Positions 1 through 64,000 of a DNA stretch of 64,000 nt are shown here, piece by piece (within the stretch, counting starts at the first letter, position 1; every line of letters starts with the position of its first letter). The notes below the pieces were generated by a model. The model did not search any database. It was not told the DNA's origin and saw nothing but the letters and a program-made list of their open reading frames with translations. The stretch is from an uncultured Pseudomonadota bacterium (GTDB lineage Bacteria > Pseudomonadota > Gammaproteobacteria > Ga0077536). The DNA lies in contig CAIKBL010000064.1 of assembly GCA_903825645.1 (NCBI GenBank), forward strand, positions 62,001 through 126,000. The letters run 5' to 3'. The translations under genes and the position numbers were made by a program.

Positions 1-1
1 A

Positions 2-103
2 GATCAGTACCGTCGCGCGCTACGCAGTCTTCGGGATGAATTCAAGGACAAAATGAAAGAACTGCCGCCAGAACCACGGGTACGCGAGAATTTCGATCCC
101 TGA
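2..103 (+). CDS. C-terminal end of an unidentified protein (5' partial)
   Basis: An open frame enters from the left edge and stops at a TGA at 101-103. About 33 residues are visible. They are rich in charged and Arg/Lys residues, include an FKDKMKELPPEPR stretch, and end in NFDP. This looks like a soluble, helical C-terminus, but it is too short to assign to a family. It converges on the DUF4124 gene, whose stop lies 13 bp away on the other strand. Confidence 0.5.
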   Translation, partial: DQYRRALRSLRDEFKDKMKELPPEPRVRENFDP

Positions 104-115
104 TTTATGGGTGCA

Positions 116-796
116 TCAATTGCAGTTTTCCTGCAGAAAAGCCCGGCGAGCAGAGAGCACTTCCGGTGACGATCCAGATTCCGGCTGGCTCATTTTTTTG
201 ACATCCGCCGCAGCTTTCTCGCATTGATCTACCTGTAGCACGTGCTCTTGAGCACCCTGCCGCTCCGCCGGTGTCAGCGGTCCCGTGCAGTTCTCGCTCA
301 CCAACTCCTGCTGCGCAATGATTTCCTGCTTTCGGGCCACCTCATCGAGATATTCCCGTTTCCCCAGGTAAGCATCCCCGCGGCGCGGGGGAGGTTTTAG
401 GCGGTAGAGATCGTCTTCGTCACGATAAACCGGGCGATCCATCTCTAGGATCGACAACGCTTGTTTGGATCGGAGACATCGCTGGCGTTTCTCCTGTGCC
501 AGCTTCTCCTGTGCCAGTTTCTCCTGCGTTGCGTTCGGCGTAGAACGCGGCGGCGGTGCGCTTGATTCACGCAAGCGTGCCGCCTCTGCGGAAACCTCGG
601 CGGGAGACGGGTTCGCTGGTGGCGGCGTCCGCAGCTTCAAAAGTGCAGCCGACCGGTTCGCGGGCGGTTTGTCACTAAAATGCACTACCCCATCTGCATC
701 ACGCCAACGATAAGCGTCTGCCGCGTGGGTCGGTACGGCTGTTCCCAGCATCCCCGACGCTGTGCTTATCATAAAAAAGTGTCGGAACCGGCTCAT
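116..796 (-). CDS. DUF4124 domain-containing exported protein
   Basis: A 226-residue protein with an N-terminal signal peptide (hydrophobic stretch to about residue 25, with cleavage likely after THA-A). Directly behind it is the DUF4124 core, recognisable by YRWRDADGVVHFSDKPP. DUF4124 proteins are common envelope proteins of Proteobacteria with no agreed biochemical role. The middle is Pro/Ala-rich low-complexity sequence followed by a short QEKLA repeat, then a charged helical C-terminal half with four cysteines in all. It is probably periplasmic. The QEKLA repeats are encoded by a 15-bp tandem DNA repeat, so copy number may vary between strains. No operon partner is visible. Confidence 0.75.
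   Translation of the reverse strand: MSRFRHFFMISTASGMLGTAVPTHAADAYRWRDADGVVHFSDKPPANRSAALLKLRTPPPANPSPAEVSAEAARLRESSAPPPRSTPNATQEKLAQEKLAQEKRQRCLRSKQALSILEMDRPVYRDEDDLYRLKPPPRRGDAYLGKREYLDEVARKQEIIAQQELVSENCTGPLTPAERQGAQEHVLQVDQCEKAAADVKKMSQPESGSSPEVLSARRAFLQENCN
488..532. repeat. 15-bp tandem repeat inside the DUF4124 gene
   Basis: Two near-identical 15-bp units (TTCTCCTGTGCCAG core) at 488-502 and 503-517 are followed by a diverged third at 518-532. The length is a multiple of three, so gain or loss of a unit keeps the frame and changes the number of QEKLA repeats on the minus strand. Confidence 0.75.
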
Positions 797-1197
797 CTTG
801 TCTACCTACTTTCCACAAAATTCACGATTGCCAACCGCAAGGATGACATGTCGCCATCCTACCTGTCGCTGAGGTAGGATGCATATCGCTGATGTGTCCC
901 TTTTGAAGGGTCAGCAAGACCCGGTGCGACCGGTGCATGCGCACTATCGGGACAACCCGCAGACCACCCGATAGGCGCTCGAATGAAGACCATGTCCTCG
1001 GCAGAGGGACGCATCGGCTCCTCTCAATTTAATGACTTCCGGTGTTTTCGTGGTCTTTTGGGTAACCCCGTCCCGGAACAGCCCGTGTAGCAGAACATGG
1101 CATCCGGCGGGCACGCGCCGCGCGCGCGAAAGCCGGTTGATTACCACGGACACCAACCTCATGATGCGTAATTCAGGACCCGGAGCATGTCGCTGTA
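797..1197. other. Intergenic region, divergent promoters, no gene seen
   Basis: About 400 bp between the divergent DUF4124 and BKACE genes. Both promoters should lie here. The only clear structure is the inverted repeat at 855-881. Short open frames in this stretch have no recognisable protein character and no good ribosome-binding site. Confidence 0.5.
855..881. repeat. Inverted repeat, 9-bp arms
   Basis: CATCCTACC and GGTAGGATG form perfect 9-bp arms around a 9-nt spacer. It lies about 60 bp upstream of the DUF4124 start and 320 bp from the BKACE start. No T-tract follows, so a terminator is unlikely. An operator or an RNA hairpin in the 5' leader is possible. Confidence 0.5.
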
Positions 1198-2085
1198 ATG
1201 CCTAGCACCATCATTGAATGCGCGTTAAACGGCCCCTGGACCCAATCGGCCCAGCCGCTGATCCCGACCACCATATCGGAATGCGTGGCCCAAGGGATCG
1301 CCTGCGCACAGGCCGGGGCTAGCATTATTCATGTACACCCTTATGACGACCGTACCGGCAAGCAGCGCGATGACTGGCAGATTTATGCGCGCATCATCGA
1401 AGGGATCCGCACCCGAATTGATGTGCCCGTCTATCCGACCATTCCACTAGGACATCAGGGAGAATCCTGTCTGAGTGCGGTCGCCCGCTACGAGGCAACT
1501 GCCCAGTTAGCAGCCCGCGGGCTACTAGAACTGGCGGCCGTTGACCCCGGATCAGTCAACTTTACGTTCGCTGACGGCCATGAAGGGTTCGTGTACGCGA
1601 ACCCCGAGACCCACACACTGCACGGCCTCTCATTATCACGACAGTACGGGTTCAAGCCCTGCTATGCCATCTACGAACCTGGTTTCCTCCGCGCAGGGGC
1701 CGCACTCCATGCGCGCGTTGCGGGAGCTCCGAGTCCTCTTTACCGTTTCATGTTCAGCAGCCATTTTTTGTTTGGCTACCCTCCTGAGGAATATGGCTTG
1801 GAATCTTTCCTGCGCTTGCGGGCCGCCTGCGCGCCGGCTTGTGCCTGGATGACCTCGGGCCTCGGGGTTGATGTGACGCCGTTAATCCCGTTGACGGTCC
1901 AGCGGGGCGGGCACGTGCGAGTAGGATTAGAAGACGCGCCACTGGGCTCGATCCGGACCAATGTTGAATGGGTCACCCACGCTGTCCGCACAATAGAACG
2001 TGCGGGCGGCTCTGTTGCAAGTGTCCTCGAAATGCGTGAATTACTGGCATGCGGACCGGCGGCAGTACCCCCCACGGATCCATGA
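1198..2085 (+). CDS. BKACE-family beta-keto acid cleavage enzyme (DUF849)
   Basis: A 295-residue TIM-barrel protein of the 3-keto-5-aminohexanoate cleavage (BKACE, DUF849) family. Known members are Zn-dependent enzymes that condense a beta-keto acid with acetyl-CoA and split it into acetoacetate and a CoA ester. The family metal motif is present as HVHPYDD near residue 47 (usual form HxHPR), and the C-terminal block GGHVRVGLED carries the conserved catalytic Arg and the third metal ligand Glu. The start ATG has a GGAG about 10 bases upstream. The substrate cannot be read from sequence, and the Tyr in place of Arg after HVHP suggests a non-lysine-pathway subgroup. The gene stands alone on this strand opposite a catabolic SDR/hydratase cluster. 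Confidence 0.85.
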   Translation: MPSTIIECALNGPWTQSAQPLIPTTISECVAQGIACAQAGASIIHVHPYDDRTGKQRDDWQIYARIIEGIRTRIDVPVYPTIPLGHQGESCLSAVARYEATAQLAARGLLELAAVDPGSVNFTFADGHEGFVYANPETHTLHGLSLSRQYGFKPCYAIYEPGFLRAGAALHARVAGAPSPLYRFMFSSHFLFGYPPEEYGLESFLRLRAACAPACAWMTSGLGVDVTPLIPLTVQRGGHVRVGLEDAPLGSIRTNVEWVTHAVRTIERAGGSVASVLEMRELLACGPAAVPPTDP

Positions 2086-2304
2086 AGAACCGCTGCGCCA
2101 GAAATAGCCCCCCCCTCGTCCTTTTTGCCACGGCTAGATTCAGCCTGCAGCCCGAATCCGACGTCGAAATACGTGCACCGACCGCCCGACCGTCCCGCTA
2201 CCACAAGCCAAACACCCGCGGTCTATAAGCCGCTGGTAGGGGGCTCGCTTTAACTTAACGCGCATCCCGCCGAAGCGTATGGAGCGCGGACAGCGCCCCG
2301 CAGC

Positions 2305-2682
2305 TTAGAGCGAAAAATCGCTCGGAAGCGGCGCGAAAAGGAGTCTTACCGCCCCCCCTAAGCATCGCGTCCGATGACCACGGCCGGTGACATCCGCGGG
2401 TAAGAAAACTTCGCCGGCGCGCCACTGACGTCGCCTGCCGTCCGTCGTTTCCACTTCGATCACGCCGGACAATACGACGACGATCTGGCGCGCAGGCGCG
2501 CAATGCCAATCCTGATCCATCCCGGCTGGCAATTCCACGAACTGTACAGCGGGAGAGGTATAGGGCGCCGACATCCACAGACGGTGGCCAAACTCATCAT
2601 CGCGCGAGGTTCCCAGCGGTATCTCAATTTCCCGAAACTGTGATTCACCATCGGGTAATGCCTGAAAACTAATGATCTGCAT
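2305..2682 (-). CDS. Small cupin-domain protein
   Basis: A 125-residue single-domain beta-barrel protein. Cupin features are the ligand-like His in DWHCAP followed by RQIVVVLSGVIEVET, and a second motif WRAGEVFLPADVTGRGH. The domain fills the whole protein. Cupins of this size act as small isomerases, dioxygenases or ligand-binding proteins, and nothing here distinguishes these. It is the third gene of a likely SDR, hydratase, cupin minus-strand unit (49 bp after the hydratase), so a role in the same catabolic route is plausible. Confidence 0.75.
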   Translation of the reverse strand: MQIISFQALPDGESQFREIEIPLGTSRDDEFGHRLWMSAPYTSPAVQFVELPAGMDQDWHCAPARQIVVVLSGVIEVETTDGRRRQWRAGEVFLPADVTGRGHRTRCLGGAVRLLFAPLPSDFSL

Positions 2683-2731
2683 GATAGTCTTTTCCCTGCT
2701 GCGCTAATTTTTGAACCCGACTGTGGGCGAG

Positions 2732-3532
2732 TTACTGAGCCGAAGGAAACACCGGGGCACGTTTCTCACGCACCGCGGCAACGCCTTCTTTAGCGTCATC
2801 ACCCAGGAAGCACAACATTTCAAGGGCCAACGAGTTATCGAACGCGGGTCCCGCCAATCGCATCCACTGGTTGAGCGATTTCTTGGTAAAGCGGATTGCC
2901 TGCTGACTTCCGATCGCTAGTTTATGAGCGGTCTTAAGCGCCCGTGGCAAAACATCTTCCGGCGCTGCACTGAAACTCACCAACCCGATACGCTCAGCCT
3001 CTTTGCCGTCGATAAAGTCCGCGGTCATCAAGTAATACTTAGCCTTCGCCATCCCGCACAAGAGCGGCCAGAGAATAACCGCATGATCCCCAGCGGCGAC
3101 GCCAAGCCGCACGTGTCCATCGGTGATGCGCGCGGTCTCCGCCATGATACTTATATCGGCCAGTAGGGCGACGGCGAGTCCTGCGCCGACCGCGACGCCA
3201 TTTATTGCCGAAATAATGGGCTTTTCGCAATCAAGCATCCGATAAACGATGTCGGATGCTTCTTTCATGGTATTGGATATTTTCGCCGCATCGCCGACCA
3301 TCTCCTCAATCCATTCCAGATCGCCCCCGGCCGAGAACGCCTTGTCACCCGCACCGGTAATCACAATCACGCGCACGGCCGGATCCTCGTGTACCACCGG
3401 CCAGATCTGTGTTAATTCCCAGTGGAGGCGTGCATTAGTTGCGTTCATGACCTCCGGACGATTAATCGTGATGAGCAGGACGCCGTTTTCGGGCCATTCA
3501 AATTTCAGAAATTGAAAATCGCTATATTGCAT
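2732..3532 (-). CDS. Enoyl-CoA hydratase/isomerase (crotonase) family protein
   Basis: A 266-residue crotonase-fold protein. The N-terminal oxyanion-hole region ([11 protein letters not shown]) and the second glycine-rich stretch ([19 protein letters not shown]) are intact. At the catalytic segment [16 protein letters not shown], an Asp sits where many hydratases have Glu, a variant shared with dehalogenase-like and isomerase-like members, so hydration should not be assumed. It follows the SDR gene by 7 bp and is presumably cotranscribed. The likely role is a CoA-thioester step in degradation of a fatty or aromatic acid. Confidence 0.85.
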
Positions 3533-3539
3533 GTCACAC

Positions 3540-4412
3540 CTATTTCAGTGAGCGTGTTGTATTGGCTGCCCCAGTGGTGCCCCGATTAAGGCGGGTCTTC
3601 TGCATCGTGGCCTCCTTAGGGATCCCAAAACGCTCCCACATATCTGGACCGATAGCAGTCAGCCCACCGTCAACAACGATTTCTTCGCCGGTGATAAACC
3701 TAGAATCTTCGCTCGCCAGAAACAGCGCCGTACCGGCGATGTCTGCGCCGGTCCCGTGCTCAGGCAAGGGCTGCAATCCATCCAGATGCTGGCCAGCCTC
3801 TTCCAGGGTTCGCTGCGCGGAATGCGTCAGGCCCGTGAGAATGAACCCTGGGCAGATGGAGTTGACGCGAATTTTGTCCGGAGCGAGCTGAACTGCCGCC
3901 GCGCGCGTGAGGTTGACGACCGCCGCCTTAGCTGCCGAATAGGCAAGGGGTCCGCAGCCCCCGGATAATCCGGCGACCGAAGCGGTGTTAATGATCGCCC
4001 CGCCTTGATTTTGACTACGCAGCACGCGCGAGCCATGTTTGATGCCAAAAAAAACGCCTTTCACGAGCACATCGAAGGTGTAATCCCACTCTTCCTCTTC
4101 AAGTTCCCATACAGGACCAATTGCACCCCCTACACCCGCATTATTGAAAAGCACGTCGAGGCGCCCGAATTCACTCATAGCGCAATCGATCATCGCTTTG
4201 ACATCACTTTCCTGCGCGACATCCGTGCGGATAAAGCGCGCCGCGTCCTGGTGTCCTGCTTGGCGTACAAGCTCGAGGGTCGTCTGCCCACTCACCGCGT
4301 TAAAATCGGCGATCACCACACGCGCGCCCTCCGCCAGGAAACGCAGAACCGTCGCCTGCCCCATCCCGCCACCGCCACCGGTCACCACCGCGACTTTATC
4401 CTGTAATCTCAA
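3540..4412 (-). CDS. Short-chain dehydrogenase/reductase (SDR), TTG start
   Basis: A classical SDR of 290 residues. The Rossmann motif TGGGGGMG is near the N-terminus, followed by NNAG, the catalytic Ser in TASVAG and the YSAAK catalytic Tyr/Lys. The end VDGG is followed by a 30-residue tail. I chose the TTG at 4412-4410 because GGGGAGAAAG lies just upstream at good spacing and the first residues LRLQDKVAVVTGG match the normal SDR beginning. An ATG 21 codons upstream would add an Arg-rich tail unlike the family. The probable activity is an NAD(P)-dependent hydroxyacyl-CoA or alcohol dehydrogenase step, and it is the first gene of a unit with the crotonase and cupin. Confidence 0.85.
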   Translation of the reverse strand: MRLQDKVAVVTGGGGGMGQATVLRFLAEGARVVIADFNAVSGQTTLELVRQAGHQDAARFIRTDVAQESDVKAMIDCAMSEFGRLDVLFNNAGVGGAIGPVWELEEEEWDYTFDVLVKGVFFGIKHGSRVLRSQNQGGAIINTASVAGLSGGCGPLAYSAAKAAVVNLTRAAAVQLAPDKIRVNSICPGFILTGLTHSAQRTLEEAGQHLDGLQPLPEHGTGADIAGTALFLASEDSRFITGEEIVVDGGLTAIGPDMWERFGIPKEATMQKTRLNRGTTGAANTTRSLK

Positions 4413-4490
4413 GATTCTTTCTCCCCTGAATATTTTGTGCATTCTTGTTCGGATACGCGCGGTCAACCGCGCCAACTCGCCCTCTATCGG

Positions 4491-5342
4491 TTAGGCAGTC
4501 AACCTGCCCATCTGATAATCATGGATCGCCTGCTCGATTTCTTGTCTGGTATTCATCACAAATGGCCCAGCCTGTACGACCGGTTCCCCTAGTGGTTTGC
4601 CGCCGATAAGCAAGCAGCGTCCCTCCGACTCGGACGCGTCAAGATTGACCCGATCACCTTCAGCGAGAATTGCCGTCGTTGCCGTCGGCACGCCAACTCC
4701 CTCCACGCGCAGCGTCCCCTCGAAGCAGTACAACAAGGCGCTGTGGCCAGAGGGCATCAGTATCGAACAGTGCGCGCCTAAGGGAAGCGTCACGTCGAAA
4801 TAGAACGGTTCCGTAGCCCCCCCAGAGATAGGCCCCTTGGCGGCCAGTTTGCCCTCTTGCACCAGATCGCCAGCGATGACCTTAATCATGCCCCCACCCA
4901 GTGGTCTGACTACGGGAATTTCATCGGGCGTGATATCTCGATAGCCCGCCGGCTTCATTTTTTCTTTTGCCGGAAGATTGATCCATAACTGGAAGCCGCG
5001 CAAACGCCCCTCGGTCTGTTGGGGCATTTCCGAGTGGATGATCCCTCGCCCCGCTGTCATCCATTGCACGCCTCCGGCCATCAAGTTTCCGCGATTACCT
5101 AGATGGTCTTCATGCAGCATATGTCCGTCGAGAATGTAGGTGACGGTCTCGAACCCTCGATGTGGATGGTCCGGGAAGCCCCCGATGTAATCGCCCGGAT
5201 TATCAGAAGAGAAAGCGTCCAGCATCAATAACGGATCAAGTCGCAACCCGGGATGGGCACCGAGCGCACGGCGCAGTCGCACCCCAGCACCGTCATGGGT
5301 GTCGACGGCCGGAAGTAACCTGGAAATTGTGCGAGAGGCCAT
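4491..5342 (-). CDS. Pirin family protein
   Basis: A 283-residue bicupin with the pirin signature HPHRGFETVTYILDG, whose two His belong to the metal site, then GNLMAGGVQWMTAGRG and IIHSEMP, which complete the N-terminal metal-binding cupin. The C-terminal cupin is also present. Bacterial pirins include quercetinases and regulators of central enzymes, and the sequence does not separate these. AAGGAG lies about 10 bases before the ATG. It ends 15 bp before the largest in-frame version of the SDR gene, on the same strand, so read-through into the SDR unit is possible. Confidence 0.88.
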   Translation of the reverse strand: MASRTISRLLPAVDTHDGAGVRLRRALGAHPGLRLDPLLMLDAFSSDNPGDYIGGFPDHPHRGFETVTYILDGHMLHEDHLGNRGNLMAGGVQWMTAGRGIIHSEMPQQTEGRLRGFQLWINLPAKEKMKPAGYRDITPDEIPVVRPLGGGMIKVIAGDLVQEGKLAAKGPISGGATEPFYFDVTLPLGAHCSILMPSGHSALLYCFEGTLRVEGVGVPTATTAILAEGDRVNLDASESEGRCLLIGGKPLGEPVVQAGPFVMNTRQEIEQAIHDYQMGRLTA

Positions 5343-6052
5343 GGGGACAGTCTCCTTTGGGCCAGTGAAGCGCGCCGGATGACCGGCAATCTATCGAAAT
5401 CCGCAGTACGGCAACGGCTAATGGTGTCGCGTTATCCCGCGGGACGGAGCGTATCAGCAATCGACCACAACCGGTATATCGCGCTTCGCCGGGGGAAAAG
5501 CCCGCATGGGGCCATCGTGTCCTACGCGATGCGGGTCCGGCCCTAGCAGTCGCCGCTACACACGCTTGGAAACGCGCCCCGAGGAGCCGAGCTTCGTGCC
5601 TAGTGGCGCCACGAGAGGCCATGGCGACATCCGGACCAGAAAATATTTTGTCGACGAGTACGGATGATCTGTTAGTTATGTCCGTTGGGTGCGGCGAATG
5701 CTCAATATGCGGGCTCTTTCCGCCCAGACTGAACAAGCAGTTTTTTCGGATGACGTAATTAACTGTTTCAGTTGACAAGAAGCCCCATCGTTCTCCACGG
5801 CGATGCCGAGTAGTCGCTTCTCCACGCGTTGAAAAACCACGAAGAGCTAGCGAATAGTAGCCTCGGCACTTTCCTTCCCTGCAGTGCGCGATTCCGCCCA
5901 GGAGAAAGGTCTATTGTGCTGCGCGCGCATCGTTCATCGAATTCCGGCAACGACGTTCCTAAAACAGACGGTACGTTAATGGAATCCTCCACCTTTGCCG
6001 CGTGATAAGGATCCCAGAACACCCGAACGACTTCAGCTGAGGTTACGGAAGC
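5343..6052. other. 710-bp region without a convincing gene
   Basis: Several short open frames exist on both strands, but none has recognisable domains, a signal peptide or a good Shine-Dalgarno sequence, and the longest reads as Arg/Ser-rich noise. I saw no tRNA-like fold or clear terminator. It may be decayed coding sequence or regulatory DNA for the pirin gene. Confidence 0.45.
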
Positions 6053-7048
6053 TCAACCAGTCGAACGCCCGCTGTGCCTATCGTCTAGCGAGGCCTTCAA
6101 TACTTCAAGATAGGTGCTCCGGTCGATATTGCCCCCACTGAGCACGACCCCAACGCGGGCCCCTTGCTGGTGCTCACGCTCCTTCTGTAATCCCGCTAAC
6201 GCGAGTGCGCCTGCACCTTCGGCGAGTTGATGAGTGTCGGTGTAATAGGTTGAAATCGCACGCGCAATCTCGCCCTCACTGACTTCGACGATGCGTGCCA
6301 CGCCCGCCAATATCATGCTGAGCGCCTCTGGATCAGGAACCCGACAGGCGACACCATCGGCAAGACTCGTTGCCGTTTTTGTACTGATAACAATCCCAGC
6401 CGCGAAAGATAGCGCATAGGCGGGAGCCTCCGCGGCGACGACGCCGACAATTTCAGTATCGAGTCCAAGCGAGTCACGCACCAGGATAAGACTGCAGATC
6501 CCAGATCCCAATCCGATAGGCACGTAGACCGTCTTGAGATGCGGCACGGCGCGTAATAACTCCAGCGCATAGGTTGCGACGCCACAAACTAAATCGCGTT
6601 GGAAAGAGGGCACCATCTCGAATCCTGTTTGTTCAGCGAGTGTCACTGCATGCAAGCGGGCCGCGTCGAAATCGTCCCCATGCTCGATGAGAGTAGCGCC
6701 GAGAGCACGCATGGCGGCATTTTTCTCCCGGCTGTTACCATGCGGGACCACGACGGTGACGGGCAATCGATGCACACGACAGGCGAAGGCAAGGCTCTGT
6801 CCATGATTACCTCTAGTCGCCGTGATGAGGCCCCGGACTGCTCGGCGTTCTGCGCGTAAGCGATGCAGATAATAGAGGCCACCGCGTATTTTAAAGGCGC
6901 CGATTGGTGTGTGATTTTCATGTTTTACCCAGACCTCACACCCCAGACGCGCGGCCAGCAGCGGCCAGGCAAACTGTGGCGTCGGGGGAACAAAAGGACG
7001 GATAACCGCAGTGGCGGCTTCGACCTCGGCCAACGTAGGCATCGTCAT
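6053..7048 (-). CDS. Threonine/serine dehydratase-like PLP enzyme
   Basis: A 331-residue fold-type II PLP enzyme. The PLP lysine is in PIGAFKIRGG near residue 53, the phosphate-binding loop is GLGSGIC (the family usually has GGGGL), and the C-terminal SGGNID contacts the pyridine nitrogen region. There is no C-terminal ACT domain, so it resembles the catabolic, non-allosteric threonine deaminases or hydroxy-aspartate/serine racemase-type enzymes rather than biosynthetic IlvA. The expected reaction is threonine or serine to 2-oxo acid plus ammonia. It lies alone, 52 bp downstream of glgA on the same strand. Confidence 0.85.
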   Translation of the reverse strand: MTMPTLAEVEAATAVIRPFVPPTPQFAWPLLAARLGCEVWVKHENHTPIGAFKIRGGLYYLHRLRAERRAVRGLITATRGNHGQSLAFACRVHRLPVTVVVPHGNSREKNAAMRALGATLIEHGDDFDAARLHAVTLAEQTGFEMVPSFQRDLVCGVATYALELLRAVPHLKTVYVPIGLGSGICSLILVRDSLGLDTEIVGVVAAEAPAYALSFAAGIVISTKTATSLADGVACRVPDPEALSMILAGVARIVEVSEGEIARAISTYYTDTHQLAEGAGALALAGLQKEREHQQGARVGVVLSGGNIDRSTYLEVLKASLDDRHSGRSTG

Positions 7049-7100
7049 AACACGCTCCTGTCTGCATTCGACGGGCAGAAACCCCTTGCACCGTGAGATA

Positions 7101-8537
7101 TCACCGCCCTCTCATTTCACGGTAAAGCTTCATGTAGCTTTCAGCACTCTGCGTCCAACTGAAATCACAAGCCATCCCCTTGCGTTGCAGTTGCTGCCAA
7201 TACGCAGGCTTATTGAACACTTGGAGTGCGCGCCAGATCGCGTGTTCAAGGCCCTGAGGAGAAATATCGTCAAACACAAAGCCGGTACCTCGCGCGGTGT
7301 CTTCAGCATCAAAGACACTATCAGCCAAACCACCTGTCCTATGAACGATAGGCACGGTACCGTAGCGCTGGCTGTACATCTGAGCTAACCCACAGGGTTC
7401 AAAGCGCGAGGGCATTGCAAAGGCATCTAATCCTGCGAACATCTGATGCGAAAGATCGACGTCGAAGCCAATTTTCACCGCGACTTGTTCAGGATACGCA
7501 GCAGCCATGGTCTGGATTCTTGCCTCCAAGTCGCGATCACCGCTCCCCAAAAATACGACCTGGATGGGGTAGCGAAGCAGCGTCGGGATCGCCTCGAGTA
7601 GCAGATCAATCCCTTTCTGAGCCACGAATCTCGACACGCTCCCAATCAGGAACCTGTCCGCGCGAACCGGAAGCCCAAAAAAAGTTTGCAGGGCATGCTT
7701 GTTCGCTTGCTTGCTCCCCAGATTAGTCGCGTCGTAATTAGCCGCTAAGACCGGATCACACGTGGGGTCCCAAACATCGACATCAATACCGTTCATGATG
7801 CCGGTTAACGCATGCGATCGGACTTTGAGGACACCTTCCAGGCCCTCTCCGAAAAGCGGCTCTTGGATCTCTCGCGCATAGGTTGGACTCACAGTCGTTA
7901 ATCGATCGGCGTACACCAGTCCGCCCTTGATGAGGGCGCACTGCCCATAGAACTCAAGGCCCTCATAATGCCAACTGGACGCCGGTAGATGGAGGCGCGT
8001 AAAGGCGGCGTAATCGCACAGGCCCCGATAGGCTAGGTTGTGGATCGTAAATAAGGTGCCAGGTCGTTGCGGTTGATCATGCAACAAGAGAGGAACCACG
8101 GCGGTTTGCCAGTCATTGGCGTGGACAATCTGCGTACGCCATCCATCTTCACCAATGTGCATTGCGAGCGCGCTGACGGCGTGACTGAAAAACGAAAATC
8201 GTTCGGGGTTATCCGGCCAAGGCTTCCCGCGGTCATCCGCGTAAGGCCCACCGGGGCGATCAAAAAACTCAGGCCGGTGCACGAGACAAAGTTCAATGCG
8301 GGGGCCGACGTGCAGCCGTTGCACGAGACTTGGCGAAGACCAACCCGACAGCGTCAAGAAAGAGGTTCCGATCACCCGAAGTCCGCCGGTCTTCAGAGTG
8401 CGATAGGCCGGTAACACCAGGCGGACATTGCACCCCTCGGCCGCGAGCGCGCGTGGCAGACTTCCCGCGACCTCGGCAAGACCTCCGGTTTGGATGTACG
8501 GGGAAGCCTCACTCGCCGCAAACAACACGTTGAACAT
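7101..8537 (-). CDS. glgA: Glycogen synthase (ADP-glucose, GT5)
   Basis: A 478-residue GT5 starch/glycogen synthase, full length for the family. It transfers glucose from ADP-glucose to the growing alpha-1,4 glucan. Visible landmarks are the N-terminal nucleotide-binding start MFNVLFAASEASPYI, HANDWQTAVVP, TIHNLAYRG, GIMNGIDVDVWDP and the C-terminal catalytic GLDAFAMPSRFEPCGLAQ. One oddity: the normally invariant Lys of the KxGGL motif is Gln16 here (QTGGL). In E. coli the equivalent Lys15 helps bind ADP-glucose. It is divergent from the glucan phosphorylase gene with 80 bp between, and glgC lies 2.6 kb away, so the glycogen genes are grouped but not in one operon. Confidence 0.93.
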   Translation of the reverse strand: MFNVLFAASEASPYIQTGGLAEVAGSLPRALAAEGCNVRLVLPAYRTLKTGGLRVIGTSFLTLSGWSSPSLVQRLHVGPRIELCLVHRPEFFDRPGGPYADDRGKPWPDNPERFSFFSHAVSALAMHIGEDGWRTQIVHANDWQTAVVPLLLHDQPQRPGTLFTIHNLAYRGLCDYAAFTRLHLPASSWHYEGLEFYGQCALIKGGLVYADRLTTVSPTYAREIQEPLFGEGLEGVLKVRSHALTGIMNGIDVDVWDPTCDPVLAANYDATNLGSKQANKHALQTFFGLPVRADRFLIGSVSRFVAQKGIDLLLEAIPTLLRYPIQVVFLGSGDRDLEARIQTMAAAYPEQVAVKIGFDVDLSHQMFAGLDAFAMPSRFEPCGLAQMYSQRYGTVPIVHRTGGLADSVFDAEDTARGTGFVFDDISPQGLEHAIWRALQVFNKPAYWQQLQRKGMACDFSWTQSAESYMKLYREMRGR

Positions 8538-8617
8538 GTCAAATAATCGCTTATTTCGGGATCCCTTTTCCAGATCCGCTTTGGATAGAATACCGTAAGT
8601 GCCCAGAGGACATTAGC

Positions 8618-11173
8618 ATGACAGAAACACGCATCAAATTTGAAATTCTGCCGATCGTCCCCGACATCCTCGCCCGCTTATCGGATCTTGCTGACGATCT
8701 GTCGTATACCTGGAATCGGCGGATTCAAGACCTATTTGCGCGCATCGATGGTGCGGTCTGGTCTGCGTCCAGGCATAACCCGAAAATATTTCTACGGCGG
8801 GTGTCCCAGCAACGGCTTGATGCAGCAGCCCGTGACCCTGTTTTTATGCAGGACTATCAAGCCGCATGGTCGGCCTATAGCGCTTATAGCCTGCAACCTC
8901 AGGATCCTCGGATCGGCGCCGTACTCGAGACCCGAGACGATCTCATCGCCTATTTCTGCGCAGAGTATGGTCTACATGAAAGTTTGCCGTTCTATGCGGG
9001 CGGCCTAGGTGTCCTTGCAGGGGACCATTGCAAAGCTGCGAGTGATCTGCGATTACCGTTTGTCGCCGTCGGTCTGTTCTATCGCACCGGACATCTACGT
9101 CAGGAGATTGACGCCACGGGCCAGCAACAAATGCGATACGAACACGTCGGTGAGCACGATCTGGCGTTCTCGGAGGCTACCGACGAGGCAAATCGACCGC
9201 TGCGCCTGCACGTCGACCTGCTTGGGCGAGATGTCGCGATTCGACCGTGGATTGGTCGTCTCGGGGATCTGCGCTTAGTGCTGTTGGACACAGACTTAGG
9301 CGAGAACACCGCCGAAGATCGCCTGATCACTCGAGAACTGTATGGTGGAGATCTCGAAACACGCCTCGCACAGGAGATCGTGCTTGGGATGGGTGGTGTA
9401 CGGGCTCTTCGCGCAATCGGTCTGGCGCCGACCGTATGGCACATCAACGAAGGTCACGCGGCTTTTCTGGTACTCGAGCGCCTGCGCGAACGAATACGCG
9501 ACGGCATGTCTTTCGAGGCGGCGCTGGAGGTAGTGGCTGCAGCAACCGTGTTTACAACCCACACGCCGGTGGCGGCCGGACACGACGTTTTTTCGCACGA
9601 TCTTATGCGCCGCTATTTCCCGCGCCTGCTCGAAGACCTGGGTATTGGCGAACATGCGCTATTCGCTCTGGGCGCGAGCCCTCTGGACGGTTTGGGTTTT
9701 AACCAGACGGCGCTTGCACTACGCGGGTCGCGTTTCCGTAACGGCGTCAGCGCAGTCCACGGACAGGTCGCATCCGAGAACGAGCGGTACGTTTGGCCAG
9801 AAATCGCACCGGCGGAAAATCCCATTCGGCATGTCACCAATGGGGTCCATATCCCGACCTATCTGGCCGCTGCATGGGCGGACCTATTTGATCAACAACT
9901 AGGTACTCAGTGGCGAAACGAACAATGCAACACCGCTTTCTGGGCAAAAATAGACACCCTCCCCGACCCCATATTCTGGCGTACCCGTCAACGCCTCAAA
10001 GGCGATTTGCTACGCGTCCTGCGCGCGCGCCTGAGTCGACAATACCAACGTAACGGCTTAGATGAGACGTCGATCTCCCAACGGCTGAACCGTCTCGATC
10101 CCGCTCAGGATATGCTGTTGGTAGGCTTTGCTCGACGTTTCGCAACCTACAAGCGCGCGACTCTGCTCCTCTCGGATCCTGCACGCCTCGCGGCCTTGCT
10201 GGCAGATGATGAGCGGCCGGTCGTTTTGCTCTATGCGGGCAAGGCCCATCCCCGGGATCACGGCGGACAGTCCTTAATCCGGCAATTACACGAATTCGCG
10301 CAGAGACCGGAATTCGAGGGACGTCTATTCCTGATTGAGAATTATGACATCTCATTGGCACGACATTTGGTGGCCGGCGTTGATATATGGCTAAACACAC
10401 CTGAGTATCCGATGGAAGCAAGCGGCACCTCCGGCATGAAAGCCGCGATCAACGGTGCTGTACACTTGTCCATCCTAGATGGCTGGTGGGCTGAAGGATT
10501 CACGGGCGATAACGGTTACGGGATATCACCTCACGGCAGCAATGTCGATTCAGAAGCGCGAGATCGACTCGAATCCGCGGCCATATTGCGGGTACTCTTC
10601 GAGGAAGCAAAGCCGCGATATTTTAACCATAACGGGCGCGGCTATTCCGAGACTTGGATGAAACTCGCCAAGACATCGATGCGGACCGTGCTACCGCGTT
10701 TCAACGCAGAACGGCAAGTCATGGAATACACCGAGAAGTTCTACGCGCCCGCTGCGCGCCTCTCTCGGACACTGGCAGCTGACGGCGGGATTGAGGCGCG
10801 TGCACTGGCTGCATGGAAACAACGCGTCGACGCCGCGTGGCCGACTGTTTCGCTGGAACTCATCGAAGGTCCTCCGAGGACGCTGGTAGCGGGGGCGAGT
10901 TTCACGTTGACGGTCGCGATTGCTCTGGCGGGGTTAGCCCCTAGCGACGTGCAGATAGCGGCACAATTAGGTGCCGTCAGCGCGTCCGGAGATTTCGCGG
11001 TACAGGAAGAATATCCCTTGCTAACAACCACGGGTGGCGGCGACGGGAAAACTTGCTTCGCGGCACGGATCATTCCCAATGCCGCCGGGCTTGTAGCACT
11101 CCGGATAAACGCATATCCCAGCCATCCGCATCTGCCGCACCGGTTCGAAATGGGGCGAATGCGTTGGCTATGA
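8618..11173 (+). CDS. glgP: Alpha-glucan phosphorylase, DUF3417 type
   Basis: An 851-residue GT35 phosphorylase that releases glucose-1-phosphate from glycogen or maltodextrin. The N-terminal ~100 residues are the DUF3417 domain typical of the archaeal/bacterial alpha-glucan phosphorylase branch. The active-site region includes GLGVLAGDHCKAASDL, VWHINEGHAAF, FTTHTPVAAGHDVF and the PLP-proximal EASGTSGMKAAINGA followed by SILDGWW. The C-terminal ~120 residues form a beta-rich extension. Start ATG at 8618 with AGAGGA upstream. It converges with glgC with 17 bp between stops. With glgA and glgC it gives synthesis and breakdown of glycogen; no branching or debranching enzyme is in the window. Confidence 0.93.
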   Translation: MTETRIKFEILPIVPDILARLSDLADDLSYTWNRRIQDLFARIDGAVWSASRHNPKIFLRRVSQQRLDAAARDPVFMQDYQAAWSAYSAYSLQPQDPRIGAVLETRDDLIAYFCAEYGLHESLPFYAGGLGVLAGDHCKAASDLRLPFVAVGLFYRTGHLRQEIDATGQQQMRYEHVGEHDLAFSEATDEANRPLRLHVDLLGRDVAIRPWIGRLGDLRLVLLDTDLGENTAEDRLITRELYGGDLETRLAQEIVLGMGGVRALRAIGLAPTVWHINEGHAAFLVLERLRERIRDGMSFEAALEVVAAATVFTTHTPVAAGHDVFSHDLMRRYFPRLLEDLGIGEHALFALGASPLDGLGFNQTALALRGSRFRNGVSAVHGQVASENERYVWPEIAPAENPIRHVTNGVHIPTYLAAAWADLFDQQLGTQWRNEQCNTAFWAKIDTLPDPIFWRTRQRLKGDLLRVLRARLSRQYQRNGLDETSISQRLNRLDPAQDMLLVGFARRFATYKRATLLLSDPARLAALLADDERPVVLLYAGKAHPRDHGGQSLIRQLHEFAQRPEFEGRLFLIENYDISLARHLVAGVDIWLNTPEYPMEASGTSGMKAAINGAVHLSILDGWWAEGFTGDNGYGISPHGSNVDSEARDRLESAAILRVLFEEAKPRYFNHNGRGYSETWMKLAKTSMRTVLPRFNAERQVMEYTEKFYAPAARLSRTLAADGGIEARALAAWKQRVDAAWPTVSLELIEGPPRTLVAGASFTLTVAIALAGLAPSDVQIAAQLGAVSASGDFAVQEEYPLLTTTGGGDGKTCFAARIIPNAAGLVALRINAYPSHPHLPHRFEMGRMRWL

Positions 11174-11190
11174 CCGGTCGTCGCGCTCGG

Positions 11191-12489
11191 TCATCGCACC
11201 CGATGACGAGCGTGACCCAAGTGCTCTGCCGTCACTAAGACAATGCCCTGCGGACTCAGCGTAAAGCGCGCTTTATCCTGCTCCGGATCGACACCAATCA
11301 CCGTACCAGCGGGCACGCTACAACCTCGGTCAATGATCGCCCGCTCGATCCGACAACCACTCCCAATGCGAACATCCTGCATGACGACACAATGATGGAT
11401 CTGACTACCGGTTTCGATATGGACATTGGAAAACAACAGTGAATTCGAAACTTCGGCACCCGCAATGATACAACCGCCCGAGACCATTGAGTCGACCGCG
11501 AAGCCACGTCGCCCATCATCGTTGAAGACGAATTTGGCTGGCGGCAATTGCTCTTGATGTGTCCAAATGGGCCATTCTCGATCGTATAGATTCAACTGCG
11601 GGGTGACGCCCAGTAGCTCCATATTCGCCTGATAGTAGGCATCGACGGCGCCAACATCCCGCCAGTAGGCGCCATGTCCTTGCGCATCGCGAAAGGGATA
11701 CGCCGCCACCCGATAGTGATCCATGACCATCGGGATGATATCCCGTCCAAAATCATGGGTTGAATCCGCGGTATCGCGATCTTTGGTCAGTTGCTCAAAC
11801 AAAAATTGCGTGTTGAACACATAGATGCCCATGGACGCCAGCGCCACATCAGGGCGACCCGGGATCGGCGGTGGCTTTACCGGTTTTTCCGTGAACTCGA
11901 CGACGCGATGTGTTTCATCCACGCGCATGACGCCAAAAGACGATGCGTCGGCTAGCGAAACCTCGATACATCCAATAGTCAGATCGGCATGCTGCTCGTG
12001 GTGGAATGCTAGCATCTGGCCGTAATCCATTTTATAGATGTGGTCGCCGGCGAGGATCAGGACATGCTCGGGATCGTGAGCGCGGAGAATATCCAGATTT
12101 TGAAAGACCGCATCTGCGGTACCGGCATACCATTCATTATCGATGCGCTGCGAAGCCGGCAGAATTTCCATGAACTCGCCGAGCTCACTGCGCAAAAAGC
12201 CCCACCCTCGATAGAGGTGCCGCAGAAGGGAATGGGACTTGTACTGCGTGAGGACACCGATTTTCCGCACGCCAGAGTTGACGCAATTCGACAGCGGAAA
12301 ATCAATAATGCGAAATTTCCCGCCAAACGGAACTGCCGGTTTTGCGCGCCATTTGGTCAAATCTTGCAATCGGTCACCGCGCCCCCCCGCCAGAATAAGG
12401 GCCAATGTGCCGCGCGTTAGCCGACTGATATAACGCCGGTCAGCGTTTACGGAGTCCGTACTCGCGCCGCGTGTTTCTTCTTTAATCAC
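11191..12489 (-). CDS. glgC: Glucose-1-phosphate adenylyltransferase
   Basis: A 432-residue ADP-glucose pyrophosphorylase that makes ADP-glucose and PPi from ATP and glucose-1-phosphate, the committed step of glycogen synthesis. The nucleotidyltransferase domain opens with [13 protein letters not shown] and contains [27 protein letters not shown] and the sugar-phosphate site VEFTEKP. The C-terminal third is a left-handed beta-helix with hexapeptide repeats. Length and all blocks are normal for the bacterial tetrameric enzyme, which is usually regulated by glycolytic intermediates. The substrate pairs with glgA upstream; PPi produced here could feed the PPi-dependent enzymes at 14923-18318. 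Confidence 0.95.
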
Positions 12490-12639
12490 TGATGCCTGAT
12501 GCCTTTGCCTAAAGAGCGAGAAACATCCACCGCGCTGGTTTGGTTGTCAAGATCTTGAGGATCGGTCGGCCATCGCCGTAAAGAGAGGAGGGACCTGCGG
12601 CCGACCTTCTCGGTCGGCTGAATGGATTTTTTTACTACC

Positions 12640-12975
12640 TCAGGCAGCGCGCTGCAGGTCAGAAGAAACGGCGGCGGGAATTTCAGCGATGATCAAACTA
12701 TCGGTGACAGGAGAAGTAGCCGCCTTCGCGGGTGCTTGACGGGCGCGACGCTGACGCGCACTTGGCGTTTTGAGCATGACATGCGCAATCTGAGGAAGCC
12801 GCGCGACCATGTAGGCCGCCACCGAGGTCCCTAAACACCCGAGAAAAGCCATCATCAAGGTCGACTCTCGGGCACCCACTATTAAGTATCCGCTACCGCC
12901 GACGATCAGCGCACCGACCAGTGCGCCGGTACCAATGAAATCGCAGATTTGTGTGACTCGCGGTGATGGACCCAT
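12640..12975 (-). CDS. Small inner-membrane protein, unknown
   Basis: A 111-residue protein with two predicted membrane segments (about residues 14-33 and 39-60, rich in Gly/Ala/Val) followed by a basic Arg/Ala/Lys-rich cytoplasmic tail and a short C-terminal amphipathic stretch. I do not recognise a family. It sits between glgC and the M48 protease, all on the minus strand but with gaps over 140 bp, so it is probably its own transcription unit. Confidence 0.5.
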   Translation of the reverse strand: MGPSPRVTQICDFIGTGALVGALIVGGSGYLIVGARESTLMMAFLGCLGTSVAAYMVARLPQIAHVMLKTPSARQRRARQAPAKAATSPVTDSLIIAEIPAAVSSDLQRAA

Positions 12976-13129
12976 ACGGTATGCCTGTCTTTTGATTTTC
13001 GAATCTCGACATCCAGTCTAGGGTCTGTTCTTTAAAATACCGTGACCTAGGACACATTTTCGGCATGTTTTTCGGAGCTCAACACGTCCCGATCAGTGGC
13101 AAGTCTGCGGCGCTGGCCAAAGGAGGTAC

Positions 13130-14683
13130 CTAGTCGCGCCGATGCGCTTTTTCCTGCCGTTCTTTACGCTTCGCACGGTCTTCGTCCGTACGATCGAGTT
13201 CTTTTTCTATTTCGTCGAGTCGTGCGTCGACACGCATGCGTTGGTAATGGGAAATCGCCGGCGCAGTTTGGGCAAGTTTCAGCTGCTGAGCGGCCAATTC
13301 TAAATCGCCTAGCGCCCTATAGTACTCTGAAAGATCGTAGTGCGAATTCACGACATCACCCATTTTCTGCTCTGCTTCGGCCTGCAGTTTATAGAAGCGG
13401 GGATCTCGTTGGTCCGACACCCCGAATTCTCGCAGCACCTTACGTCCTTGTTCGGGATGTCCCGTATTATTAAGAAGGCTTACATAACCGTAAGTTGCGG
13501 CGCGACTCTGAGAATCCGCATGACGTGCGATATCAAATAAACTGAGCGCTCCAGCAAGATTTCCCGCTCGCTGCTCGAGGCGTGCCATCGCGATCTGAAA
13601 TGCGGTGACGTGCGGATGCTGGGCGAGGAGTTTATGAAAGGCTGCCCGAGCGCCGTCGTAGTCCCCCACCTCAGTCAAGGCTAGTGCATAGCCGTAGTGC
13701 ATGGCTGCCTCATTCGTATAGGTGCCATCGCGCAGCGCAATTTCATAAAAGGCCTTTGTTTGCACCGGGTCCGTGCTATCCATCACATTCAATTTCTGCC
13801 AGATGATTTGATAGTCATCGCTATCTTCACGGATAACTCGCGGGCGCATTTTCTCCGCTCGCTCACGTGCTTCGGCGATTCGATTAACCGTCACGGGATG
13901 GGAACGCAACAGCTCCGGGATCTCTTTGCTATCGGTATAGCGGTTGGCGAGCTGGAGACGCTCAAAAAAATCGGCCATGCTGAGGGTGTTGAACCCCGCT
14001 CGGTTGAGCAGCGCCATGCCGAGGCGATCGGCTTCGCGTTCATTCTCGCGGGTAAAATTGAGCACGTACTGCTGCTGCGCGGCACCTACCGCTGCGATGG
14101 CGCCCATGCCGGCTTGGGGTGCGACGGCTGCAAGCGCGATGGCGCCAAAAAAGGCGGCCATCGCTGGAATGGTCATCCTCCCAGCCGCTTCGGCCGAGCG
14201 CGCACCATGGCGTTGCGTAAGATGGGAAATTTCGTGAGCGATCACCGAGGCAAGCTCACTTTCATTATGGGTGGAAAGGATGAGTCCAGAATGTACACCA
14301 ACGTAGCCCCCCGGGACCGCAAATGCGTTGATGACCGGGGTCTTGACGACGAAGAAATGGAAATCCCCGTAATAACCCGAGAACTGGCCAAGTTGCATCC
14401 CGATTTTCTGGATATAGTCTTCGACTTCTTCGTCAGTCACCACAGGGGCTTGGGCCCGCATCTGACGCATAAAGGTCAACCCCAACAAACGCTCCTGCTC
14501 CGGTGAAATATAGGCGCCGGCCGAGTCGCCGAAGTCCGGTAACCCGGTAAGGTCAAACTCGTCGCGTTCCGGAAAGCCCGTTCGTGGCAGATCGGCAGCG
14601 ATGCCGGGAGACCCCGCCAAGGACAGGGCTATCAGGAGCGCAGTGCCCAGCCGGGAGGGTGACGCCTTCGACTTGCTTGTCAA
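13130..14683 (-). CDS. M48 family metalloprotease with C-terminal TPRs (BepA-like)
   Basis: A 517-residue periplasmic zinc metalloprotease. The signal peptide (ALLIALSLAG) ends near AADLP. The zinc site is HEISH at residues 150-154, with the third ligand Glu in the NEREADRLGM block. The second half contains tetratricopeptide-like helices (AMHYGYAL, YGYVSLLNNTG). This matches the BepA/YfgC type, which removes stalled LptD and other misfolded outer-membrane proteins. I place the start at a TTG (14683-14681) because AAAGGA precedes it by 8 bases and the next residues form a normal signal peptide; an ATG 18 codons upstream is less likely. The C-terminus is highly charged (KRKERQEKAHRRD). Confidence 0.88.
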   Translation of the reverse strand: MTSKSKASPSRLGTALLIALSLAGSPGIAADLPRTGFPERDEFDLTGLPDFGDSAGAYISPEQERLLGLTFMRQMRAQAPVVTDEEVEDYIQKIGMQLGQFSGYYGDFHFFVVKTPVINAFAVPGGYVGVHSGLILSTHNESELASVIAHEISHLTQRHGARSAEAAGRMTIPAMAAFFGAIALAAVAPQAGMGAIAAVGAAQQQYVLNFTRENEREADRLGMALLNRAGFNTLSMADFFERLQLANRYTDSKEIPELLRSHPVTVNRIAEARERAEKMRPRVIREDSDDYQIIWQKLNVMDSTDPVQTKAFYEIALRDGTYTNEAAMHYGYALALTEVGDYDGARAAFHKLLAQHPHVTAFQIAMARLEQRAGNLAGALSLFDIARHADSQSRAATYGYVSLLNNTGHPEQGRKVLREFGVSDQRDPRFYKLQAEAEQKMGDVVNSHYDLSEYYRALGDLELAAQQLKLAQTAPAISHYQRMRVDARLDEIEKELDRTDEDRAKRKERQEKAHRRD

Positions 14684-14922
14684 AATCGAGATCCTTTGTT
14701 CGTGCTGTGCAGTGTAGCCGAGGGCGCTGTAGCCCAACCACGCCAGTCATTTGTCTCAAGCCTGCCACCGGGATCGGCCTTTATCCACCCGGAAGAGGCG
14801 GGTACGATGGCACCTGCGGTCGACGCCCCGCGAAATTTCGCAGAAATTCGAGATGACCCGTAAGGGGAGATCACCACTTGCGAGCGTCGGCTCTCCAAAT
14901 AATGCAAGGAGAAACTTGAACA

Positions 14923-16188
14923 ATGTCTGTACGGAATGCCTTCTACGCGCAGTCAGGCGGCGTCACAGCGGTCATAAACGCCAGCGCCTGCGGGGTCATC
15001 GAGACCGCACGCCAACACCCGACCCAAATCGGCCGGTTATTGGCCGGTCGTAATGGCATCATCGGCGCGTTGACCGAAGATTTGATAGATACCTCGCAAG
15101 AGCCCGAAGCGGCCATCGCCGCGTTGCGACACACGCCATCGGGCGCTTTCGGATCCTGCCGATACAAGCTGAAGGGGTTAGCCGAGAACCGCGCCGAATA
15201 TACCCGCTTGATTGATGTGTTCCGAGCCCATGACATCGGTTATTTTTTTTATAATGGCGGCGGTGACTCAGCTGACACCTGTCTGAAAGTGTCTCAACTA
15301 AGTGCTGAGCTGGGATATCCCGTGCAGGCCATTCATGTCCCTAAAACGGTCGATAACGATTTGCCCCTAACGGACACCTGCCCTGGATTTGGATCGGTCG
15401 CCAAATATGTCGCAATATCCATTCGAGAGGCCGGTTTTGACGTGGCATCCATGGCAAAAACCTCTACAAAAGTCTTTGTCATGGAGGTCATGGGCCGACA
15501 CGCCGGCTGGATAGCGGCGGCGGGCGGACTCGCCCATGAAAAAGCGGCGGATGCCCCTCACCTTATTCTTTTTCCCGAGCGCCCCTTAATTGAAGAAGAC
15601 TTCCTGACCCGGGTCGAAGCGTGCGTTGAAGCACATGGCTATTGTGCCATTGTCGTGTCTGAAGGCATCAAGAACACAGCCGGAAAATTCGTCGCGGACG
15701 CGGGTACGCATGACGCTTTCGGACATGCGCAACTTGGCGGTGTTGCGCCGGTAATCGCGCAGCTTATCCGGGACAGACTGCACTATAAGTATCACTGGGC
15801 GGTCGCTGACTATCTGCAGCGCGCGGCGCGCCATATTGCCTCTAAAACTGATGTCGATCAGGCATATGCGGTTGGAAAGGCCGCCGTGGAAATGGCCATC
15901 GCCGGCAAGAACGCGCGCATGGCCACCATCATTCGAACGGGCGAAGATCCCTACCGATGGGAAACCGGGGAGGCCGATCTGGCGCTCGTCGCCAACGTCG
16001 AACGCAAGATGCCCGATGATTTCATCACACCCGATGGCTACGGGATTACAGAGGCCTGTCGTCGTTACTTAAAGCCGTTGATCGCGGGCGAAGACTACCC
16101 CCCTTACCGGGACGGCCTACCTCAGTATGTGACGCTCGCGAACGTCTCTGTTCCAAAAAAACTCGCCGCAGCTTTCAAAATCGGCTGA
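14923..16188 (+). CDS. pfp: 6-phosphofructokinase, PPi-dependent type
   Basis: A 421-residue phosphofructokinase. The nucleotide-site motif is GGGDS (Asp115), where ATP enzymes have GGDGS, and the catalytic block is PKTVDND (Lys141, Asp144) instead of PGTIDND. Both substitutions are hallmarks of the pyrophosphate-dependent enzymes, which phosphorylate fructose-6-phosphate reversibly with PPi. AAGGAG lies 10 bases upstream of the ATG. The next gene, 126 bp downstream, is a proton-pumping pyrophosphatase, so two enzymes that use PPi are encoded together; this pairing is known from methanotrophs and other autotrophic or C1-using Proteobacteria. A weak 6-bp hairpin (CTCGGC/GCCGAG) lies between them without a T-tract. 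Confidence 0.9.
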   Translation: MSVRNAFYAQSGGVTAVINASACGVIETARQHPTQIGRLLAGRNGIIGALTEDLIDTSQEPEAAIAALRHTPSGAFGSCRYKLKGLAENRAEYTRLIDVFRAHDIGYFFYNGGGDSADTCLKVSQLSAELGYPVQAIHVPKTVDNDLPLTDTCPGFGSVAKYVAISIREAGFDVASMAKTSTKVFVMEVMGRHAGWIAAAGGLAHEKAADAPHLILFPERPLIEEDFLTRVEACVEAHGYCAIVVSEGIKNTAGKFVADAGTHDAFGHAQLGGVAPVIAQLIRDRLHYKYHWAVADYLQRAARHIASKTDVDQAYAVGKAAVEMAIAGKNARMATIIRTGEDPYRWETGEADLALVANVERKMPDDFITPDGYGITEACRRYLKPLIAGEDYPPYRDGLPQYVTLANVSVPKKLAAAFKIG

Positions 16189-16314
16189 TTTCTACGAAAA
16201 TCGCGAAGCTCGGCTTTTCGGGGGGAGGGCCGAGTCGTATAACACGGGTTGCCGCGGAGATTGCGGCGCCCGCTCCTTCCTGAACTGACATCACCAATCT
16301 TGGGGGCTTTATTC

Positions 16315-18318
16315 ATGTCCTACTTAGGATTTTCCGTTCTTTGCGGCTTCCTGGCCATCGCCTATGGCGTCTGGTCGGTGCGCTGGATTCTCGCGCAACC
16401 TGAGGGCAACGATCGCATGCGCGAAATTGCCGCGGCCATCCAGCAAGGGGCTTCGGCGTACCTGAATCGTCAATACTCGGCCATCGCCATCGTCGGCGCG
16501 GTGCTGTTTGTCCTGCTATGGACGATGCTGGATCGATTTACTGCAATCGGCTTCGCGGTGGGGGCAATCCTCTCCGGCGCAACTGGATTCATTGGGATGA
16601 ATGTCTCGGTCCGCGCCAACGTGCGTACGGCGCAGGCCGCCTACAAAGGCATGGCTGCGGCGTTGGCCGTCGCCTTCCGGGGTGGCGCAGTCACTGGCAT
16701 GCTGGTTGTGGGTCTTGGCCTGCTCGGCTGTGCTGGCTTCTACATGCTTGCCCCGCAACTGTTAGGCGCATCTGGGGATCAGACACTCCACGGCCTGATC
16801 GGGCTCGCTTTCGGCGGCTCACTTATCTCGATTTTCGCTCGCCTCGGTGGCGGTATCTTCACAAAGGGCGCGGATGTCGGTGCGGATTTAGTCGGGAAAG
16901 TCGAAGCCGGTATCCCGGAAGATGATCCCCGTAATCCGGCAGTCATCGCGGACAATGTGGGCGATAATGTGGGTGACTGCGCAGGCATGGCGGCCGATTT
17001 GTTCGAAACTTATGCGGTAACCGTCGTGGCAACCATGGTGTTGGGCAGTCTGATGCTCGACCGACTGGGCGAAAACGCCATCATCTATCCACTGGTGCTC
17101 GGTGGCGCATCGATCATCGCCTCAATCATCGGCACGTTCTTCGTGAAAGCACCGGACGAGAAAATCATGAAGGCCCTGTACAAAGGGGTCATCGTCTCAG
17201 GGGTATTGGCCGCGGTTGCCTTCTACTTCATCAGTCAGAAGATGATGGGCGAACATGCCATGACGTTGTTCTATTGCTCACTGGTCGGGCTGGTACTGAC
17301 CGGCGTAATCGTGTGGATCACGGAGTATTACACCGGGACCGATTATGCACCGGTGAAACATGTCGCTGCAGCATCACAGACCGGACATGCCACCAACATC
17401 ATCGCGGGTCTTGGCGTATCCATGCGGTCGACCGCATTGCCCGTACTCGCCGTGTGTGTCGCCATCTATGCGGCTTTCACACTCGGTCAGCTATACGGCA
17501 TCGCGATTGCCGCGACGGCCATGTTGTCGATGACCGGCATGATCGTCGCTCTAGATGCTTATGGTCCGATCACGGATAACGCGGGCGGGATCGCGGAAAT
17601 GGCAGAATTGCCTAAGGAAATCCGCAATATCACTGATCCACTGGATGCAGTAGGCAACACGACAAAGGCCGTCACCAAGGGATATGCGATCGGTTCCGCC
17701 GGACTCGCGTCACTGGTGCTGTTTGCCGACTACACCCACAAGCTGGAGCAGACCGGGCATACCGTTTCGTTCGACCTCTCGAACCACATGGTGATCATCG
17801 GGCTGTTCATCGGCGGCATGGTGCCCTACCTCTTTGGCGCGATGGCCATGGAAGCGGTCGGACGTGCTGCGGGGGCGGTGGTAAACGAGGTGCGGCGCCA
17901 GTTCCGGGAGATCAAAGGGATCATGGAAGGCACGGCCAAACCGGATTACTCCCGAGCGGTCGATATGCTGACCAAATCCGCGATCAGGGAAATGATTGTG
18001 CCTTCATTGCTTCCGATATTGGTCCCCGTCATCGTCGGCGTTTGCCTTGGACCGGCGGCGTTGGGTGGTGTGCTCATGGGCACCATCGTCACGGGGCTAT
18101 TTGTCGCGATCTCGATGACGACCGGCGGTGGTGCATGGGATAACGCCAAAAAATACATCGAAGATGGTCATTTCGGTGGCAAGGGATCCGATGCGCACAA
18201 AGCAGCCGTAACCGGCGATACCGTTGGCGATCCCTACAAGGACACGGCGGGCCCCGCAGTCAACCCGCTGATCAAAATCATCAACATCGTCGCCCTGTTA
18301 ATCGTTCCTCTGCTTTAA
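16315..18318 (+). CDS. hppA: Membrane-bound proton-translocating pyrophosphatase, K+-independent
   Basis: A 667-residue integral membrane pump with about 16 hydrophobic segments that couples PPi hydrolysis to proton export. Substrate-site motifs are [20 protein letters not shown], the twin [10 protein letters not shown] loop and the C-terminal [15 protein letters not shown]. Lys451 in GNTTKA sits at the position that separates K+-independent (Lys) from K+-dependent (Ala) pumps. The ATG at 16315 gives the usual MSYLGFS-like beginning; an ATG 22 codons earlier is less likely. It follows the PPi-phosphofructokinase and ends at a strong terminator 22 bp after the stop. Confidence 0.95.
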
Positions 18319-18340
18319 TCGGCGGGCGTTCGCTCGACGT

Positions 18341-18371
18341 AGAAAGCCCCGCTTCGGCGGGGCTTTCTTTT
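18341..18371 (+). terminator. Rho-independent terminator after hppA
   Basis: A perfect 12-bp stem (AGAAAGCCCCGC / GCGGGGCTTTCT) closed by a TTCG tetraloop and followed by TTT. The A-rich 5' side gives a U-run on transcripts from either direction, so it may also serve the convergent thiolase gene. Confidence 0.95.
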
Positions 18372-18418
18372 GTGGCCTGCGAGTTCCTCCTCGTTCCTAC
18401 TCGGGGCCAATCAGGTGC

Positions 18419-19600
18419 TCACGCCAAGCCATAGAGGGTGACGACGCACGCCCCGCCAAGTCCAAGATTGTGCTGAAGGGCAATGTGAGCCCCGTCGACT
18501 TGGCGAGGACCGCATTGGCCACGGAGTTGTTGAACAAGCTCAGTACACTGCGCAAGGCCCGTAGCACCCAATGGGTGACCCTTAGCAAGCAGTCCGCCCG
18601 AAGGATTAGTCACCACACGACCACCGTAGGTGTTGTCCCCGTCTTCAATAAATTTTTCGGCATCACCCTCCGGGACCAACCCAAGCGCTTCGTAACTCAA
18701 GACTTCGTTCACGGTGAAACAATCATGAAGTTCGCAAACGCGAACTGCCTCAGGACCAATTCCGGCCTGCTCATAGACCTGTTGTGCGGCGGCTTTCGCC
18801 AGATCGTATCCGACGACCTTGATCATCGAACCCTCTTGAAAGGTCGAGGAATAATCGGTTGTCATCGCCTGTCCAAGGATCGCGACGTCAGCGCGCAGGC
18901 CATGGCGCTTCGCAAACGCGGGACTGACAATGATGGCAGCCGCCGCGCCGCAGGTGGGTGGGCAGCACTGCAGGCGTGTCATGGGACCAAAAATTACGGG
19001 CGAAGCGAGCACCTGTTCAACCGAAATCTGCTCTCTGAAAAGCGCCTTATCGTTATGCTCGGCGTGACGACGCGCTTTGACTGCCACCTTCGCGAAGGCC
19101 GTCACTTTCGCGCCGGTGCGTTCCAGATATTCCGCCCCGGCGGTGCCAAAAAGATGAGGTGCCATTGGCGCATCCGGTGCCGGCTGTACGGTCTGAGCCA
19201 CGTTGACGAAATCCTCCAAAGGGCTCGGACGATCCGTAAACTGATTGACGAGCGCGCCAGGCACCATCTGCTCGAACCCTACGGCGAGCGCACAATCCAC
19301 CGCACCTGATGCCACCGCCTGGCGTGCGAGGAACAAGGCACTTGAGCCGGTGGAGCAATTGTTATTCACATTGACGATCGGGATCCCGGTCATCCCGACC
19401 TGATAGAGCGTGTTTTGTCCGCACGTACTATCACCGTAGACGTAGCCGGCATAGGCCTGCTGTATCTGATCATAAGAGAGTCCGGCATCGGCGAGCGCGA
19501 GTCGGATAGCCCGCGCACCCATGACCGAGTACGGTTCGCTTTTTCCAGGTTTGACAAAAGGAATCATGCCGACGCCGGCGACCAGTGCATGTTGTGTCAT
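18419..19600 (-). CDS. SCP-x/thiolase-like lipid-transfer protein
   Basis: A 393-residue thiolase-superfamily protein of the SCP-x / lipid-transfer type. The nucleophilic Cys is in NNNCSTGSSALF, the catalytic His in NPSGGLLAKGHPLGATG, and the end is GLGGACVVTLYG. Known members cleave branched-chain or steroid 3-oxoacyl-CoA, or bind acyl-CoA without cleaving it. The length excludes a fused SCP2 domain. It is convergent with hppA and followed upstream by pepP on the same strand (47 bp). It may serve the same acyl-CoA catabolism as the crotonase, SDR and CoA-transferase genes in this window. Confidence 0.85.
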   Translation of the reverse strand: MTQHALVAGVGMIPFVKPGKSEPYSVMGARAIRLALADAGLSYDQIQQAYAGYVYGDSTCGQNTLYQVGMTGIPIVNVNNNCSTGSSALFLARQAVASGAVDCALAVGFEQMVPGALVNQFTDRPSPLEDFVNVAQTVQPAPDAPMAPHLFGTAGAEYLERTGAKVTAFAKVAVKARRHAEHNDKALFREQISVEQVLASPVIFGPMTRLQCCPPTCGAAAAIIVSPAFAKRHGLRADVAILGQAMTTDYSSTFQEGSMIKVVGYDLAKAAAQQVYEQAGIGPEAVRVCELHDCFTVNEVLSYEALGLVPEGDAEKFIEDGDNTYGGRVVTNPSGGLLAKGHPLGATGLAQCTELVQQLRGQCGPRQVDGAHIALQHNLGLGGACVVTLYGLA

Positions 19601-19647
19601 GGATTGCTCCTCGCAAAAAAATTGAGTCTCTTGGGCGTGACCTTGTG

Positions 19648-21474
19648 CTAAAAATCAGCAGACAGTTGAATCGGTACGGTACGTGCCACGAGCCAGCTCA
19701 ACCCGGCGGGACTGACGTGTGGCGCGAGACGCTGCTGTACCTGCTCGTGATAGGCGTTCAACCAAGCGATTTCATCCGCGCGTAGCAGTGTGTGATCAAG
19801 ACAGCGCGTATCAATAGGGCAAAGTGTGAGGGTCTCGAAACCGAGCATTTCTGCAAACGCGTCGCCCTCAGGCGTATCTACTGCCACGTTCGCCACCAGA
19901 TTTTCAATTCGGATCCCCCACTGACCGGGACGATAGACGCCAGGCTCGATGGAAGTGATCATCCCGGGCTCCATCGCCATCTGGGGCTCGGGTACTGCTT
20001 TGCTAATCGATTGAGGGCCTTCGTGGACATTCAGAAAATAACCAACACCGTGTCCCGTCCCATGACCAAACTCAAGGCCGTGCTCCCACAATGGCGCTCG
20101 CGCCAAGGCATCCAACATCGGACTCAAAGTGCCGCGTGGAAACCGCGCTCGGCTCAAGGCAAGCATCCCTTTTAAGACGAGGGTGTAGTCCCGCTTCATC
20201 GCGGAAGTAACCTCGCCAATGGGCCAAACCCGTGTGATATCGGTCGTTCCGCCGAGGTACTGACCCCCGGAGTCGATCAGCAACAGTCCATTACCTTCAA
20301 TCACGGCATGTGCATGCGGAAGCGCGCGATAATGCGGCATCGCGCCGTTAGCGTTAAACGCGGCGATGGTTGGGAAACTGAGTCCCACAAAGTTGGCCCG
20401 CTTGGCGCGGGCTGCCGAGAGTCGCTCGTCGATCGTCAACTCGGTAATACGCTCACGCCCGGCGGCGGATTCAAACCAAGCATAGAATTCACACATCGCG
20501 GCGCCATCTTCAATCATGGTGGCGCGGACATGCGCGATCTCCGCCACCGTCTTGCAACTTTTGATCCGGGTGCTCGGATTAAGCGCTTCGAGAACACGCA
20601 CATGTGCAGGTACGTGCGCGCGGAGGCCGACGGTCACCCGCTTAGGGTCGAGTAAAAGAACGGCTTCCCGTGATAATTGCTGAAGTGCATCGCCGACCTT
20701 CGTGTAATCCGCCAAAAATACGTCGTCTGCTGCGAGTCGTGCACGGAGCTCAGCGTCGACCTTCCCGTCCAATATGAATAGGGTCGCGCCCTTTTCATCC
20801 AGCAAAAAATGGGCCAAAAAAACAGGATTGTAGCTGACGTCGCTGCCACGCAGATTGGTGACCCAGGCTATGTCATCGACGGTCGAAACGAAATGATGCG
20901 TGGCGCCAGCCTGTGCCATCGCCGCGCGAAGATGGCTCAGTTTGACCGCCCGTGTGACCGGTGCATACGGAGCACAATGCTCATAAACGGGGGTCAGTGG
21001 AAGTCCGGGACGCTCAGTCCAGACGGTCTCCATTAGGTCGCGATCGGTGTGTAATGCGATGCTTGCCGCCGCAAGTCCAGTGCGCAACGAAGCGGCCATA
21101 GCAAGCCCTAGTACCTGCCCATCAGCACTGACGATCCCGCCTGAGGCCACCTCAGCCACTAACCAAGTCAGCAGCGTATCGGCGTGCCCCGGGCCTATTT
21201 TGATCAGTTCGATGCCGGAATCGGCGAGTTCGACCTCCGCTTGCACCCAATAACGACTATCAGCAAACAAAACCGCCTTTTCCAACGTTACAACTAGCGT
21301 GCCCATGGAGCCGGTAAATCCGGACACCCACTGACGGGACTGCCACCGTTCAGGGAGGTATTCGCTCAAATGCGGATCAGCACTCGGCACCAGCAGGGCC
21401 TGCATTCCAGCATTCAGAAGCGCTTCGCGTACGCGCTCGACCCGTAGTCTGGAAGGAACGGTCTGGGTATCCAT
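19648..21474 (-). CDS. Aminopeptidase P family metallopeptidase (M24B), three-domain form
   Basis: A 608-residue Xaa-Pro aminopeptidase of the long, eukaryote-like APP1 type: two creatinase N-terminal domains (about 1-300), then the M24 pita-bread catalytic domain and a C-terminal APP extension. Dinuclear metal ligands are visible as the two Asp in LLIDSGGQYLGGTTDITR, His in GHGTGHGVGYFLNVHEG, Glu in ITSIEPGVY and Glu in IRIENLV. It removes an N-terminal residue before proline. It is located between the thiolase and maf genes, 73 bp downstream of maf, possibly at the end of that operon. Confidence 0.92.
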   Translation of the reverse strand: MDTQTVPSRLRVERVREALLNAGMQALLVPSADPHLSEYLPERWQSRQWVSGFTGSMGTLVVTLEKAVLFADSRYWVQAEVELADSGIELIKIGPGHADTLLTWLVAEVASGGIVSADGQVLGLAMAASLRTGLAAASIALHTDRDLMETVWTERPGLPLTPVYEHCAPYAPVTRAVKLSHLRAAMAQAGATHHFVSTVDDIAWVTNLRGSDVSYNPVFLAHFLLDEKGATLFILDGKVDAELRARLAADDVFLADYTKVGDALQQLSREAVLLLDPKRVTVGLRAHVPAHVRVLEALNPSTRIKSCKTVAEIAHVRATMIEDGAAMCEFYAWFESAAGRERITELTIDERLSAARAKRANFVGLSFPTIAAFNANGAMPHYRALPHAHAVIEGNGLLLIDSGGQYLGGTTDITRVWPIGEVTSAMKRDYTLVLKGMLALSRARFPRGTLSPMLDALARAPLWEHGLEFGHGTGHGVGYFLNVHEGPQSISKAVPEPQMAMEPGMITSIEPGVYRPGQWGIRIENLVANVAVDTPEGDAFAEMLGFETLTLCPIDTRCLDHTLLRADEIAWLNAYHEQVQQRLAPHVSPAGLSWLVARTVPIQLSADF

Positions 21475-21547
21475 GACATCACTACCTGCATTTAATTAAG
21501 CTGAGCCTAGCGCACCTCTTCCGCTCTTGTCTTGGGGGGAATCCAAA

Positions 21548-22150
21548 TCAAGGAACCTGCGATGCGCTGAGCCGATACGCGATCCCCATGGCTTCGAGCA
21601 ACGCTGCTGTTTCCGCCAGCGGAAGTCCGACGACGTTTGAATAACTGCCCTCAAGCCGAAGCACGAAAGCGCCCCCGAGACCTTGGATAGCATAGGCGCC
21701 GGCTTTGTCCGCAGGCTCTCCGGAGGCCCAATACCGGGTGATGAGTTCGGGTGATAAGGTCCGAAACAGGACACGTGTTTCGACGCAGAGGATCGTCGTG
21801 CCGGTCTTCGCCGCCAGCGCAACGCTCGTCAATACACGGTGCCAGCGTCCAGAAAGTGTCAAGAGGATGCGCATTGCATCGGACTCGTCCCGAGGCTTAC
21901 CCACGATCTCCGTTTCGCTGACCACCGTGGTGTCCGCCGCCAACACTGGACGACCCTGCGCGGAGGCCACAGCAGCAGCCGCTTTCTCGCGAGCAAGCCG
22001 CGTCACATAAGTCGCGGGAGATTCCCTATCCCGTGGGGTTTCGTCAATCTCGACATCCAGCAAGGCAAAATCAACGCCGAGCGTTCGCAGCATGGCGGCT
22101 CTTCGCGGCGAGCGGGAGGCCAGATAGAGTGCAGGGCGGACCAGACTCAT
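21548..22150 (-). CDS. maf: Maf-family nucleoside triphosphate pyrophosphatase
   Basis: A 200-residue Maf protein. The N-terminal SRSPRR substrate loop, DETPR, and the DTTV and QGLGGAFV blocks are intact, which fits the dTTP/UTP pyrophosphatase (YhdE) branch that hydrolyses non-canonical or excess nucleotides to NMP and PPi. Its ATG overlaps the rlmH stop (ATGA at 22150-22147), so it is translationally coupled and is the last gene of the tight housekeeping operon. Confidence 0.93.
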   Translation of the reverse strand: MSLVRPALYLASRSPRRAAMLRTLGVDFALLDVEIDETPRDRESPATYVTRLAREKAAAAVASAQGRPVLAADTTVVSETEIVGKPRDESDAMRILLTLSGRWHRVLTSVALAAKTGTTILCVETRVLFRTLSPELITRYWASGEPADKAGAYAIQGLGGAFVLRLEGSYSNVVGLPLAETAALLEAMGIAYRLSASQVP

Positions 22151-22611
22151 GCGCGATGGTAAGGATGGTTATTGAGCAGGGACCACGCGCGATAGATCTG
22201 CTCGATGACCACAATGCGAGCAAGTTGATGAGGCAGCGTCAGTCGCGTAAGCGACCACACAGACGTCGCGCGCTGCCGGATTTCCTCCGCCAACCCTTCT
22301 GCACCGCCTATGACAAGCATGACATCCTGATAACGTTCCTGCCAATTCGTGAGCTGCTTGGCCAGCTCTGCGCTTGACCAGATATCCCCGCGCTCGTCGA
22401 GCGCAACCAGCGCCGCACCCACGGGCACCGCTTTTTGGATGATCTCGCCTTCGCGGCGCTTTTGCTGTTCGGCACCCGCGACACCTCGAGCAGGCGGCAA
22501 TTCCCGCACTTCGATGTCCAACTTCCCCTGTAGTCGTTTCAGGTATTCTGCGTTCGCCCCAACGACCCAGGATGCGGGTCGTTTACTGACGCACAACAAC
22601 TGCATCCGCAT
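22147..22611 (-). CDS. rlmH: 23S rRNA pseudouridine1915 N3-methyltransferase
   Basis: A 154-residue SPOUT methyltransferase, one residue shorter than the E. coli protein. VIGGAEGL in the trefoil knot and the near-invariant C-terminus LPHQLARIVVIEQIYRAW with NHPYHR identify RlmH, which methylates pseudouridine 1915 in helix 69 of mature 70S ribosomes. It follows rsfS by 9 bp and overlaps maf by 4 bp. The rsfS-rlmH pair is conserved across bacteria. Confidence 0.96.
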   Translation of the reverse strand: MRMQLLCVSKRPASWVVGANAEYLKRLQGKLDIEVRELPPARGVAGAEQQKRREGEIIQKAVPVGAALVALDERGDIWSSAELAKQLTNWQERYQDVMLVIGGAEGLAEEIRQRATSVWSLTRLTLPHQLARIVVIEQIYRAWSLLNNHPYHRA

Positions 22612-22620
22612 CGTGGGGGG

Positions 22621-22986
22621 CTAATCCGCCGCTATTTTCGTCTGACGCGTGCGGGGTAACGGCGTCCAGAGTTTCTCAAGTTGATAGAACTCGCGCGCCT
22701 CAGCCTGCATCGTGTGCACAATTACGTCGCCGAGATCGACCAAGACCCATTCGGAAGCCTGTTCGCCCTCGATCCCTATTGGCTTGTTGCCCACTGCGCG
22801 GGCGGCATCTGCCACGTGATCCGCCAACGCCTTGACCTGCCGCGATGAACGTCCCGTCGCGATCACCATGTAGTCGGCGACGCTGGTTAGCTTGCGGACA
22901 TCGATGAACTTTACATCGACGGCTTTGCCGTCTTCGAGCGCCTGGAGCGCGACGTTCAGGAGATCTTTTGGTTTAACAACTGTCAT
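22621..22986 (-). CDS. rsfS: Ribosomal silencing factor RsfS
   Basis: A 121-residue RsfS (Iojap) protein with the core DVKFIDVRKLTSVADYMVIATG, GRSSRQVKALADHV and the WVLVDLGDVIVHTM strand. It binds ribosomal protein uL14 and blocks subunit joining during starvation. Its ATG overlaps the nadD stop (ATGA at 22986-22983). The neighbours nadD and rlmH are the usual ones in Gammaproteobacteria. Confidence 0.96.
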   Translation of the reverse strand: MTVVKPKDLLNVALQALEDGKAVDVKFIDVRKLTSVADYMVIATGRSSRQVKALADHVADAARAVGNKPIGIEGEQASEWVLVDLGDVIVHTMQAEAREFYQLEKLWTPLPRTRQTKIAAD

Positions 22987-23633
22987 GAATTAGATTCTCT
23001 CCGTTCTCCGTAGATCTGGTGACGAACGATATAGGCTGCAACCCCTGCGGGCGTTAAGCCTGTGATATTGCGATGCTGCGCCACACGCGCACGTAAATCA
23101 GTCGCGGAAATCGGCAGCTGCGGAATATTCTGCAACAGCACACTGCCGGCTGGGCGACTCGCCAGCATACGCGGAGACGACACCGCGCAGGTTGCGAGCA
23201 ACCCCGGTAATTCACCCGTCACCGGCGGTTGGTAACCTGGACGAGTCGCAACAATCAGATGCGCCAGCGCCAAAAGGTCTTTCCAACGGTGCCAGCGCGG
23301 CAGCCCGTTAAAGGCGTCCTGACCGAGGATGAAACAAAGGGGCCGTGCACCGATTTCCGCACGGACCATCGAAAGTGTCTCGACCGTATAGGTCACGCCG
23401 GTGCCATACAGCTCCCGGGGGTCGATTACCAAGCCGGTCCCCACCACCGCAAGCTCCAACATCGCAAGCCGATGCGTGGGGGTTGTTGCAGGATTATCGC
23501 GCAAGTTCGGAACACGCGCAGGCAACAGTCGAACCTCTGCTAACTCGAGCGCCTCGCGGCTTTCAATGGCGAGCCGCAAATGCCCGTAATGGATCGGGTC
23601 AAACGTACCGCCGAGAATACCGATCGGTTTCAA
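22983..23633 (-). CDS. nadD: Nicotinate-nucleotide adenylyltransferase
   Basis: A 216-residue nucleotidyltransferase that makes deamido-NAD from nicotinate mononucleotide and ATP. The start GILGGTFDPIHYGHLR contains the phosphate-binding and HxGH motifs, FILGQDAFNGLPRWH is the substrate loop, and ISATDLR is the C-terminal ATP motif. It lies 45 bp downstream of proA within the same operon. Confidence 0.95.
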   Translation of the reverse strand: MKPIGILGGTFDPIHYGHLRLAIESREALELAEVRLLPARVPNLRDNPATTPTHRLAMLELAVVGTGLVIDPRELYGTGVTYTVETLSMVRAEIGARPLCFILGQDAFNGLPRWHRWKDLLALAHLIVATRPGYQPPVTGELPGLLATCAVSSPRMLASRPAGSVLLQNIPQLPISATDLRARVAQHRNITGLTPAGVAAYIVRHQIYGERRESNS

Positions 23634-23678
23634 TCCCTGCAGATCCCCTGCCGCAGACCGGCAAAGGCCACGGGCTCA

Positions 23679-24956
23679 TCAAGTTCGGATATGACCATCA
23701 CCGAGCACTATCCATTTCTGGGACGTCAGCCCCTCAAGTCCGACTGGACCGCGGGCATGGAATTTATCGGTGCTGATCCCGATTTCGGCTCCCAGCCCAT
23801 ATTCGAAACCATCGGCAAAACGAGTTGACGCGTTGACCATCACAGAGCTCGAATCGACTTCGCGCAAAAACCGCATCGCATGGCTGTAATTCTCGGTCAC
23901 GATGGTATCTGTATGTTGTGAGCCATACTGGCGAATGTGCGCAATGGCCTGATCCAGATCACCCAACACGCGAACCGCAAGGATTGGCGCGAGATATTCC
24001 GCGTACCAATCGTCTTCAATCGCCGCCGTCAATGACGGATCCAGCCGACAACTGATTGGGCACCCACGTAACTCGACGCCCGCGGCGCGATATTGGGCAA
24101 ACAGGGGCGGCAAAACCTGCGCGGCGATCGCTTCATGGACCAGCAACGTCTCCAAGGTGTTGCAGGTCCCGTATCGCTGACATTTCGCGTTGAAAGCGAC
24201 CTTGAGCGCCTTTGAGATATCGGCGTTAGCATCGATGAAGACATGGCAGACACCATCGAGATGTTTGATAACCGGCATCCTTGCCTCGCGGGTAACCCGC
24301 TCAATCAGGCTCTTGCCTCCGCGCGGTACGATGACATCAATATACGCCGGGCTCTGCAACATCGCCCCGACGACTGCACGATCGACGGTTGCCACCACTT
24401 GTACGGCGTGTTCAGGCAAGCCTGCGACGGCGAGACCAGCGATCACACATTGGGCAATGGCCAGATTCGAGTGCAATGATTCTGCGCCACCGCGCAAAAT
24501 TACGGCATTACCCGCTTTCAAGCACAACCCCGCTGCGTCCGCTGTTACATTCGGGCGAGACTCGTAAATGATGCCGACGACACCCAGCGGCACGCGCATC
24601 CGGCCTACCTGAATACCACTCGGACGCGCGGTCAAGTCAGTGATGGTTCCTACCGGATCAGCCAACGCTGCGACTTCTCGCAAACCGGCAGCCATCGCGA
24701 CGATCCGCGTCGGCGTCAGCGTCAGTCGATCACGGCCCGCGGCGTCCAAGGCTGACGCCGCTGCCAAATCTCGGGTATTAGCCGCCGTAAGCGCGGGGGC
24801 TGCGGCTTCTATGGCATCGGCGATAGCCTGCAGAGCTAAATTTTTTGCCGCGGTACTCGCCCGCGCGACTTCGACGGATGCCGCACGGGCCGCTTCACCA
24901 AGCCGGCGCATATAGCCGGCGGTGTCTTCATCGGTGGCGAGATGTCTGTTGGTCAT
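23679..24956 (-). CDS. proA: Glutamate-5-semialdehyde dehydrogenase
   Basis: A 425-residue gamma-glutamyl phosphate reductase, which reduces gamma-glutamyl phosphate to the semialdehyde in proline synthesis. The catalytic Cys is in [17 protein letters not shown], and the NADP-binding region includes [19 protein letters not shown]. The C-terminal [19 protein letters not shown] block is intact. The ATG at 24956 overlaps the holA stop (ATGA), and this start aligns with the family better than an ATG 11 codons upstream. Insertion of proA between holA and nadD is found in several Gammaproteobacteria. Confidence 0.95.
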
Positions 24957-25996
24957 ACTCGGAATCTCAAGGAATAATGGCCAAACCATGGCCCGCCGGC
25001 CAGGGCGAGCAAAAGCGATTCCAGATCATCCCATGCATGGCCAATGCCGCTCCCTTTTATCAACTGGTCAAGACGGATGCTCGCCTCCAGCATCAACGCC
25101 AAACCAGCAATCGTATGTCGTTGCAGCGCGCGGCGGATCAAACTCTGTCGGCTCGCCCATACGTTTTGCTGTGCAAGCGCATTATCGAGCGTGGTCCCAC
25201 AAGCCGTCGCTGCCGCGATACGCGCGAGCGTACGCAATTCTCGATTCAGACTCCAGCCGATGACGATCGGCTCGGTGCCTTCTTCGCGCAAGCCGCGCGC
25301 CATGCGCACGGTACGTGCCCGACTGCCGGCCAGCGCGGCGTCCACACATTGGAAGGTGTCGTAACGAGCACTGTCGCTGACAGCGGCGAGCACCTGATCG
25401 ACATCGACCACGGGGGTAACAGCCAGCAGCACCAATTTGTCAATTTCCTGCGCGGCAGCTAGCAGGTTGCCTTCAGCACGCAGGGCAAGGAATTCGTTGG
25501 CGGCTGGCGTCAGGTTAAGTCCACGCGCCTGCGCCCGCTCACCCAACCAATCACGAAAAGCGGGCAACTCGGGCTCACGGCAGGCGACCACAATGCCTCG
25601 CGTGTCGAATGCCTTGACCCACGCGCTTGTCTGCTGGTGCCGATCGAGGTTCTCCACCGTCAGGAGAAGCACATCGGGGGACGTCATATCCCCCAACAGC
25701 GCGAGGAGACATTCAACGCCTGCCTTATCCGGTTTTTTGTTGCCGAGTCGAATTTCGATCAGGCGCCGTTCGGCAAACAACGACAAGTTTCCGGTCAAGG
25801 CGCGCAGCGCGCTCCAATCTTGGGCCGCAGCCTCAAAAACGAGCCGCTCCGCAATCCCGCCTCGCCTCGCCGCCGCACGGACCGCATCCGCACTTTCCTG
25901 CAACTGAAGTGGCTCGGGTCCCCACAGCAGATAGCAAGGGGCGAGGCCTTCGCCGCGCGTCAAATGATCGCCGAACTTAGCAGGCTTAATCTGCAT
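24953..25996 (-). CDS. holA: DNA polymerase III delta subunit
   Basis: A 347-residue clamp-loader delta subunit. It opens with [12 protein letters not shown], then [20 protein letters not shown], and has the typical [17 protein letters not shown] and [16 protein letters not shown] blocks. It binds and opens the beta clamp. The chosen ATG lies inside the end of lptE (11-bp overlap); longer in-frame versions would run far into lptE. It is coupled to proA by an ATGA overlap. Confidence 0.94.
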
Positions 25997-26528
25997 GCTT
26001 GTCCAATTTTTTGAAATCAACCAGCTCGAGACGGAATAAAAGCGCCCGCGCCGCGTTCTCTGCCAAACGCAGGCGCGTAGTCTGTTCGACTTCATCCGTG
26101 CCGAGAACGGACGACTGGTCAAACACATAATCCTGCGACCAATCAACGACATCCGGTGCGAGCAGGAGTTCTCCCGTGGGTGTCCGAACCGCTACTTGTA
26201 TCTGCAGGCCTACTTCGATTTCCTGTACCTTCCCGGTCGTCGGGTCGACAGAAAGAACCCGCTTCGTGTATTTTTCGTTACGCAATTCAAAAACGGCTTC
26301 ACATTGCGTGCGGGACTGGACTACCGCAATCCCGCTGTAGCTGAGTTGAGCTACGAAATAATTATAGAGGTAGTTGCCGTAATCGCTCGCTTGATTGTCG
26401 ATGCAAAGATGCTTGATGGGTATGTGCACACTCCCCTTGCCCCGGAGGTACCAACCGCTACATCCGACCTGCCCGACTATGGCTACGATTAAAAGACCAT
26501 AACGCAGCCCAGTGGGTATGCGCATCAT
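25986..26528 (-). CDS. lptE: LPS-assembly lipoprotein LptE
   Basis: A 180-residue outer-membrane lipoprotein that plugs LptD and delivers LPS to the surface. Its position between leuS and holA is the conserved one, and the body SYSGIAVVQSRTQCEAVFEL followed by alternating strands fits the family. The signal sequence leads to Cys23. The lipobox is unusual: QVGC has Gln at -3, where Leu or Val is normal. The first ATG overlaps the leuS stop (26528-26525). Confidence 0.9.
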   Translation of the reverse strand: MMRIPTGLRYGLLIVAIVGQVGCSGWYLRGKGSVHIPIKHLCIDNQASDYGNYLYNYFVAQLSYSGIAVVQSRTQCEAVFELRNEKYTKRVLSVDPTTGKVQEIEVGLQIQVAVRTPTGELLLAPDVVDWSQDYVFDQSSVLGTDEVEQTTRLRLAENAARALLFRLELVDFKKLDKHAD

Positions 26529-29113
26529 GTCGCCACGATGTTCACGAGGCGGCCGGGAATAAAGACGACCTTGCGCACCGTCTTACCCTCAAGATGGCGA
26601 CACACGTCCGGGTCGGCCCGTGCTGCCGCCTCAATCGCGGCGGCGTCAACGTCTGCCGCAACCCGAATGGACGTTCTCTTTTTACCGTTTACCTGAACGA
26701 CCAGGTCGATTTCCGCTCGGATAAGCGCCTGCGGATCTGCCACCGGCCAGCCGGCATCCAGTACCGATCCTGCGGGATGACCGAGCACTTCCCACAACAC
26801 CTCCGTGACATGCGGAACGATTGGCGAAAGCAGCAGGACACAGGTTTCAAGACCTTCTTGCCGGACCGTGCGGGTCGCTTCGTCATCACCAACGGTCCGT
26901 TGCAGCGCGTTGACGAGTTCCATGACCGCTGCAATTGCCGTATTGAATTTATAGCGACGCGCAATATCGTCCGTCACCTTGACAATGGTTTCGTGCACCC
27001 GACGCCGTAGCGTCTGCAAGTCACCGCTCAGGATTTCCGGACGTGGGGCAATCGGCCCACCACCTGTGTGCTCGCGAACCAGGCGCCACAACCCACGAAG
27101 AAATCTGGAAGCTCCCTCGACGGCCGCGTCTGACCATTCGAGCGATTGCTCCGGTGGCGCCGCGAACATCGTGTACAGCCGGACGGTATCCGCCCCATAA
27201 CGCTCGATCAGCGTTTGCGGGTCGATCCCGTTGTTTTTAGATTTGGACATTTTCTCGACCGGTCCAATCTCGACCGGCAACCCGTCTGTCGCGAGACGCG
27301 CAACGACCGCACGACCTTTCTCGTCTGTCTCCACCTCAACGGCACTGGGATTGAAGTAGGTTTTTTTCCCGTACTCCCCTTCGCGGAAATAAGTTTCCTT
27401 ACAGACCATGCCCTGGGTGAGCAGACGGGTGAACGGCTCGTCGACTACGGCCAGGCCCGCATCTCGCATCAGCTTGTGGAAGAATCGCGCGTAAAGCAGG
27501 TGGAGGACGGCGTGCTCGATGCCACCGATATAGATATCTACCGGCATCCAATAGCGCGCACGGGCGTCGACCATCGCGTCATTGCTGTCCGGGCAGCAGA
27601 AACGCGCGTAATACCAACTCGATTCAAAAAACGTATCGAAGGTATCCGTTTCGCGCCGTCCTGGCAGATCGGTTCCCGGGATGTGGGTGTTCAGAAACTC
27701 CGGCATGCCGAGCAAGGGGGAGGACACGCCCTGCCACGCCACATCCTCCGGCAAAACGACCGGCAGGCGTTCGGGCGCTTCCGCCACTAATTGCTGATCC
27801 TCCCCATACACCACGGGGATGGGACATCCCCAGTAACGCTGGCGGGAGACCAACCAGTCGCGCAGACGATACTGGACCTGGCGCTCAGCACGGCCCACCT
27901 CAGCAAGGCGGGTCGCAATCGCATCGAACGCCGCAGCGAAGGACAGCCCGTCGTATTGTCCGCTGTTACCGAGCACACCTTTCTCGGTGTAAGCCTCCTG
28001 GTCAATATTGACCGGACTGCCGTCGCTCGGGAACACGACTTGCCGAATGGGGAGGTGATAAACCTTGGCGAATTCATAATCCCGCTGATCGTGACCGGGG
28101 ACAGACATGACGGCACCGGTGCCGTAGCTCATCAACACGAAATTCGCGACCCAGACGGGAAGAAGATCGCCCGTCAGCGGGTGGCGGGCAAAAACGCCGA
28201 GCGGCAAGCCGCGCTTCTCGAGTTTTTCAAGCACTGCCTCGGAGGTGGCAACCTGCGCGCACGAACTGATGAACGTCGCGACATCGGCATTGTGCTCAGC
28301 CGCCCGGCGTGCCACCGGATGTTCTGGCGCGACCGCCATATAGGTGACCCCCAATAGGGTATCGGGCCGGGTCGTATAGATTTCCAGATCACCCTGACCA
28401 TCCGCCAGCGCGAAACGGACCAGCAGGCCTTCGGAGCGACCAATCCAGTTGCGTTGCATGGTCTTGACCGCTTCCGGCCAGCCTGTCAGCTGATCGAGAC
28501 CGGCGAGCAGCTCGTCGGCGTAAGCGGTAATTCGTACGAACCACTGCGGAATCTCCCGTCGTTCCACCAGCGCCCCTGAACGCCACCCTCTGCCATCAAT
28601 AACCTGCTCGTTGGCCAATACAGTCTGATCGATCGGATCCCAGTTTACGACCGCTGTTTTACGATAAACGAGATCCCGGGCGTAAAGTTGCGTGAAAAAC
28701 CATTGTTCCCAGCGGTAATAACTCGGGTCGCAGGTCGCGATCTCGCGGGACCAGTCATACCCAAAGCCCAGTCGTTGGAGTTGACCCCGCATGTAATCAA
28801 TATTCGAACGGGTCCAGCGTGCGGGCGGCACATTATTTTCTATCGCCGCGTTCTCGGCCGGTAGTCCGAACGCGTCCCAACCCATTGGCTGCAGGACGTT
28901 TTTACCCAACATTCGCTGGTAGCGTGCAATCACATCCCCAATGGTGTAATTGCGGACGTGGCCCATATGCAAGCGTCCGCTGGGGTAGGGGAACATACAC
29001 AGGCAGTAGAATTTTTCGCGCGCCGGATCCTCTCGCACAGCAAAGGCCTGAGAGTCGCGCCAAGATTTCTGTATGCGGGGCTCAATTTCCGCCGGGTTGT
29101 ATCGGTCGTCCAT
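26525..29113 (-). CDS. leuS: Leucyl-tRNA synthetase
   Basis: An 862-residue class Ia synthetase. The HIGH motif is HMGH (residues 49-52) and KMSKS begins at residue 621. The CP1 editing domain with its TTRPDTLLGVTYMAVAPEHP block and the C-terminal anticodon and VNGKKRTSIRVAADV domains are complete. I place the start at the ATG at 29113 (MDDRYNPAEIEPRIQ), the normal family beginning; an in-frame extension of 68 residues upstream is Pro/Arg-rich and unlike LeuS. The Shine-Dalgarno sequence is weak. It is the first gene of the leuS-lptE-holA-proA-nadD-rsfS-rlmH-maf operon. Confidence 0.96.
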   Translation of the reverse strand: MDDRYNPAEIEPRIQKSWRDSQAFAVREDPAREKFYCLCMFPYPSGRLHMGHVRNYTIGDVIARYQRMLGKNVLQPMGWDAFGLPAENAAIENNVPPARWTRSNIDYMRGQLQRLGFGYDWSREIATCDPSYYRWEQWFFTQLYARDLVYRKTAVVNWDPIDQTVLANEQVIDGRGWRSGALVERREIPQWFVRITAYADELLAGLDQLTGWPEAVKTMQRNWIGRSEGLLVRFALADGQGDLEIYTTRPDTLLGVTYMAVAPEHPVARRAAEHNADVATFISSCAQVATSEAVLEKLEKRGLPLGVFARHPLTGDLLPVWVANFVLMSYGTGAVMSVPGHDQRDYEFAKVYHLPIRQVVFPSDGSPVNIDQEAYTEKGVLGNSGQYDGLSFAAAFDAIATRLAEVGRAERQVQYRLRDWLVSRQRYWGCPIPVVYGEDQQLVAEAPERLPVVLPEDVAWQGVSSPLLGMPEFLNTHIPGTDLPGRRETDTFDTFFESSWYYARFCCPDSNDAMVDARARYWMPVDIYIGGIEHAVLHLLYARFFHKLMRDAGLAVVDEPFTRLLTQGMVCKETYFREGEYGKKTYFNPSAVEVETDEKGRAVVARLATDGLPVEIGPVEKMSKSKNNGIDPQTLIERYGADTVRLYTMFAAPPEQSLEWSDAAVEGASRFLRGLWRLVREHTGGGPIAPRPEILSGDLQTLRRRVHETIVKVTDDIARRYKFNTAIAAVMELVNALQRTVGDDEATRTVRQEGLETCVLLLSPIVPHVTEVLWEVLGHPAGSVLDAGWPVADPQALIRAEIDLVVQVNGKKRTSIRVAADVDAAAIEAAARADPDVCRHLEGKTVRKVVFIPGRLVNIVAT

Positions 29114-29310
29114 ACACTTTTGCTTTGGGGTGGAGGGGGAGGATACCCCACGCAGACCCGGGCTTGAAAGCGTCGGAAGCGCGCGTGCCCAACGACGACG
29201 GGCTCGCGACGCTGGCCGATCAACCGGACGAGTTGGCAGACCCACCGAGGCGCCGCACCCCAAAACCGCTTGAGGTCGCGTCGCCGGGGTCTCCGGCTTA
29301 ACCCGAAGCG

Positions 29311-29339
29311 CTTTCATCTTTGTGTAACAATGTCGTCAT
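29311..29339 (+). promoter_or_regulatory. Pho box upstream of phoB
   Basis: CTTTCAT-CTTT-GTGTAAC at 29311-29328 matches the CTGTCAT-N4-CTGTCAY consensus at 11 of 14 positions. A third half-site, TCGTCAT, follows in the same 11-bp phase at 29333-29339. TAATAC at 29341-29346 may be the -10. The site lies 60 bp before the phoB ATG, which fits autoactivation of phoBR by PhoB. Confidence 0.72.
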
Positions 29340-29387
29340 GTAATACGGTGCAACAGCCCCGTTTCCGTCGGGTTAGTAGAGGACTAA

Positions 29388-30080
29388 ATGATCCAGAACA
29401 TACTGATAGTCGAGGACGAGCTCGCCATCCGACAGATGCTCGGATTCGCCCTGGGAGGAGACGGATATCGCTGTATTGAAGCAGGCAATGTCGTTGAAGC
29501 ACAATCCACGCTCGCCCGCCAGCGCCCAGATCTCATCCTTCTGGACTGGATGCTCCCGGGGATCAGTGGTATCGAGTTTGCCCGTCGGCTCAAGCGCGAT
29601 CCAAAAATGAATCAAATTCCCATCATCATGCTGACCGCCAAAGGTGAAGAAGGGGATAAGATTGGCGGGCTCGATAGCGGCGCGGACGATTACATCACCA
29701 AACCTTTTTCGACGCGCGAGTTATTAGCGAGGGTCCGGGCCGTCTTGCGGCGACGGCAGAGCGAAGTATCCCCTGAGCTACTTGAGGCAGGAACAATCCG
29801 CATTGATCTCCAAACTCACCGGGTGACTATCAAGGGCGAGCCCCTCGAAGTAAGTCCCACGGAGTTCCGGCTGCTGCAGTTTTTCATTACACACCCCGAG
29901 CGAGTCTATACGCGCAGCCAACTGTTGGATGAAGTCTGGGGTAACGAGACTTATATTGAAGAAAGAACGGTGGACGTTCACATCCGGCGCGTGCGCAAGC
30001 TCTTGGAGCCCTTCGGCTGTGATGAGATGATTCAGACCGTTCGAAGCGTCGGCTATCGATTTTCACCGCTGGTCCAATAA
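29388..30080 (+). CDS. phoB: Phosphate regulon response regulator PhoB
   Basis: A 230-residue OmpR-family response regulator. The receiver domain has the acidic pair in VEDE, phospho-acceptor Asp53 in LLDWMLPG, and Lys105 in TKPF. The C-terminal winged helix carries LEVSPTEFRLLQFF, the recognition region RVYTRSQLLDEVWG and ERTVDVHIRRVRKLL. Length and sequence are close to the enterobacterial PhoB. GAGGA lies 4 bases before the ATG. Phosphorylated PhoB binds Pho boxes in front of pst, pho and lipid-remodelling genes; several such sites occur in this window. phoR follows 112 bp downstream. Confidence 0.95.
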   Translation: MIQNILIVEDELAIRQMLGFALGGDGYRCIEAGNVVEAQSTLARQRPDLILLDWMLPGISGIEFARRLKRDPKMNQIPIIMLTAKGEEGDKIGGLDSGADDYITKPFSTRELLARVRAVLRRRQSEVSPELLEAGTIRIDLQTHRVTIKGEPLEVSPTEFRLLQFFITHPERVYTRSQLLDEVWGNETYIEERTVDVHIRRVRKLLEPFGCDEMIQTVRSVGYRFSPLVQ

Positions 30081-30192
30081 AACTTGGTTTGAAGAAACTG
30101 ACCGTAACCCGGCCGGAAACGGCCCCTGCCCCGCCTGAGGCAGCGGCTGACGCTCCTCATCGCCACCGGCCGGTCAGCAGGAGACCATCGTT

Positions 30193-31506
30193 ATGATGAT
30201 CCGGGATTTACGGCGCGTAGTTTTCGGCCTGCTCGTCGCCTCAATCGCGGGCATCCTAACCGATCAATTTTTGGTTTGTTATTTAGTTGCGTTATTGCTA
30301 TACGTCGGCTGGCTACATCGTCATCTTCGTATGCTTTTACAATGGCTGCGCGATCCAAAGAAGTTTGCGCCACCCGAGACGCCAGGCGTTTTCGAAGAGC
30401 TTTCCCTAGAGATCGATTACCTGCGCGAGCGCCACAAAAAGCGCAAAAAGAAACTCGCGTCTTATCTTAGACAGTTCCAACAGGCAACACGGGCCCTGCC
30501 GGACGCCACCGTTGTTCTCGGGGATAACGGCGATGTGCAGTGGGCAAACGACGCTGCAGCCCGTTATCTGGGTATTCGATGGCCGGAAGATTTTGGGCAA
30601 CGAATCACCAATTTAGTCCGCTTGCCTAGCCTCCTGGATTTCATGCAGGCTCCGGCCGCACACGACGCAATCGAAATCCCTTCACCCACGAATCCCAACG
30701 CGTTCCTCAGCGTCCTGATGGCGCCGTATGGGAAATCACGTTGGCTTTTTGTGGCGAGAGACGTCACGCAACTTCATCGCGCAAATCAGATTCGAAGCGA
30801 TTTCGTGGCGAATGTCTCTCACGAATTACGAACGCCCATCACGGTGTTTCGCGGCTACCTAGAAATGATGTCCGAGCAACGAGATAAAGCGCCCCCCGGC
30901 TGGATTCCTGTCATCGGACATCTAGACGCCCACGCGCACCGAATGCAATCGCTTGTCGAAGAGTTGTTGCTGCTTTCAAGACTCGAACAGGAGGATGACG
31001 TTCCGAATCCAAAACCTGTTCTAGTCAGCGAGATGCTAAGCGACATACTGCGGCAGGCCCGTCACATAAGCGGCGCACGGGAACATTTCTTTTCGCTGGA
31101 AGCCGACCCGGTACTCGAAATCGCAGGTGCTCGGAGCGAATTACTCAGTGCTTTTTCAAACCTGATCATGAACGCCGTGAACTACACGCCCGCTCGAGGG
31201 GTAATTCATATTCGTTGGTACCGGGATCTCCGTGGTGCTCACCTCGAGGTACAGGATAACGGTTTTGGCATTAGCGAGGAGCTCTTCGAACGTATCACGG
31301 AGCGGTTCTACCGCGTGGAAAGTTCCCGGGCACGAGAGGATGGCGGGACTGGCTTGGGGCTCGCTATCGTCAAGCATGTCTTGTTAAGACATCACGCTGC
31401 TTTGGAAATCAAAAGCAAGCTTGGCGAAGGAAGTGTGTTCAAATGCCACTTTCCGAACGACATGATTGTCCCTCAAGAAGCATTGGCGCTTTCCGCGCCG
31501 GCCTGA
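30193..31506 (+). CDS. phoR: Phosphate regulon sensor kinase PhoR
   Basis: A 437-residue histidine kinase with PhoR layout: two adjacent N-terminal membrane segments (about residues 9-27 and 29-46) with almost no periplasmic loop, a basic linker (RHKKRKKK), a PAS domain (about 95-200), then the H box VSHELRTP with His210, N box NLIMNAVNYTP and the G boxes DNGFGIS and GTGLGLAIV. It would phosphorylate PhoB when Pst/PhoU report low phosphate. AGGAGA lies 10 bases before the first of two ATGs. The pst-phoU operon is about 18 kb away. Confidence 0.94.
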   Translation: MMIRDLRRVVFGLLVASIAGILTDQFLVCYLVALLLYVGWLHRHLRMLLQWLRDPKKFAPPETPGVFEELSLEIDYLRERHKKRKKKLASYLRQFQQATRALPDATVVLGDNGDVQWANDAAARYLGIRWPEDFGQRITNLVRLPSLLDFMQAPAAHDAIEIPSPTNPNAFLSVLMAPYGKSRWLFVARDVTQLHRANQIRSDFVANVSHELRTPITVFRGYLEMMSEQRDKAPPGWIPVIGHLDAHAHRMQSLVEELLLLSRLEQEDDVPNPKPVLVSEMLSDILRQARHISGAREHFFSLEADPVLEIAGARSELLSAFSNLIMNAVNYTPARGVIHIRWYRDLRGAHLEVQDNGFGISEELFERITERFYRVESSRAREDGGTGLGLAIVKHVLLRHHAALEIKSKLGEGSVFKCHFPNDMIVPQEALALSAPA

Positions 31507-31682
31507 CGCCCCCGCGCCGACCTCGCGGGTAAACGCATTGACTCAAGTGGGTCTGTTCACGTAGCCGGCGCATTGCTTGCATTTGTTCACAGTTGGCGTG
31601 CGCGCCGTCACATACGCTCAAGGCGTGCCGCCCCGACAATAGCTGCTCTCAGGGTGGAAACCCCATCGAGGATTTTTCAGTC

Positions 31683-32174
31683 ATGCGCTTTATCCCATTT
31701 GCACTGCTGCTGCTTCATTGCATCACCCCTGCCGCTTGGGCGCATGACGTGCGCATGCATTTTATTCCTGACCAACACGCCGCGCTGGTGGCCTCGCGGA
31801 ATGCCCAACATATGGTGGAATTTGCGCGGACCGAGCTTAACCTAGACCTTGATTTCAGCGATCAGAGCATTGAGAAAATAGAGCGCGTCAGTTCCGAACT
31901 ACGCACCGATCTTCATCGAGAGCATGCGGCATTACGAGACGTCGATAACCTGGTGCAGATGCTCGGCAGTTATCTGGGTGAAGTCTATCGCCGCAATCAC
32001 GGGGGCGAATGGGGTTACGCATCGCCTCGAGGCAAGCCCATGATGGCGCTTAAAACAGACGCGGATGACTCACTCTTATGGCCAACTGAACGGATCCGGC
32101 AACGGCTTAAAAGTGGCACAAACAATAATGTCTGGGCTTATTACCAATCGCGGGTTGCCTTAGCCAATAACTAG
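31683..32174 (+). CDS. Exported protein of unknown function
   Basis: A 163-residue protein with a clear signal peptide (FALLLLHCITPAAWA, cleaved before HDVRMH). The mature part has a helical N-terminal half and the stretch LGSYLGEVYRRNHGGEWGY followed by PMMALKTDADDSLLWPTERI, which resembles the DUF3806-like or immunity-type small domains where GxxLGE and GGxW are conserved. No function can be assigned. I chose the ATG at 31683 because the signal peptide starts there and GAGG lies upstream. It is 176 bp after phoR, with its own leader. Confidence 0.6.
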   Translation: MRFIPFALLLLHCITPAAWAHDVRMHFIPDQHAALVASRNAQHMVEFARTELNLDLDFSDQSIEKIERVSSELRTDLHREHAALRDVDNLVQMLGSYLGEVYRRNHGGEWGYASPRGKPMMALKTDADDSLLWPTERIRQRLKSGTNNNVWAYYQSRVALANN

Positions 32175-32209
32175 CCCAACCCGCGAATTCTGCCGCGCAG
32201 CATTCTCCG

Positions 32210-33430
32210 TCAGACTTCTTTGGAAAATAGAATACCGCCTTGTGTGAGTTCGTTAATCTCTTCTTCATTTTTGCCTAGGACTGAACGCAAGATCTCCGCA
32301 TTGTGCTGACCAAGGGTCGGGGCTTCGAAGGGCTGATTAGCCTCCTCTCCCATGAATTTTATCGGCATCCCGGGGATCTCAAATTCACCCGCTAGTCGAT
32401 CATTCACCGTACGGACCGTCCCGCGCGCGATAAAGTGAGGATGGGACACCGTTTCTTCAACAGAGAGTATCGGTGCACAAGGCACATTAAAGGCATCCAA
32501 ACGCGCCTCTGCGCTACCGACATCCGGAAAGGTCTTGAGCCAAGACTCGACCATTTCAACGACTTCGTCACGACGGCTAAGTCGCATTTGATCATTGATG
32601 TATTTTGGATCTTCGGTCAGATCCGGACGCTCCATTGCCCGACAAAGATCCTGCCAATGATGGAGGAAACCCATAATGGTGATGTCTCCGCCAGTCCCGC
32701 GGAAAACCCCGGCTGGACAAAGATAGGAGAGATGACGGCCTCCACGCTTTGGTTTTATAGCGCCATAACTGCCACTAATTTGGTGGACATTTACTTCGTG
32801 GCAATGATAGTACGCATCCAGCAGCGCAATATCGATGTGCTTTCCTTTACCCGTGCGTGCCCTATAAAGCAGTGCCGCAGCAACCGCGAAAGCGCCATGT
32901 GTGCCCGTCAAGACATCGCCGATACCGAGCAAGGGAATGGAAGGTGCGTCGTCCGGATCACCAATCATTGACGTCACGCCCGCATAGGCTTGCGCGATAT
33001 AGTCGTATCCGGGTTTAGCGGACAGTGGCCCGGTCTGGCCAAGCGCCGAAATGGAGCAAAGAATAATATCAGGCTTGATAGCTTGTAGCGCAGCAAATCC
33101 CAGCCCCATCGCGGTGATCACACCCGGCTTGAAATTCTCAACCACCACATCGCACTTCTTGACAAGCTCGCGGAGCAGTTCAATACCTTCCGGTTTTCGC
33201 AAATCAAGACAGAGACTTTTTTTATTCAGACTCTGCTGAACGTAATAAAGACTGCGTTCATTGCGGAGTTTTGACACGCGTCTCGTCGTATCTCCTTCGG
33301 GGGCGGATTCCACCTTAATCACTTCAGCCCCGAGTTCGGAGAAAAGACGCGTGCAAGTCGGCCCCGCCAGCGCACGCGTAAAATCAAGGATCCGAATGCC
33401 GGCCAATATCTGTTCTCGCTCTGAAACCAT
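32210..33430 (-). CDS. Family III CoA-transferase (CaiB/BaiF)
   Basis: A 406-residue CoA-transferase of the interlocked-dimer type, which moves CoA between carboxylic acids through an aspartyl-CoA intermediate. Conserved parts are the start LAGIRILDFTRALAGPTCTRLF, RRVSKLRNERS, VVENFKPGV and the active-site Asp in DIALLDAYYHCHE. The substrate is not evident. The gene is isolated and convergent with the unknown exported protein. Its Shine-Dalgarno sequence GGAGG is part of a small inverted repeat. Confidence 0.92.
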   Translation of the reverse strand: MVSEREQILAGIRILDFTRALAGPTCTRLFSELGAEVIKVESAPEGDTTRRVSKLRNERSLYYVQQSLNKKSLCLDLRKPEGIELLRELVKKCDVVVENFKPGVITAMGLGFAALQAIKPDIILCSISALGQTGPLSAKPGYDYIAQAYAGVTSMIGDPDDAPSIPLLGIGDVLTGTHGAFAVAAALLYRARTGKGKHIDIALLDAYYHCHEVNVHQISGSYGAIKPKRGGRHLSYLCPAGVFRGTGGDITIMGFLHHWQDLCRAMERPDLTEDPKYINDQMRLSRRDEVVEMVESWLKTFPDVGSAEARLDAFNVPCAPILSVEETVSHPHFIARGTVRTVNDRLAGEFEIPGMPIKFMGEEANQPFEAPTLGQHNAEILRSVLGKNEEEINELTQGGILFSKEV

Positions 33431-33851
33431 CGGAGGAACCTCCCGCGGAATGTGCGTTAGCGCTTAAGTTATGAAGAGTGTTCGCCCTACAAGGAAAAGA
33501 CCGGGCGGCCTCAATCCTAACAAAGAAATTTTCGGGAACAAGCAATTCCTTCCCTGCGCGACCTAAGCCGTAGATAATTCGCCGAGTGCCCGCCAAAGCG
33601 CGCCGCAGCCCACCGCACGATAGTGGACGTGGCGTGTGTCTCGCTCGAAGCCGACCATCGTGTCAGTTGGTGCGCTGCCCGCTTCGCGTCTGTAGGTCGA
33701 GAATATCCGCGCTGTATCGCGCCTCCTCCGTCCAGGACTATCTAAATCGTCACGTCTACCCTAACCGTAGCGGGATGGCGAACACGCTGGTGATTCCAGA
33801 AGCACGCGCCACCCCTTAGAATCATGTGCCCTCGAAGCTGACCTTAAAGAA
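33431..33851. other. 420-bp divergent intergenic region
   Basis: It lies between the divergent CoA-transferase and rep genes. The only structure noticed is the self-complementary Shine-Dalgarno repeat at 33432-33443. A 77-codon open frame on the plus strand has no protein-like character. I saw no RNA gene. Confidence 0.45.
33432..33443 (-). promoter_or_regulatory. Self-complementary Shine-Dalgarno of the CoA-transferase gene
   Basis: On the minus strand GGAGG-TT-CCTCC lies directly before the ATG, with GGAGG 8 bases from it. The two halves can pair (4 bp with a GTTC loop), which could hide the ribosome-binding site. The hairpin is small, so the effect may be slight. Confidence 0.4.
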
Positions 33852-35852
33852 ATGAGCGACCTCAATCCCCCCCAACGCGAGGCCGTACGCTTTACCGACG
33901 GGCCCCTTTTGGTGCTCGCAGGTGCGGGTAGTGGTAAAACACGGGTCATTGCTCAGAAAGTGGCCTACCTCATCTCGGCCCGGGAAGTGCCGCCCGATCA
34001 GATAGCCGCAATCACGTTTACCAACAAGGCTGCGAAAGAAATGCAAAGCCGGGTGAGCGCGCTCCTAAAGCCCGGCACTCGCAGTCGGCCCTGGATCTCA
34101 ACATTCCACACTTTGGGTTTGCGGATCCTAAAGGAAGAGTTCGCAGCCGTAGGCCTTCGACCGCGGTTCACTATCTTCGATTCGAGAGACAGTGAAGCGA
34201 CACTCGCCGACATTGCAAGACGAACGCTCGGCACGAATACCTTCGAAATCGGGCCATTGCAGCAACGTATCTCCGCATGGAAAAGTGCGCTCATCCCGCC
34301 GGATGCCGTTCCCCTTGAGGCGACCGTAGATCCGGCCGGTCGGGCAGCTAAAGCCTGTTATGCTGAATATCTTCGAACGCTACAGGCCTTCAATGCTGTC
34401 GATTTTGATGATTTGATCCGACTTCCCTCGTTGCTACTACAGACCATGCCGGAGATGCTTTTAAAGTGGCAGGCGCGCATTCGTTGGCTACTCGTTGACG
34501 AATATCAGGACACCAACCTCGCCCAATATGAACTGGTGCGCTTGATTACCGGCACGCGCGGAATGCTCACCGCGGTCGGCGATGACGACCAATCGATATA
34601 TGCTTGGCGGGGTGCACGGCCCGAGAACCTAATAGCGCTGACGAAGGATTTTCCCGGCATTAAAGTCGTCAAACTCGAACAGAATTACCGCTCGATGGGC
34701 GTCATTCTGAAAGCGGCCAATCAACTGATCGGTCACAATCCACACGTCTTCGATAAACGATTGTGGAGTGAGCGAGGCTTTGGCGAGAAGATTCGAGTAA
34801 TTGCGGCGGCTGACGAATTTGGTGAAGCGGAGCAAGTCGTCAATCTTGTCAATCACGAACGCCTTATTCATGGCGCAGCCTATCGCGATTTCGCGATCTT
34901 GTTTCGCAGTAACCATCAGGCTCGAATTTTCGAAAGCGCACTCCGGGAGAGGACGATCCCTTATATCCTCTCCGGCAGTCGGTCTTTTTTTGATGCCTCT
35001 GAGATTAAAGATCTGCTGTGCTATCTTCGAATCATCGCGAATCCAGCTGATGACACAGCCCTGCTGCGGATTATCAATACACCACGTCGAGGTCTCGGTG
35101 CGGCGACAATTGAGATCCTAGTCGCCGTCGCTTCCGCGACCGAACGCTCGTTGCGCGACACACTGGGCACTGAGGCCTTTGCGGCAAGAGTCAGCCCACG
35201 GGTGACGCGCATCGCGCGGGATTTTTCCCAATGGCTCGAGAGGTTCGAGCAGGCGAATGAGGCAACTTCGCCGACGACTCTTACCCGTCAATTGGTCGCC
35301 GATATCGGTTACAACGATTGGCTTGAAAGTAACAGTGAGACACCGGAAGACGCGACCCGTCGGCAGAATAATGTAAATGAGCTGATAGATTGGATTGCCC
35401 GTCTTGAGAAACAAGAGCCTGACCGGCGGCTCAGCGAAATCGTGGCGACCCTCGCTTTGTTGGATATGCTTGACCGTAAGGATGACGACGAAGATCGGGA
35501 TTGTTTGTCACTGATGACCCTGCACGCTGCGAAGGGGCTCGAATTCCCGCGAGTATTTCTGGTCGGCTTCGAGGAAAACATCCTACCGCATCGCTCGAGC
35601 GTGGAGGCCGATACCGTCGAAGAAGAGCGACGATTGGCCTATGTCGGCATCACACGCGCCCAACAAAACCTCACACTGAGTTACGCCCGTACTCGGCGCC
35701 GCTATGGCAAGACAGAAGAGTGCCAACCGAGTCGATTTTTAGAAGAGCTGCCGCGAGAAGATCTGAATATCGATGGTTCGAATACCGCAACCACGGATCG
35801 GGCCGCCGGCCGGGCAACTCTTGCAAGCCTGAAAGGGTTGCTTGGCCGCTGA
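33852..35852 (+). CDS. rep: ATP-dependent DNA helicase Rep
   Basis: A 666-residue SF1A 3'-5' helicase. Motifs in order: LNPPQREAVR (Q motif), AGAGSGKTR (Walker A), TFTNKAAKEM (Ia), LVDEYQDTN (II), GDDDQSIYAWRGA (III), LEQNYRS (IV), LMTLHAAKGLEF (V) and YVGITRAQ (VI). Length and the lack of a long C-terminal linker favour Rep over UvrD. It assists replication forks through protein blocks. It is a monocistronic gene with a weak Shine-Dalgarno sequence. Confidence 0.92.
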   Translation: MSDLNPPQREAVRFTDGPLLVLAGAGSGKTRVIAQKVAYLISAREVPPDQIAAITFTNKAAKEMQSRVSALLKPGTRSRPWISTFHTLGLRILKEEFAAVGLRPRFTIFDSRDSEATLADIARRTLGTNTFEIGPLQQRISAWKSALIPPDAVPLEATVDPAGRAAKACYAEYLRTLQAFNAVDFDDLIRLPSLLLQTMPEMLLKWQARIRWLLVDEYQDTNLAQYELVRLITGTRGMLTAVGDDDQSIYAWRGARPENLIALTKDFPGIKVVKLEQNYRSMGVILKAANQLIGHNPHVFDKRLWSERGFGEKIRVIAAADEFGEAEQVVNLVNHERLIHGAAYRDFAILFRSNHQARIFESALRERTIPYILSGSRSFFDASEIKDLLCYLRIIANPADDTALLRIINTPRRGLGAATIEILVAVASATERSLRDTLGTEAFAARVSPRVTRIARDFSQWLERFEQANEATSPTTLTRQLVADIGYNDWLESNSETPEDATRRQNNVNELIDWIARLEKQEPDRRLSEIVATLALLDMLDRKDDDEDRDCLSLMTLHAAKGLEFPRVFLVGFEENILPHRSSVEADTVEEERRLAYVGITRAQQNLTLSYARTRRRYGKTEECQPSRFLEELPREDLNIDGSNTATTDRAAGRATLASLKGLLGR

Positions 35853-36297
35853 TGTCGTGTCATCGGACTGGGCACTCATCGACCAAGCAGAGCCTGGCGT
35901 TACCATCGAACACGCGGCCTCCGGCTGACCGTGGCGTCCAGGAAACGTATTTCTACTTTTGTTGAGGCTCAAATGATGGGTCAGGTCACCGTAGGGAGAT
36001 GAGGTGTACGCCGGACGCCGTGCAATGGACAGGCCCGGACACGCTTTATCGTGCGGGCGACAGGGCTGGGCATGCTGATCATGAAACCATAGAACGCTGC
36101 GCCTACGCAGCGAAGGTAGTCAAATTGTATGCGCAGGGGATTGCGCTCGGCACTAAAGGGGACTACCCCGCGAATTCCCATGATCTTGGAGGGAATAAGC
36201 GGTCATTTATTCATAGGTGCCGCCTTTTCGGCGCGATCTGCAAGATCTGACTCCCTTTTTCCGATGCGTTGCGCGAGGCATTCTCGCGCCACCCAGA
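35853..36297. other. 445-bp intergenic region, no gene supported
   Basis: It lies between the convergent rep and VOC genes. Short open frames on both strands show no family resemblance. A 7-bp hairpin (ACCTATG/CATAGGT, 36300-36315) overlaps the end of the VOC gene and lacks a good T-tract. It may be decayed sequence. Confidence 0.4.
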
Positions 36298-36840
36298 TCA
36301 CCTATGTGCATAGGTATTATTTGAGGTTCGATCGCCCGCTAGCCAACGCTTCAGCTCAGTGTGTGCTTGTTTTAGTTGCGTGATCGCAATTTCATCCGCG
36401 TTGTCCGCATCGACCGTAAATTCGACCAGCATGCCATTCGGATCTTCCGCGTATATTGATCGGCAATACCCGTGGTCAAGTGCGAAAACGCGCGGCTCCT
36501 GATAACCAGCATCCAGCAATCGTTGCCAAGCTGCTTCTTGTGTTCCCCGGTCGGTCTTTAGCGCGAGATGCAAAAAGGGTGTTTTGGGAATGTCAGGTAC
36601 AAATTCGCGCTCCGACTCTTCATCGGCAAATTGGAAAAAAGCTAGCGCACCCCCATCTGCGATTCCGAAAAATACATGGCAATATTCGCGTTCACGTCCA
36701 AAGATGACATCGCGCTCGCACCAGGTGGCGATCAAAGGTAAGCCAAGGAGATCTTCGTAGAAGTGTCGCGTCGCCTCCAAATCCTTACTCGGATAAGCGG
36801 AATGATGGAGGCGACTGGGCAGGACGTTCGATTCTTTCAT
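36298..36840 (-). CDS. VOC-superfamily protein (glyoxalase/dioxygenase-like)
   Basis: A 180-residue protein of the vicinal oxygen chelate fold with one paired beta-alpha-beta-beta-beta module. SRLHHSAYPSKDLEATRHFYEDLLGLPL gives the first half with a metal-ligand His in its usual place (H10 or H11), and FLHLALKT and YAEDPNGMLVEFTVD give the second His and the terminal Glu. This is consistent with a metal-dependent lyase or dioxygenase of unknown substrate. AAGGAG lies 6 bases before the chosen ATG at 36840. It follows ttcA on the same strand (42 bp). Confidence 0.82.
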   Translation of the reverse strand: MKESNVLPSRLHHSAYPSKDLEATRHFYEDLLGLPLIATWCERDVIFGREREYCHVFFGIADGGALAFFQFADEESEREFVPDIPKTPFLHLALKTDRGTQEAAWQRLLDAGYQEPRVFALDHGYCRSIYAEDPNGMLVEFTVDADNADEIAITQLKQAHTELKRWLAGDRTSNNTYAHR

Positions 36841-36882
36841 GCGAGGCTCCTTGAACGGATTCTGGTTTGGTCGACACAAACA

Positions 36883-37767
36883 CTAAGATTCAATCAACCA
36901 TTGCGTGACGCTTGGGCGCTGCGTGTCACGCGCACCAAGACCTGAAAAGTCGAAAAGTTCCGGATCTGCTAAGTGGGAGGCCGTAACATTCTGGATGCTG
37001 CGAAAAATATTTTCTACGCGCCCAGGTGTTTGGCGTTCCCAGTCGGCTAACATCGCCTTGAGTTGCTTGCGCTGCAAGTTCTCTTGCGATCCACACAAGT
37101 TGCAGGGAATGATCGGGAATTGACGGGCGTCGGCGTAGCGGGCGATATCCGACTCTTTGCAATACGCCAACGGTCGAATAACGATATTTTCACCATCGTC
37201 CGACTTCAATTTAGGCGGCATTGCCTTAAGCCTGGATCCGAAAAACATATTCAGAAACAAAGTTTCGACGATGTCATCGCGGTGATGGCCAAGCGCGATT
37301 TTGGTGATTCCGTGGTTTCGGGCGAACGTATAGAGGATACCGCGCCGCAGGCGCGAGCACAGACCACAGGTGGTTTTGCCTTCCGGGATCACGCGCTGCA
37401 CAACGCTGTAGGTATCTTGCTCGAGGATATGATAATCGAGCCCCAAATCGCGCAGGTAAGCCGGTAAAACTTCCGGCGGATACCCGGGCTGTTTCTGATC
37501 CAGATGGACTGGAATCAATTCAAAAGAGACCGGTGCTTTCTTTTGCAGGGCAATGAGTAGGTCCAATAACGTGTACGAATCTTTGCCGCCCGATAAACAG
37601 ACCATCACCCGATCGCCTGATTCAATCATGTTGTAGTCGGCAATCGCACGTCCGACAAGGCGACGAAGTCGTTGTTGCAAAATACCTCGTTCGTGGCGTG
37701 AACGCTCTACGCCGGACCTGCCATTAGGCTTGAAGATAAGAGGAATAGCGTCCATGAATCGAACCAA
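36883..37767 (-). CDS. ttcA: tRNA 2-thiocytidine biosynthesis protein TtcA
   Basis: A 294-residue PP-loop ATPase that, with a [4Fe-4S] cluster, thiolates cytidine 32 of some tRNAs. The PP-loop is SGGKDS, the cluster cysteines are CGLC and the second motif PCNLCGSQ, and [14 protein letters not shown] is the conserved substrate block. The first methionine gives a short basic extension; a later Met (MDAIPL) is also possible. It is monocistronic or coupled to the VOC gene. Confidence 0.94.
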
Positions 37768-37845
37768 GCGTTACACAGTGGGAGTGCAAGTGTACCTTAC
37801 AGCAGCCCCCCTGAGGATAAAGCAAAACATAGCCCAACCGGCTCA

Positions 37846-38346
37846 TCACCGCGCAGGGGCGGCTGATCTGAGGAGACGTGAGCGAAGAGCGGCGGCCTTG
37901 GTCTTGTCGCCCCCAAGAAACCCGGGTGCATCATCGTAATACTGCGCCAGATCACTCACGGCGTCCCAATTGTTTGGGTTAAGTTCAATCGCCCGCTCAA
38001 AGGCGACGCGCGCGAGCGGTGCGATCTGGATCGCGGTCAACCATCCGGCAGTCTCTGCCCGCCTTCCGTGCGCCTTCCCTACCCAATAGACGTATTCATC
38101 ATTCGTCGGCGCGGCAGCCGCAGCGCTTTCAAATGCAGAGGCCGCCGCATCGAAACGCTTCTCCGCATAGGCCTGTCGACCGTTCAAAAAGAAATTCGCT
38201 GCTTCTTTTTGGATCTCCGCGGCGAAAAGTGAGCAGGAGAAGGCTCCCCAAAAAATCAGGCTCAAGAACGGCCAACAGATGCGGCGGTACCGAGTTAGAC
38301 GCGCCGCAGCAAGCGACGCAAGCATGGGTAAAGCACGATCGTTCAC
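37846..38346 (-). CDS. Exported or membrane-anchored TPR-like protein
   Basis: A 166-residue protein with a basic N-terminus and a hydrophobic segment (about residues 24-43, WPFLSLIFWGAFSCSLFA) that acts as a signal peptide or anchor, followed by two to three tetratricopeptide-like helical pairs: AANFFLNGRQAYAEKRFDAA and AFERAIELNPNNWDAVSDLA. It is probably a periplasmic protein-interaction module. The start codon overlaps the end of the downstream-reading phosphatase operon (4 bp with 38343), so the two genes are coupled. Confidence 0.68.
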   Translation of the reverse strand: MNDRALPMLASLAAARLTRYRRICWPFLSLIFWGAFSCSLFAAEIQKEAANFFLNGRQAYAEKRFDAAASAFESAAAAAPTNDEYVYWVGKAHGRRAETAGWLTAIQIAPLARVAFERAIELNPNNWDAVSDLAQYYDDAPGFLGGDKTKAAALRSRLLRSAAPAR

Positions 38347-39119
38347 GCGGTAAAAATAGCGCGCAGGCCGGCTAATGCTGTCGCATCAAGACCGAGGCCC
38401 TCCGCGAGATAGCCATCGATCGATCCGTAGCTATCCTGCATAGCTCCGATTGCGGCTTCCATATAGCGCGGATCAGCCGCCATAACGGGCTCTACGGCGT
38501 ACGAGGGTGCATGAGCAGCGAAGACGTCTACCGGTCGTCGCTGATAGTTAGAAATGACATAGTCTTCGATGATGCACTGACTGGGTACGCCAAGCGCGAG
38601 GAGAATTATCGCAGTCGCGATGCCTGCACGGTCTTTCCCGCTAGCGCAGTGAAATAGGAGGGGGATGTGGTTCATCTCTAGTATGGCGGTGACAAGCTTC
38701 CGGTAATCGACAAGATGCTCCAGTGCGAGATGACGATACTGGCCCAGCATGGCGCGAAAACTGGCATCGGCGTCATAGGTCCCCGCATTGACATGCGCGA
38801 ACAGCTCCAGACTACCTCTCGGTAGGAATCCAGGATTCCACCACGTCAGACCCGCGATGGGTGGCAACCGATCTGGTGCGCGTGCACATTCTTGCGGACT
38901 TCGGAAGTCGACCACCGCCCGCAAGCGAAGATCTGCGAGAACTTGTAGATCAGCGTCGGAAAGAAAGGCCAGCGTATCCGCGCGATAAAGAAGGCCACGG
39001 CGCGTGATACGTCCGTCGACGGTGGGTAAGCCGCCAAGGTCGCGGACATTATAAGCCCCATCAAGAGGCACCTGACGATGGCCGTGTCTAGCAAACAGCG
39101 TCTCTTTGTCCAGCGCCAT
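38343..39119 (-). CDS. Tyrosine phosphatase-like protein (PtpB/Y_phosphatase3 type)
   Basis: A 258-residue protein with the N-terminal NVRDLGGLPT motif and the P-loop HCASGKDRAG (Cys-x5-Arg), typical of the PtpB-like tyrosine and phosphoinositide phosphatases. The general acid region DFRSPQE is present. Its stop overlaps the start of the TPR-like gene by 4 bp, so the pair is translationally coupled. The substrate is unknown; members act on phosphotyrosine or phospho-lipid head groups. Confidence 0.85.
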   Translation of the reverse strand: MALDKETLFARHGHRQVPLDGAYNVRDLGGLPTVDGRITRRGLLYRADTLAFLSDADLQVLADLRLRAVVDFRSPQECARAPDRLPPIAGLTWWNPGFLPRGSLELFAHVNAGTYDADASFRAMLGQYRHLALEHLVDYRKLVTAILEMNHIPLLFHCASGKDRAGIATAIILLALGVPSQCIIEDYVISNYQRRPVDVFAAHAPSYAVEPVMAADPRYMEAAIGAMQDSYGSIDGYLAEGLGLDATALAGLRAIFTA

Positions 39120-39428
39120 GAGGGAGCCTTTTGAATTTGTGGCACATCACCCGTTCGGCGCAATCCGACCTCCCTTAACCCGGAAGACTCCTCGCGGAAT
39201 TCGACACGGCCACGAGGCCCGGCTTTGTCCGTTCGATTCCTCACCGGAGGAATGTTGGCCGCAATTTGAGATTCCTATTATTTAACTATGCGGCATCGCA
39301 CCATGTCACAGTCTCGCACCACCACGACCCTAGACAGGATAATAGATTGCCTCTTTAGCGGGAATTGCTGAACGTGCATACTTCTACACGCCATTTTAAA
39401 TTTTAAACATTGATTCCGCGAGGCTGTC
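39120..39428. other. Divergent intergenic region, 309 bp
   Basis: It lies between the tyrosine phosphatase and NTF2-like genes. The part nearer the NTF2-like gene (39260-39420) is AT-rich and probably holds its promoter. No clear operator or RNA was seen. Confidence 0.4.
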
Positions 39429-39932
39429 ATGTCCAAAAACAAAGACCTGCTGGAAGCGCTACTTGATCGAGAAGCCATTCGAGACTTGCCTTTACGTTAT
39501 TGTGACCATGTCTGGCGGGATGATATCGACGGGCTGGTAGATTTGTTTGCGAAGGATGGTGAATTCATCATGGCCATCAATAACAAAGAAACCGGTGCGA
39601 AAGGACACGCCGCCCTACTGGAGATCTATCAATCTGGACTCGCCATCCAACCCAGGCCTTTTATTCACAACCATGTCATTGAACTGTTAGACGACAAGAA
39701 GGCACGCGGACGTTGCTATCTTGACCTTCGTAGCGCAAAAAAAAATATGGCGTTCATCGGGGCCGGATATTACGCGGATACCTATGTGAAAGAAAAAGGC
39801 ATCTGGAAGTTCCAGCGCCGCCATTTCACTGCGCTACGCATTGATGACAATCCGGTCGCGGCTCTGCCTGCGCCCGAAAAGACGAAACCGAAACCAACGG
39901 CGAAAGCGAAGCGCACCGCCCGTCCTCGCTGA
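39429..39932 (+). CDS. NTF2/SnoaL-like protein with basic C-terminal tail
   Basis: A 167-residue protein. Residues 1-135 form an NTF2/SnoaL-like cone (LLDREAIRDLPLRYCDHVWR, then DGLVDLFAKDGEF and a closing WKFQRRHFTALRID), a fold used by small dehydratases, isomerases and ketosteroid-like enzymes. The last 30 residues are a Pro/Lys/Ala/Arg tail (EKTKPKPTAKAKRT) that could bind nucleic acid or be disordered. It precedes the LLM oxidoreductase by 66 bp on the same strand, so both may act on one small organic substrate. Confidence 0.72.
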   Translation: MSKNKDLLEALLDREAIRDLPLRYCDHVWRDDIDGLVDLFAKDGEFIMAINNKETGAKGHAALLEIYQSGLAIQPRPFIHNHVIELLDDKKARGRCYLDLRSAKKNMAFIGAGYYADTYVKEKGIWKFQRRHFTALRIDDNPVAALPAPEKTKPKPTAKAKRTARPR

Positions 39933-39998
39933 GCGGGCGCACGCGTCGCAGGAACGTCCTGTCGTGGGTTCGGTTTGTCACGCTGCAGGAGGGCAAGC

Positions 39999-40919
39999 AT
40001 GCGATATGGTTTGATGACTGGCGCGGATGGTCGCCGTCCAACACTGGAAGACATGGTTCAGTTCGGCCAACGCGCCGAGGCGGCCGGCTTTGATGATTTG
40101 TGGATGGCACATGTACGCGGCCATGACGCGTTGATGACGTTGAGTATCATCGGCCGGGCAACGACCCGAATCCGGGTTGGAACGGCCGTGACACCAACCC
40201 AGCCCAGACATCCCGCCGCACTCGCCCAACAGGCGCTAACGGCTGCGGCCGCCAGCGAGAACCGGTTTACGCTCGGGATCGGGACATCGCACAGGCTCGT
40301 CATCGAGGACATGCTAGGACTGTCCTTCGCCCAACCAGCCCGGCATACACGCGAATATCTGGAGGTCTTGATACCCCTCCTCCGCGGCGAGACGGTCACC
40401 TTCCAGGGTCAGGAATACCATATCGGCGGCTTACAGCTCGACGTGCCGGAAGCCACCCACATACCGGTGCTGGTTGCCGCATTAGGTCCTCGCATGCTGG
40501 CGCTCACCGGGGAACTTGCCGACGGGACAAGCACTTGGATGGTCGGTCCCAAGACAATGTCCAGCCACATCGTCAAGCTAATCTCCCGCACGGCAGCTGC
40601 CGCGGGTCGCCCGTCACCCCAGATCGTCGGTGGTTTTCCGATCGTCCTCACCAACAACATCTCGGAAGCTCGCGCCAGGATTGCGCAAAATCTCGCCATC
40701 TATGGAAGACTACCCAGCTATCGGGCCATGCTCGACCGAGAGGGCTTGTCGGACCCCAGCGAACTCGCGCTCGTTGGGAACGAAACCTACCTGCGGCAAG
40801 CGATCGATCGATTGGAAGCAATCGGCGTAACACATTTCAACGCGTCCATTGCAGCCGTTGAACCCGGCGCGTTCGACCGCACGTTCGAGTTCCTGGCCAG
40901 CTTGAAGAAGGGCGCATAA
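39999..40919 (+). CDS. LLM-class flavin/F420-dependent oxidoreductase
   Basis: A 306-residue TIM-barrel of the luciferase-like superfamily. DDLWMAHVRGHDALMTLSII, TTRIRVGTAVTPTQPRHPAAL and FTLGIGTSHR match the LLM family branch often annotated as F420-dependent. The cofactor (FMN or F420) cannot be decided by eye, and no F420-synthesis gene is in the window. AGGAGGG lies 6 bases before the ATG at 39999, which I prefer over an ATG 8 codons upstream. Confidence 0.85.
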   Translation: MRYGLMTGADGRRPTLEDMVQFGQRAEAAGFDDLWMAHVRGHDALMTLSIIGRATTRIRVGTAVTPTQPRHPAALAQQALTAAAASENRFTLGIGTSHRLVIEDMLGLSFAQPARHTREYLEVLIPLLRGETVTFQGQEYHIGGLQLDVPEATHIPVLVAALGPRMLALTGELADGTSTWMVGPKTMSSHIVKLISRTAAAAGRPSPQIVGGFPIVLTNNISEARARIAQNLAIYGRLPSYRAMLDREGLSDPSELALVGNETYLRQAIDRLEAIGVTHFNASIAAVEPGAFDRTFEFLASLKKGA

Positions 40920-40940
40920 CACATAGCTGAAAAGTCTTTC

Positions 40941-40958
40941 CCGTCACACGTCGTTAAT
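40941..40958 (+). promoter_or_regulatory. Candidate Pho box upstream of the glycosyltransferase
   Basis: CCGTCAC-ACGT-CGTTAAT matches the Pho-box consensus at 10 of 14 positions. TAGCCT at 40969-40974 is a possible -10 at the usual 10-bp distance, which would place transcription start within a few bases of the GTG and make a nearly leaderless mRNA; indeed no Shine-Dalgarno is visible. Confidence 0.5.
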
Positions 40959-40983
40959 ATTTAAGGTCTAGCCTGCCTGACCT

Positions 40984-42045
40984 GTGGAGACGTCAACTGC
41001 CGATACGCCAGACATCGCGCCCAAGCGCATCGCCATCGTCTCTGATGCGTGGCATCCGCAGGTTAACGGCGTGGTGCGTACGCTTTCGACAACTGTGTTG
41101 CATCTCCGTCGTCTCGGCCACGACGTGCTCCCCATCACGCCGCAACATTTCCGCACGGTGCCCTGCCCCTCCTACCCGAGCATAAGGCTGGCAGTTTGTG
41201 CACGAAATGGCGTGGCGCGTATGCTTGATGACTTCAGACCACACGCGATTCATATCGCGACCGAGGGTCCTTTAGGCCATGCTGCGCGTCACTACTGCCG
41301 CCTCCGACGGCTTCCCTTCACGACCTCTTTTCATACCCAGTTCCCCGAATATATCCGAATGCGGGCACCTATCCCGGTTAGTTGGACCTATCATTACCTT
41401 CGTCATTTCCACCGCAAAGCCGAACGAACACTCGTCCCTACCGCCACGCAGCGCGCGAAGCTCGTCAACCGTGGGTTCGAAAATCTGTGTCTTTGGGCGC
41501 GCGGCGTCGACCTCGACATTTTTAAGCCTGACGATCCCGTCGTCTGGACGTATCCACGGCCCGTGGCCATTTACATGGGGCGGGTCGCTGTGGAAAAAAA
41601 TATTGAGGCATTTCTTGACTTGCCCGAGCCCGCGAGCAAAGTCATCATCGGCGACGGTCCTGATCTCGGCCGGCTAAGGGCACGCTACCCGAACTACCAT
41701 TTTCTCGGCCCCAAGTTCGGACGGGAACTCGCCCGAAATCTGGCCGCAGGCGATGTTTTTGTTTTTCCAAGCCGCACCGACACGTTCGGCTTGGTACTTC
41801 TGGAAGCGATGGCCTGTGGTTTACCCGTCGCCGCCTATCCCGTTCAGGGCCCACTGGATGTGCTTGCAAATGGATCAACCGGGATCCTTGACGAAGATCT
41901 AGCATCCGCAGTGAAAGGCGCCCTTACGCTCTCTCGAGCACGGTGCATCGCGTATGCACAGCACTATTCCTGGGAGGCCTGTACGGCTGATTTCGCCTCC
42001 TATCTGGCGCCCATCCCTGCCACTGCCGGTAGCGCCAGGCACTGA
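40984..42045 (+). CDS. GT4 glycosyltransferase, probable glycolipid synthase
   Basis: A 353-residue retaining glycosyltransferase with GT-B fold. The N-terminal domain opens RIAIVSDAWHPQVNGVVRTL, as in SqdX/MgtA-type lipid mannosyl- or sulfoquinovosyl-transferases. The nucleotide-sugar domain has YMGRVAVEKNIEAFLDL and the catalytic E-x7-E region in SRTDTFGLVLLEAMACG. By position at the edge of the btaAB/plcP/pst island, and by the candidate Pho box, I infer that it adds a sugar to diacylglycerol during phosphate stress, like Agt enzymes known beside PlcP in other Proteobacteria. GTG start. The 3' end overlaps the convergent HAD gene by 46 bp. Confidence 0.8.
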   Translation: METSTADTPDIAPKRIAIVSDAWHPQVNGVVRTLSTTVLHLRRLGHDVLPITPQHFRTVPCPSYPSIRLAVCARNGVARMLDDFRPHAIHIATEGPLGHAARHYCRLRRLPFTTSFHTQFPEYIRMRAPIPVSWTYHYLRHFHRKAERTLVPTATQRAKLVNRGFENLCLWARGVDLDIFKPDDPVVWTYPRPVAIYMGRVAVEKNIEAFLDLPEPASKVIIGDGPDLGRLRARYPNYHFLGPKFGRELARNLAAGDVFVFPSRTDTFGLVLLEAMACGLPVAAYPVQGPLDVLANGSTGILDEDLASAVKGALTLSRARCIAYAQHYSWEACTADFASYLAPIPATAGSARH

Positions 42046-42740
42046 CTCGGGCGCCGCCAAACTTCGTCTTTCTCAATGTACGGCGCCAAGCGCTGCGACA
42101 GCGCGGCGGCCAGCGACTCAGGACTGTCGTAGATGGATTCAGGCGCAACATCCCCGTGCGTGATGAGCCGCTCCCGCGTATCGAATCCATAACTCCCCAT
42201 GAGACTCTCGTAGCCGGTTTCCATAGCCGCGCGATAGTCTCCGATCTCGTCGGCACAAAGAATAGATTCGTAATAACGCGAGGCCGCCATTCCGGCGAGA
42301 ATATCGACTTTTTTCACACCGACAGGAATAGGCAATACGAAATCCAGATCTACCTCATTTATGCCGCTGCGGCGCAGGACGGTTCGGATCGTCGGCCCCG
42401 GCTCAAGTGTGTAGTTTCTACTCAGGATGCCACAATGAATAGTCGGTGTTTCAATCGCGGCATTGATTAGTGAAACATAAGCCGGATAGACGCGGCCGAC
42501 TTCTCTATAATGCTTCGTCAGCTCTGAGCGGAGCCTACGGGTCTTGGGCAGCGTAAAACCCACTAGATTTTTCAGCAGCTCCTTCCCGCCACCAAAATAT
42601 TTCAAGAATTTTCTGCGATTTTTGAAGCGCTCTTCCGCTCCGACATCAAGGCCGAAGGCTCCCATCGCATCTCGAATAAGCGCATAGGAGTTGATCAAAA
42701 ATCCGTCGAAATCGAGCACCAGAAGAAGTCGTTTTTTCAT
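42000..42740 (-). CDS. HAD-superfamily hydrolase
   Basis: A 246-residue haloacid dehalogenase-like protein. Motif I is LDFDGFLINS (nucleophile Asp plus the second Asp); motif II is the Ser in CGILSRN, the conserved Lys is in GVKKVDI, and motif IV acidic residues are in CADEIGDY. The long basic cap (residues 40-100) is Lys/Arg-rich and may contact a membrane or an anionic substrate. Its place beside a probable glycolipid synthase and PlcP suggests phosphate release from a lipid or sugar phosphate, but this is inference from position. Its promoter lies in the AT-rich stretch 42741-42900. Confidence 0.72.
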   Translation of the reverse strand: MKKRLLLVLDFDGFLINSYALIRDAMGAFGLDVGAEERFKNRRKFLKYFGGGKELLKNLVGFTLPKTRRLRSELTKHYREVGRVYPAYVSLINAAIETPTIHCGILSRNYTLEPGPTIRTVLRRSGINEVDLDFVLPIPVGVKKVDILAGMAASRYYESILCADEIGDYRAAMETGYESLMGSYGFDTRERLITHGDVAPESIYDSPESLAAALSQRLAPYIEKDEVWRRPSQCLALPAVAGMGAR

Positions 42741-43003
42741 TAGCGGGGACCATCATTATTAAACGCCACGAACCAACCACCATGCGCACCACACCCAAGA
42801 CCGATTAGATTAGTATCTTTTAGTTAAAAGCTAATTAAAATTTCAACCAAAAAACCTCAAGAAAATCTCAACCAGGTACTTATATCCCGATCTAATAGCT
42901 GTCCGCACCGACCTCCTCGAAAACATTCAAACCTGTCATCTCGCCGAAAAATTTACCTGTTTTCATAGCGCCCTATTTATGTGTTCTACTCAGGAGATAG
43001 CTG
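42741..43003. other. AT-rich divergent promoter region
   Basis: This 263-bp spacer between the HAD gene (minus) and the 62-residue gene (plus) is visibly richer in A and T than the flanks. It holds a perfect Pho half-site CTGTCAT (42933-42939) on the plus side. Nothing else was identified. Confidence 0.5.
42933..42950 (+). promoter_or_regulatory. Weak Pho-box candidate before the 62-residue gene
   Basis: A perfect half-site CTGTCAT is followed, after CTCG, by the poor half-site CCGAAAA (10 of 14 overall). It lies 53 bp before the ATG. TATTTA at 42974-42979 could be a -10, but the spacing to the second half-site is 23 bp, longer than normal. I treat it as a suggestion only. Confidence 0.28.
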
Positions 43004-43192
43004 ATGCCTCTGTCCGTACTTTCCGAACACGATGAAACACTAGAAGTTCTCCTCGGCATTCATCGCGACAAGCGTGACAATGTCGTCTGTACCTTCGTAG
43101 ATGCTTCCGGAACAAAAATCTCTCTGCGCATAAATCCACAGGCCGTCGTTGATTTGAAAACCGAGCTTGCCAGACTCATTAAGGAAGGCTAG
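43004..43192 (+). CDS. Small protein of unknown function, 62 residues
   Basis: An acidic-to-neutral soluble protein that opens MPLSVLSEHDETLEVLLG and ends LKTELARLIKEG, with a predicted beta-strand core (VVCTFVDASGTKISLRI). AGGAG lies 7 bases before the ATG, which supports real translation. No family is recognised. It stands alone on the plus strand between the HAD gene and the aminotransferase fusion, both on the minus strand. Confidence 0.6.
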   Translation: MPLSVLSEHDETLEVLLGIHRDKRDNVVCTFVDASGTKISLRINPQAVVDLKTELARLIKEG

Positions 43193-43263
43193 AACCGCAC
43201 ATACGGACATCGATCACGCGCGCGCAGTTACGCTGGGAAAACCCTTGAAATTCTTTATTTGAC

Positions 43264-45492
43264 TCAAGCAACCCTACGCCCCAGAAGCGTAGGTGAATAC
43301 GCTGAAATATCTGTAATAGGGTCGGTAACGAACTTAACAAACCAGACCATCGCGTCCTTGAAGCCGAATTTTTTCTTCAGACGCACGACGTGACCCAACA
43401 CGACGATGGTAGTGAACACGAGCCACTCGCTCGCTATCGCCTCGAAAATATGCCGAAAGGCAGCGCTATCCAGCGTCGGCGTCATCCCTATGTTGACTAC
43501 CGCGATGATCAAATAGACGGCCACGACTTTTGTTTTACTCTTTGTGTCGAAACCCAGCAATAATTGCTCTTTGTCATGACAAGGTGGCTCAATCAATGCG
43601 TGACCACTTTGCCTAACGAATAAAGCTGCGAGCCCTAACCACATGGCTGTCGTCAAGTCGAAAAAGACCAACCAATAACAATAAATAAACGTGCTCGAAC
43701 TCAACAGATGCAGAAATTGATTGATCCGATTGCTGTGGGATGCGATGTGATCATCATGCTTACGTTGCATCACCTCCCTATAGAATTTTTGCAGCGGGGC
43801 GGGTAGCGACAACAAGCCCGCTAGCAGGTCGCGCGTCACCCCGCGCTTTACATCCTTAGCGCGATTAGGATGCTCCGCTTCAGTGAGCCACCATTTATCT
43901 TTTTGCATATTTTCTGCCGCCGTACGGATTCGGTTGCGAAGATCAAGAAAATCTTCGTCTGTAAAGTCAAAATTAAACATGCAGCGGCCTGTCCCAACCC
44001 AACTGAGGTTGACTCCTTCGGCTCGAAGGTAATACTGCATCAGCCAGTGGTACCTGCCTGGATCGGTGAACTCCATCGTCCAGATTGTCTCTAAGTTTGA
44101 AATCTTTACCGGAAGACCCGCGCGTTCGAATTCACCCGAGGTCTCTCTCGCCCAGTTCGTCGCACGTTCGTTGGCCGCGCGGTACGCCGCCGCTGTAGAA
44201 GGCAGCACCAGCCACTGAAGGAATTCATTCATGGCGCCCATCACATGCGGATGGGCCGAAAAGGTGCCGACTACATACGCCATACGAAGTGGGCGATCGG
44301 GATCGAATCTCCGCATCAGCTCCTTTTTCCCGCAGACGACACCTATCGGCATGCCACCGCCTACCGTTTTACCGTAGACCACCATGTCTGCCCGGGTACC
44401 GAAATAGGCTTGTGCACCGTACGGCGCCAACCGAAAACCACTAAAAACCTCGTCAAAAACGAGCGGCACCCCAACTTCCGAACACACCGCACCTAATTTT
44501 CGTAGCCATGTTGCGTACGGGTTGGTGTCACGCTGGGTCTGTCTGATCCGGTTATTTAAGAGAATCGCATCATTTGGCGGTGGAGAATTAGGGTGAAAGG
44601 ACTGTACGGGGTTAACGAGCACTCCGGCGATGTCTCGCGCCCGTGCGCGAATGAGTGCGAGCGAGGCATCGTTCATGTCCCGAAGCGTCAGGCAATCGTC
44701 AATTGCGCGTTCGCTTCCTAGTCCAGGTTGGACGCCGTCCCACCACCCGTGATAGGCGCCGGAGAAGGTAACGAGGAGTTTTCGCCCGGTGTTGAATCGA
44801 ACAAGCCGCACCGCCGCCATCACAGCCTCGGTACCACTCGCGTGGAACGAAACCTCGTCTTGCCCGGAGATTGCCTGCAGGCGAGACACATTGTCCGCGA
44901 CCACAGGGTGTAGAGGGCCGAGCACCGGACCGAGATCACGCACCCGCTCCCAACCCCGTTCCATCCATATTTTGTATTGATCGTAGCCCGCGACATTGAC
45001 GCCGTATGAGCCGCTGACGTCGAGGTTCCAGTTGCCATCGAGATCTAACAATCGGCTACCCCTACTGGCCGTGGCAACCGTCGCGACGTTAAAGCCCTGA
45101 CGCATGACTTCCGAGAAAGTAAAAGGGACACGGCTCGCGTCGGTAAAGCGTAAATCAGATAGGCCGCCACGAAGTGCGTCAGCCCATTGACTCGAAAGTC
45201 GGGTACGGGCTGCCAGGCGTTCGCGTAATCGATGAAGCGCAGCACGGCGGTTCTCCGCGAACGCCTCCGGCGCGCCGTCAGCGCGGACAAGATAAGCTTC
45301 TGAGGAAGTGCGACTTCGGATCAGCCAGGAGAGAACGCGCGACACCCACGGTGTCCGCGCGTAAGCGCGCAAGGAAAATCGTAGATAACCGAATCGCACG
45401 ATGAGGGCAGCTACCAGCACGCCCAAACCGATTCGCGTGGGAGTCGCCGACACAGCGAATTCTGAGAGTGCAGCGGTTAGCGGAAGCAGCAT
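43264..45492 (-). CDS. Class III aminotransferase fused to an Mpo1/DUF962-like membrane domain
   Basis: A 742-residue fusion. Residues 1-60 hold a membrane segment (GLGVLVAALIVRFGYL). About 120-540 form a class III (glutamate-semialdehyde-aminotransferase-like) PLP domain with Asp347 in FDEVFSGFR and Schiff-base Lys375 in VYGKTVGGG, so it is likely active. From about 570 the protein becomes membrane-bound: H586-x-N-R-x-N-x-x-L-H595 and GHALIE (His631, Glu635) match the Mpo1/DUF962 signature HRNRxNRxLH ... GHxxxEKN, whose yeast member is a Fe(II) dioxygenase of 2-hydroxy fatty acids. Two to three further hydrophobic helices follow. I know no characterised protein with this layout. A Pho box lies 124 bp upstream and btaA is divergent, so I infer a role in membrane-lipid remodelling under phosphate stress. 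Confidence 0.82.
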   Translation of the reverse strand: MLLPLTAALSEFAVSATPTRIGLGVLVAALIVRFGYLRFSLRAYARTPWVSRVLSWLIRSRTSSEAYLVRADGAPEAFAENRRAALHRLRERLAARTRLSSQWADALRGGLSDLRFTDASRVPFTFSEVMRQGFNVATVATASRGSRLLDLDGNWNLDVSGSYGVNVAGYDQYKIWMERGWERVRDLGPVLGPLHPVVADNVSRLQAISGQDEVSFHASGTEAVMAAVRLVRFNTGRKLLVTFSGAYHGWWDGVQPGLGSERAIDDCLTLRDMNDASLALIRARARDIAGVLVNPVQSFHPNSPPPNDAILLNNRIRQTQRDTNPYATWLRKLGAVCSEVGVPLVFDEVFSGFRLAPYGAQAYFGTRADMVVYGKTVGGGMPIGVVCGKKELMRRFDPDRPLRMAYVVGTFSAHPHVMGAMNEFLQWLVLPSTAAAYRAANERATNWARETSGEFERAGLPVKISNLETIWTMEFTDPGRYHWLMQYYLRAEGVNLSWVGTGRCMFNFDFTDEDFLDLRNRIRTAAENMQKDKWWLTEAEHPNRAKDVKRGVTRDLLAGLLSLPAPLQKFYREVMQRKHDDHIASHSNRINQFLHLLSSSTFIYCYWLVFFDLTTAMWLGLAALFVRQSGHALIEPPCHDKEQLLLGFDTKSKTKVVAVYLIIAVVNIGMTPTLDSAAFRHIFEAIASEWLVFTTIVVLGHVVRLKKKFGFKDAMVWFVKFVTDPITDISAYSPTLLGRRVA

Positions 45493-45615
45493 AGCGTTAA
45501 CTCCTGGAAATGGCGGTAGAAGAGTGGATCAGAGAGCGGCGACGAGCGAGCGCAACGCAAGGGGGTTCGGAGATGATTTCTTAATCGCGTCACCGCGTCA
45601 CTTTGTCCTACGACT

Positions 45616-45633
45616 ATGAAAATTTAATGAAAA
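45616..45633 (-). promoter_or_regulatory. Pho box facing the aminotransferase fusion gene
   Basis: On the minus strand TTTTCAT-TAAA-TTTTCAT is an exact direct repeat of 7 bases with a 4-bp AT spacer (10 of 14 to consensus). It lies 124 bp upstream of the ATG. No convincing -10 is seen at the ideal spacing (TAGGAC is 5 bp too close). Confidence 0.6.
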
Positions 45634-45731
45634 TTCGATGGATAATTCGCGCTCAGTCGGTGAATTAGCAGGATTGGATCCTGCGAGAAACGAAAGAGGA
45701 TGGGCGTCAGAACGAGGCTATCGACGCCGAG

Positions 45732-45771
45732 ATGTAACGCACACGTAATATTATTTTAATCTCGATGTCAC
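45732..45771 (+). promoter_or_regulatory. Tandem Pho boxes upstream of btaA
   Basis: Four half-sites lie in exact 11-bp phase: ATGTAAC (45732), ACGTAAT (45743), TTTTAAT (45754) and ATGTCAC (45765); 19 of 28 positions match the consensus, the last pair 10 of 14. TACGGT at 45782-45787 is at the normal -10 distance. This looks like two adjacent PhoB dimer sites controlling btaA-btaB-plcP. Confidence 0.68.
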
Positions 45772-45834
45772 ACGCATTGATTACGGTTCCACCCCGCACG
45801 GCAAACAGAATACGCTCGCCAGAAGGTACATGTC

Positions 45835-47028
45835 CTGAAGCAGAAATTCACACTAAGCGATCGCTTCGACCAAAAAATATTCGACACGATATACGCAAGA
45901 TCGCTTGTTTATAACGCGTGCTGGGAAGACCCCGCCGTGGATCGTGAAGCGCTCGCGCTTTCCGCAGACGACAATGTGATGGTCATTACAAGCGCGGGTT
46001 GTAACGTGCTGGATTACGCCTTGGTCGGTCCGAAAAATGTACATGCGGTTGACGCCAATCCGCGTCAAACGGCGCTCCTCGAACTCAAATTGGCGGGGAT
46101 CCGTAACCTCTGTTATGCGGATTTCTTCCAAATCTTCGGCCAAGGTCAGCATCCCAAGTTCGTGGAGCTTTATCAGGATGTACTGCGCCCAGAACTTTCC
46201 CCATTTGGCCAAAATTTCTGGGATAAACGCGTCTCTTGGTTCTCCGGACAACATGGCGGGTTTTATTTCTTCGGCCTCTCGGGGATGGTAGCTCGTGCCT
46301 TCAGAACATACCTCAGGCTGAGGCCAGCACTCGCGAAACACCTGACGACTCTCTTTGGGGCGCCGACGATGGCGATCCAACGTGAGATATACTGTATGGA
46401 AATTGCCCCACGCATGTGGGGCTCAACCATGAATTGGGCACTATCTAGGCAGATCACGCTCTCGATGCTCGGGGTGCCGCATCCGCAACGGCGCGAGGTA
46501 GTGGCGCAACATCCGGGTGGTGTTGCTGGTTTTGTTCGGGCGTCTCTGGAATATCTTGCGTATCATCTGCCGTTCTCAGAAAACTATTTTTATTCAGTTT
46601 ACGTTCATGGCTCTTATACGCAGACTTGTTGCCCGGAATATCTGAAAAAGGACCAGTTTACCCGACTCAAAACCGGGTTAGTTGACCGAATATCGGCCCA
46701 TACCTGCACGGTCACTGAATTCCTGGAAAGGTCTCGGTGGCAGATCTCTCATTTTGTCCTGCTCGATCATATGGACTGGATGAGCTCGTACTACCCGGAC
46801 GCTCTCGACGCGGAGTGGACTGCCATTCTCGCGCGCGCCGCGCCGCGGGCTCGCATTATATTTAGAAGCGCACATGCCCACCCGAAATATCTCGAGCGCG
46901 TCAGATTGCCCCATGCCGGCTCGTTGCGTGATCTGCTCAGATTTGATGTAGAGACTGCGCAGCGACTCACGCTGAGAGATCGCGTGCACACCTATGCCGG
47001 CTTTCATATCGCAAACGTGGTCGAGTGA
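45835..47028 (+). CDS. btaA: DGTS synthesis protein BtaA (DUF3419), unusual start
   Basis: BtaA transfers the 3-amino-3-carboxypropyl group of S-adenosylmethionine to diacylglycerol, giving diacylglycerylhomoserine, the first step of the phosphorus-free betaine lipid DGTS. Identifying blocks are FDTIYARSLVYNACWEDP, ITSAGCNVLDYAL, VDANPRQTALLELKL and LLDHMDWM. The frame opens after a TGA at 45778-45780, but the only canonical start is a GTG at 45937, which would remove the conserved YNACWEDP block. The best reading is a CTG at 45835, 8 bases after AGAAGG, giving 397 residues. An ATG at 45830 is one base out of frame, so a sequencing indel is the alternative. It is first in the btaA-btaB-plcP operon. 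Confidence 0.88.
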   Translation: MKQKFTLSDRFDQKIFDTIYARSLVYNACWEDPAVDREALALSADDNVMVITSAGCNVLDYALVGPKNVHAVDANPRQTALLELKLAGIRNLCYADFFQIFGQGQHPKFVELYQDVLRPELSPFGQNFWDKRVSWFSGQHGGFYFFGLSGMVARAFRTYLRLRPALAKHLTTLFGAPTMAIQREIYCMEIAPRMWGSTMNWALSRQITLSMLGVPHPQRREVVAQHPGGVAGFVRASLEYLAYHLPFSENYFYSVYVHGSYTQTCCPEYLKKDQFTRLKTGLVDRISAHTCTVTEFLERSRWQISHFVLLDHMDWMSSYYPDALDAEWTAILARAAPRARIIFRSAHAHPKYLERVRLPHAGSLRDLLRFDVETAQRLTLRDRVHTYAGFHIANVVE

Positions 47029-47032
47029 TCTC

Positions 47033-47749
47033 ATGCTTGTGCGTGATCTGGGTACCCTACTTCGCCTTCTTCGAGGTATCCCAACACTAGGAACACATGC
47101 CGAACGGCTTGAAGCCTTTTACGGTCCCCAGGCGAGTAGCTATGATCAATTTCGAGAGCACCTCCTCAAGGGGCGTTCCGAGCTTATCGCCGCGCTCGAC
47201 ATATCGCCCGGAGCCCGAATCGTGGAGCTAGGCGCGGGTACCGGACATAACGTCGAATATTATCGCGAAAAAATCCCAACCCTTGCTGAAGTGACCTTGG
47301 TCGATCTCTGTCCCGCTCTTTTGGCGGAGACACGCCGCAGAACCGCGCATTGGCCAAATGTCCGGGCCGTCGAAGCCGACGCCACCGTCCTAAAGCTCGA
47401 GGGTCCAGTAGATCGTGTCTACTTTTCTTACGCGCTCACCATGATTCCTGACTGGGAAGCTGCGCTGATCAATGCGCTCGACATGCTGTGTCCCGGGGGA
47501 CTACTGGGGGTGTCGGATTTCTACGTCTCCGGCGCCTCGCCGACAGACGGCCTCGTGCAACATGGCGCAATGGCGCGTCGTTTTTGGCCTTGGTGGTTTC
47601 GACACGACGGAGTTCGGCTTTCACCCGATCACCTGGCAATGCTTAGGTCCTACCTGATCCCCTGCTTCCTTAAGGAGGATCTCGCAAGGGTGCCTTACCT
47701 CGGCGGACTCAAGGTTCCCTATTATGTCTTCGTGGGCCGAAAAAAATGA
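47033..47749 (+). CDS. btaB: DGTS N-methyltransferase BtaB
   Basis: A 238-residue SAM-dependent methyltransferase. Motif I is IVELGAGTGHNVEYY, followed by VTLVDLCPALL, VEADATVLKLEG and the family-specific YFSYALTMIPDW with the late VSDFYVSG. Its partner gene is btaA, 4 bp upstream, so I assign BtaB, which trimethylates the homoserine head group to DGTS. The ATG at 47033 fits the BtaB N-terminus; an in-frame ATG 13 codons earlier lies inside btaA. Its stop overlaps the next ATG (ATGA). Confidence 0.9.
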   Translation: MLVRDLGTLLRLLRGIPTLGTHAERLEAFYGPQASSYDQFREHLLKGRSELIAALDISPGARIVELGAGTGHNVEYYREKIPTLAEVTLVDLCPALLAETRRRTAHWPNVRAVEADATVLKLEGPVDRVYFSYALTMIPDWEAALINALDMLCPGGLLGVSDFYVSGASPTDGLVQHGAMARRFWPWWFRHDGVRLSPDHLAMLRSYLIPCFLKEDLARVPYLGGLKVPYYVFVGRKK

Positions 47750-48522
47750 ACACGGACGAGGGCACCAAACGAGTCAGATCTATATTCGTGTCCGACATCC
47801 ATCTCGGAACCCGGGATTGCCAGTCAGCCCGATTGCTCGATTTTTTGCGAGAACATGAAGCCGACTACCTATACTTGGTGGGGGATATTGTGGATTTCTG
47901 GGCGATGAACCGCGGGGTTTACTGGTCGGCCGATCAGAACACCGTGATCCAAAAAATCTTGAAGCGCGCACGCCACGGGACACAAGTAATACTCGTGCCG
48001 GGAAATCATGATGAAATTCTTCGGGAGCACATCGGGGTGTCTTTCGGAGAAATCAGAATCTGCGCGGAGTCCATTCATGTTGGGTCCGATGGCCGTCGCT
48101 ACCTCCTAGTTCACGGAGATGCTTTCGATCAGGTCACGCGTTACCACCGCTGGATCGCCACACTCGGCGACCGAGGCTACTCCGTAGTGATGTGCATGGG
48201 TCGATGGCTATCTTGGTGGCGACGAAGCCTGGGCATCGCCGGACATTGGTCGCTGTCCGGGTTTGTGAAGCGACGCATCAAAACGGCGATTCATTTCATA
48301 GCTGAATTTGAGCAGGCTGCAGTACGACATGCAAGAACAGGCGGCTTTGATGGGATCATCTGCGGCCATATTCATGCAGCTGCCAATAAGGAAATCGACA
48401 ACATCCACTATCTGAATTGTGGTGACTGGGTTGAGAGCTGTACCGCAGTCATCGAGACGCTCGAGGGCCAATTCGAGCTTATTGAGTGGCCCATGTACCC
48501 CGAAATGTTTCTAATCCGCTGA
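47746..48522 (+). CDS. plcP: PlcP-like metallophosphoesterase (phospholipase C-type)
   Basis: A 258-residue calcineurin-like phosphoesterase related to UDP-2,3-diacylglucosamine hydrolases. All metal motifs are present in order: FVSDIHLG, VGDIVDF, PGNHDE, VHGDAFD and CGHIHAA. It begins 4 bp before the btaB stop and so is translationally coupled to a betaine-lipid operon. In Sinorhizobium, the related PlcP cuts phosphatidylcholine to diacylglycerol under phosphate limitation for DGTS synthesis; I infer the same job. An LpxH-type role in lipid A synthesis is the less likely alternative. Confidence 0.85.
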   Translation: MNTDEGTKRVRSIFVSDIHLGTRDCQSARLLDFLREHEADYLYLVGDIVDFWAMNRGVYWSADQNTVIQKILKRARHGTQVILVPGNHDEILREHIGVSFGEIRICAESIHVGSDGRRYLLVHGDAFDQVTRYHRWIATLGDRGYSVVMCMGRWLSWWRRSLGIAGHWSLSGFVKRRIKTAIHFIAEFEQAAVRHARTGGFDGIICGHIHAAANKEIDNIHYLNCGDWVESCTAVIETLEGQFELIEWPMYPEMFLIR

Positions 48523-48574
48523 GCCGCCAGGTCGCATAGCAGCCAGTAACGGTACTCATCGGAGTTTGGGTGTT

Positions 48575-48781
48575 TTACAGGCGACGTTCGCTGGAACCTT
48601 GACAGGGCGTACATCGACGGGCGTTAGGAATAAGATCACGGCGGCGCCGTGGAATGAGAATACCGCAATCGATACAGTGGGAAGTGCCGGCGCCGCTACG
48701 TATCTCGGCGACAATAGCGGCGATGGTGATCGCGGCACTCGCGTCGATGAGTGATTGAGCCTGGTCCAGATCGTCGGGCAT
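48575..48781 (-). CDS. TraR/DksA-type C4 zinc-finger protein
   Basis: A 68-residue protein with helical N-terminal half (DDLDQAQSLIDASAAITIAA) and a C4 zinc finger HCIDCGILIPRRRRDLIP...RRCTPCQ, the layout of phage and plasmid TraR/YbiI-like proteins that bind the secondary channel of RNA polymerase as DksA does. AGGAG lies 7 bases before the ATG, overlapping the stop of the preceding gene. It could modulate transcription under stress, or be a remnant of a mobile element. Confidence 0.78.
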   Translation of the reverse strand: MPDDLDQAQSLIDASAAITIAAIVAEIRSGAGTSHCIDCGILIPRRRRDLIPNARRCTPCQGSSERRL

Positions 48782-48792
48782 TGTTGGGCTCC

Positions 48793-49017
48793 TCACGCGG
48801 CCTGTAACGCGGCACGCTTTTCTGCTAAAAGCGATCGAGTGCTCTCGACCCAACAGAGCGACGTCTCTTGATCCGCACTGTGATAGCTGTCAGCGAGAAC
48901 CTCCTCAAGCGCCGCGATTTGGCGGACTAGCACCCATCGATTGGAGGCTCCATCCGCGATTTTCACAGCGCCTTTGCGCTCGCTGAATCTGTCGACTGTT
49001 CTGCTCGCGTCCGCCAT
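48793..49017 (-). CDS. Small unknown protein coupled to the TraR-like gene
   Basis: A 74-residue mostly helical, charged protein (MADASRTVDRFSERKG at the start, LAEKRAALQAA at the end) with no recognised domain. GAGG lies 9 bases before the ATG at 49017. The stop is 11 bp before the TraR-like ATG and its TGA lies in that gene's Shine-Dalgarno region, so the two form a small operon. Confidence 0.55.
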   Translation of the reverse strand: MADASRTVDRFSERKGAVKIADGASNRWVLVRQIAALEEVLADSYHSADQETSLCWVESTRSLLAEKRAALQAA

Positions 49018-49319
49018 GAATTCTGACCTCATGAATTTCGATTAGCGCATCGTTACACCGAAACATGAAAGGCATATGAAAGACGGCCGGTGTGAATGCC
49101 GCGTCAGGGAGTAAGCTCGGTTATGCAGAAACGACCGCAGCGGGGTGACGTGAGGTTACGTCGAACACACAAATGACGTGATCGGCGCTGTAGTCGGAAC
49201 AACCCGAGGCGTGGAACGGGACATCGACAACGTGCGACTTTAGCCCTTTATTTAAGGCACGTCACCACGATGCAAAGCGTACCCCATGCGTCGTTGCGCG
49301 ACAGGAAACAAATCGCCCG
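49018..49319. other. 300-bp spacer between the TraR-like unit and phoU
   Basis: It holds the promoter of the two-gene TraR-like unit and the 3' end of the pst operon. No hairpin with a T-tract was seen after phoU. No gene supported. Confidence 0.4.
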
Positions 49320-50045
49320 CTAGTCTTCTCGATGTCTCGCATCAAGAGAAAGACGCACGTCCTCCATGGGGACATGGCGGACATCTTTACCTTCGACTAA
49401 GAAAATCGCACTTTCACAGATGTTATCTGCATGATCTCCGATGCGTTCAAAGGCTCGCGCGGCCAAAACCGCATCTAAGACTTCGCGAATATTACGCGGG
49501 TCTTCCATCATATAGGTGATGAGCTGCCGCATAACCGATTCCAGCTCCTTATCAACTTCCGGATCTTCGAGCGCCGCCGCAAGCGCAGCATGCGAATCCA
49601 TCCTGGCAAAGGCGTCAAGCGCCGCACGCAGCATGCGACGGACGTGATATCCCATAGCCAAAACACCTACATAATGGATTCTATGAGGCGCCGTGATGCT
49701 TATATTCATGATGATTCGCGCCACTTTTTTAACTTCATCACCAACTCGCTCGAGGTCGGTGATTATTTTGCCAATGGCGAGAACAAGCCTAAGATCACTG
49801 GCCGCAGGTTGACGGCGCAAGAGGATCCCGGAGCATTCCCTGTCGATCTCCTTTTCCATTTCGTTAACTTTTACGTCATTTGCCGCAATCTGCTCGGCAG
49901 ATTCCAAATCTCTTTTAGATAGAGCGTCGAGAAGCCGAGTCAGCTGATCTTCAACCAACCCCCCCATGGCGAGCACCTTCGAGCGGATATCTTCTAGTTC
50001 TCGGTCAAACTGCTGCGAAATATGATGGGTCCGGGATATAACCAT
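49320..50045 (-). CDS. phoU: Phosphate transport accessory protein PhoU
   Basis: A 241-residue all-helical protein of two PhoU repeats. Each carries the E/DxxxD metal-binding pattern, e.g. IGKIITDLERVGDEVKKVAR and ARAFERIGDHADNICE. It links Pst activity to PhoR and keeps the regulon off in high phosphate. I chose the ATG at 50045 (MVISRTHHISQQFD), 16 bp after pstB stop; longer frames run into pstB. It is the last gene of pstS-pstC-pstA-pstB-phoU. Confidence 0.94.
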   Translation of the reverse strand: MVISRTHHISQQFDRELEDIRSKVLAMGGLVEDQLTRLLDALSKRDLESAEQIAANDVKVNEMEKEIDRECSGILLRRQPAASDLRLVLAIGKIITDLERVGDEVKKVARIIMNISITAPHRIHYVGVLAMGYHVRRMLRAALDAFARMDSHAALAAALEDPEVDKELESVMRQLITYMMEDPRNIREVLDAVLAARAFERIGDHADNICESAIFLVEGKDVRHVPMEDVRLSLDARHRED

Positions 50046-50061
50046 GGGGAGCGCTCCGTCT

Positions 50062-50952
50062 CTAGCCGTAACGGCCAGTGATGTAATCTTCGGTCTGCTT
50101 CTTTCGCGGCGTCGTAAACAGTGACCGGGTATCACCAAATTCGATCAAATCGCCCATGTACATGAATGCCGTGTAATCGGATACTCGAGCCGCCTGCTGC
50201 ATATTATGGGTAACGATGACGATCGTATAATTCTGCTTCAACTCGTACACAAGCTCTTCAATCTTGAGTGTCGATATGGGGTCAAGAGCCGACGCGGGCT
50301 CGTCGAGCAAAAGGACCTCTGGCTCAATGGCAATAGCGCGGGCGATAACCAAGCGCTGCTGCTGACCGCCGGACAACGCGGTCGCGCTTTCTTGAACGCG
50401 GTCTTTTACTTCGTCCCATAACGCGGCAGAGCGCAACGCCTGTTCGACAGCGCGATCGAGCACGCGACGATTGTTAATGCCTTGAATGCGCAAGCCGTAC
50501 GCGACGTTCTCATATATCGATTTCGGGAACGGATTCGGTTTCTGGAAGACCATCCCTACCCGACGACGCAGATTTGCGACGTTAACAGAAGGGGCGAGAA
50601 TGTTTTCGCCCTTTAACGTGATCTCGCCTTCGGTACGGACACCCCCGATCAACTCGTTGAGACGATTGAAGCAGCGCAATAAAGTCGATTTTCCACAGCC
50701 ACTTGGACCGATAAAAGCGGTCACCTGCTTTTCGGGGATCGTCATGTTGATACCATTCAGGGCACGTTTTTCTCCGTAATACAAAAATAAATTATTCACC
50801 CGGAACGATTCGGTTTGCATGGCGTCCTGCACATTGTCTAACGGCATCTCAAGGGGGACGGCGCGATGACTGATCTGCTTTTCCTCCATGGTGCCCGAGA
50901 TTTCCCCCGGCGCGTCTATTTCAATGTTCGGATCTTTAATGGTCTGCTGCAT
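50062..50952 (-). CDS. pstB: Phosphate ABC transporter ATPase
   Basis: A 296-residue ABC ATPase. Walker A is GPSGCGKST, the Q-loop [21 protein letters not shown] is PstB-specific, the signature is LSGGQQQR, Walker [13 protein letters not shown], and the H-loop THN. It has a 40-residue N-terminal extension compared with E. coli PstB. The start overlaps the end of pstA by 17 bp. Confidence 0.96.
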
Positions 50953-52591
50953 GATACTTCTCGCGCAAGCGGTTGCGGATTTGAACGGCGGTCAGGTTCA
51001 AAGCGACGATAATGACGACGAGTAAGAAAGCCGTGGCGTAGACGATCGGGCGCGCAGCTTCCACGTTTGGACTCTGGAATCCTACATCGTAAATGTGAAA
51101 ACCCAAATGCATGAATTTCCGATCGAGGTGAAAAAACGGAAATTCACCATCAAGTGGCAAACTCGGGGCAAGCTTCACCACGCCGACCATCATCAAGGGG
51201 GCTACTTCACCCGCCGCCCGCGCGATGGCCAAGATCAACCCCGTCATGATCGCAGGAGTGGCCATCGGGATGATGGTGCGCCATAGCGTTTCTGCTTTGG
51301 TGGCGCCGAGTGCGAGACTCCCCTCACGAATGGCGCGCGGGATCCGGGCAAGCCCCTCTTCGGTGGACACGATCACGACCGGGACTGTCAGCAACGCGAG
51401 GGTGATGGCGGACCACAAAAGCCCGGGGGTACCAAACGTCGGGGCGGGTAGCTTAGCAGCGAAAAACAGACGGTCGACGGAGCCGCCCAGAAAATAGACA
51501 AAAAAGCCAAATCCGAAGACCCCAAAAACAACGGAGGGGACACCGGCGAGGTTGTTGACGGCGATACGGATGGCGCTGGTCAGTAACCCGGGGGCAGCGT
51601 ATTCGCGTAGGTAAATAGCCGCAATCACACCAAAGGGTGTAACCATGATGGACATCACCATGACCATCAAGACGGTCCCAAAGATCGCCGGGAAGACACC
51701 CCCTTCGGTGTTCGCTTCCCGCGGCTCGTCTGTGGTGAATTCATGGACCTTTTGGACGTAGTGCACAACCTTTTCGGCCCAGGACATCGCATTGGGGTGG
51801 AACACCCTCACGAGGTGATCAAACGGGATATCCTTGAATTGACCGCTACTTGTTTCCAACACAAGAGTATCGCGCTGCGCGTCCTTACGCAGCCGCGTAA
51901 GCCTATCGCTCAGGACCGCGAACTCTGCTTCGAGCGATTCACGCTTCGCCGCAATTTCGTCACGCGCGGTTGAGGCTTCGATCTTGCCGAGCGCTCGCGT
52001 GCGCAGGCGCAGACGTTCGAGTCCGGCGTTGATATGGCCAACGTCGATTCGCTCGAGCTGCTTGATTTCTGCCTTCAGCGCATCGCTACGTGCCATACAT
52101 TGCGTAATCTTGGCGGCGAGCGAAGCTCCGGGGAGTGGTCTTCCGCCGTCACGGAGTTCGGATAGGAATCCATAGAAATTACCCCACTCCGTGCGTTCAG
52201 CAACGATGACTCCCGGCGGGTATTCTATTTTTTTAATTTCAGTTTCCGCCACCCAGCGAAAATCAGGGTGTCCCATGTCCCGGTTTCCGACCTTGATAAG
52301 AAATCGTTCCACCGTATCGATCCCGGCAGGTACCTTCGCCCCCGATTCTCTGACACGCGTAGCGGAAACGGTTTCACGATCGGCAATTTCTCCAAGCAAG
52401 ACTTCCTGGGTATCCGCGCTTCCCTGGACCGTAATGGCGGCGACCTTGCCGGGCCAAAAGTACCCAAGACCATTAGCCGCAATCAGAAACAAGAGACCGA
52501 ATACCATCACGAGGCTCAAACTAACACCGCCCGCGGTCATCCATATCCAAGGGCTCCCGCTGGCCACCCACTGCTGGAAATTGGTGCGCAT
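50936..52591 (-). CDS. pstA: Phosphate ABC transporter permease PstA, long form
   Basis: A 551-residue permease with a core of six C-terminal membrane helices (from about residue 300) and the coupling motif [20 protein letters not shown]. The N-terminal half has one membrane helix and a ~200-residue periplasmic domain with coiled-coil character ([29 protein letters not shown]). This long form is known in Pseudomonas-like bacteria; E. coli PstA lacks it. ATG overlaps the pstC stop (TGATG at 52593-52589). Confidence 0.93.
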
Positions 52592-54852
52592 CAGAGATTG
52601 CCGTACCGGCTACGTAAACGTTGTCGCACGATCTCGGCCACCGTATTGAACAGGAAGGTAACCCCGAACAACACGAGCGCTGCCAGAAACAATATCCGGT
52701 AGTGCGAACTGTTCAGCGCGGACTCTGGCATTTCTACTGCTATGTTCGCGGACAGCGCGCGGAAGCCCTGGAAGATATTCAAGTCCATAATGGGCGTATT
52801 TCCGGTCGCCATTAAAACGATCATCGTTTCGCCAACAGCGCGGCCGAGGCCAATGACGATGCCGGAAAAAATCCCGGGACTGGCCGTCAACAAAACAACC
52901 CGCGTCAAAGTCTGCCAGGAAGTAGCACCAAGGGCTAATGAGCCAACAGACAAGTGGTGAGGAACACCAAAAATTGCGTCTTCGCTTATGGAATAAATAT
53001 TCGGGATGACCGCGAAACCCATCGCGATACCCACGACGAGTGAATTTCGTTGATCGAATGTAATGCCGAGCGTTTGGCCCAACCAGCGAGGGAGGTTACC
53101 ACCGAACCATAGCTGCTCGAGCGGTTGACTGACATTCATCGCTACCCACAGGACGCCGCAAACGAGGGGAACCAGCAAAATAACTTCCGTCCCCTGGGGC
53201 AGACGTTGTCGTGCCCAGGCAGGCAAGCGGGACCACACCCAAGCGACGCCGAAAATCGCCAACGGCATCAAGAAGGTAGCGCCGAGAAAACCCAGGAGCC
53301 GCAGTTCAATCAAGGGTGCAAGCCATAATCCGGCAAGAAATCCCAGAATAACCGTAGGCAGGGCTGCCATGATTTCGATGGATGGTTTGACATACCGTCG
53401 GAGCCCCGCATTCATGAAATAAGCGGTATAGATCGCGCCGAGGACGGCGACTGGTATCGCAAAAAACATGGCGTAGACCGTTGCCTTGAGCGTGCCGAAG
53501 GCCAAGGGCGTCAAGCTGAATTTCGGTTCGAAATCATTGCTTGAGGAGGAGGATTGCCAAATAAATTCAGGTGCGCGGCGGCCTTCGTACCAAACGCGCC
53601 CCCATAAGGAGTGCCACGAAACCTCAGGATATCGGTTCTGGACATCATATCTTGCCAGCGTTTGGTGTGCATTCAGCAAGATCAGTGCGTCACCACGGGG
53701 CGAGAGGGCCGCCGCCGATGGCGCGGTTGCCAAGAACCCTTTCTGCAGATAGACCGTGCGCTCGGCCGTCGTATGAAACAAACCTAGGGCACCTGCGCTA
53801 TCGATCGCGGCGAAGCCCTTGCGAAAAAACTCCGGCACAATCAACGCGACCGGTTGGTTGGAAATAGCAAACGTCCGAATCTGGGTGAGTTGATGGCGAT
53901 TATTCTGATCTCGGATAGGGAACCACTGGGTAATCTTTCCGAGGCTGTCGCCGATCAGCAGCGAAGTGCCACCGCTCAGAAATTCCACCGCCGTGACCTG
54001 GGCATCTGGCGCGAGAACCTGGACTTCCGTCAATCGGGGGAGGTTCTTATCGTGGATATCAAAGAACGAGACCAGCCCTTTTTTCGAAATCACATACAGT
54101 GCCTGCTGACTTTCATTCAGTGTCATAAATGACACGTCGTCGCTCATCACCTTGAGGGCGACCTGCGTGGATTCAACGTGTTGCTCTCCGTCTAGCAACG
54201 AGGCGACTTTGACGTAGTTGGTCAGATAAAGCATCCGATCATTGGCGAGCGCCGCGATAGTCGCACCGTCGTCGTTGGCTTCCGCAGCGATCGCCACAAT
54301 AGTCTTCCCCTTCGGGACCGCCTGGACGGGATCGGGGCCAAGGGGATAGGCCAACGCGGGTGTCATCGTCCGTTGAGCGCCCACGAATGTTTCGCGGTAC
54401 TGAGGGGAGGCCAGTAACACTTTGCCGTGCCCAAAGGACGCGGCAATGGTGCGCGCACTCCGGGTCGAATCGTTAAGTGCCGTCAAGATCGTCTCCGGTG
54501 GCGTCAAACGCCCCTCAAGAAGCGATTTACCCGTAGAAATCTCAAAGAACCGGTAACTCGCATCACCGCCGAGTGCAAAGGCGGTATCGCCGTGCTCAGC
54601 CAGATCGAGTCGAACGGGTGCAGGGCCTGCCAGGGGAATAACGCCAAGCTGGGTCATCCCAGCGGATTGGAAAAGCGGCAACACGACATAAACGAGGAAG
54701 ACAAAGATGGTCAGCAACGCGCCGATCACGGTCAGCCCCCCCGCCGTCATGACGAACCGAAATAGTTTGTCCTTAAATGTCCGAAAGTGGCGGTACCGCT
54801 GCTCTGCTCTTGCAAGTTCGGAGGACAAAGACGCTGTCATAACCACTACCAT
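52591..54852 (-). CDS. pstC: Phosphate ABC transporter permease PstC, long form
   Basis: A 753-residue permease. After one N-terminal membrane helix (about 35-60) there is a ~370-residue periplasmic region with repeated beta-propeller-like stretches (LLIGDSLGKITQWFP, LLASPQYRETF), then six membrane helices with the coupling motif [19 protein letters not shown] and a terminal helix. As for PstA, the extra periplasmic domain is typical of the long gammaproteobacterial form. 168 bp separates it from pstS. Confidence 0.92.
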   Translation of the reverse strand: MVVVMTASLSSELARAEQRYRHFRTFKDKLFRFVMTAGGLTVIGALLTIFVFLVYVVLPLFQSAGMTQLGVIPLAGPAPVRLDLAEHGDTAFALGGDASYRFFEISTGKSLLEGRLTPPETILTALNDSTRSARTIAASFGHGKVLLASPQYRETFVGAQRTMTPALAYPLGPDPVQAVPKGKTIVAIAAEANDDGATIAALANDRMLYLTNYVKVASLLDGEQHVESTQVALKVMSDDVSFMTLNESQQALYVISKKGLVSFFDIHDKNLPRLTEVQVLAPDAQVTAVEFLSGGTSLLIGDSLGKITQWFPIRDQNNRHQLTQIRTFAISNQPVALIVPEFFRKGFAAIDSAGALGLFHTTAERTVYLQKGFLATAPSAAALSPRGDALILLNAHQTLARYDVQNRYPEVSWHSLWGRVWYEGRRAPEFIWQSSSSSNDFEPKFSLTPLAFGTLKATVYAMFFAIPVAVLGAIYTAYFMNAGLRRYVKPSIEIMAALPTVILGFLAGLWLAPLIELRLLGFLGATFLMPLAIFGVAWVWSRLPAWARQRLPQGTEVILLVPLVCGVLWVAMNVSQPLEQLWFGGNLPRWLGQTLGITFDQRNSLVVGIAMGFAVIPNIYSISEDAIFGVPHHLSVGSLALGATSWQTLTRVVLLTASPGIFSGIVIGLGRAVGETMIVLMATGNTPIMDLNIFQGFRALSANIAVEMPESALNSSHYRILFLAALVLFGVTFLFNTVAEIVRQRLRSRYGNL

Positions 54853-54980
54853 GCCTTGAATCTAAATTGCGCAGAAGGCAGGCTCCCGTGCAAGAAGCAT
54901 GCATGTCCGATTTATCCTCGTCAACGCAAAATTTTTGATGCCTTAGCGCACGGAGCTACTATGTTGCGGGCGAAAAGACA

Positions 54981-55001
54981 CTGCCCCTCAATAAGGGGCA
55001 G
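54981..55001. terminator. Hairpin between pstS and pstC
   Basis: A perfect 8-bp stem (CTGCCCCT/AGGGGCAG) with a 5-nt loop lies 20 bp after the pstS stop on the minus strand and is followed there by TGTCTTTTCG. The short interrupted T-run suggests partial termination or mRNA protection, which would make pstS more abundant than the permease genes. Confidence 0.6.
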
Positions 55002-55020
55002 CCGAACCGTCGCGAATTGA

Positions 55021-56013
55021 TTACTTGGTGTCTGCGCCGATTACGGAGATCAGGTACTTATCCACCACCTTGGCCGGAAGTGGGACGTAGCCGTCCTTTG
55101 CAACCACTTGCTGACCAGTCTTGGAGAGCACCATGTGCAGAAACTCCTTCTCTAGTGGCGGGAGTGGCTGGTTCGGTGCTTTATTCACATAAACAAACAG
55201 AAACCGGGAGAGTGGGTATTTTCCAGAAAGTGCATTCTCGTTGGTGGGTTCGATGTAGGCATCCCCGCTCTTACGAGCGAGCGGGAGCATTCGAACGCCA
55301 GAGGTACGATACCCCTGACCTGAATAGCCTATCCCATTCAATGATTTGGTAATTCCCTGGACGACCGAGGCGGAGCCCGGCTGTTCATTCACCGTATTTT
55401 TGTAATCCCCCTTACAGAGAGCAAATTCCTTGAAATAACCATAGGTTCCCGAGACTGAATTGCGCCCAAAAAGCTGAATCGATTGGCCGGCGAGCTCACC
55501 CTGAACACCTAGGTCACCCCACGTTTTTGGCTCGATTGAGGCCCCGCAAAGTCGGGTGGCTGAAAAAATCGCATCTACTTCTGGGATAGTTAACCCTTTG
55601 ATCGAATTATCTTTATGGACGAATACTGCCAACGCATCAACAGCGACAGGTACCGCTGTGGGCTTGTAACCGTACTTGCCCTCAAATGCCGCAATTTCTT
55701 CGCTTTTCATTTGCCGACTCATGGGGCCCAGATTAGAGGTCCCCTGCGTAAGCGCGGGGGGCGCGGTTGCCGAACCCGCAGCCTGAATCTGCACATTCAC
55801 GTTGGGATAAAGCTTTTTGAATTCTTCGGCCCACATCGTCATCACGTTAGCCAACGTATCAGAGCCGATACTTGAGAGGTTACCGGACACGCCGCTCACT
55901 TTTACGTACTCGTGGAGTCCGGGATCAGACGCACTGTCGCCGGTCGCGGCAAATACCGCAGGTGCCAATAGCACCGCACCAAATAACGAAACCCATTTTT
56001 TTTGTTTATTCAC
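55021..56013 (-). CDS. pstS: Phosphate-binding periplasmic protein PstS
   Basis: A 330-residue exported solute-binding protein. Signal peptide [14 protein letters not shown]; phosphate-site blocks [37 protein letters not shown] and [15 protein letters not shown] fit the PstS family. Two Cys in the mature part probably form a disulfide. It is the first gene of the pst operon, with AGGAGAAC before the ATG and a Pho box upstream. Confidence 0.95.
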
Positions 56014-56078
56014 ACATGTTCTCCTGCGGTATAACGGGACTAACTACTGATCGTAGCGCAGCATTCTCCACCTGTTAG

Positions 56079-56096
56079 ATGACAAGTAGATGAAAC
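56079..56096 (-). promoter_or_regulatory. Pho box upstream of pstS
   Basis: On the minus strand GTTTCAT-CTAC-TTGTCAT matches the consensus at 11 of 14 positions. GAGAAT follows after exactly 10 bp as a -10. It lies 66 bp before the pstS ATG and just past the stop of the upstream methyltransferase gene. Confidence 0.8.
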
Positions 56097-56098
56097 GC

Positions 56099-56947
56099 CT
56101 ACTTGAGGGCGACGAGATAGGCAATCCACCCGGCATCCGCATCAGCCGTTTCAACGGGCTTGTAGAGGCCATCCCCGTCTGCCGCTTCCTCATCCCAACC
56201 CTGCCAGTACACAACCGAGCGACTAAATCCGGCTTCCTGCAAGACCTCTCGGATCTCTGGAAGCGTCCATAGTCGCCAATCGTACGTAAAGGCTTCCTTG
56301 AGCCAGGATCGGTCCGGCATCTGAAAGTGAATATGACATCGCAAATCGGCGGTAACCGGATTGTAGTAAGCTTGATCCCAGACGTAAGTGAATCCCTTGA
56401 TTTCTCGCTTTTCTTTCAGCACCCGGAAAGCATCGTACCCGCCGTAGCAGTCGAGCATGAACACGCCGTCGTCGCACAATCCGCGCCGCGCCGCCCTGAA
56501 ATAATCACGCAAGGCGGCCCGGGTCTTGAATATCCAGTAACTGAAATTCATCGCCATGACGATGTCCTGGTGAGGCGTTTTAGCCTTCACGACATCCTGA
56601 TTGAGCAAAGTCAGTCGATTCTGCTGGCTACGGGTTAATTTGCTCCCGTGCCGTGCGGCCCCCCACGCCAAAACACTCGCGTCCAAATCGACACCGACAC
56701 TGCGGTTTTGTCGATGCTGCCGCACCCAAGTGGCCGCGACGCTGGCGGTTCCGCAGAAATCTTCGCGCAAGAGCCGTGCGTTCCGGCCTCGCAGCCGCCG
56801 AAACTCCCGGGTTACAAAATCGATTTCTGCATCCGCATCCTGCACGGAACGCTCGTAGAGATCGTGACGATCCGCCCGCGAGGCTTGATTCGACGCCGCC
56901 GAACGACGGGCGACAGGGGGAGCGTTTCGGGACGCGCGCGTTTCCAT
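56099..56947 (-). CDS. Class I SAM-dependent methyltransferase
   Basis: A 282-residue protein of the class I methyltransferase fold. Motif I is LREDFCGTASVAATW, followed by VGVDLDASVLAWG, the acidic NQDVVKAK and a later DGVFMLDCYGGYDAF. The substrate is unknown; the family is annotated only as class I methyltransferase. AGGA lies 7 bases before the chosen ATG at 56947. It is divergent from ppk and upstream of pstS on the same strand, but pstS has its own Pho box, so cotranscription is uncertain. Confidence 0.82.
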   Translation of the reverse strand: METRASRNAPPVARRSAASNQASRADRHDLYERSVQDADAEIDFVTREFRRLRGRNARLLREDFCGTASVAATWVRQHRQNRSVGVDLDASVLAWGAARHGSKLTRSQQNRLTLLNQDVVKAKTPHQDIVMAMNFSYWIFKTRAALRDYFRAARRGLCDDGVFMLDCYGGYDAFRVLKEKREIKGFTYVWDQAYYNPVTADLRCHIHFQMPDRSWLKEAFTYDWRLWTLPEIREVLQEAGFSRSVVYWQGWDEEAADGDGLYKPVETADADAGWIAYLVALK

Positions 56948-57043
56948 GAGATTCCTCGTTATACTTCTGCCAAGACAGCGCCGCACATACTAACAGGCCT
57001 CGCGGAGCCCGAGCACGTACGGCCCGTCAGGGAGAACATCAAG

Positions 57044-59116
57044 ATGGACGCCAAAACATTTGACCCCAGCGAACCGACGCTTTATATCAACCGGGAGCTG
57101 TCGTTACTCGAGTTCAACCGACGGGTACTCGAGCAGGCTAAGGACGAGACCAATCCTCTGTTAGAACGGCTTCGGTTCCTGTGCATCGCGAGCAGTAACC
57201 TTGATGAATTCTTCGAGATACGCGTTGCCGGGTTGAAAGAACAGGTCGTGTTCAGATCAGTGACGGTCGGCCCGGACCAACTCAGTATCGGCGAACAACT
57301 CAAGCGCGTGGGCGAAATGACTCATGCACTCGTCGCCGAGCAGTATCGCGTATTGAATGAAGTACTGGCTCCTCGCCTCGGCGAAGCCGGTATCCGTTTC
57401 TTGAAGCCGGGCGAATGGAATGCGCGACAAGCGCGCTGGGTTAAACGTTACTTCTATCGAGAACTGCTCCCCGTGTTGAGTCCGATTGGCCTCGATCCGT
57501 CGCATCCTTTCCCTCGTATTCTTAACAAGAGTTTGAATTTTCTCGTTTCGCTGGAAGGAACCGACGCATTCGGACGTAACAGCGCGATCGCCATCGTCCA
57601 AGCGCCGAGAGCACTACCGCGGGTCATCAATATTCCCGAAGAATTCACGGTTGATCCACACGAGTTCGTGTTCCTGTCTTCCATTATTCATGCGCACGTA
57701 GACGATCTGTTTCCCGGCATGCATGTGACAGGTTGTTATCAATTCCGTGTCACCCGCAATAGCGAACTTTTCGTGGAAGACGAGGATATCAAGGATCTTC
57801 TGCATGCCCTTGAAGGAGAGTTACACCAGCGCCGTTTCGGAGATGCCGTGCGACTTGAGGTGGCAAACGAGTGTCCGGCCAAAATGATCAGCCTGCTGCA
57901 GCATGAGTTCAACCTCACCCCCGAAGACATTTATCGATGCGACGGTCCCGTCAACCTGACACGTCTGATGGCCGTGCCGGATATGATCGAGCGCCCCGAC
58001 CTCAAATTTCCCGCCTTTACCCCGAGCCGCCCCCGACGCCTGCCCGTAGGCAGTGACATGTTCGCTGGGATAAGGCGCGGCGATATTTTATTGCATCATC
58101 CCTTTGAATCCTTCTCTCCGGTGGTCGACTTGTTGCGGCAAGCCGCTTCCGATCCGGATGTCCTCGTGATTCGTCAGACGCTGTATCGGACAGGCCCCGA
58201 CTCGCCCATCGCCAAGGCGCTGATTGACGCGGCACGCTCTGGCAAGGAAGTGACCGTCGTTATCGAATTAAAGGCGCGCTTTGACGAGGAGGCGAACATC
58301 GAACTGGCGACGCAGCTGCAGGAGGCGGGCGCACATGTCGTCTACGGGGTGGTTGGCTTCAAGACTCACGCCAAAATGATTTTAGTGGTCCGTCGAGAGG
58401 GCAAACAATTACGACGTTATGTCCACCTTGCCACCGGGAACTACCATCCACGCACAGCGCGGCAATACACCGATTTCGGTTTGTTTACCTGTGACACCGT
58501 CGTTGGCATGGATGTCCAGAAAATTTTCCACCAATTAACGGCGCCGGGTCGCGCCGGCAAACTCAAAAAACTATTGCAGTCCCCATTCACCCTCCACGCC
58601 AATATTCTCGAATTGATCGAGCGCGAGGCGGCTCATGCGCGAGCCGGACGTCCGGCCCGAATCATTGCTAAAATGAATGCATTAGTAGAGCAGAACGTCA
58701 TTCTCGCACTCTACCAGGCCTCCCGTGCGGGAGTTAAAATTGAATTGATTGTTCGTGGAATTTGCGCTTTGCGTCCCGGCTTGAAAGGCATCTCAGACCA
58801 CATCCGAGTACGCTCAATCGTCGGGCGGTTCCTGGAACATTCGCGGATTTTCTACTTTCAGAATGACGATGCCCGAGAGGTCTATCTCTCAAGTGCTGAC
58901 TGGATGGGGCGTAATTTTTTTAACCGCATTGAAGTATGTTTTCCTGTCGAGGACAAACGCCTACAGGAACGCGTCATCAAGGAGGGGCTGGAGATTTACC
59001 TGCACGACAACATGCGCGCTTGGCAGCTCGACAGCGACGGCCGTTATCACCGGATCAAGGCGACGGCAAAGTCGCACGACGCGCAGTGCGCGTTACTGGA
59101 ACAACTCGGCGAATAG
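57044..59116 (+). CDS. ppk: Polyphosphate kinase 1
   Basis: A 690-residue PPK1 that reversibly builds polyphosphate from ATP. It has the N, H, C1 and C2 domains: YINRELSLLEFNRRVLEQA at the start, autophosphorylated His442 in GFKTHAKM, the HLATGNYHPRTAR block and the C2 region SADWMGRNFFNRIEV. AGGGAGA lies about 9 bases before the ATG at 57044; a longer in-frame start would run into the divergent methyltransferase gene. It converges with ppx, 26 bp between stops. Confidence 0.96.
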   Translation: MDAKTFDPSEPTLYINRELSLLEFNRRVLEQAKDETNPLLERLRFLCIASSNLDEFFEIRVAGLKEQVVFRSVTVGPDQLSIGEQLKRVGEMTHALVAEQYRVLNEVLAPRLGEAGIRFLKPGEWNARQARWVKRYFYRELLPVLSPIGLDPSHPFPRILNKSLNFLVSLEGTDAFGRNSAIAIVQAPRALPRVINIPEEFTVDPHEFVFLSSIIHAHVDDLFPGMHVTGCYQFRVTRNSELFVEDEDIKDLLHALEGELHQRRFGDAVRLEVANECPAKMISLLQHEFNLTPEDIYRCDGPVNLTRLMAVPDMIERPDLKFPAFTPSRPRRLPVGSDMFAGIRRGDILLHHPFESFSPVVDLLRQAASDPDVLVIRQTLYRTGPDSPIAKALIDAARSGKEVTVVIELKARFDEEANIELATQLQEAGAHVVYGVVGFKTHAKMILVVRREGKQLRRYVHLATGNYHPRTARQYTDFGLFTCDTVVGMDVQKIFHQLTAPGRAGKLKKLLQSPFTLHANILELIEREAAHARAGRPARIIAKMNALVEQNVILALYQASRAGVKIELIVRGICALRPGLKGISDHIRVRSIVGRFLEHSRIFYFQNDDAREVYLSSADWMGRNFFNRIEVCFPVEDKRLQERVIKEGLEIYLHDNMRAWQLDSDGRYHRIKATAKSHDAQCALLEQLGE

Positions 59117-59142
59117 CCGCGAACGCCGCGCTCAGCATCCGT

Positions 59143-60633
59143 TCATCTGAACTTTAGTCGGAGACCGACCGATTTGAGGTAGCTCGCCTCTTGTTCGAGA
59201 TCTGCCGCGACGAGGGCATGCTCACCGAGCCAACCCCGGGGCAATCCCAGTTTTAGCGTGGCGCCATCTACCGCGAGGGTGAACGCCGGTAGTGCATTGG
59301 CTCGTCTTGCACGATGCAGCACCACGGACAACCGAAGGAGAACGCACAGGCGTCGACCGACGTTCTGCGCAGGCTCTGACAACCCCGCAAGCTCGAGTAC
59401 CGGGAATTTTCGGCGATGGCCGCGAACTAGGAACGCGAGCTGGCGTTGCTCTCCGCGCGAAAAACCCGGCATGTCGAGATGTTCCAGAAGGTAAGCGCCG
59501 TGCTTATGGTACTGGGAGTGGGACACGGTCGTGCCAATTTCGTGCAGACAAGCCGCCCATTGCAACAAATGTTCGTGCTCAGGGGCCATCAATTCCCACG
59601 GCGCTGCAACGGCCGAGAATAGGCGCTGCGCCGTCTCCGCGACGCGTCTGACGTGTGCTTGGTCTACCCGAAAACGTTCCATGAGCGTCTGCACGGTATG
59701 TTCGCGAACGTCTTCGTGATGGATTCTGCCCATCAAATCGTAAAGCACCCCCTCGCGCAGGGCACTGTCAGACACGCGCAGACGCGATATGCCGAGCTCC
59801 TCGAAGGCGCCAAGGGCGATGACGAATCCGCCAGGAAACACCGGACAGCGATCTTCGCGTACGCCGAAGCGCGCGAGCTGATTGATATGGCCGAGTCCAA
59901 TCAGCTCCGTACGCAATTTGTACAACCCCGCGCGGGTAATGCCATCATCGCTCCATCCGTGAAGGGTCAGTGCGTCAGACAACGCGAGTAGACTGCCCGA
60001 TGCCCCGATGGCGGATTGCCAACCCTGCGCGCGAAAAGCCTCCTCGATCGGTTCAAATTCCTGTCGCGCCGCGATCTCCGCCGCACGCAGTCTCTTGGCG
60101 TCAATCCGACCATCTCCGAAGTAACGCTCTGTCATGCTGACGCAACCCATGTGAAGGCTTTCCATGGCGATGGGTTCAAAGCGCTGCCCAATGATCAGCT
60201 CCGTACTTCCCCCCCCGATATCCATCACCAAACGCAGGCCGTTTTCTTCCGCGAGACCGTGCGAGACGCCAAGATAAATCAACCGCGCCTCCTCAATGCC
60301 GGAAACGACATCAATCGGATGTCCGAGCGCGGCTTCGGCGAGACGCAGGAAAGCTTGGGAATTGCGCGCACGCCGTAGCGCATTGGTGCCGACGGCGCGC
60401 ACCGATTTGTGGGGAAGATGACGCACGCGTTCGCCGAAGCGCGCCATGCAGGCGAGGGCCCGGCCCATAGCTGCCTCGGTTAATTGATTGTCGGCGTCCA
60501 TGCCCGCCGCTATGCGCGTGACTTCCCGCATCCGGTCCAAGACCTTGAAGTGTCCATCCCGAGGTTCGGCGACGACCAGATGAAAGCTGTTAGAACCGAG
60601 ATCGATGGCCGCGATGGAGGCTAATTGGGGCAT
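59143..60633 (-). CDS. ppx: Exopolyphosphatase / pppGpp phosphatase (Ppx/GppA)
   Basis: A 496-residue sugar kinase/actin-fold phosphatase. IAAIDLGSNSFHLVVAE is the first phosphate loop, VMDIGGGSTELIIG the second. The C-terminal half is the HD-like domain with WAACLHEIGTTVSHSQYHKH. It removes terminal phosphate from polyphosphate and possibly from pppGpp. Its convergent pairing with ppk is common in Proteobacteria. Confidence 0.94.
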   Translation of the reverse strand: MPQLASIAAIDLGSNSFHLVVAEPRDGHFKVLDRMREVTRIAAGMDADNQLTEAAMGRALACMARFGERVRHLPHKSVRAVGTNALRRARNSQAFLRLAEAALGHPIDVVSGIEEARLIYLGVSHGLAEENGLRLVMDIGGGSTELIIGQRFEPIAMESLHMGCVSMTERYFGDGRIDAKRLRAAEIAARQEFEPIEEAFRAQGWQSAIGASGSLLALSDALTLHGWSDDGITRAGLYKLRTELIGLGHINQLARFGVREDRCPVFPGGFVIALGAFEELGISRLRVSDSALREGVLYDLMGRIHHEDVREHTVQTLMERFRVDQAHVRRVAETAQRLFSAVAAPWELMAPEHEHLLQWAACLHEIGTTVSHSQYHKHGAYLLEHLDMPGFSRGEQRQLAFLVRGHRRKFPVLELAGLSEPAQNVGRRLCVLLRLSVVLHRARRANALPAFTLAVDGATLKLGLPRGWLGEHALVAADLEQEASYLKSVGLRLKFR

Positions 60634-60840
60634 GGGAAATTTGCTTGCTCGGATGCGAAGTACGCAAACGACCTTGGTTGAGGAAGCGTCGGAGTGGGGC
60701 GGCGCACGCCATTATAGCGACCAATGTCGGGATTCTGCACCGCTGCACTCAGGATGCAATAAGCCGCCCCTGCCCCATAACCTGCGGGTTTTGCCACCTT
60801 GCAAAGCGGCGCCACTAACGCCTTGACGCAATCGCGTGCG

Positions 60841-60846
60841 TATAAT
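60841..60846 (+). promoter_or_regulatory. Perfect -10 hexamer before typA
   Basis: TATAAT lies 33 bp before the GTG start. A TTGACG is found upstream but only 12 bp away, too short for a normal sigma70 promoter, so the -35 is not defined. Confidence 0.5.
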
Positions 60847-60878
60847 GACGCCCCTTTTCGCCCGACCGGACCCCTCCC

Positions 60879-62699
60879 GTGATTCAAAATTTGCGCAATA
60901 TCGCCATAATCGCCCACGTCGACCATGGCAAAACCACCCTAGTTGATCAATTACTCCGACAGTCAGGCACGCTTAACGTGCGCAAGGACACCGGCGAACG
61001 CGTCATGGACAGTAACGATCTCGAGCGCGAGCGCGGGATCACGATTCTGGCCAAGAATACCGCCATCAACTGGGGGGATTACCACATAAATATCGTGGAT
61101 ACCCCAGGCCACGCCGATTTTGGCGGGGAAGTCGAGCGGATCCTGTCGATGGTCGATTCCGTGTTGCTGTTAGTCGACGCTGTCGAGGGGCCTATGCCTC
61201 AGACCCGCTTCGTCACCCACAAGGCGTTCGCGCAGGGGCTGCACCCGATTGTGGTCATCAACAAGATTGATCGCCAAGGCGCTCGTCCTGACTGGGTGCT
61301 TGATCAGACTTTCGACCTCTTCGATCGCCTTGGGGCAACGGAGGCGCAGCTCGATTTTCCGGTGATCTATACCTCGGCCACGCTGGGATTCGCGCGGCGC
61401 ACACCCGACGGGCCCGAGATGGACATGAATGTCCTGTTCGAAACGGTCGTGGAGCATGTGTCGGCCCCCGATGTTGACGTCGACGGCCCCTTCCAAATGC
61501 AGGTCAGCTCACTCGACTACTCAAGTTATGTGGGTGCTATCTGTATTGGGCGCATCAAGCGCGGCACCATCCGACCAAACACGAACGTCACCGTCGTTGA
61601 TCCAACGGGCGCCACGCGCTCCGGCCGAATCCTCGAAGTACTGGGATTCCACGGACTGACCCGCGAATCACGGAGCGAAGCGAGTGCCGGCGATATCGTC
61701 GCACTGACCGGCATCGACGCGCCGCGTATTTCAGATACGCTCTGCCTGCCGACGGCCGTAGAAGCGCTACCCGCCCTGCTGGTCGATGAGCCTACCGTCA
61801 GTATGAGTTTCGAAGTGTCCGATTCTCCTTTTGTGGGACGCGAAGGACAGTTCGTGACCAGCCGCCAGATCGGTGAACGTCTCCAGCGAGAATTGATTCA
61901 CAACGTTGCGCTACGGGTAGAACCGACAAACGATCCGAAAGTTTTTAACGTCTCGGGGCGCGGTGAACTGCATTTAGCGATTTTGATCGAAAACATGCGC
62001 CGAGAAGGGTATGAACTGGCGGTAGGGCGCCCGCAAGTTATTCTGAAAGAGATCGACGGCGTCCAATGCGAGCCCTTTGAACAACTGACTGTGGATGTCC
62101 CGACTGAGGCGCAGGGCACCGTCATGGAGCGCCTGGGCTCACGCAAAGGCGCACTTTTGGACATGGTGCCCGACGGTAAGGGTCGCGTGCGTCTCGATTA
62201 TTCGATCCCTTCCCGCGGCTTAATTGGCTTTCGGACCGAGTTCATGACGGCGACTTCCGGCGAGGGCTTGCTCTATCACACCTTCGAGAAATATGCCCCC
62301 GTCAAACCAGGCAGCGTGGGCGGCCGAGTCAACGGCGTATTGATCTCCAACGGGGAAGGCAAAGCACTGGCCTATGCCTTGTTCAGCTTGCAGGAACGTG
62401 GACGACTGTTTGCCAGTCATGCTGACGAAGTCTACGAGGGCATGATTATCGGCATCCACTCCCGGGATAACGATTTAGTTGTCAATCCACTTAAAGCCAA
62501 GCAGCTCACCAATATTCGCGCTGCGGGGACCGACGAGAACCTGCTGTTGGTGCCCCCCATCAAGTTCGATTTGGAGCAAGCGCTGGAGTTCATCGCGGAT
62601 GACGAGTTGGTGGAAGTCACTCCAAGCGCAATACGGGTGCGGAAACGCATGTTAAAGGAAAACGACCGCAAGCGCGATCAGCGTCAGAAGTCGGCGTAG
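60879..62699 (+). CDS. typA: Translational GTPase TypA/BipA
   Basis: A 606-residue ribosome-binding GTPase of the EF-G family. G1 is [10 protein letters not shown]2 lies in RERGIT, G3 [11 protein letters not shown]4 NKIDR and G5 TSA. The beta-barrel and EF-G III/V-like domains and the BipA-specific C-terminal domain ([12 protein letters not shown]) are complete. It helps large-subunit assembly under stress. GTG start with a poor Shine-Dalgarno sequence; -10 TATAAT upstream. dtd follows after 20 bp. Confidence 0.96.
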
Positions 62700-62719
62700 C
62701 TCCGGGTGCGTGATACGTT

Positions 62720-63157
62720 GTGATCGGGCTCCTGCAAAGGGTTTCGCAGGCATCCGTCACTGTCGACGGTACGGCGATAGGATCCATCGGACGAGGCTTA
62801 CTTGTCTTCATCGGCGTCCAGCCGCACGACGGGACTCGACAGGCCCAGCGGCTCATTGAGCGAGTGCTGGACTACCGGGTATTTCCGGATGCGGATGGAC
62901 GCATGAATGTCAGCGTACGCGACATTGCCGGCGGCCTTTTGTTGGTGCCTCAATTCACGCTGGCCGCCGATACCACCCGCGGCACGCGCGCGAGTTTCAC
63001 GGGCGCGGCTCTCCCCTCAGTGGGATCGGCGCTGTTTGATGAATGCGTCCAAATTGCCTGTGCGCAACATCCCATTGTTGCCACCGGCCGTTTCGGGGCG
63101 GACATGCAGATTGCACTGATCAACGACGGCCCAGTCACTTTCTGGCTAGAGGCGTAA
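62720..63157 (+). CDS. dtd: D-aminoacyl-tRNA deacylase
   Basis: A 145-residue Dtd protein that hydrolyses D-aminoacyl-tRNA. IGLLQRVSQASVTVDG, VPQFTLAADT (the SQFTL-type active-site motif, here PQFTL) and the C-terminal NDGPVTFWLE with the cross-subunit GP motif are present. GTG start 20 bp after typA, so the two are probably cotranscribed. Confidence 0.95.
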   Translation: MIGLLQRVSQASVTVDGTAIGSIGRGLLVFIGVQPHDGTRQAQRLIERVLDYRVFPDADGRMNVSVRDIAGGLLLVPQFTLAADTTRGTRASFTGAALPSVGSALFDECVQIACAQHPIVATGRFGADMQIALINDGPVTFWLEA

Positions 63158-63465
63158 GGCGCTTCCCGAAACCTGGCCGTCGACTGCCCTCGCCTCTCGC
63201 GTGGATGAGGGCCCTTATCCGAAAAAGGTGTCGCGTCCACGGCGCGCTGCAAGCGCAGACCGCGGCACCCTGCGACATTCACCGAATAGCGATATCTCAT
63301 CCCGCAGGCCCGGCGCCTCTTCCACCCAAACGGAGGTTCGAAACGTGCTCATCAATAGTCTGCACATTACCCAGGACTACGGCTTAGCGCGCGTTTCAAA
63401 CGCGCGCCGAATCGCCCACCCAAGGCCGATCCGAATTTTTGTCGATTTTTACCGCCCCTCGAAGC
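63158..63465. other. Intergenic region with a long palindrome
   Basis: It lies between the convergent dtd and GFA genes. The only structure is the palindrome at 63387-63407. Short open frames here are not convincing. Confidence 0.45.
63387..63407. repeat. Palindrome with 10-bp arms
   Basis: GCGCGCGTTT and AAACGCGCGC flank a single C. As RNA the GC arms form a 7-bp stem with a TTTCAAA loop. No T-tract follows, so its role (bidirectional transcript end or protein site) is open. Confidence 0.6.
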
Positions 63466-63951
63466 TCAACATTCAAGGTTTAGTCGCTGATGCCAATCAG
63501 CAATAGCCTCGTCTGGGTAGGCCTCGTAGGCCTGATCATGCTCACCCATCGAGGGCTGAACCCAAGCCGCTTTGGAGCCTAGCATGAGGTGGACACGCTC
63601 CGGCGGGGTCGGTAGCGGCGTGTCCACGGCGGATGCGAAGGGGTGAATCAACGCGGGCCAACGCGGATCCCAAACCCATAGCGGACTGCCACAGTGACGG
63701 CAAAAGTGACGTCTGGCCGCGCTCTTTTCTTTCCGGCCCGTGGTATCCGACAAACGCGCTTGATAGATCTGCACGTGCGCCGAACCCTTCACGTGCAAAG
63801 AATCTGCGACGCCACCAAGATTGATAGCATATCCCCCGCCGCCAGCCGTCTTTCGACAAATGGTGCAATAACAAAGATTGAAGGGGTACGGGTGGTGGGA
63901 AGTCAGTTCAAATTGAACCTTGCCACAGTGACACGACCCTTTGAGTTGCAT
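63466..63951 (-). CDS. GFA family protein (CENP-V/GFA zinc fold)
   Basis: A 161-residue protein with the GFA zinc sites: CHCGKV, CYCTICRKTAG and HFCRHCGSPLW. The family is named after glutathione-dependent formaldehyde-activating enzyme, but most members have no proven activity. GGAGGAG lies about 5 bases before the ATG. The promoter should lie at 63952-64000. Convergent with dtd. Confidence 0.9.
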   Translation of the reverse strand: MQLKGSCHCGKVQFELTSHHPYPFNLCYCTICRKTAGGGGYAINLGGVADSLHVKGSAHVQIYQARLSDTTGRKEKSAARRHFCRHCGSPLWVWDPRWPALIHPFASAVDTPLPTPPERVHLMLGSKAAWVQPSMGEHDQAYEAYPDEAIADWHQRLNLEC

Positions 63952-64000
63952 GCGTACTCCTCCAGCTAAAAATCTCGACTAATTCGCATATGGATTTCCC

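What the first reader, a model, noticed from the sequence alone, without database searches (positions are those of the whole stretch)
43264..45492. Undescribed fusion: class III aminotransferase plus Mpo1/DUF962-like membrane domain
The PLP domain keeps Lys375 and Asp347, and the C-terminal membrane part keeps H586-x-N-R-x-N-x-x-L-H595 and His631/Glu635 of the Mpo1 family, whose yeast member oxidises 2-hydroxy fatty acids. I know of no characterised protein joining these. Divergence from btaA and its own Pho box point to a lipid substrate, e.g. an amino-lipid head group or an amine made from an oxidised acyl chain. The reaction is unknown.
Basis: partly seen in the sequence, partly recalled or inferred. 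Interest (0 to 1): 0.85.

Follow-up and report, generated by a model that had tools for sequence, protein, structure and literature searches.

The report
Phosphate-stress lipid aminotransferase–oxygenase fusion
A single bacterial membrane protein joins an amine-adding enzyme to a small membrane domain distantly related to a fatty-acid oxygenase; relatives in several bacterial phyla keep the two parts side by side among genes for replacing phospholipids when phosphate is scarce, so it probably helps make an undescribed nitrogen-containing membrane lipid.

Summary
The 742-aa gene is real (minus strand, 43264-45492): an N-terminal membrane helix, a class III PLP aminotransferase domain (AT; Lys375 and Asp347 in 87 of 87 rows) and a five-helix C-terminal membrane domain. 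That domain alone is a twilight Mpo1/PF06127 match (13.3 bits, cut-off 24) but is clearly homologous to a standalone ~200-aa subfamily. Fused proteins form one clade, including Nitrospira, Binatota and Rokubacteria records. In the sister clade the parts are neighbouring genes: 37 of 37 loci with full flanks carry the Mpo1-like gene and a divergent phosphatidylserine decarboxylase (PSD2), 33 a GT4 glycosyltransferase. In 369 genomes of the class, AT and the Mpo1-like subfamily occur in the same 10. Pho-box-like sites are enriched upstream. The lipid and phosphate reading holds, independent of btaAB. The closest solved relative is the mycosubtilin-synthase aminotransferase domain. Best explanation: the pair makes or tailors an amine-bearing lipid during phosphate-stress remodelling; the reaction itself is not shown. 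Ten searches of open-access papers found no description of this module.

The parts
43264..45492 (-). AT-Mpo1-like fusion protein, 742 aa
   Evidence: Shine-Dalgarno-like AGGAG before the ATG
45364..45447 (-). N-terminal membrane helix (residues 16-43)
   Evidence: AlphaFold helix 16-43; hydropathy peak
43951..45090 (-). Class III PLP aminotransferase domain (residues 135-514)
   Evidence: PF00202 96.1 bits; best solved match MycA AMT 6kfm
44368..44370 (-). Codon of PLP lysine Lys375
   Evidence: Lys in 87 of 87 rows
43285..43800 (-). Mpo1-like five-helix membrane domain (residues 565-736) with His582, His586, His595, His631 and Glu635
   Evidence: PF06127 E 0.092; profile of the standalone subfamily hits it at E 8.2e-25; invariants; model
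45616..45633 (-). Degenerate Pho-box-like pair TTTTCAT-N4-TTTTCAT, 124 bases before the ATG
   Evidence: 4.3% of shuffles as good; family-wide enrichment
45937..47028 (+). btaA (DUF3419), divergent neighbour; frame is open upstream of the called start
   Evidence: PF11899 345.6 bits
46994..47749 (+). btaB-like methyltransferase
   Evidence: PF13649 51 bits; the name btaB is by context
47746..48522 (+). PlcP-like calcineurin-type phosphoesterase
   Evidence: PF00149 50.7 bits; the name PlcP is by context with btaAB and GT4, not tested against a validated PlcP
42000..42740 (-). Conserved protein with a HAD-like DFDG motif; among the loci searched found only with close fused relatives
   Evidence: Hits in L012, L013, L014, L026 (L012 and L026 are one genome); no Pfam hit at E <= 1; motif name recalled
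40984..42045 (+). GT4 glycosyltransferase (Agt-like by context)
   Evidence: PF13692 and PF13439; a GT4 within 7 kb in 11 of 11 fused loci
49320..50138 (-). phoU, followed upstream by pst-like transporter genes
   Evidence: PF01895 129.8 bits; the pst genes by reading the ORFs

Best explanation
The protein is a membrane-anchored enzyme of phosphate-starvation lipid remodelling. SHOWN by comparison: the AT and Mpo1-like parts are partners, either fused or as neighbouring genes; the family sits with GT4 glycosyltransferases, often a PlcP-like phosphoesterase and, when unfused, a divergent PSD and sometimes a PmtA-like methyltransferase; its genes tend to have Pho-box-like sites. INFERRED: the two domains act on the same membrane lipid in sequence. 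The Mpo1-like domain, with its conserved histidines as a metal site, oxidises an alpha-hydroxy-acid-type or comparable group on a lipid to a carbonyl, and the PLP domain transfers an amino group from an amino acid to that carbonyl. The result is a lipid bearing an amine that supplements glycolipids or betaine lipids when phospholipids are cut down. In unfused systems PSD2 and the methyltransferase tailor the same or a parallel head group. Whether the amine ends up on a head group or, as in mycosubtilin, on the acyl chain is open.
For: The same 10 of 369 class genomes carry AT (E <= 1e-120) and the Mpo1-like subfamily (E <= 1e-6); the PSD2 profile (E <= 1e-60) hits 7 of 369, all among the 8 unfused AT genomes. 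Among the 80 best loci, 69 are unfused; of 37 with at least 4.5 kb on both sides 37 have the Mpo1-like gene, 37 a PSD (lowest score 284 bits, against at most 120 for housekeeping copies), 33 a GT4, 8 the PmtA-like gene; 11 fused: 11 GT4, 7 PlcP-like, 3 btaAB. Genomes with unfused AT have two PF02666 genes (9 of 9), fused ones one (7 of 7; one of 17 handles was not held). Four-gene operons AT-(900-aa GT4 protein)-PSD2-Mpo1-like, with spacings from a 4-base overlap to 67 bases. PlcP-like in 19 of 24 genomes against 96 of 339 in the class. Pho-box-like sites 30 of 90 against 18 of 130 controls. Closest solved fold MycA AMT, Z 34.5 against 31.3 for the next family. One methyltransferase tested: NF045882 PmtA 161.9 bits, below its cut-off 390.
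Against: No substrate, product or expression datum. The Mpo1 relation is remote: hhalign 2 to 85% probability depending on the alignments, 31%, and no solved fold matches the standalone model at E <= 0.001. PSD2 is absent from the fused genomes tested, so the pathway is not uniform; G120 is unfused and lacks it. Four of 37 full-flank unfused loci have no GT4 or PlcP-like gene in reach. Only 3 of those 37 have the PlcP-like gene within 7 kb. GT4 is a large superfamily, so some counted neighbours may be unrelated. The 80 loci are the best of 569 and overlap with the class genomes (for example L026 is G002, L042 is G080). The Pho-box test uses a recalled consensus and mechanically called control ORFs; in 5 of 9 other fused upstream regions the best site was not better than 5% of shuffles.
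Confidence: 0.5

Rival explanations
1. Acyl-chain amination: the AT aminates a beta-keto (or other oxo) fatty acyl chain, as the MycA AMT domain does, and the Mpo1-like part trims or oxidises the acyl chain; the product is a lipid with a beta-amino or long-chain-amine moiety.
For: MycA AMT is the nearest solved relative by sequence (phmmer 1.5e-47 against 3.5e-32 for the best GSAM; profile 7.3e-67 against 1.4e-46) and by fold. A paper describes MycA as placing an amino group on the beta position of the fatty acid (PMC4219810, passages). By recall, yeast Mpo1 acts on a 2-hydroxy fatty acid.
Against: Among the 28 most recurrent neighbour clusters that one search printed I recognised no acyl carrier protein, acyl ligase or ketosynthase (by reading). 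PSD2, the PmtA-like enzyme and BtaB are head-group enzymes by family. MycA works within a PKS/NRPS; this protein is membrane anchored.
Confidence: 0.22
2. Head-group removal or salvage: the PLP domain deaminates or eliminates the ethanolamine or serine head group of a phospholipid (or the phosphoethanolamine freed by PlcP), recovering phosphate or nitrogen rather than building a lipid.
For: Class III enzymes include an ethanolamine-phosphate phospho-lyase (recalled). PlcP-like and PSD2 neighbours handle such head groups by family.
Against: The nearest relatives by profile are AMT and GSAM types. Arg503, which by recall resembles the carboxylate-binding arginine of GABA transaminases, is present in 87 of 87 rows, as expected for an amino-acid donor. 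It does not explain the Mpo1-like partner.
Confidence: 0.12
3. Aminoglycolipid: the GT4 enzyme makes glucuronosyl- or glucosyl-diacylglycerol, the Mpo1-like oxygenase oxidises the sugar, whose uronic acid is an alpha-hydroxy acid, and the AT aminates it to a basic sugar lipid.
For: A GT4 lies within 7 kb in 11 of 11 fused and 33 of 37 full-flank unfused loci and directly precedes or follows AT on the same strand in several. A SAR11 GT4 makes glucosyl-, galactosyl- and glucuronosyl-diacylglycerol (PMC8231724, abstract). Class III C-6' sugar aminotransferases are among the relatives (77.7 bits).
Against: Pure inference on the chemistry. It gives PSD2 no natural role. GT4 genes are common beside plcP in clusters for which no AT is mentioned (PMC4796936 section 13).
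Confidence: 0.12
4. Ordinary glutamate-1-semialdehyde aminomutase (HemL) or other soluble-metabolite transaminase that happens to carry a membrane domain.
For: NCBIfam best hits are GSAM models.
Against: Far below the GSAM cut-offs shown (153.3 against 398; 151.4 against 527.3), membrane anchor, and lipid context.
Confidence: 0.03

Closest known systems
MycA aminotransferase (AMT) domain of mycosubtilin synthase (PDB 6kfm, 6kfr, 6kfu)
   Same: Closest solved relative by sequence and fold, aligned from about residue 69 to 535; the PLP lysine aligns
   Different: 27-30% identity; part of a PKS/NRPS; the solved chains carry no Mpo1-like part
Mpo1-like family PF06127 (DUF962)
   Same: His-x4-Asn-(2 or 3)-His and Gly-His-x3-Glu motifs, by eye; one standalone module member scores 24.7 bits, cut-off 24
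   Different: The fused domain scores 13.3 bits; the subfamily has a conserved C-terminal T-D-P-x2-D block and occurred only in AT genomes among the 369 scanned
plcP-agt-btaAB phosphate-stress lipid remodelling clusters
   Same: Same kinds of phosphoesterase and GT4 neighbours, Pho-box-like sites, btaAB in the window itself
   Different: The main-text account of six cluster types in PMC4796936 (section 13, read in full; its supplement not seen) mentions no aminotransferase, PSD or Mpo1-like gene
Glutamate-1-semialdehyde aminomutase (HemL)
   Same: Class III fold, next best relatives
   Different: Far under the HemL cut-offs shown

Membership tests
Class III aminotransferase, PF00202 | Score over Pfam's cut-off | tested here: met
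   96.1 bits against 30.5, residues 135-514
Class III aminotransferase, PF00202 | PLP lysine and cofactor aspartate | tested here: met
   Lys375 and Asp347 in 87 of 87 rows; their roles are from general knowledge of the family
Class III aminotransferase, PF00202 | Transaminase activity | not testable with these tools
   Needs purified protein
Mpo1-like, PF06127 | Protein itself over Pfam's cut-off | tested here: not met
   13.3 bits against 24, E 0.092; none at E <= 0.001 in the own genome
Mpo1-like, PF06127 | Standalone homologues of the domain over the cut-off | tested here: inconclusive
   18.5, 19.3 and 20.6 bits for three; 24.7 for L211; profile-profile 2 to 85% in nine comparisons, controls with the reversed alignment 0.13 to 0.30%; 31%
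Mpo1-like, PF06127 | Conserved His/Asn/Glu residues | tested here: met
   H586, N591, H595, H631, E635 in 14 of 14 fused and 63 of 63 standalone; correspondence with ordinary members by eye
Mpo1-like, PF06127 | Fe(II)-dependent oxidation of a 2-hydroxy fatty acid | not testable with these tools
   Recalled for yeast Mpo1 only; the listings showed no paper on it
Mpo1-like, PF06127 | Shared fold | tested here: inconclusive
   Standalone model has no match at E <= 0.001 in PDB or viral models; I know of no solved Mpo1 to compare with
Glutamate-1-semialdehyde aminomutase (TIGR00713, NF000818) | Score over the curated cut-off | tested here: not met
   151.4 against 527.3 and 153.3 against 398
MycA-type AMT domain | Best match in sequence and fold | tested here: met
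MycA-type AMT domain | Embedded in a PKS/NRPS with a carrier protein | tested here: not met
   742-aa protein without other Pfam domains, in lipid clusters
Phosphate-stress lipid remodelling cluster | PlcP-like, lipid GT4 and/or btaAB neighbours | tested here: met
   Window; GT4 in 11 of 11 fused loci, PlcP-like in 7, btaAB in 3
Phosphate-stress lipid remodelling cluster | Pho regulation | tested here: inconclusive
   Degenerate site in the window; enrichment 30 of 90 against 18 of 130, Fisher p 5.7e-4; no expression data

The most novel reading that the evidence does not exclude
A so far undescribed aminolipid pathway, alternative or additional to ornithine, glutamine and betaine lipids, used by Nitrospira, Binatota, Rokubacteria and many Proteobacteria under phosphate stress: an Mpo1-type oxygenase and an AMT-type transaminase act consecutively, in one polypeptide or as partners, to create an amine on a membrane lipid (possibly on glucuronosyl-diacylglycerol made by the neighbouring GT4), which PSD2 and a PmtA-like enzyme tailor in the unfused systems.
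Probability: 0.3. Interest if true: 0.88.

Novelty: new variant of a known kind. Interest (0 to 1): 0.72.

Why it matters
Replacement of phospholipids under phosphate limitation shapes phosphorus budgets in soils, groundwater and fresh water, and the known surrogate lipids are glycolipids, betaine lipids and amino-acid lipids. A conserved AT/Mpo1-like pair with its own divergent PSD in several phyla, including nitrite-oxidising Nitrospira, would mean one more surrogate lipid is being missed in lipidomes. The natural fusion and the four-gene operon name the exact genes to delete or express, so the question is directly testable. It would also give a bacterial function to a branch near the Mpo1-like family.

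Tried and rejected
Rejected: (1) dependence on btaAB: PF11899 in only 5 of 16 AT genomes. (2) HemL: the GSAM cut-offs are missed widely. (3) Viral origin: one scan of viral contigs with close-relative patterns found no relative; in plasmids 7 records at E <= 1e-30, one close, on a Sphingomonas replicon. (4) A sphingolipid function: the Sphingomonas locus lies near genes that look like ceramide genes, but queries with three of them hit no other of the loci searched, whose flanks are at most about 10 kb. (5) Fold of the Mpo1-like domain alone: no match at E <= 0.001 in PDB or viral models; this does not show that the fold is new. (6) Chance adjacency: see the counts.

Rows dropped and recounts: the AT tree and the conservation count left out 13 loci (fragments, duplicates and some short-flank extras) and still hold one identical pair (L042 and L114, one contig). 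My first Pho-box count (30 of 84 against 16 of 121, Fisher 1.5e-4) held that pair too; on checking I repeated it with duplicates removed by shared 14-mers (30 of 90 against 18 of 130, Fisher 5.7e-4, Mann-Whitney 2.4e-5) and report that. The Mpo1 count used 63 of 75 standalone genes (190-260 aa; three loci left out). One of 17 handles was not held. Near-duplicate species remain among the 80 loci.

Papers: PMC4796936 section 13 in full and passages; PMC8231724 abstract and outline; PMC9239053 and PMC4219810 passages; others only as search listings; no supplement was seen. 'Not in print' rests on ten searches of open-access papers; subscription papers are not covered.
Full report
1. The observation. 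The ORF at 43264-45492 lies on the minus strand and encodes 742 aa; the plus frame is broken by stops. An AGGAG stands before the ATG. Pfam finds PF00202 (class III aminotransferase) at 96.1 bits over residues 135-514 and, far under its cut-off, PF06127 Mpo1-like at 13.3 bits (cut-off 24) over 582-635. The AlphaFold model (mean pLDDT 85.7, pTM 0.80) has a long N-terminal helix (16-43), the PLP fold, and five long helices between 565 and 736 (565-585, 589-608, 613-634, 650-670 and 676-709 with 711-736 as its continuation or a sixth).

2. What the C-terminal domain is. Many relatives have a shorter AT of about 550 aa and, next to it, a separate gene of about 200 aa that aligns with the fused C-terminus at about 31% identity. 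A profile of these standalone proteins finds the fused domain at E 8.2e-25 in the own genome, and the two profiles align over 183 columns at 99.8% probability. Thirty-two positions are kept in at least 92% of both sets, all but two of them in 14 of 14 fused and 63 of 63 standalone proteins, among them D580, D581, H582, H586, N591, Q592, H595, R627, H631, E635 and D640. The link to PF06127 is weaker: 18.5, 19.3 and 20.6 bits for three standalone members, 24.7 bits (over the cut-off) for one. Nine profile comparisons against ordinary members gave 2 to 85% probability, highest with the two types of ordinary member combined; the reversed alignment gave 0.13 to 0.30%; an earlier comparison gave 31% over 29 columns. 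In G408 (a Bradyrhizobium record, L104) ordinary PF06127 hits and the module copy occur in the same genome, the module copy with a much lower score. I call the domain Mpo1-like; the Mpo1 reaction is not implied. The standalone model (pLDDT 87.7) has no match in the PDB or viral models at E <= 0.001.

3. What the AT domain is. The nearest solved protein is the AMT domain of mycosubtilin synthase MycA: phmmer 1.5e-47 against 3.5e-32 for the best GSAM, profile 7.3e-67 against 1.4e-46, Foldseek rank 1, VIA Z 34.5 at 2.4 A over 423 residues against 31.3 for the next family. It misses the GSAM cut-offs widely. Lys375, Asp347, Arg354, Trp250, Trp251, Trp498 and Arg503 are present in 87 of 87 rows, 86 of them different. 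A paper describes MycA as placing an amino group on the beta position of the fatty acid (PMC4219810, passages).

4. Distribution and the module. Of the 37 unfused loci with at least 4.5 kb on both sides, 37 have the Mpo1-like gene and 37 a PSD within 7 kb, 33 a GT4 (5 of these as a larger protein with an extra N-terminal domain), 8 a PmtA-like gene, 3 a PlcP-like gene; four have neither GT4 nor PlcP-like gene in reach. The 11 fused loci have GT4 (11), PlcP-like (7) and BtaAB (3), and no PSD within 7 kb of DNA held (two have under 1 kb on one side). The PSDs of the 37 score at least 284 bits against the module query, housekeeping copies at most 120. GT4 is a large superfamily and some counted neighbours may be unrelated. 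In Nitrospira moscoviensis the PlcP-like gene and the fusion are consecutive on one strand. On the AT tree the 14 fused proteins are one clade beside the 73 unfused (SH-aLRT 96 each; one change; quick tree with a distant outgroup). Record titles in the fused clade name Nitrospira, Binatia, Rokubacteria, Deltaproteobacteria, Desulfurellaceae, a proteobacterium and, doubtfully, Bordetella.

5. Genome counts. In 369 genomes of the class the AT (E <= 1e-120) is in 10 and the Mpo1-like subfamily (E <= 1e-6) in the same 10. The module PSD (E <= 1e-60) is in 7, all among the 8 unfused AT genomes; G120 and the two fused genomes lack it. In 16 AT genomes PF02666 occurs twice in 9 of 9 unfused and once in 7 of 7 fused genomes (a 17th handle was not held). 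In a quick tree the module PSDs part from nine housekeeping copies (support 1.00; short-type copies not included) and keep the G-S-T processing site in 12 of 12 aligned. One module PSD scores 171.8 against a cut-off of 111.75 for TIGR00163. BtaA is in 5 of 16, one of them weak. In another class, 3 of 289 genomes, the centre included, have the AT. PlcP-like proteins are in 96 of 339 class genomes, in 8 of the 10 AT genomes of the class and in 19 of 24 genomes tested because of the module (one copy, in G007, is broken; for G839 the AT was not checked). Of the five without it, G080, G220 and G767 have an operon AT - 900-aa GT4 protein - PSD2 - Mpo1-like (G220 split over two contigs), G839 was not inspected, and G410 (L033) has a divergent metallophosphoesterase beside the AT. 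The N-terminal part of the 900-aa protein looks to me like a PHP phosphoesterase by its His/Asp motifs, but Pfam shows only the GT4 domains; if right, it would stand in for PlcP.

6. Phosphate control. In the window the AT faces btaA; btaB, a PlcP-like gene, phoU and pst-like genes follow. A degenerate Pho-box pair lies 124 bases upstream of the ATG (4.3% of shuffles as good). Of nine other fused upstream regions four have a site at p <= 0.05 (L013, L031, L032, L034) and five do not (L012, L014, L028, L030, L035). Over 90 non-redundant AT genes, 30 have a site at p <= 0.05 against 18 of 130 control ORF starts from the same loci (Fisher p 5.7e-4; Mann-Whitney p 2.4e-5; first count). Two thirds of the genes show no such site. 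The consensus is recalled and the controls are mechanical ORFs.

7. Mechanism. Shown: the two parts travel together, fused or adjacent, with lipid remodelling genes. Known from the literature: PlcP and Agt-type GT4 go with glycolipids, and btaAB with betaine lipids, under phosphate stress (PMC4796936 section 13; PMC8231724 abstract). Inferred: the oxygenase-like domain creates a carbonyl on a lipid and the AT aminates it; PSD2 and the PmtA-like enzyme (one tested: NF045882 161.9 bits, cut-off 390), both head-group enzymes by family, point to a head group, the MycA relationship to an acyl chain. I put 0.5 on an amine-bearing lipid made by consecutive action of the two domains, with the site of the amine open.

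8. Novelty. Ten searches of open-access papers found no account of this module. The parts are known kinds; the stable pairing, the fusion clade and the dedicated divergent PSD look new.

Noticed in passing
L042:11764-14472 (same contig as L226:6844-9552), L040, L044, L087, L232:2344-5025: About 900-aa proteins with a C-terminal GT4 and an N-terminal domain with PHP-like His/Asp motifs (my reading; no Pfam hit) sit in the AT-PSD2-Mpo1-like operon; three genomes with this operon (G080, G220, G767) lack a PlcP-like gene.
   Followed up: partly
window 45780-45937: The btaA frame stays open upstream of the called GTG at 45937 with no ATG, GTG or TTG, though relatives read similarly there; the true start may be a rarer codon such as CTG 45835.
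   Followed up: partly
window 42000-42740: A protein with a HAD-like DFDG motif and no Pfam hit at E <= 1 lies between the AT and the GT4 in the close fused relatives.
   Followed up: partly
L022 (Sphingomonas parapaucimobilis plasmid NZ_CP155753.1): PSD, AT, an unannotated Mpo1-like gene and a methyltransferase lie within about 14 kb of a class I/II aminotransferase, an acyl carrier protein and an N-acetyltransferase that look like ceramide genes.
   Followed up: partly
L027, L051, L052, L068: Records titled Bordetella parapertussis are metagenome-assembled genomes whose AT proteins fall in different parts of the tree among environmental Proteobacteria; the titles look wrong.
   Followed up: no
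L102, L078 and seven more loci: A membrane protein resembling a lysophospholipid transporter (LplT, by reading) recurs near the module in nine loci.
   Followed up: no
window 43004-43192 (+): A 62-aa ORF convergent with the fusion gene; unknown.
   Followed up: no
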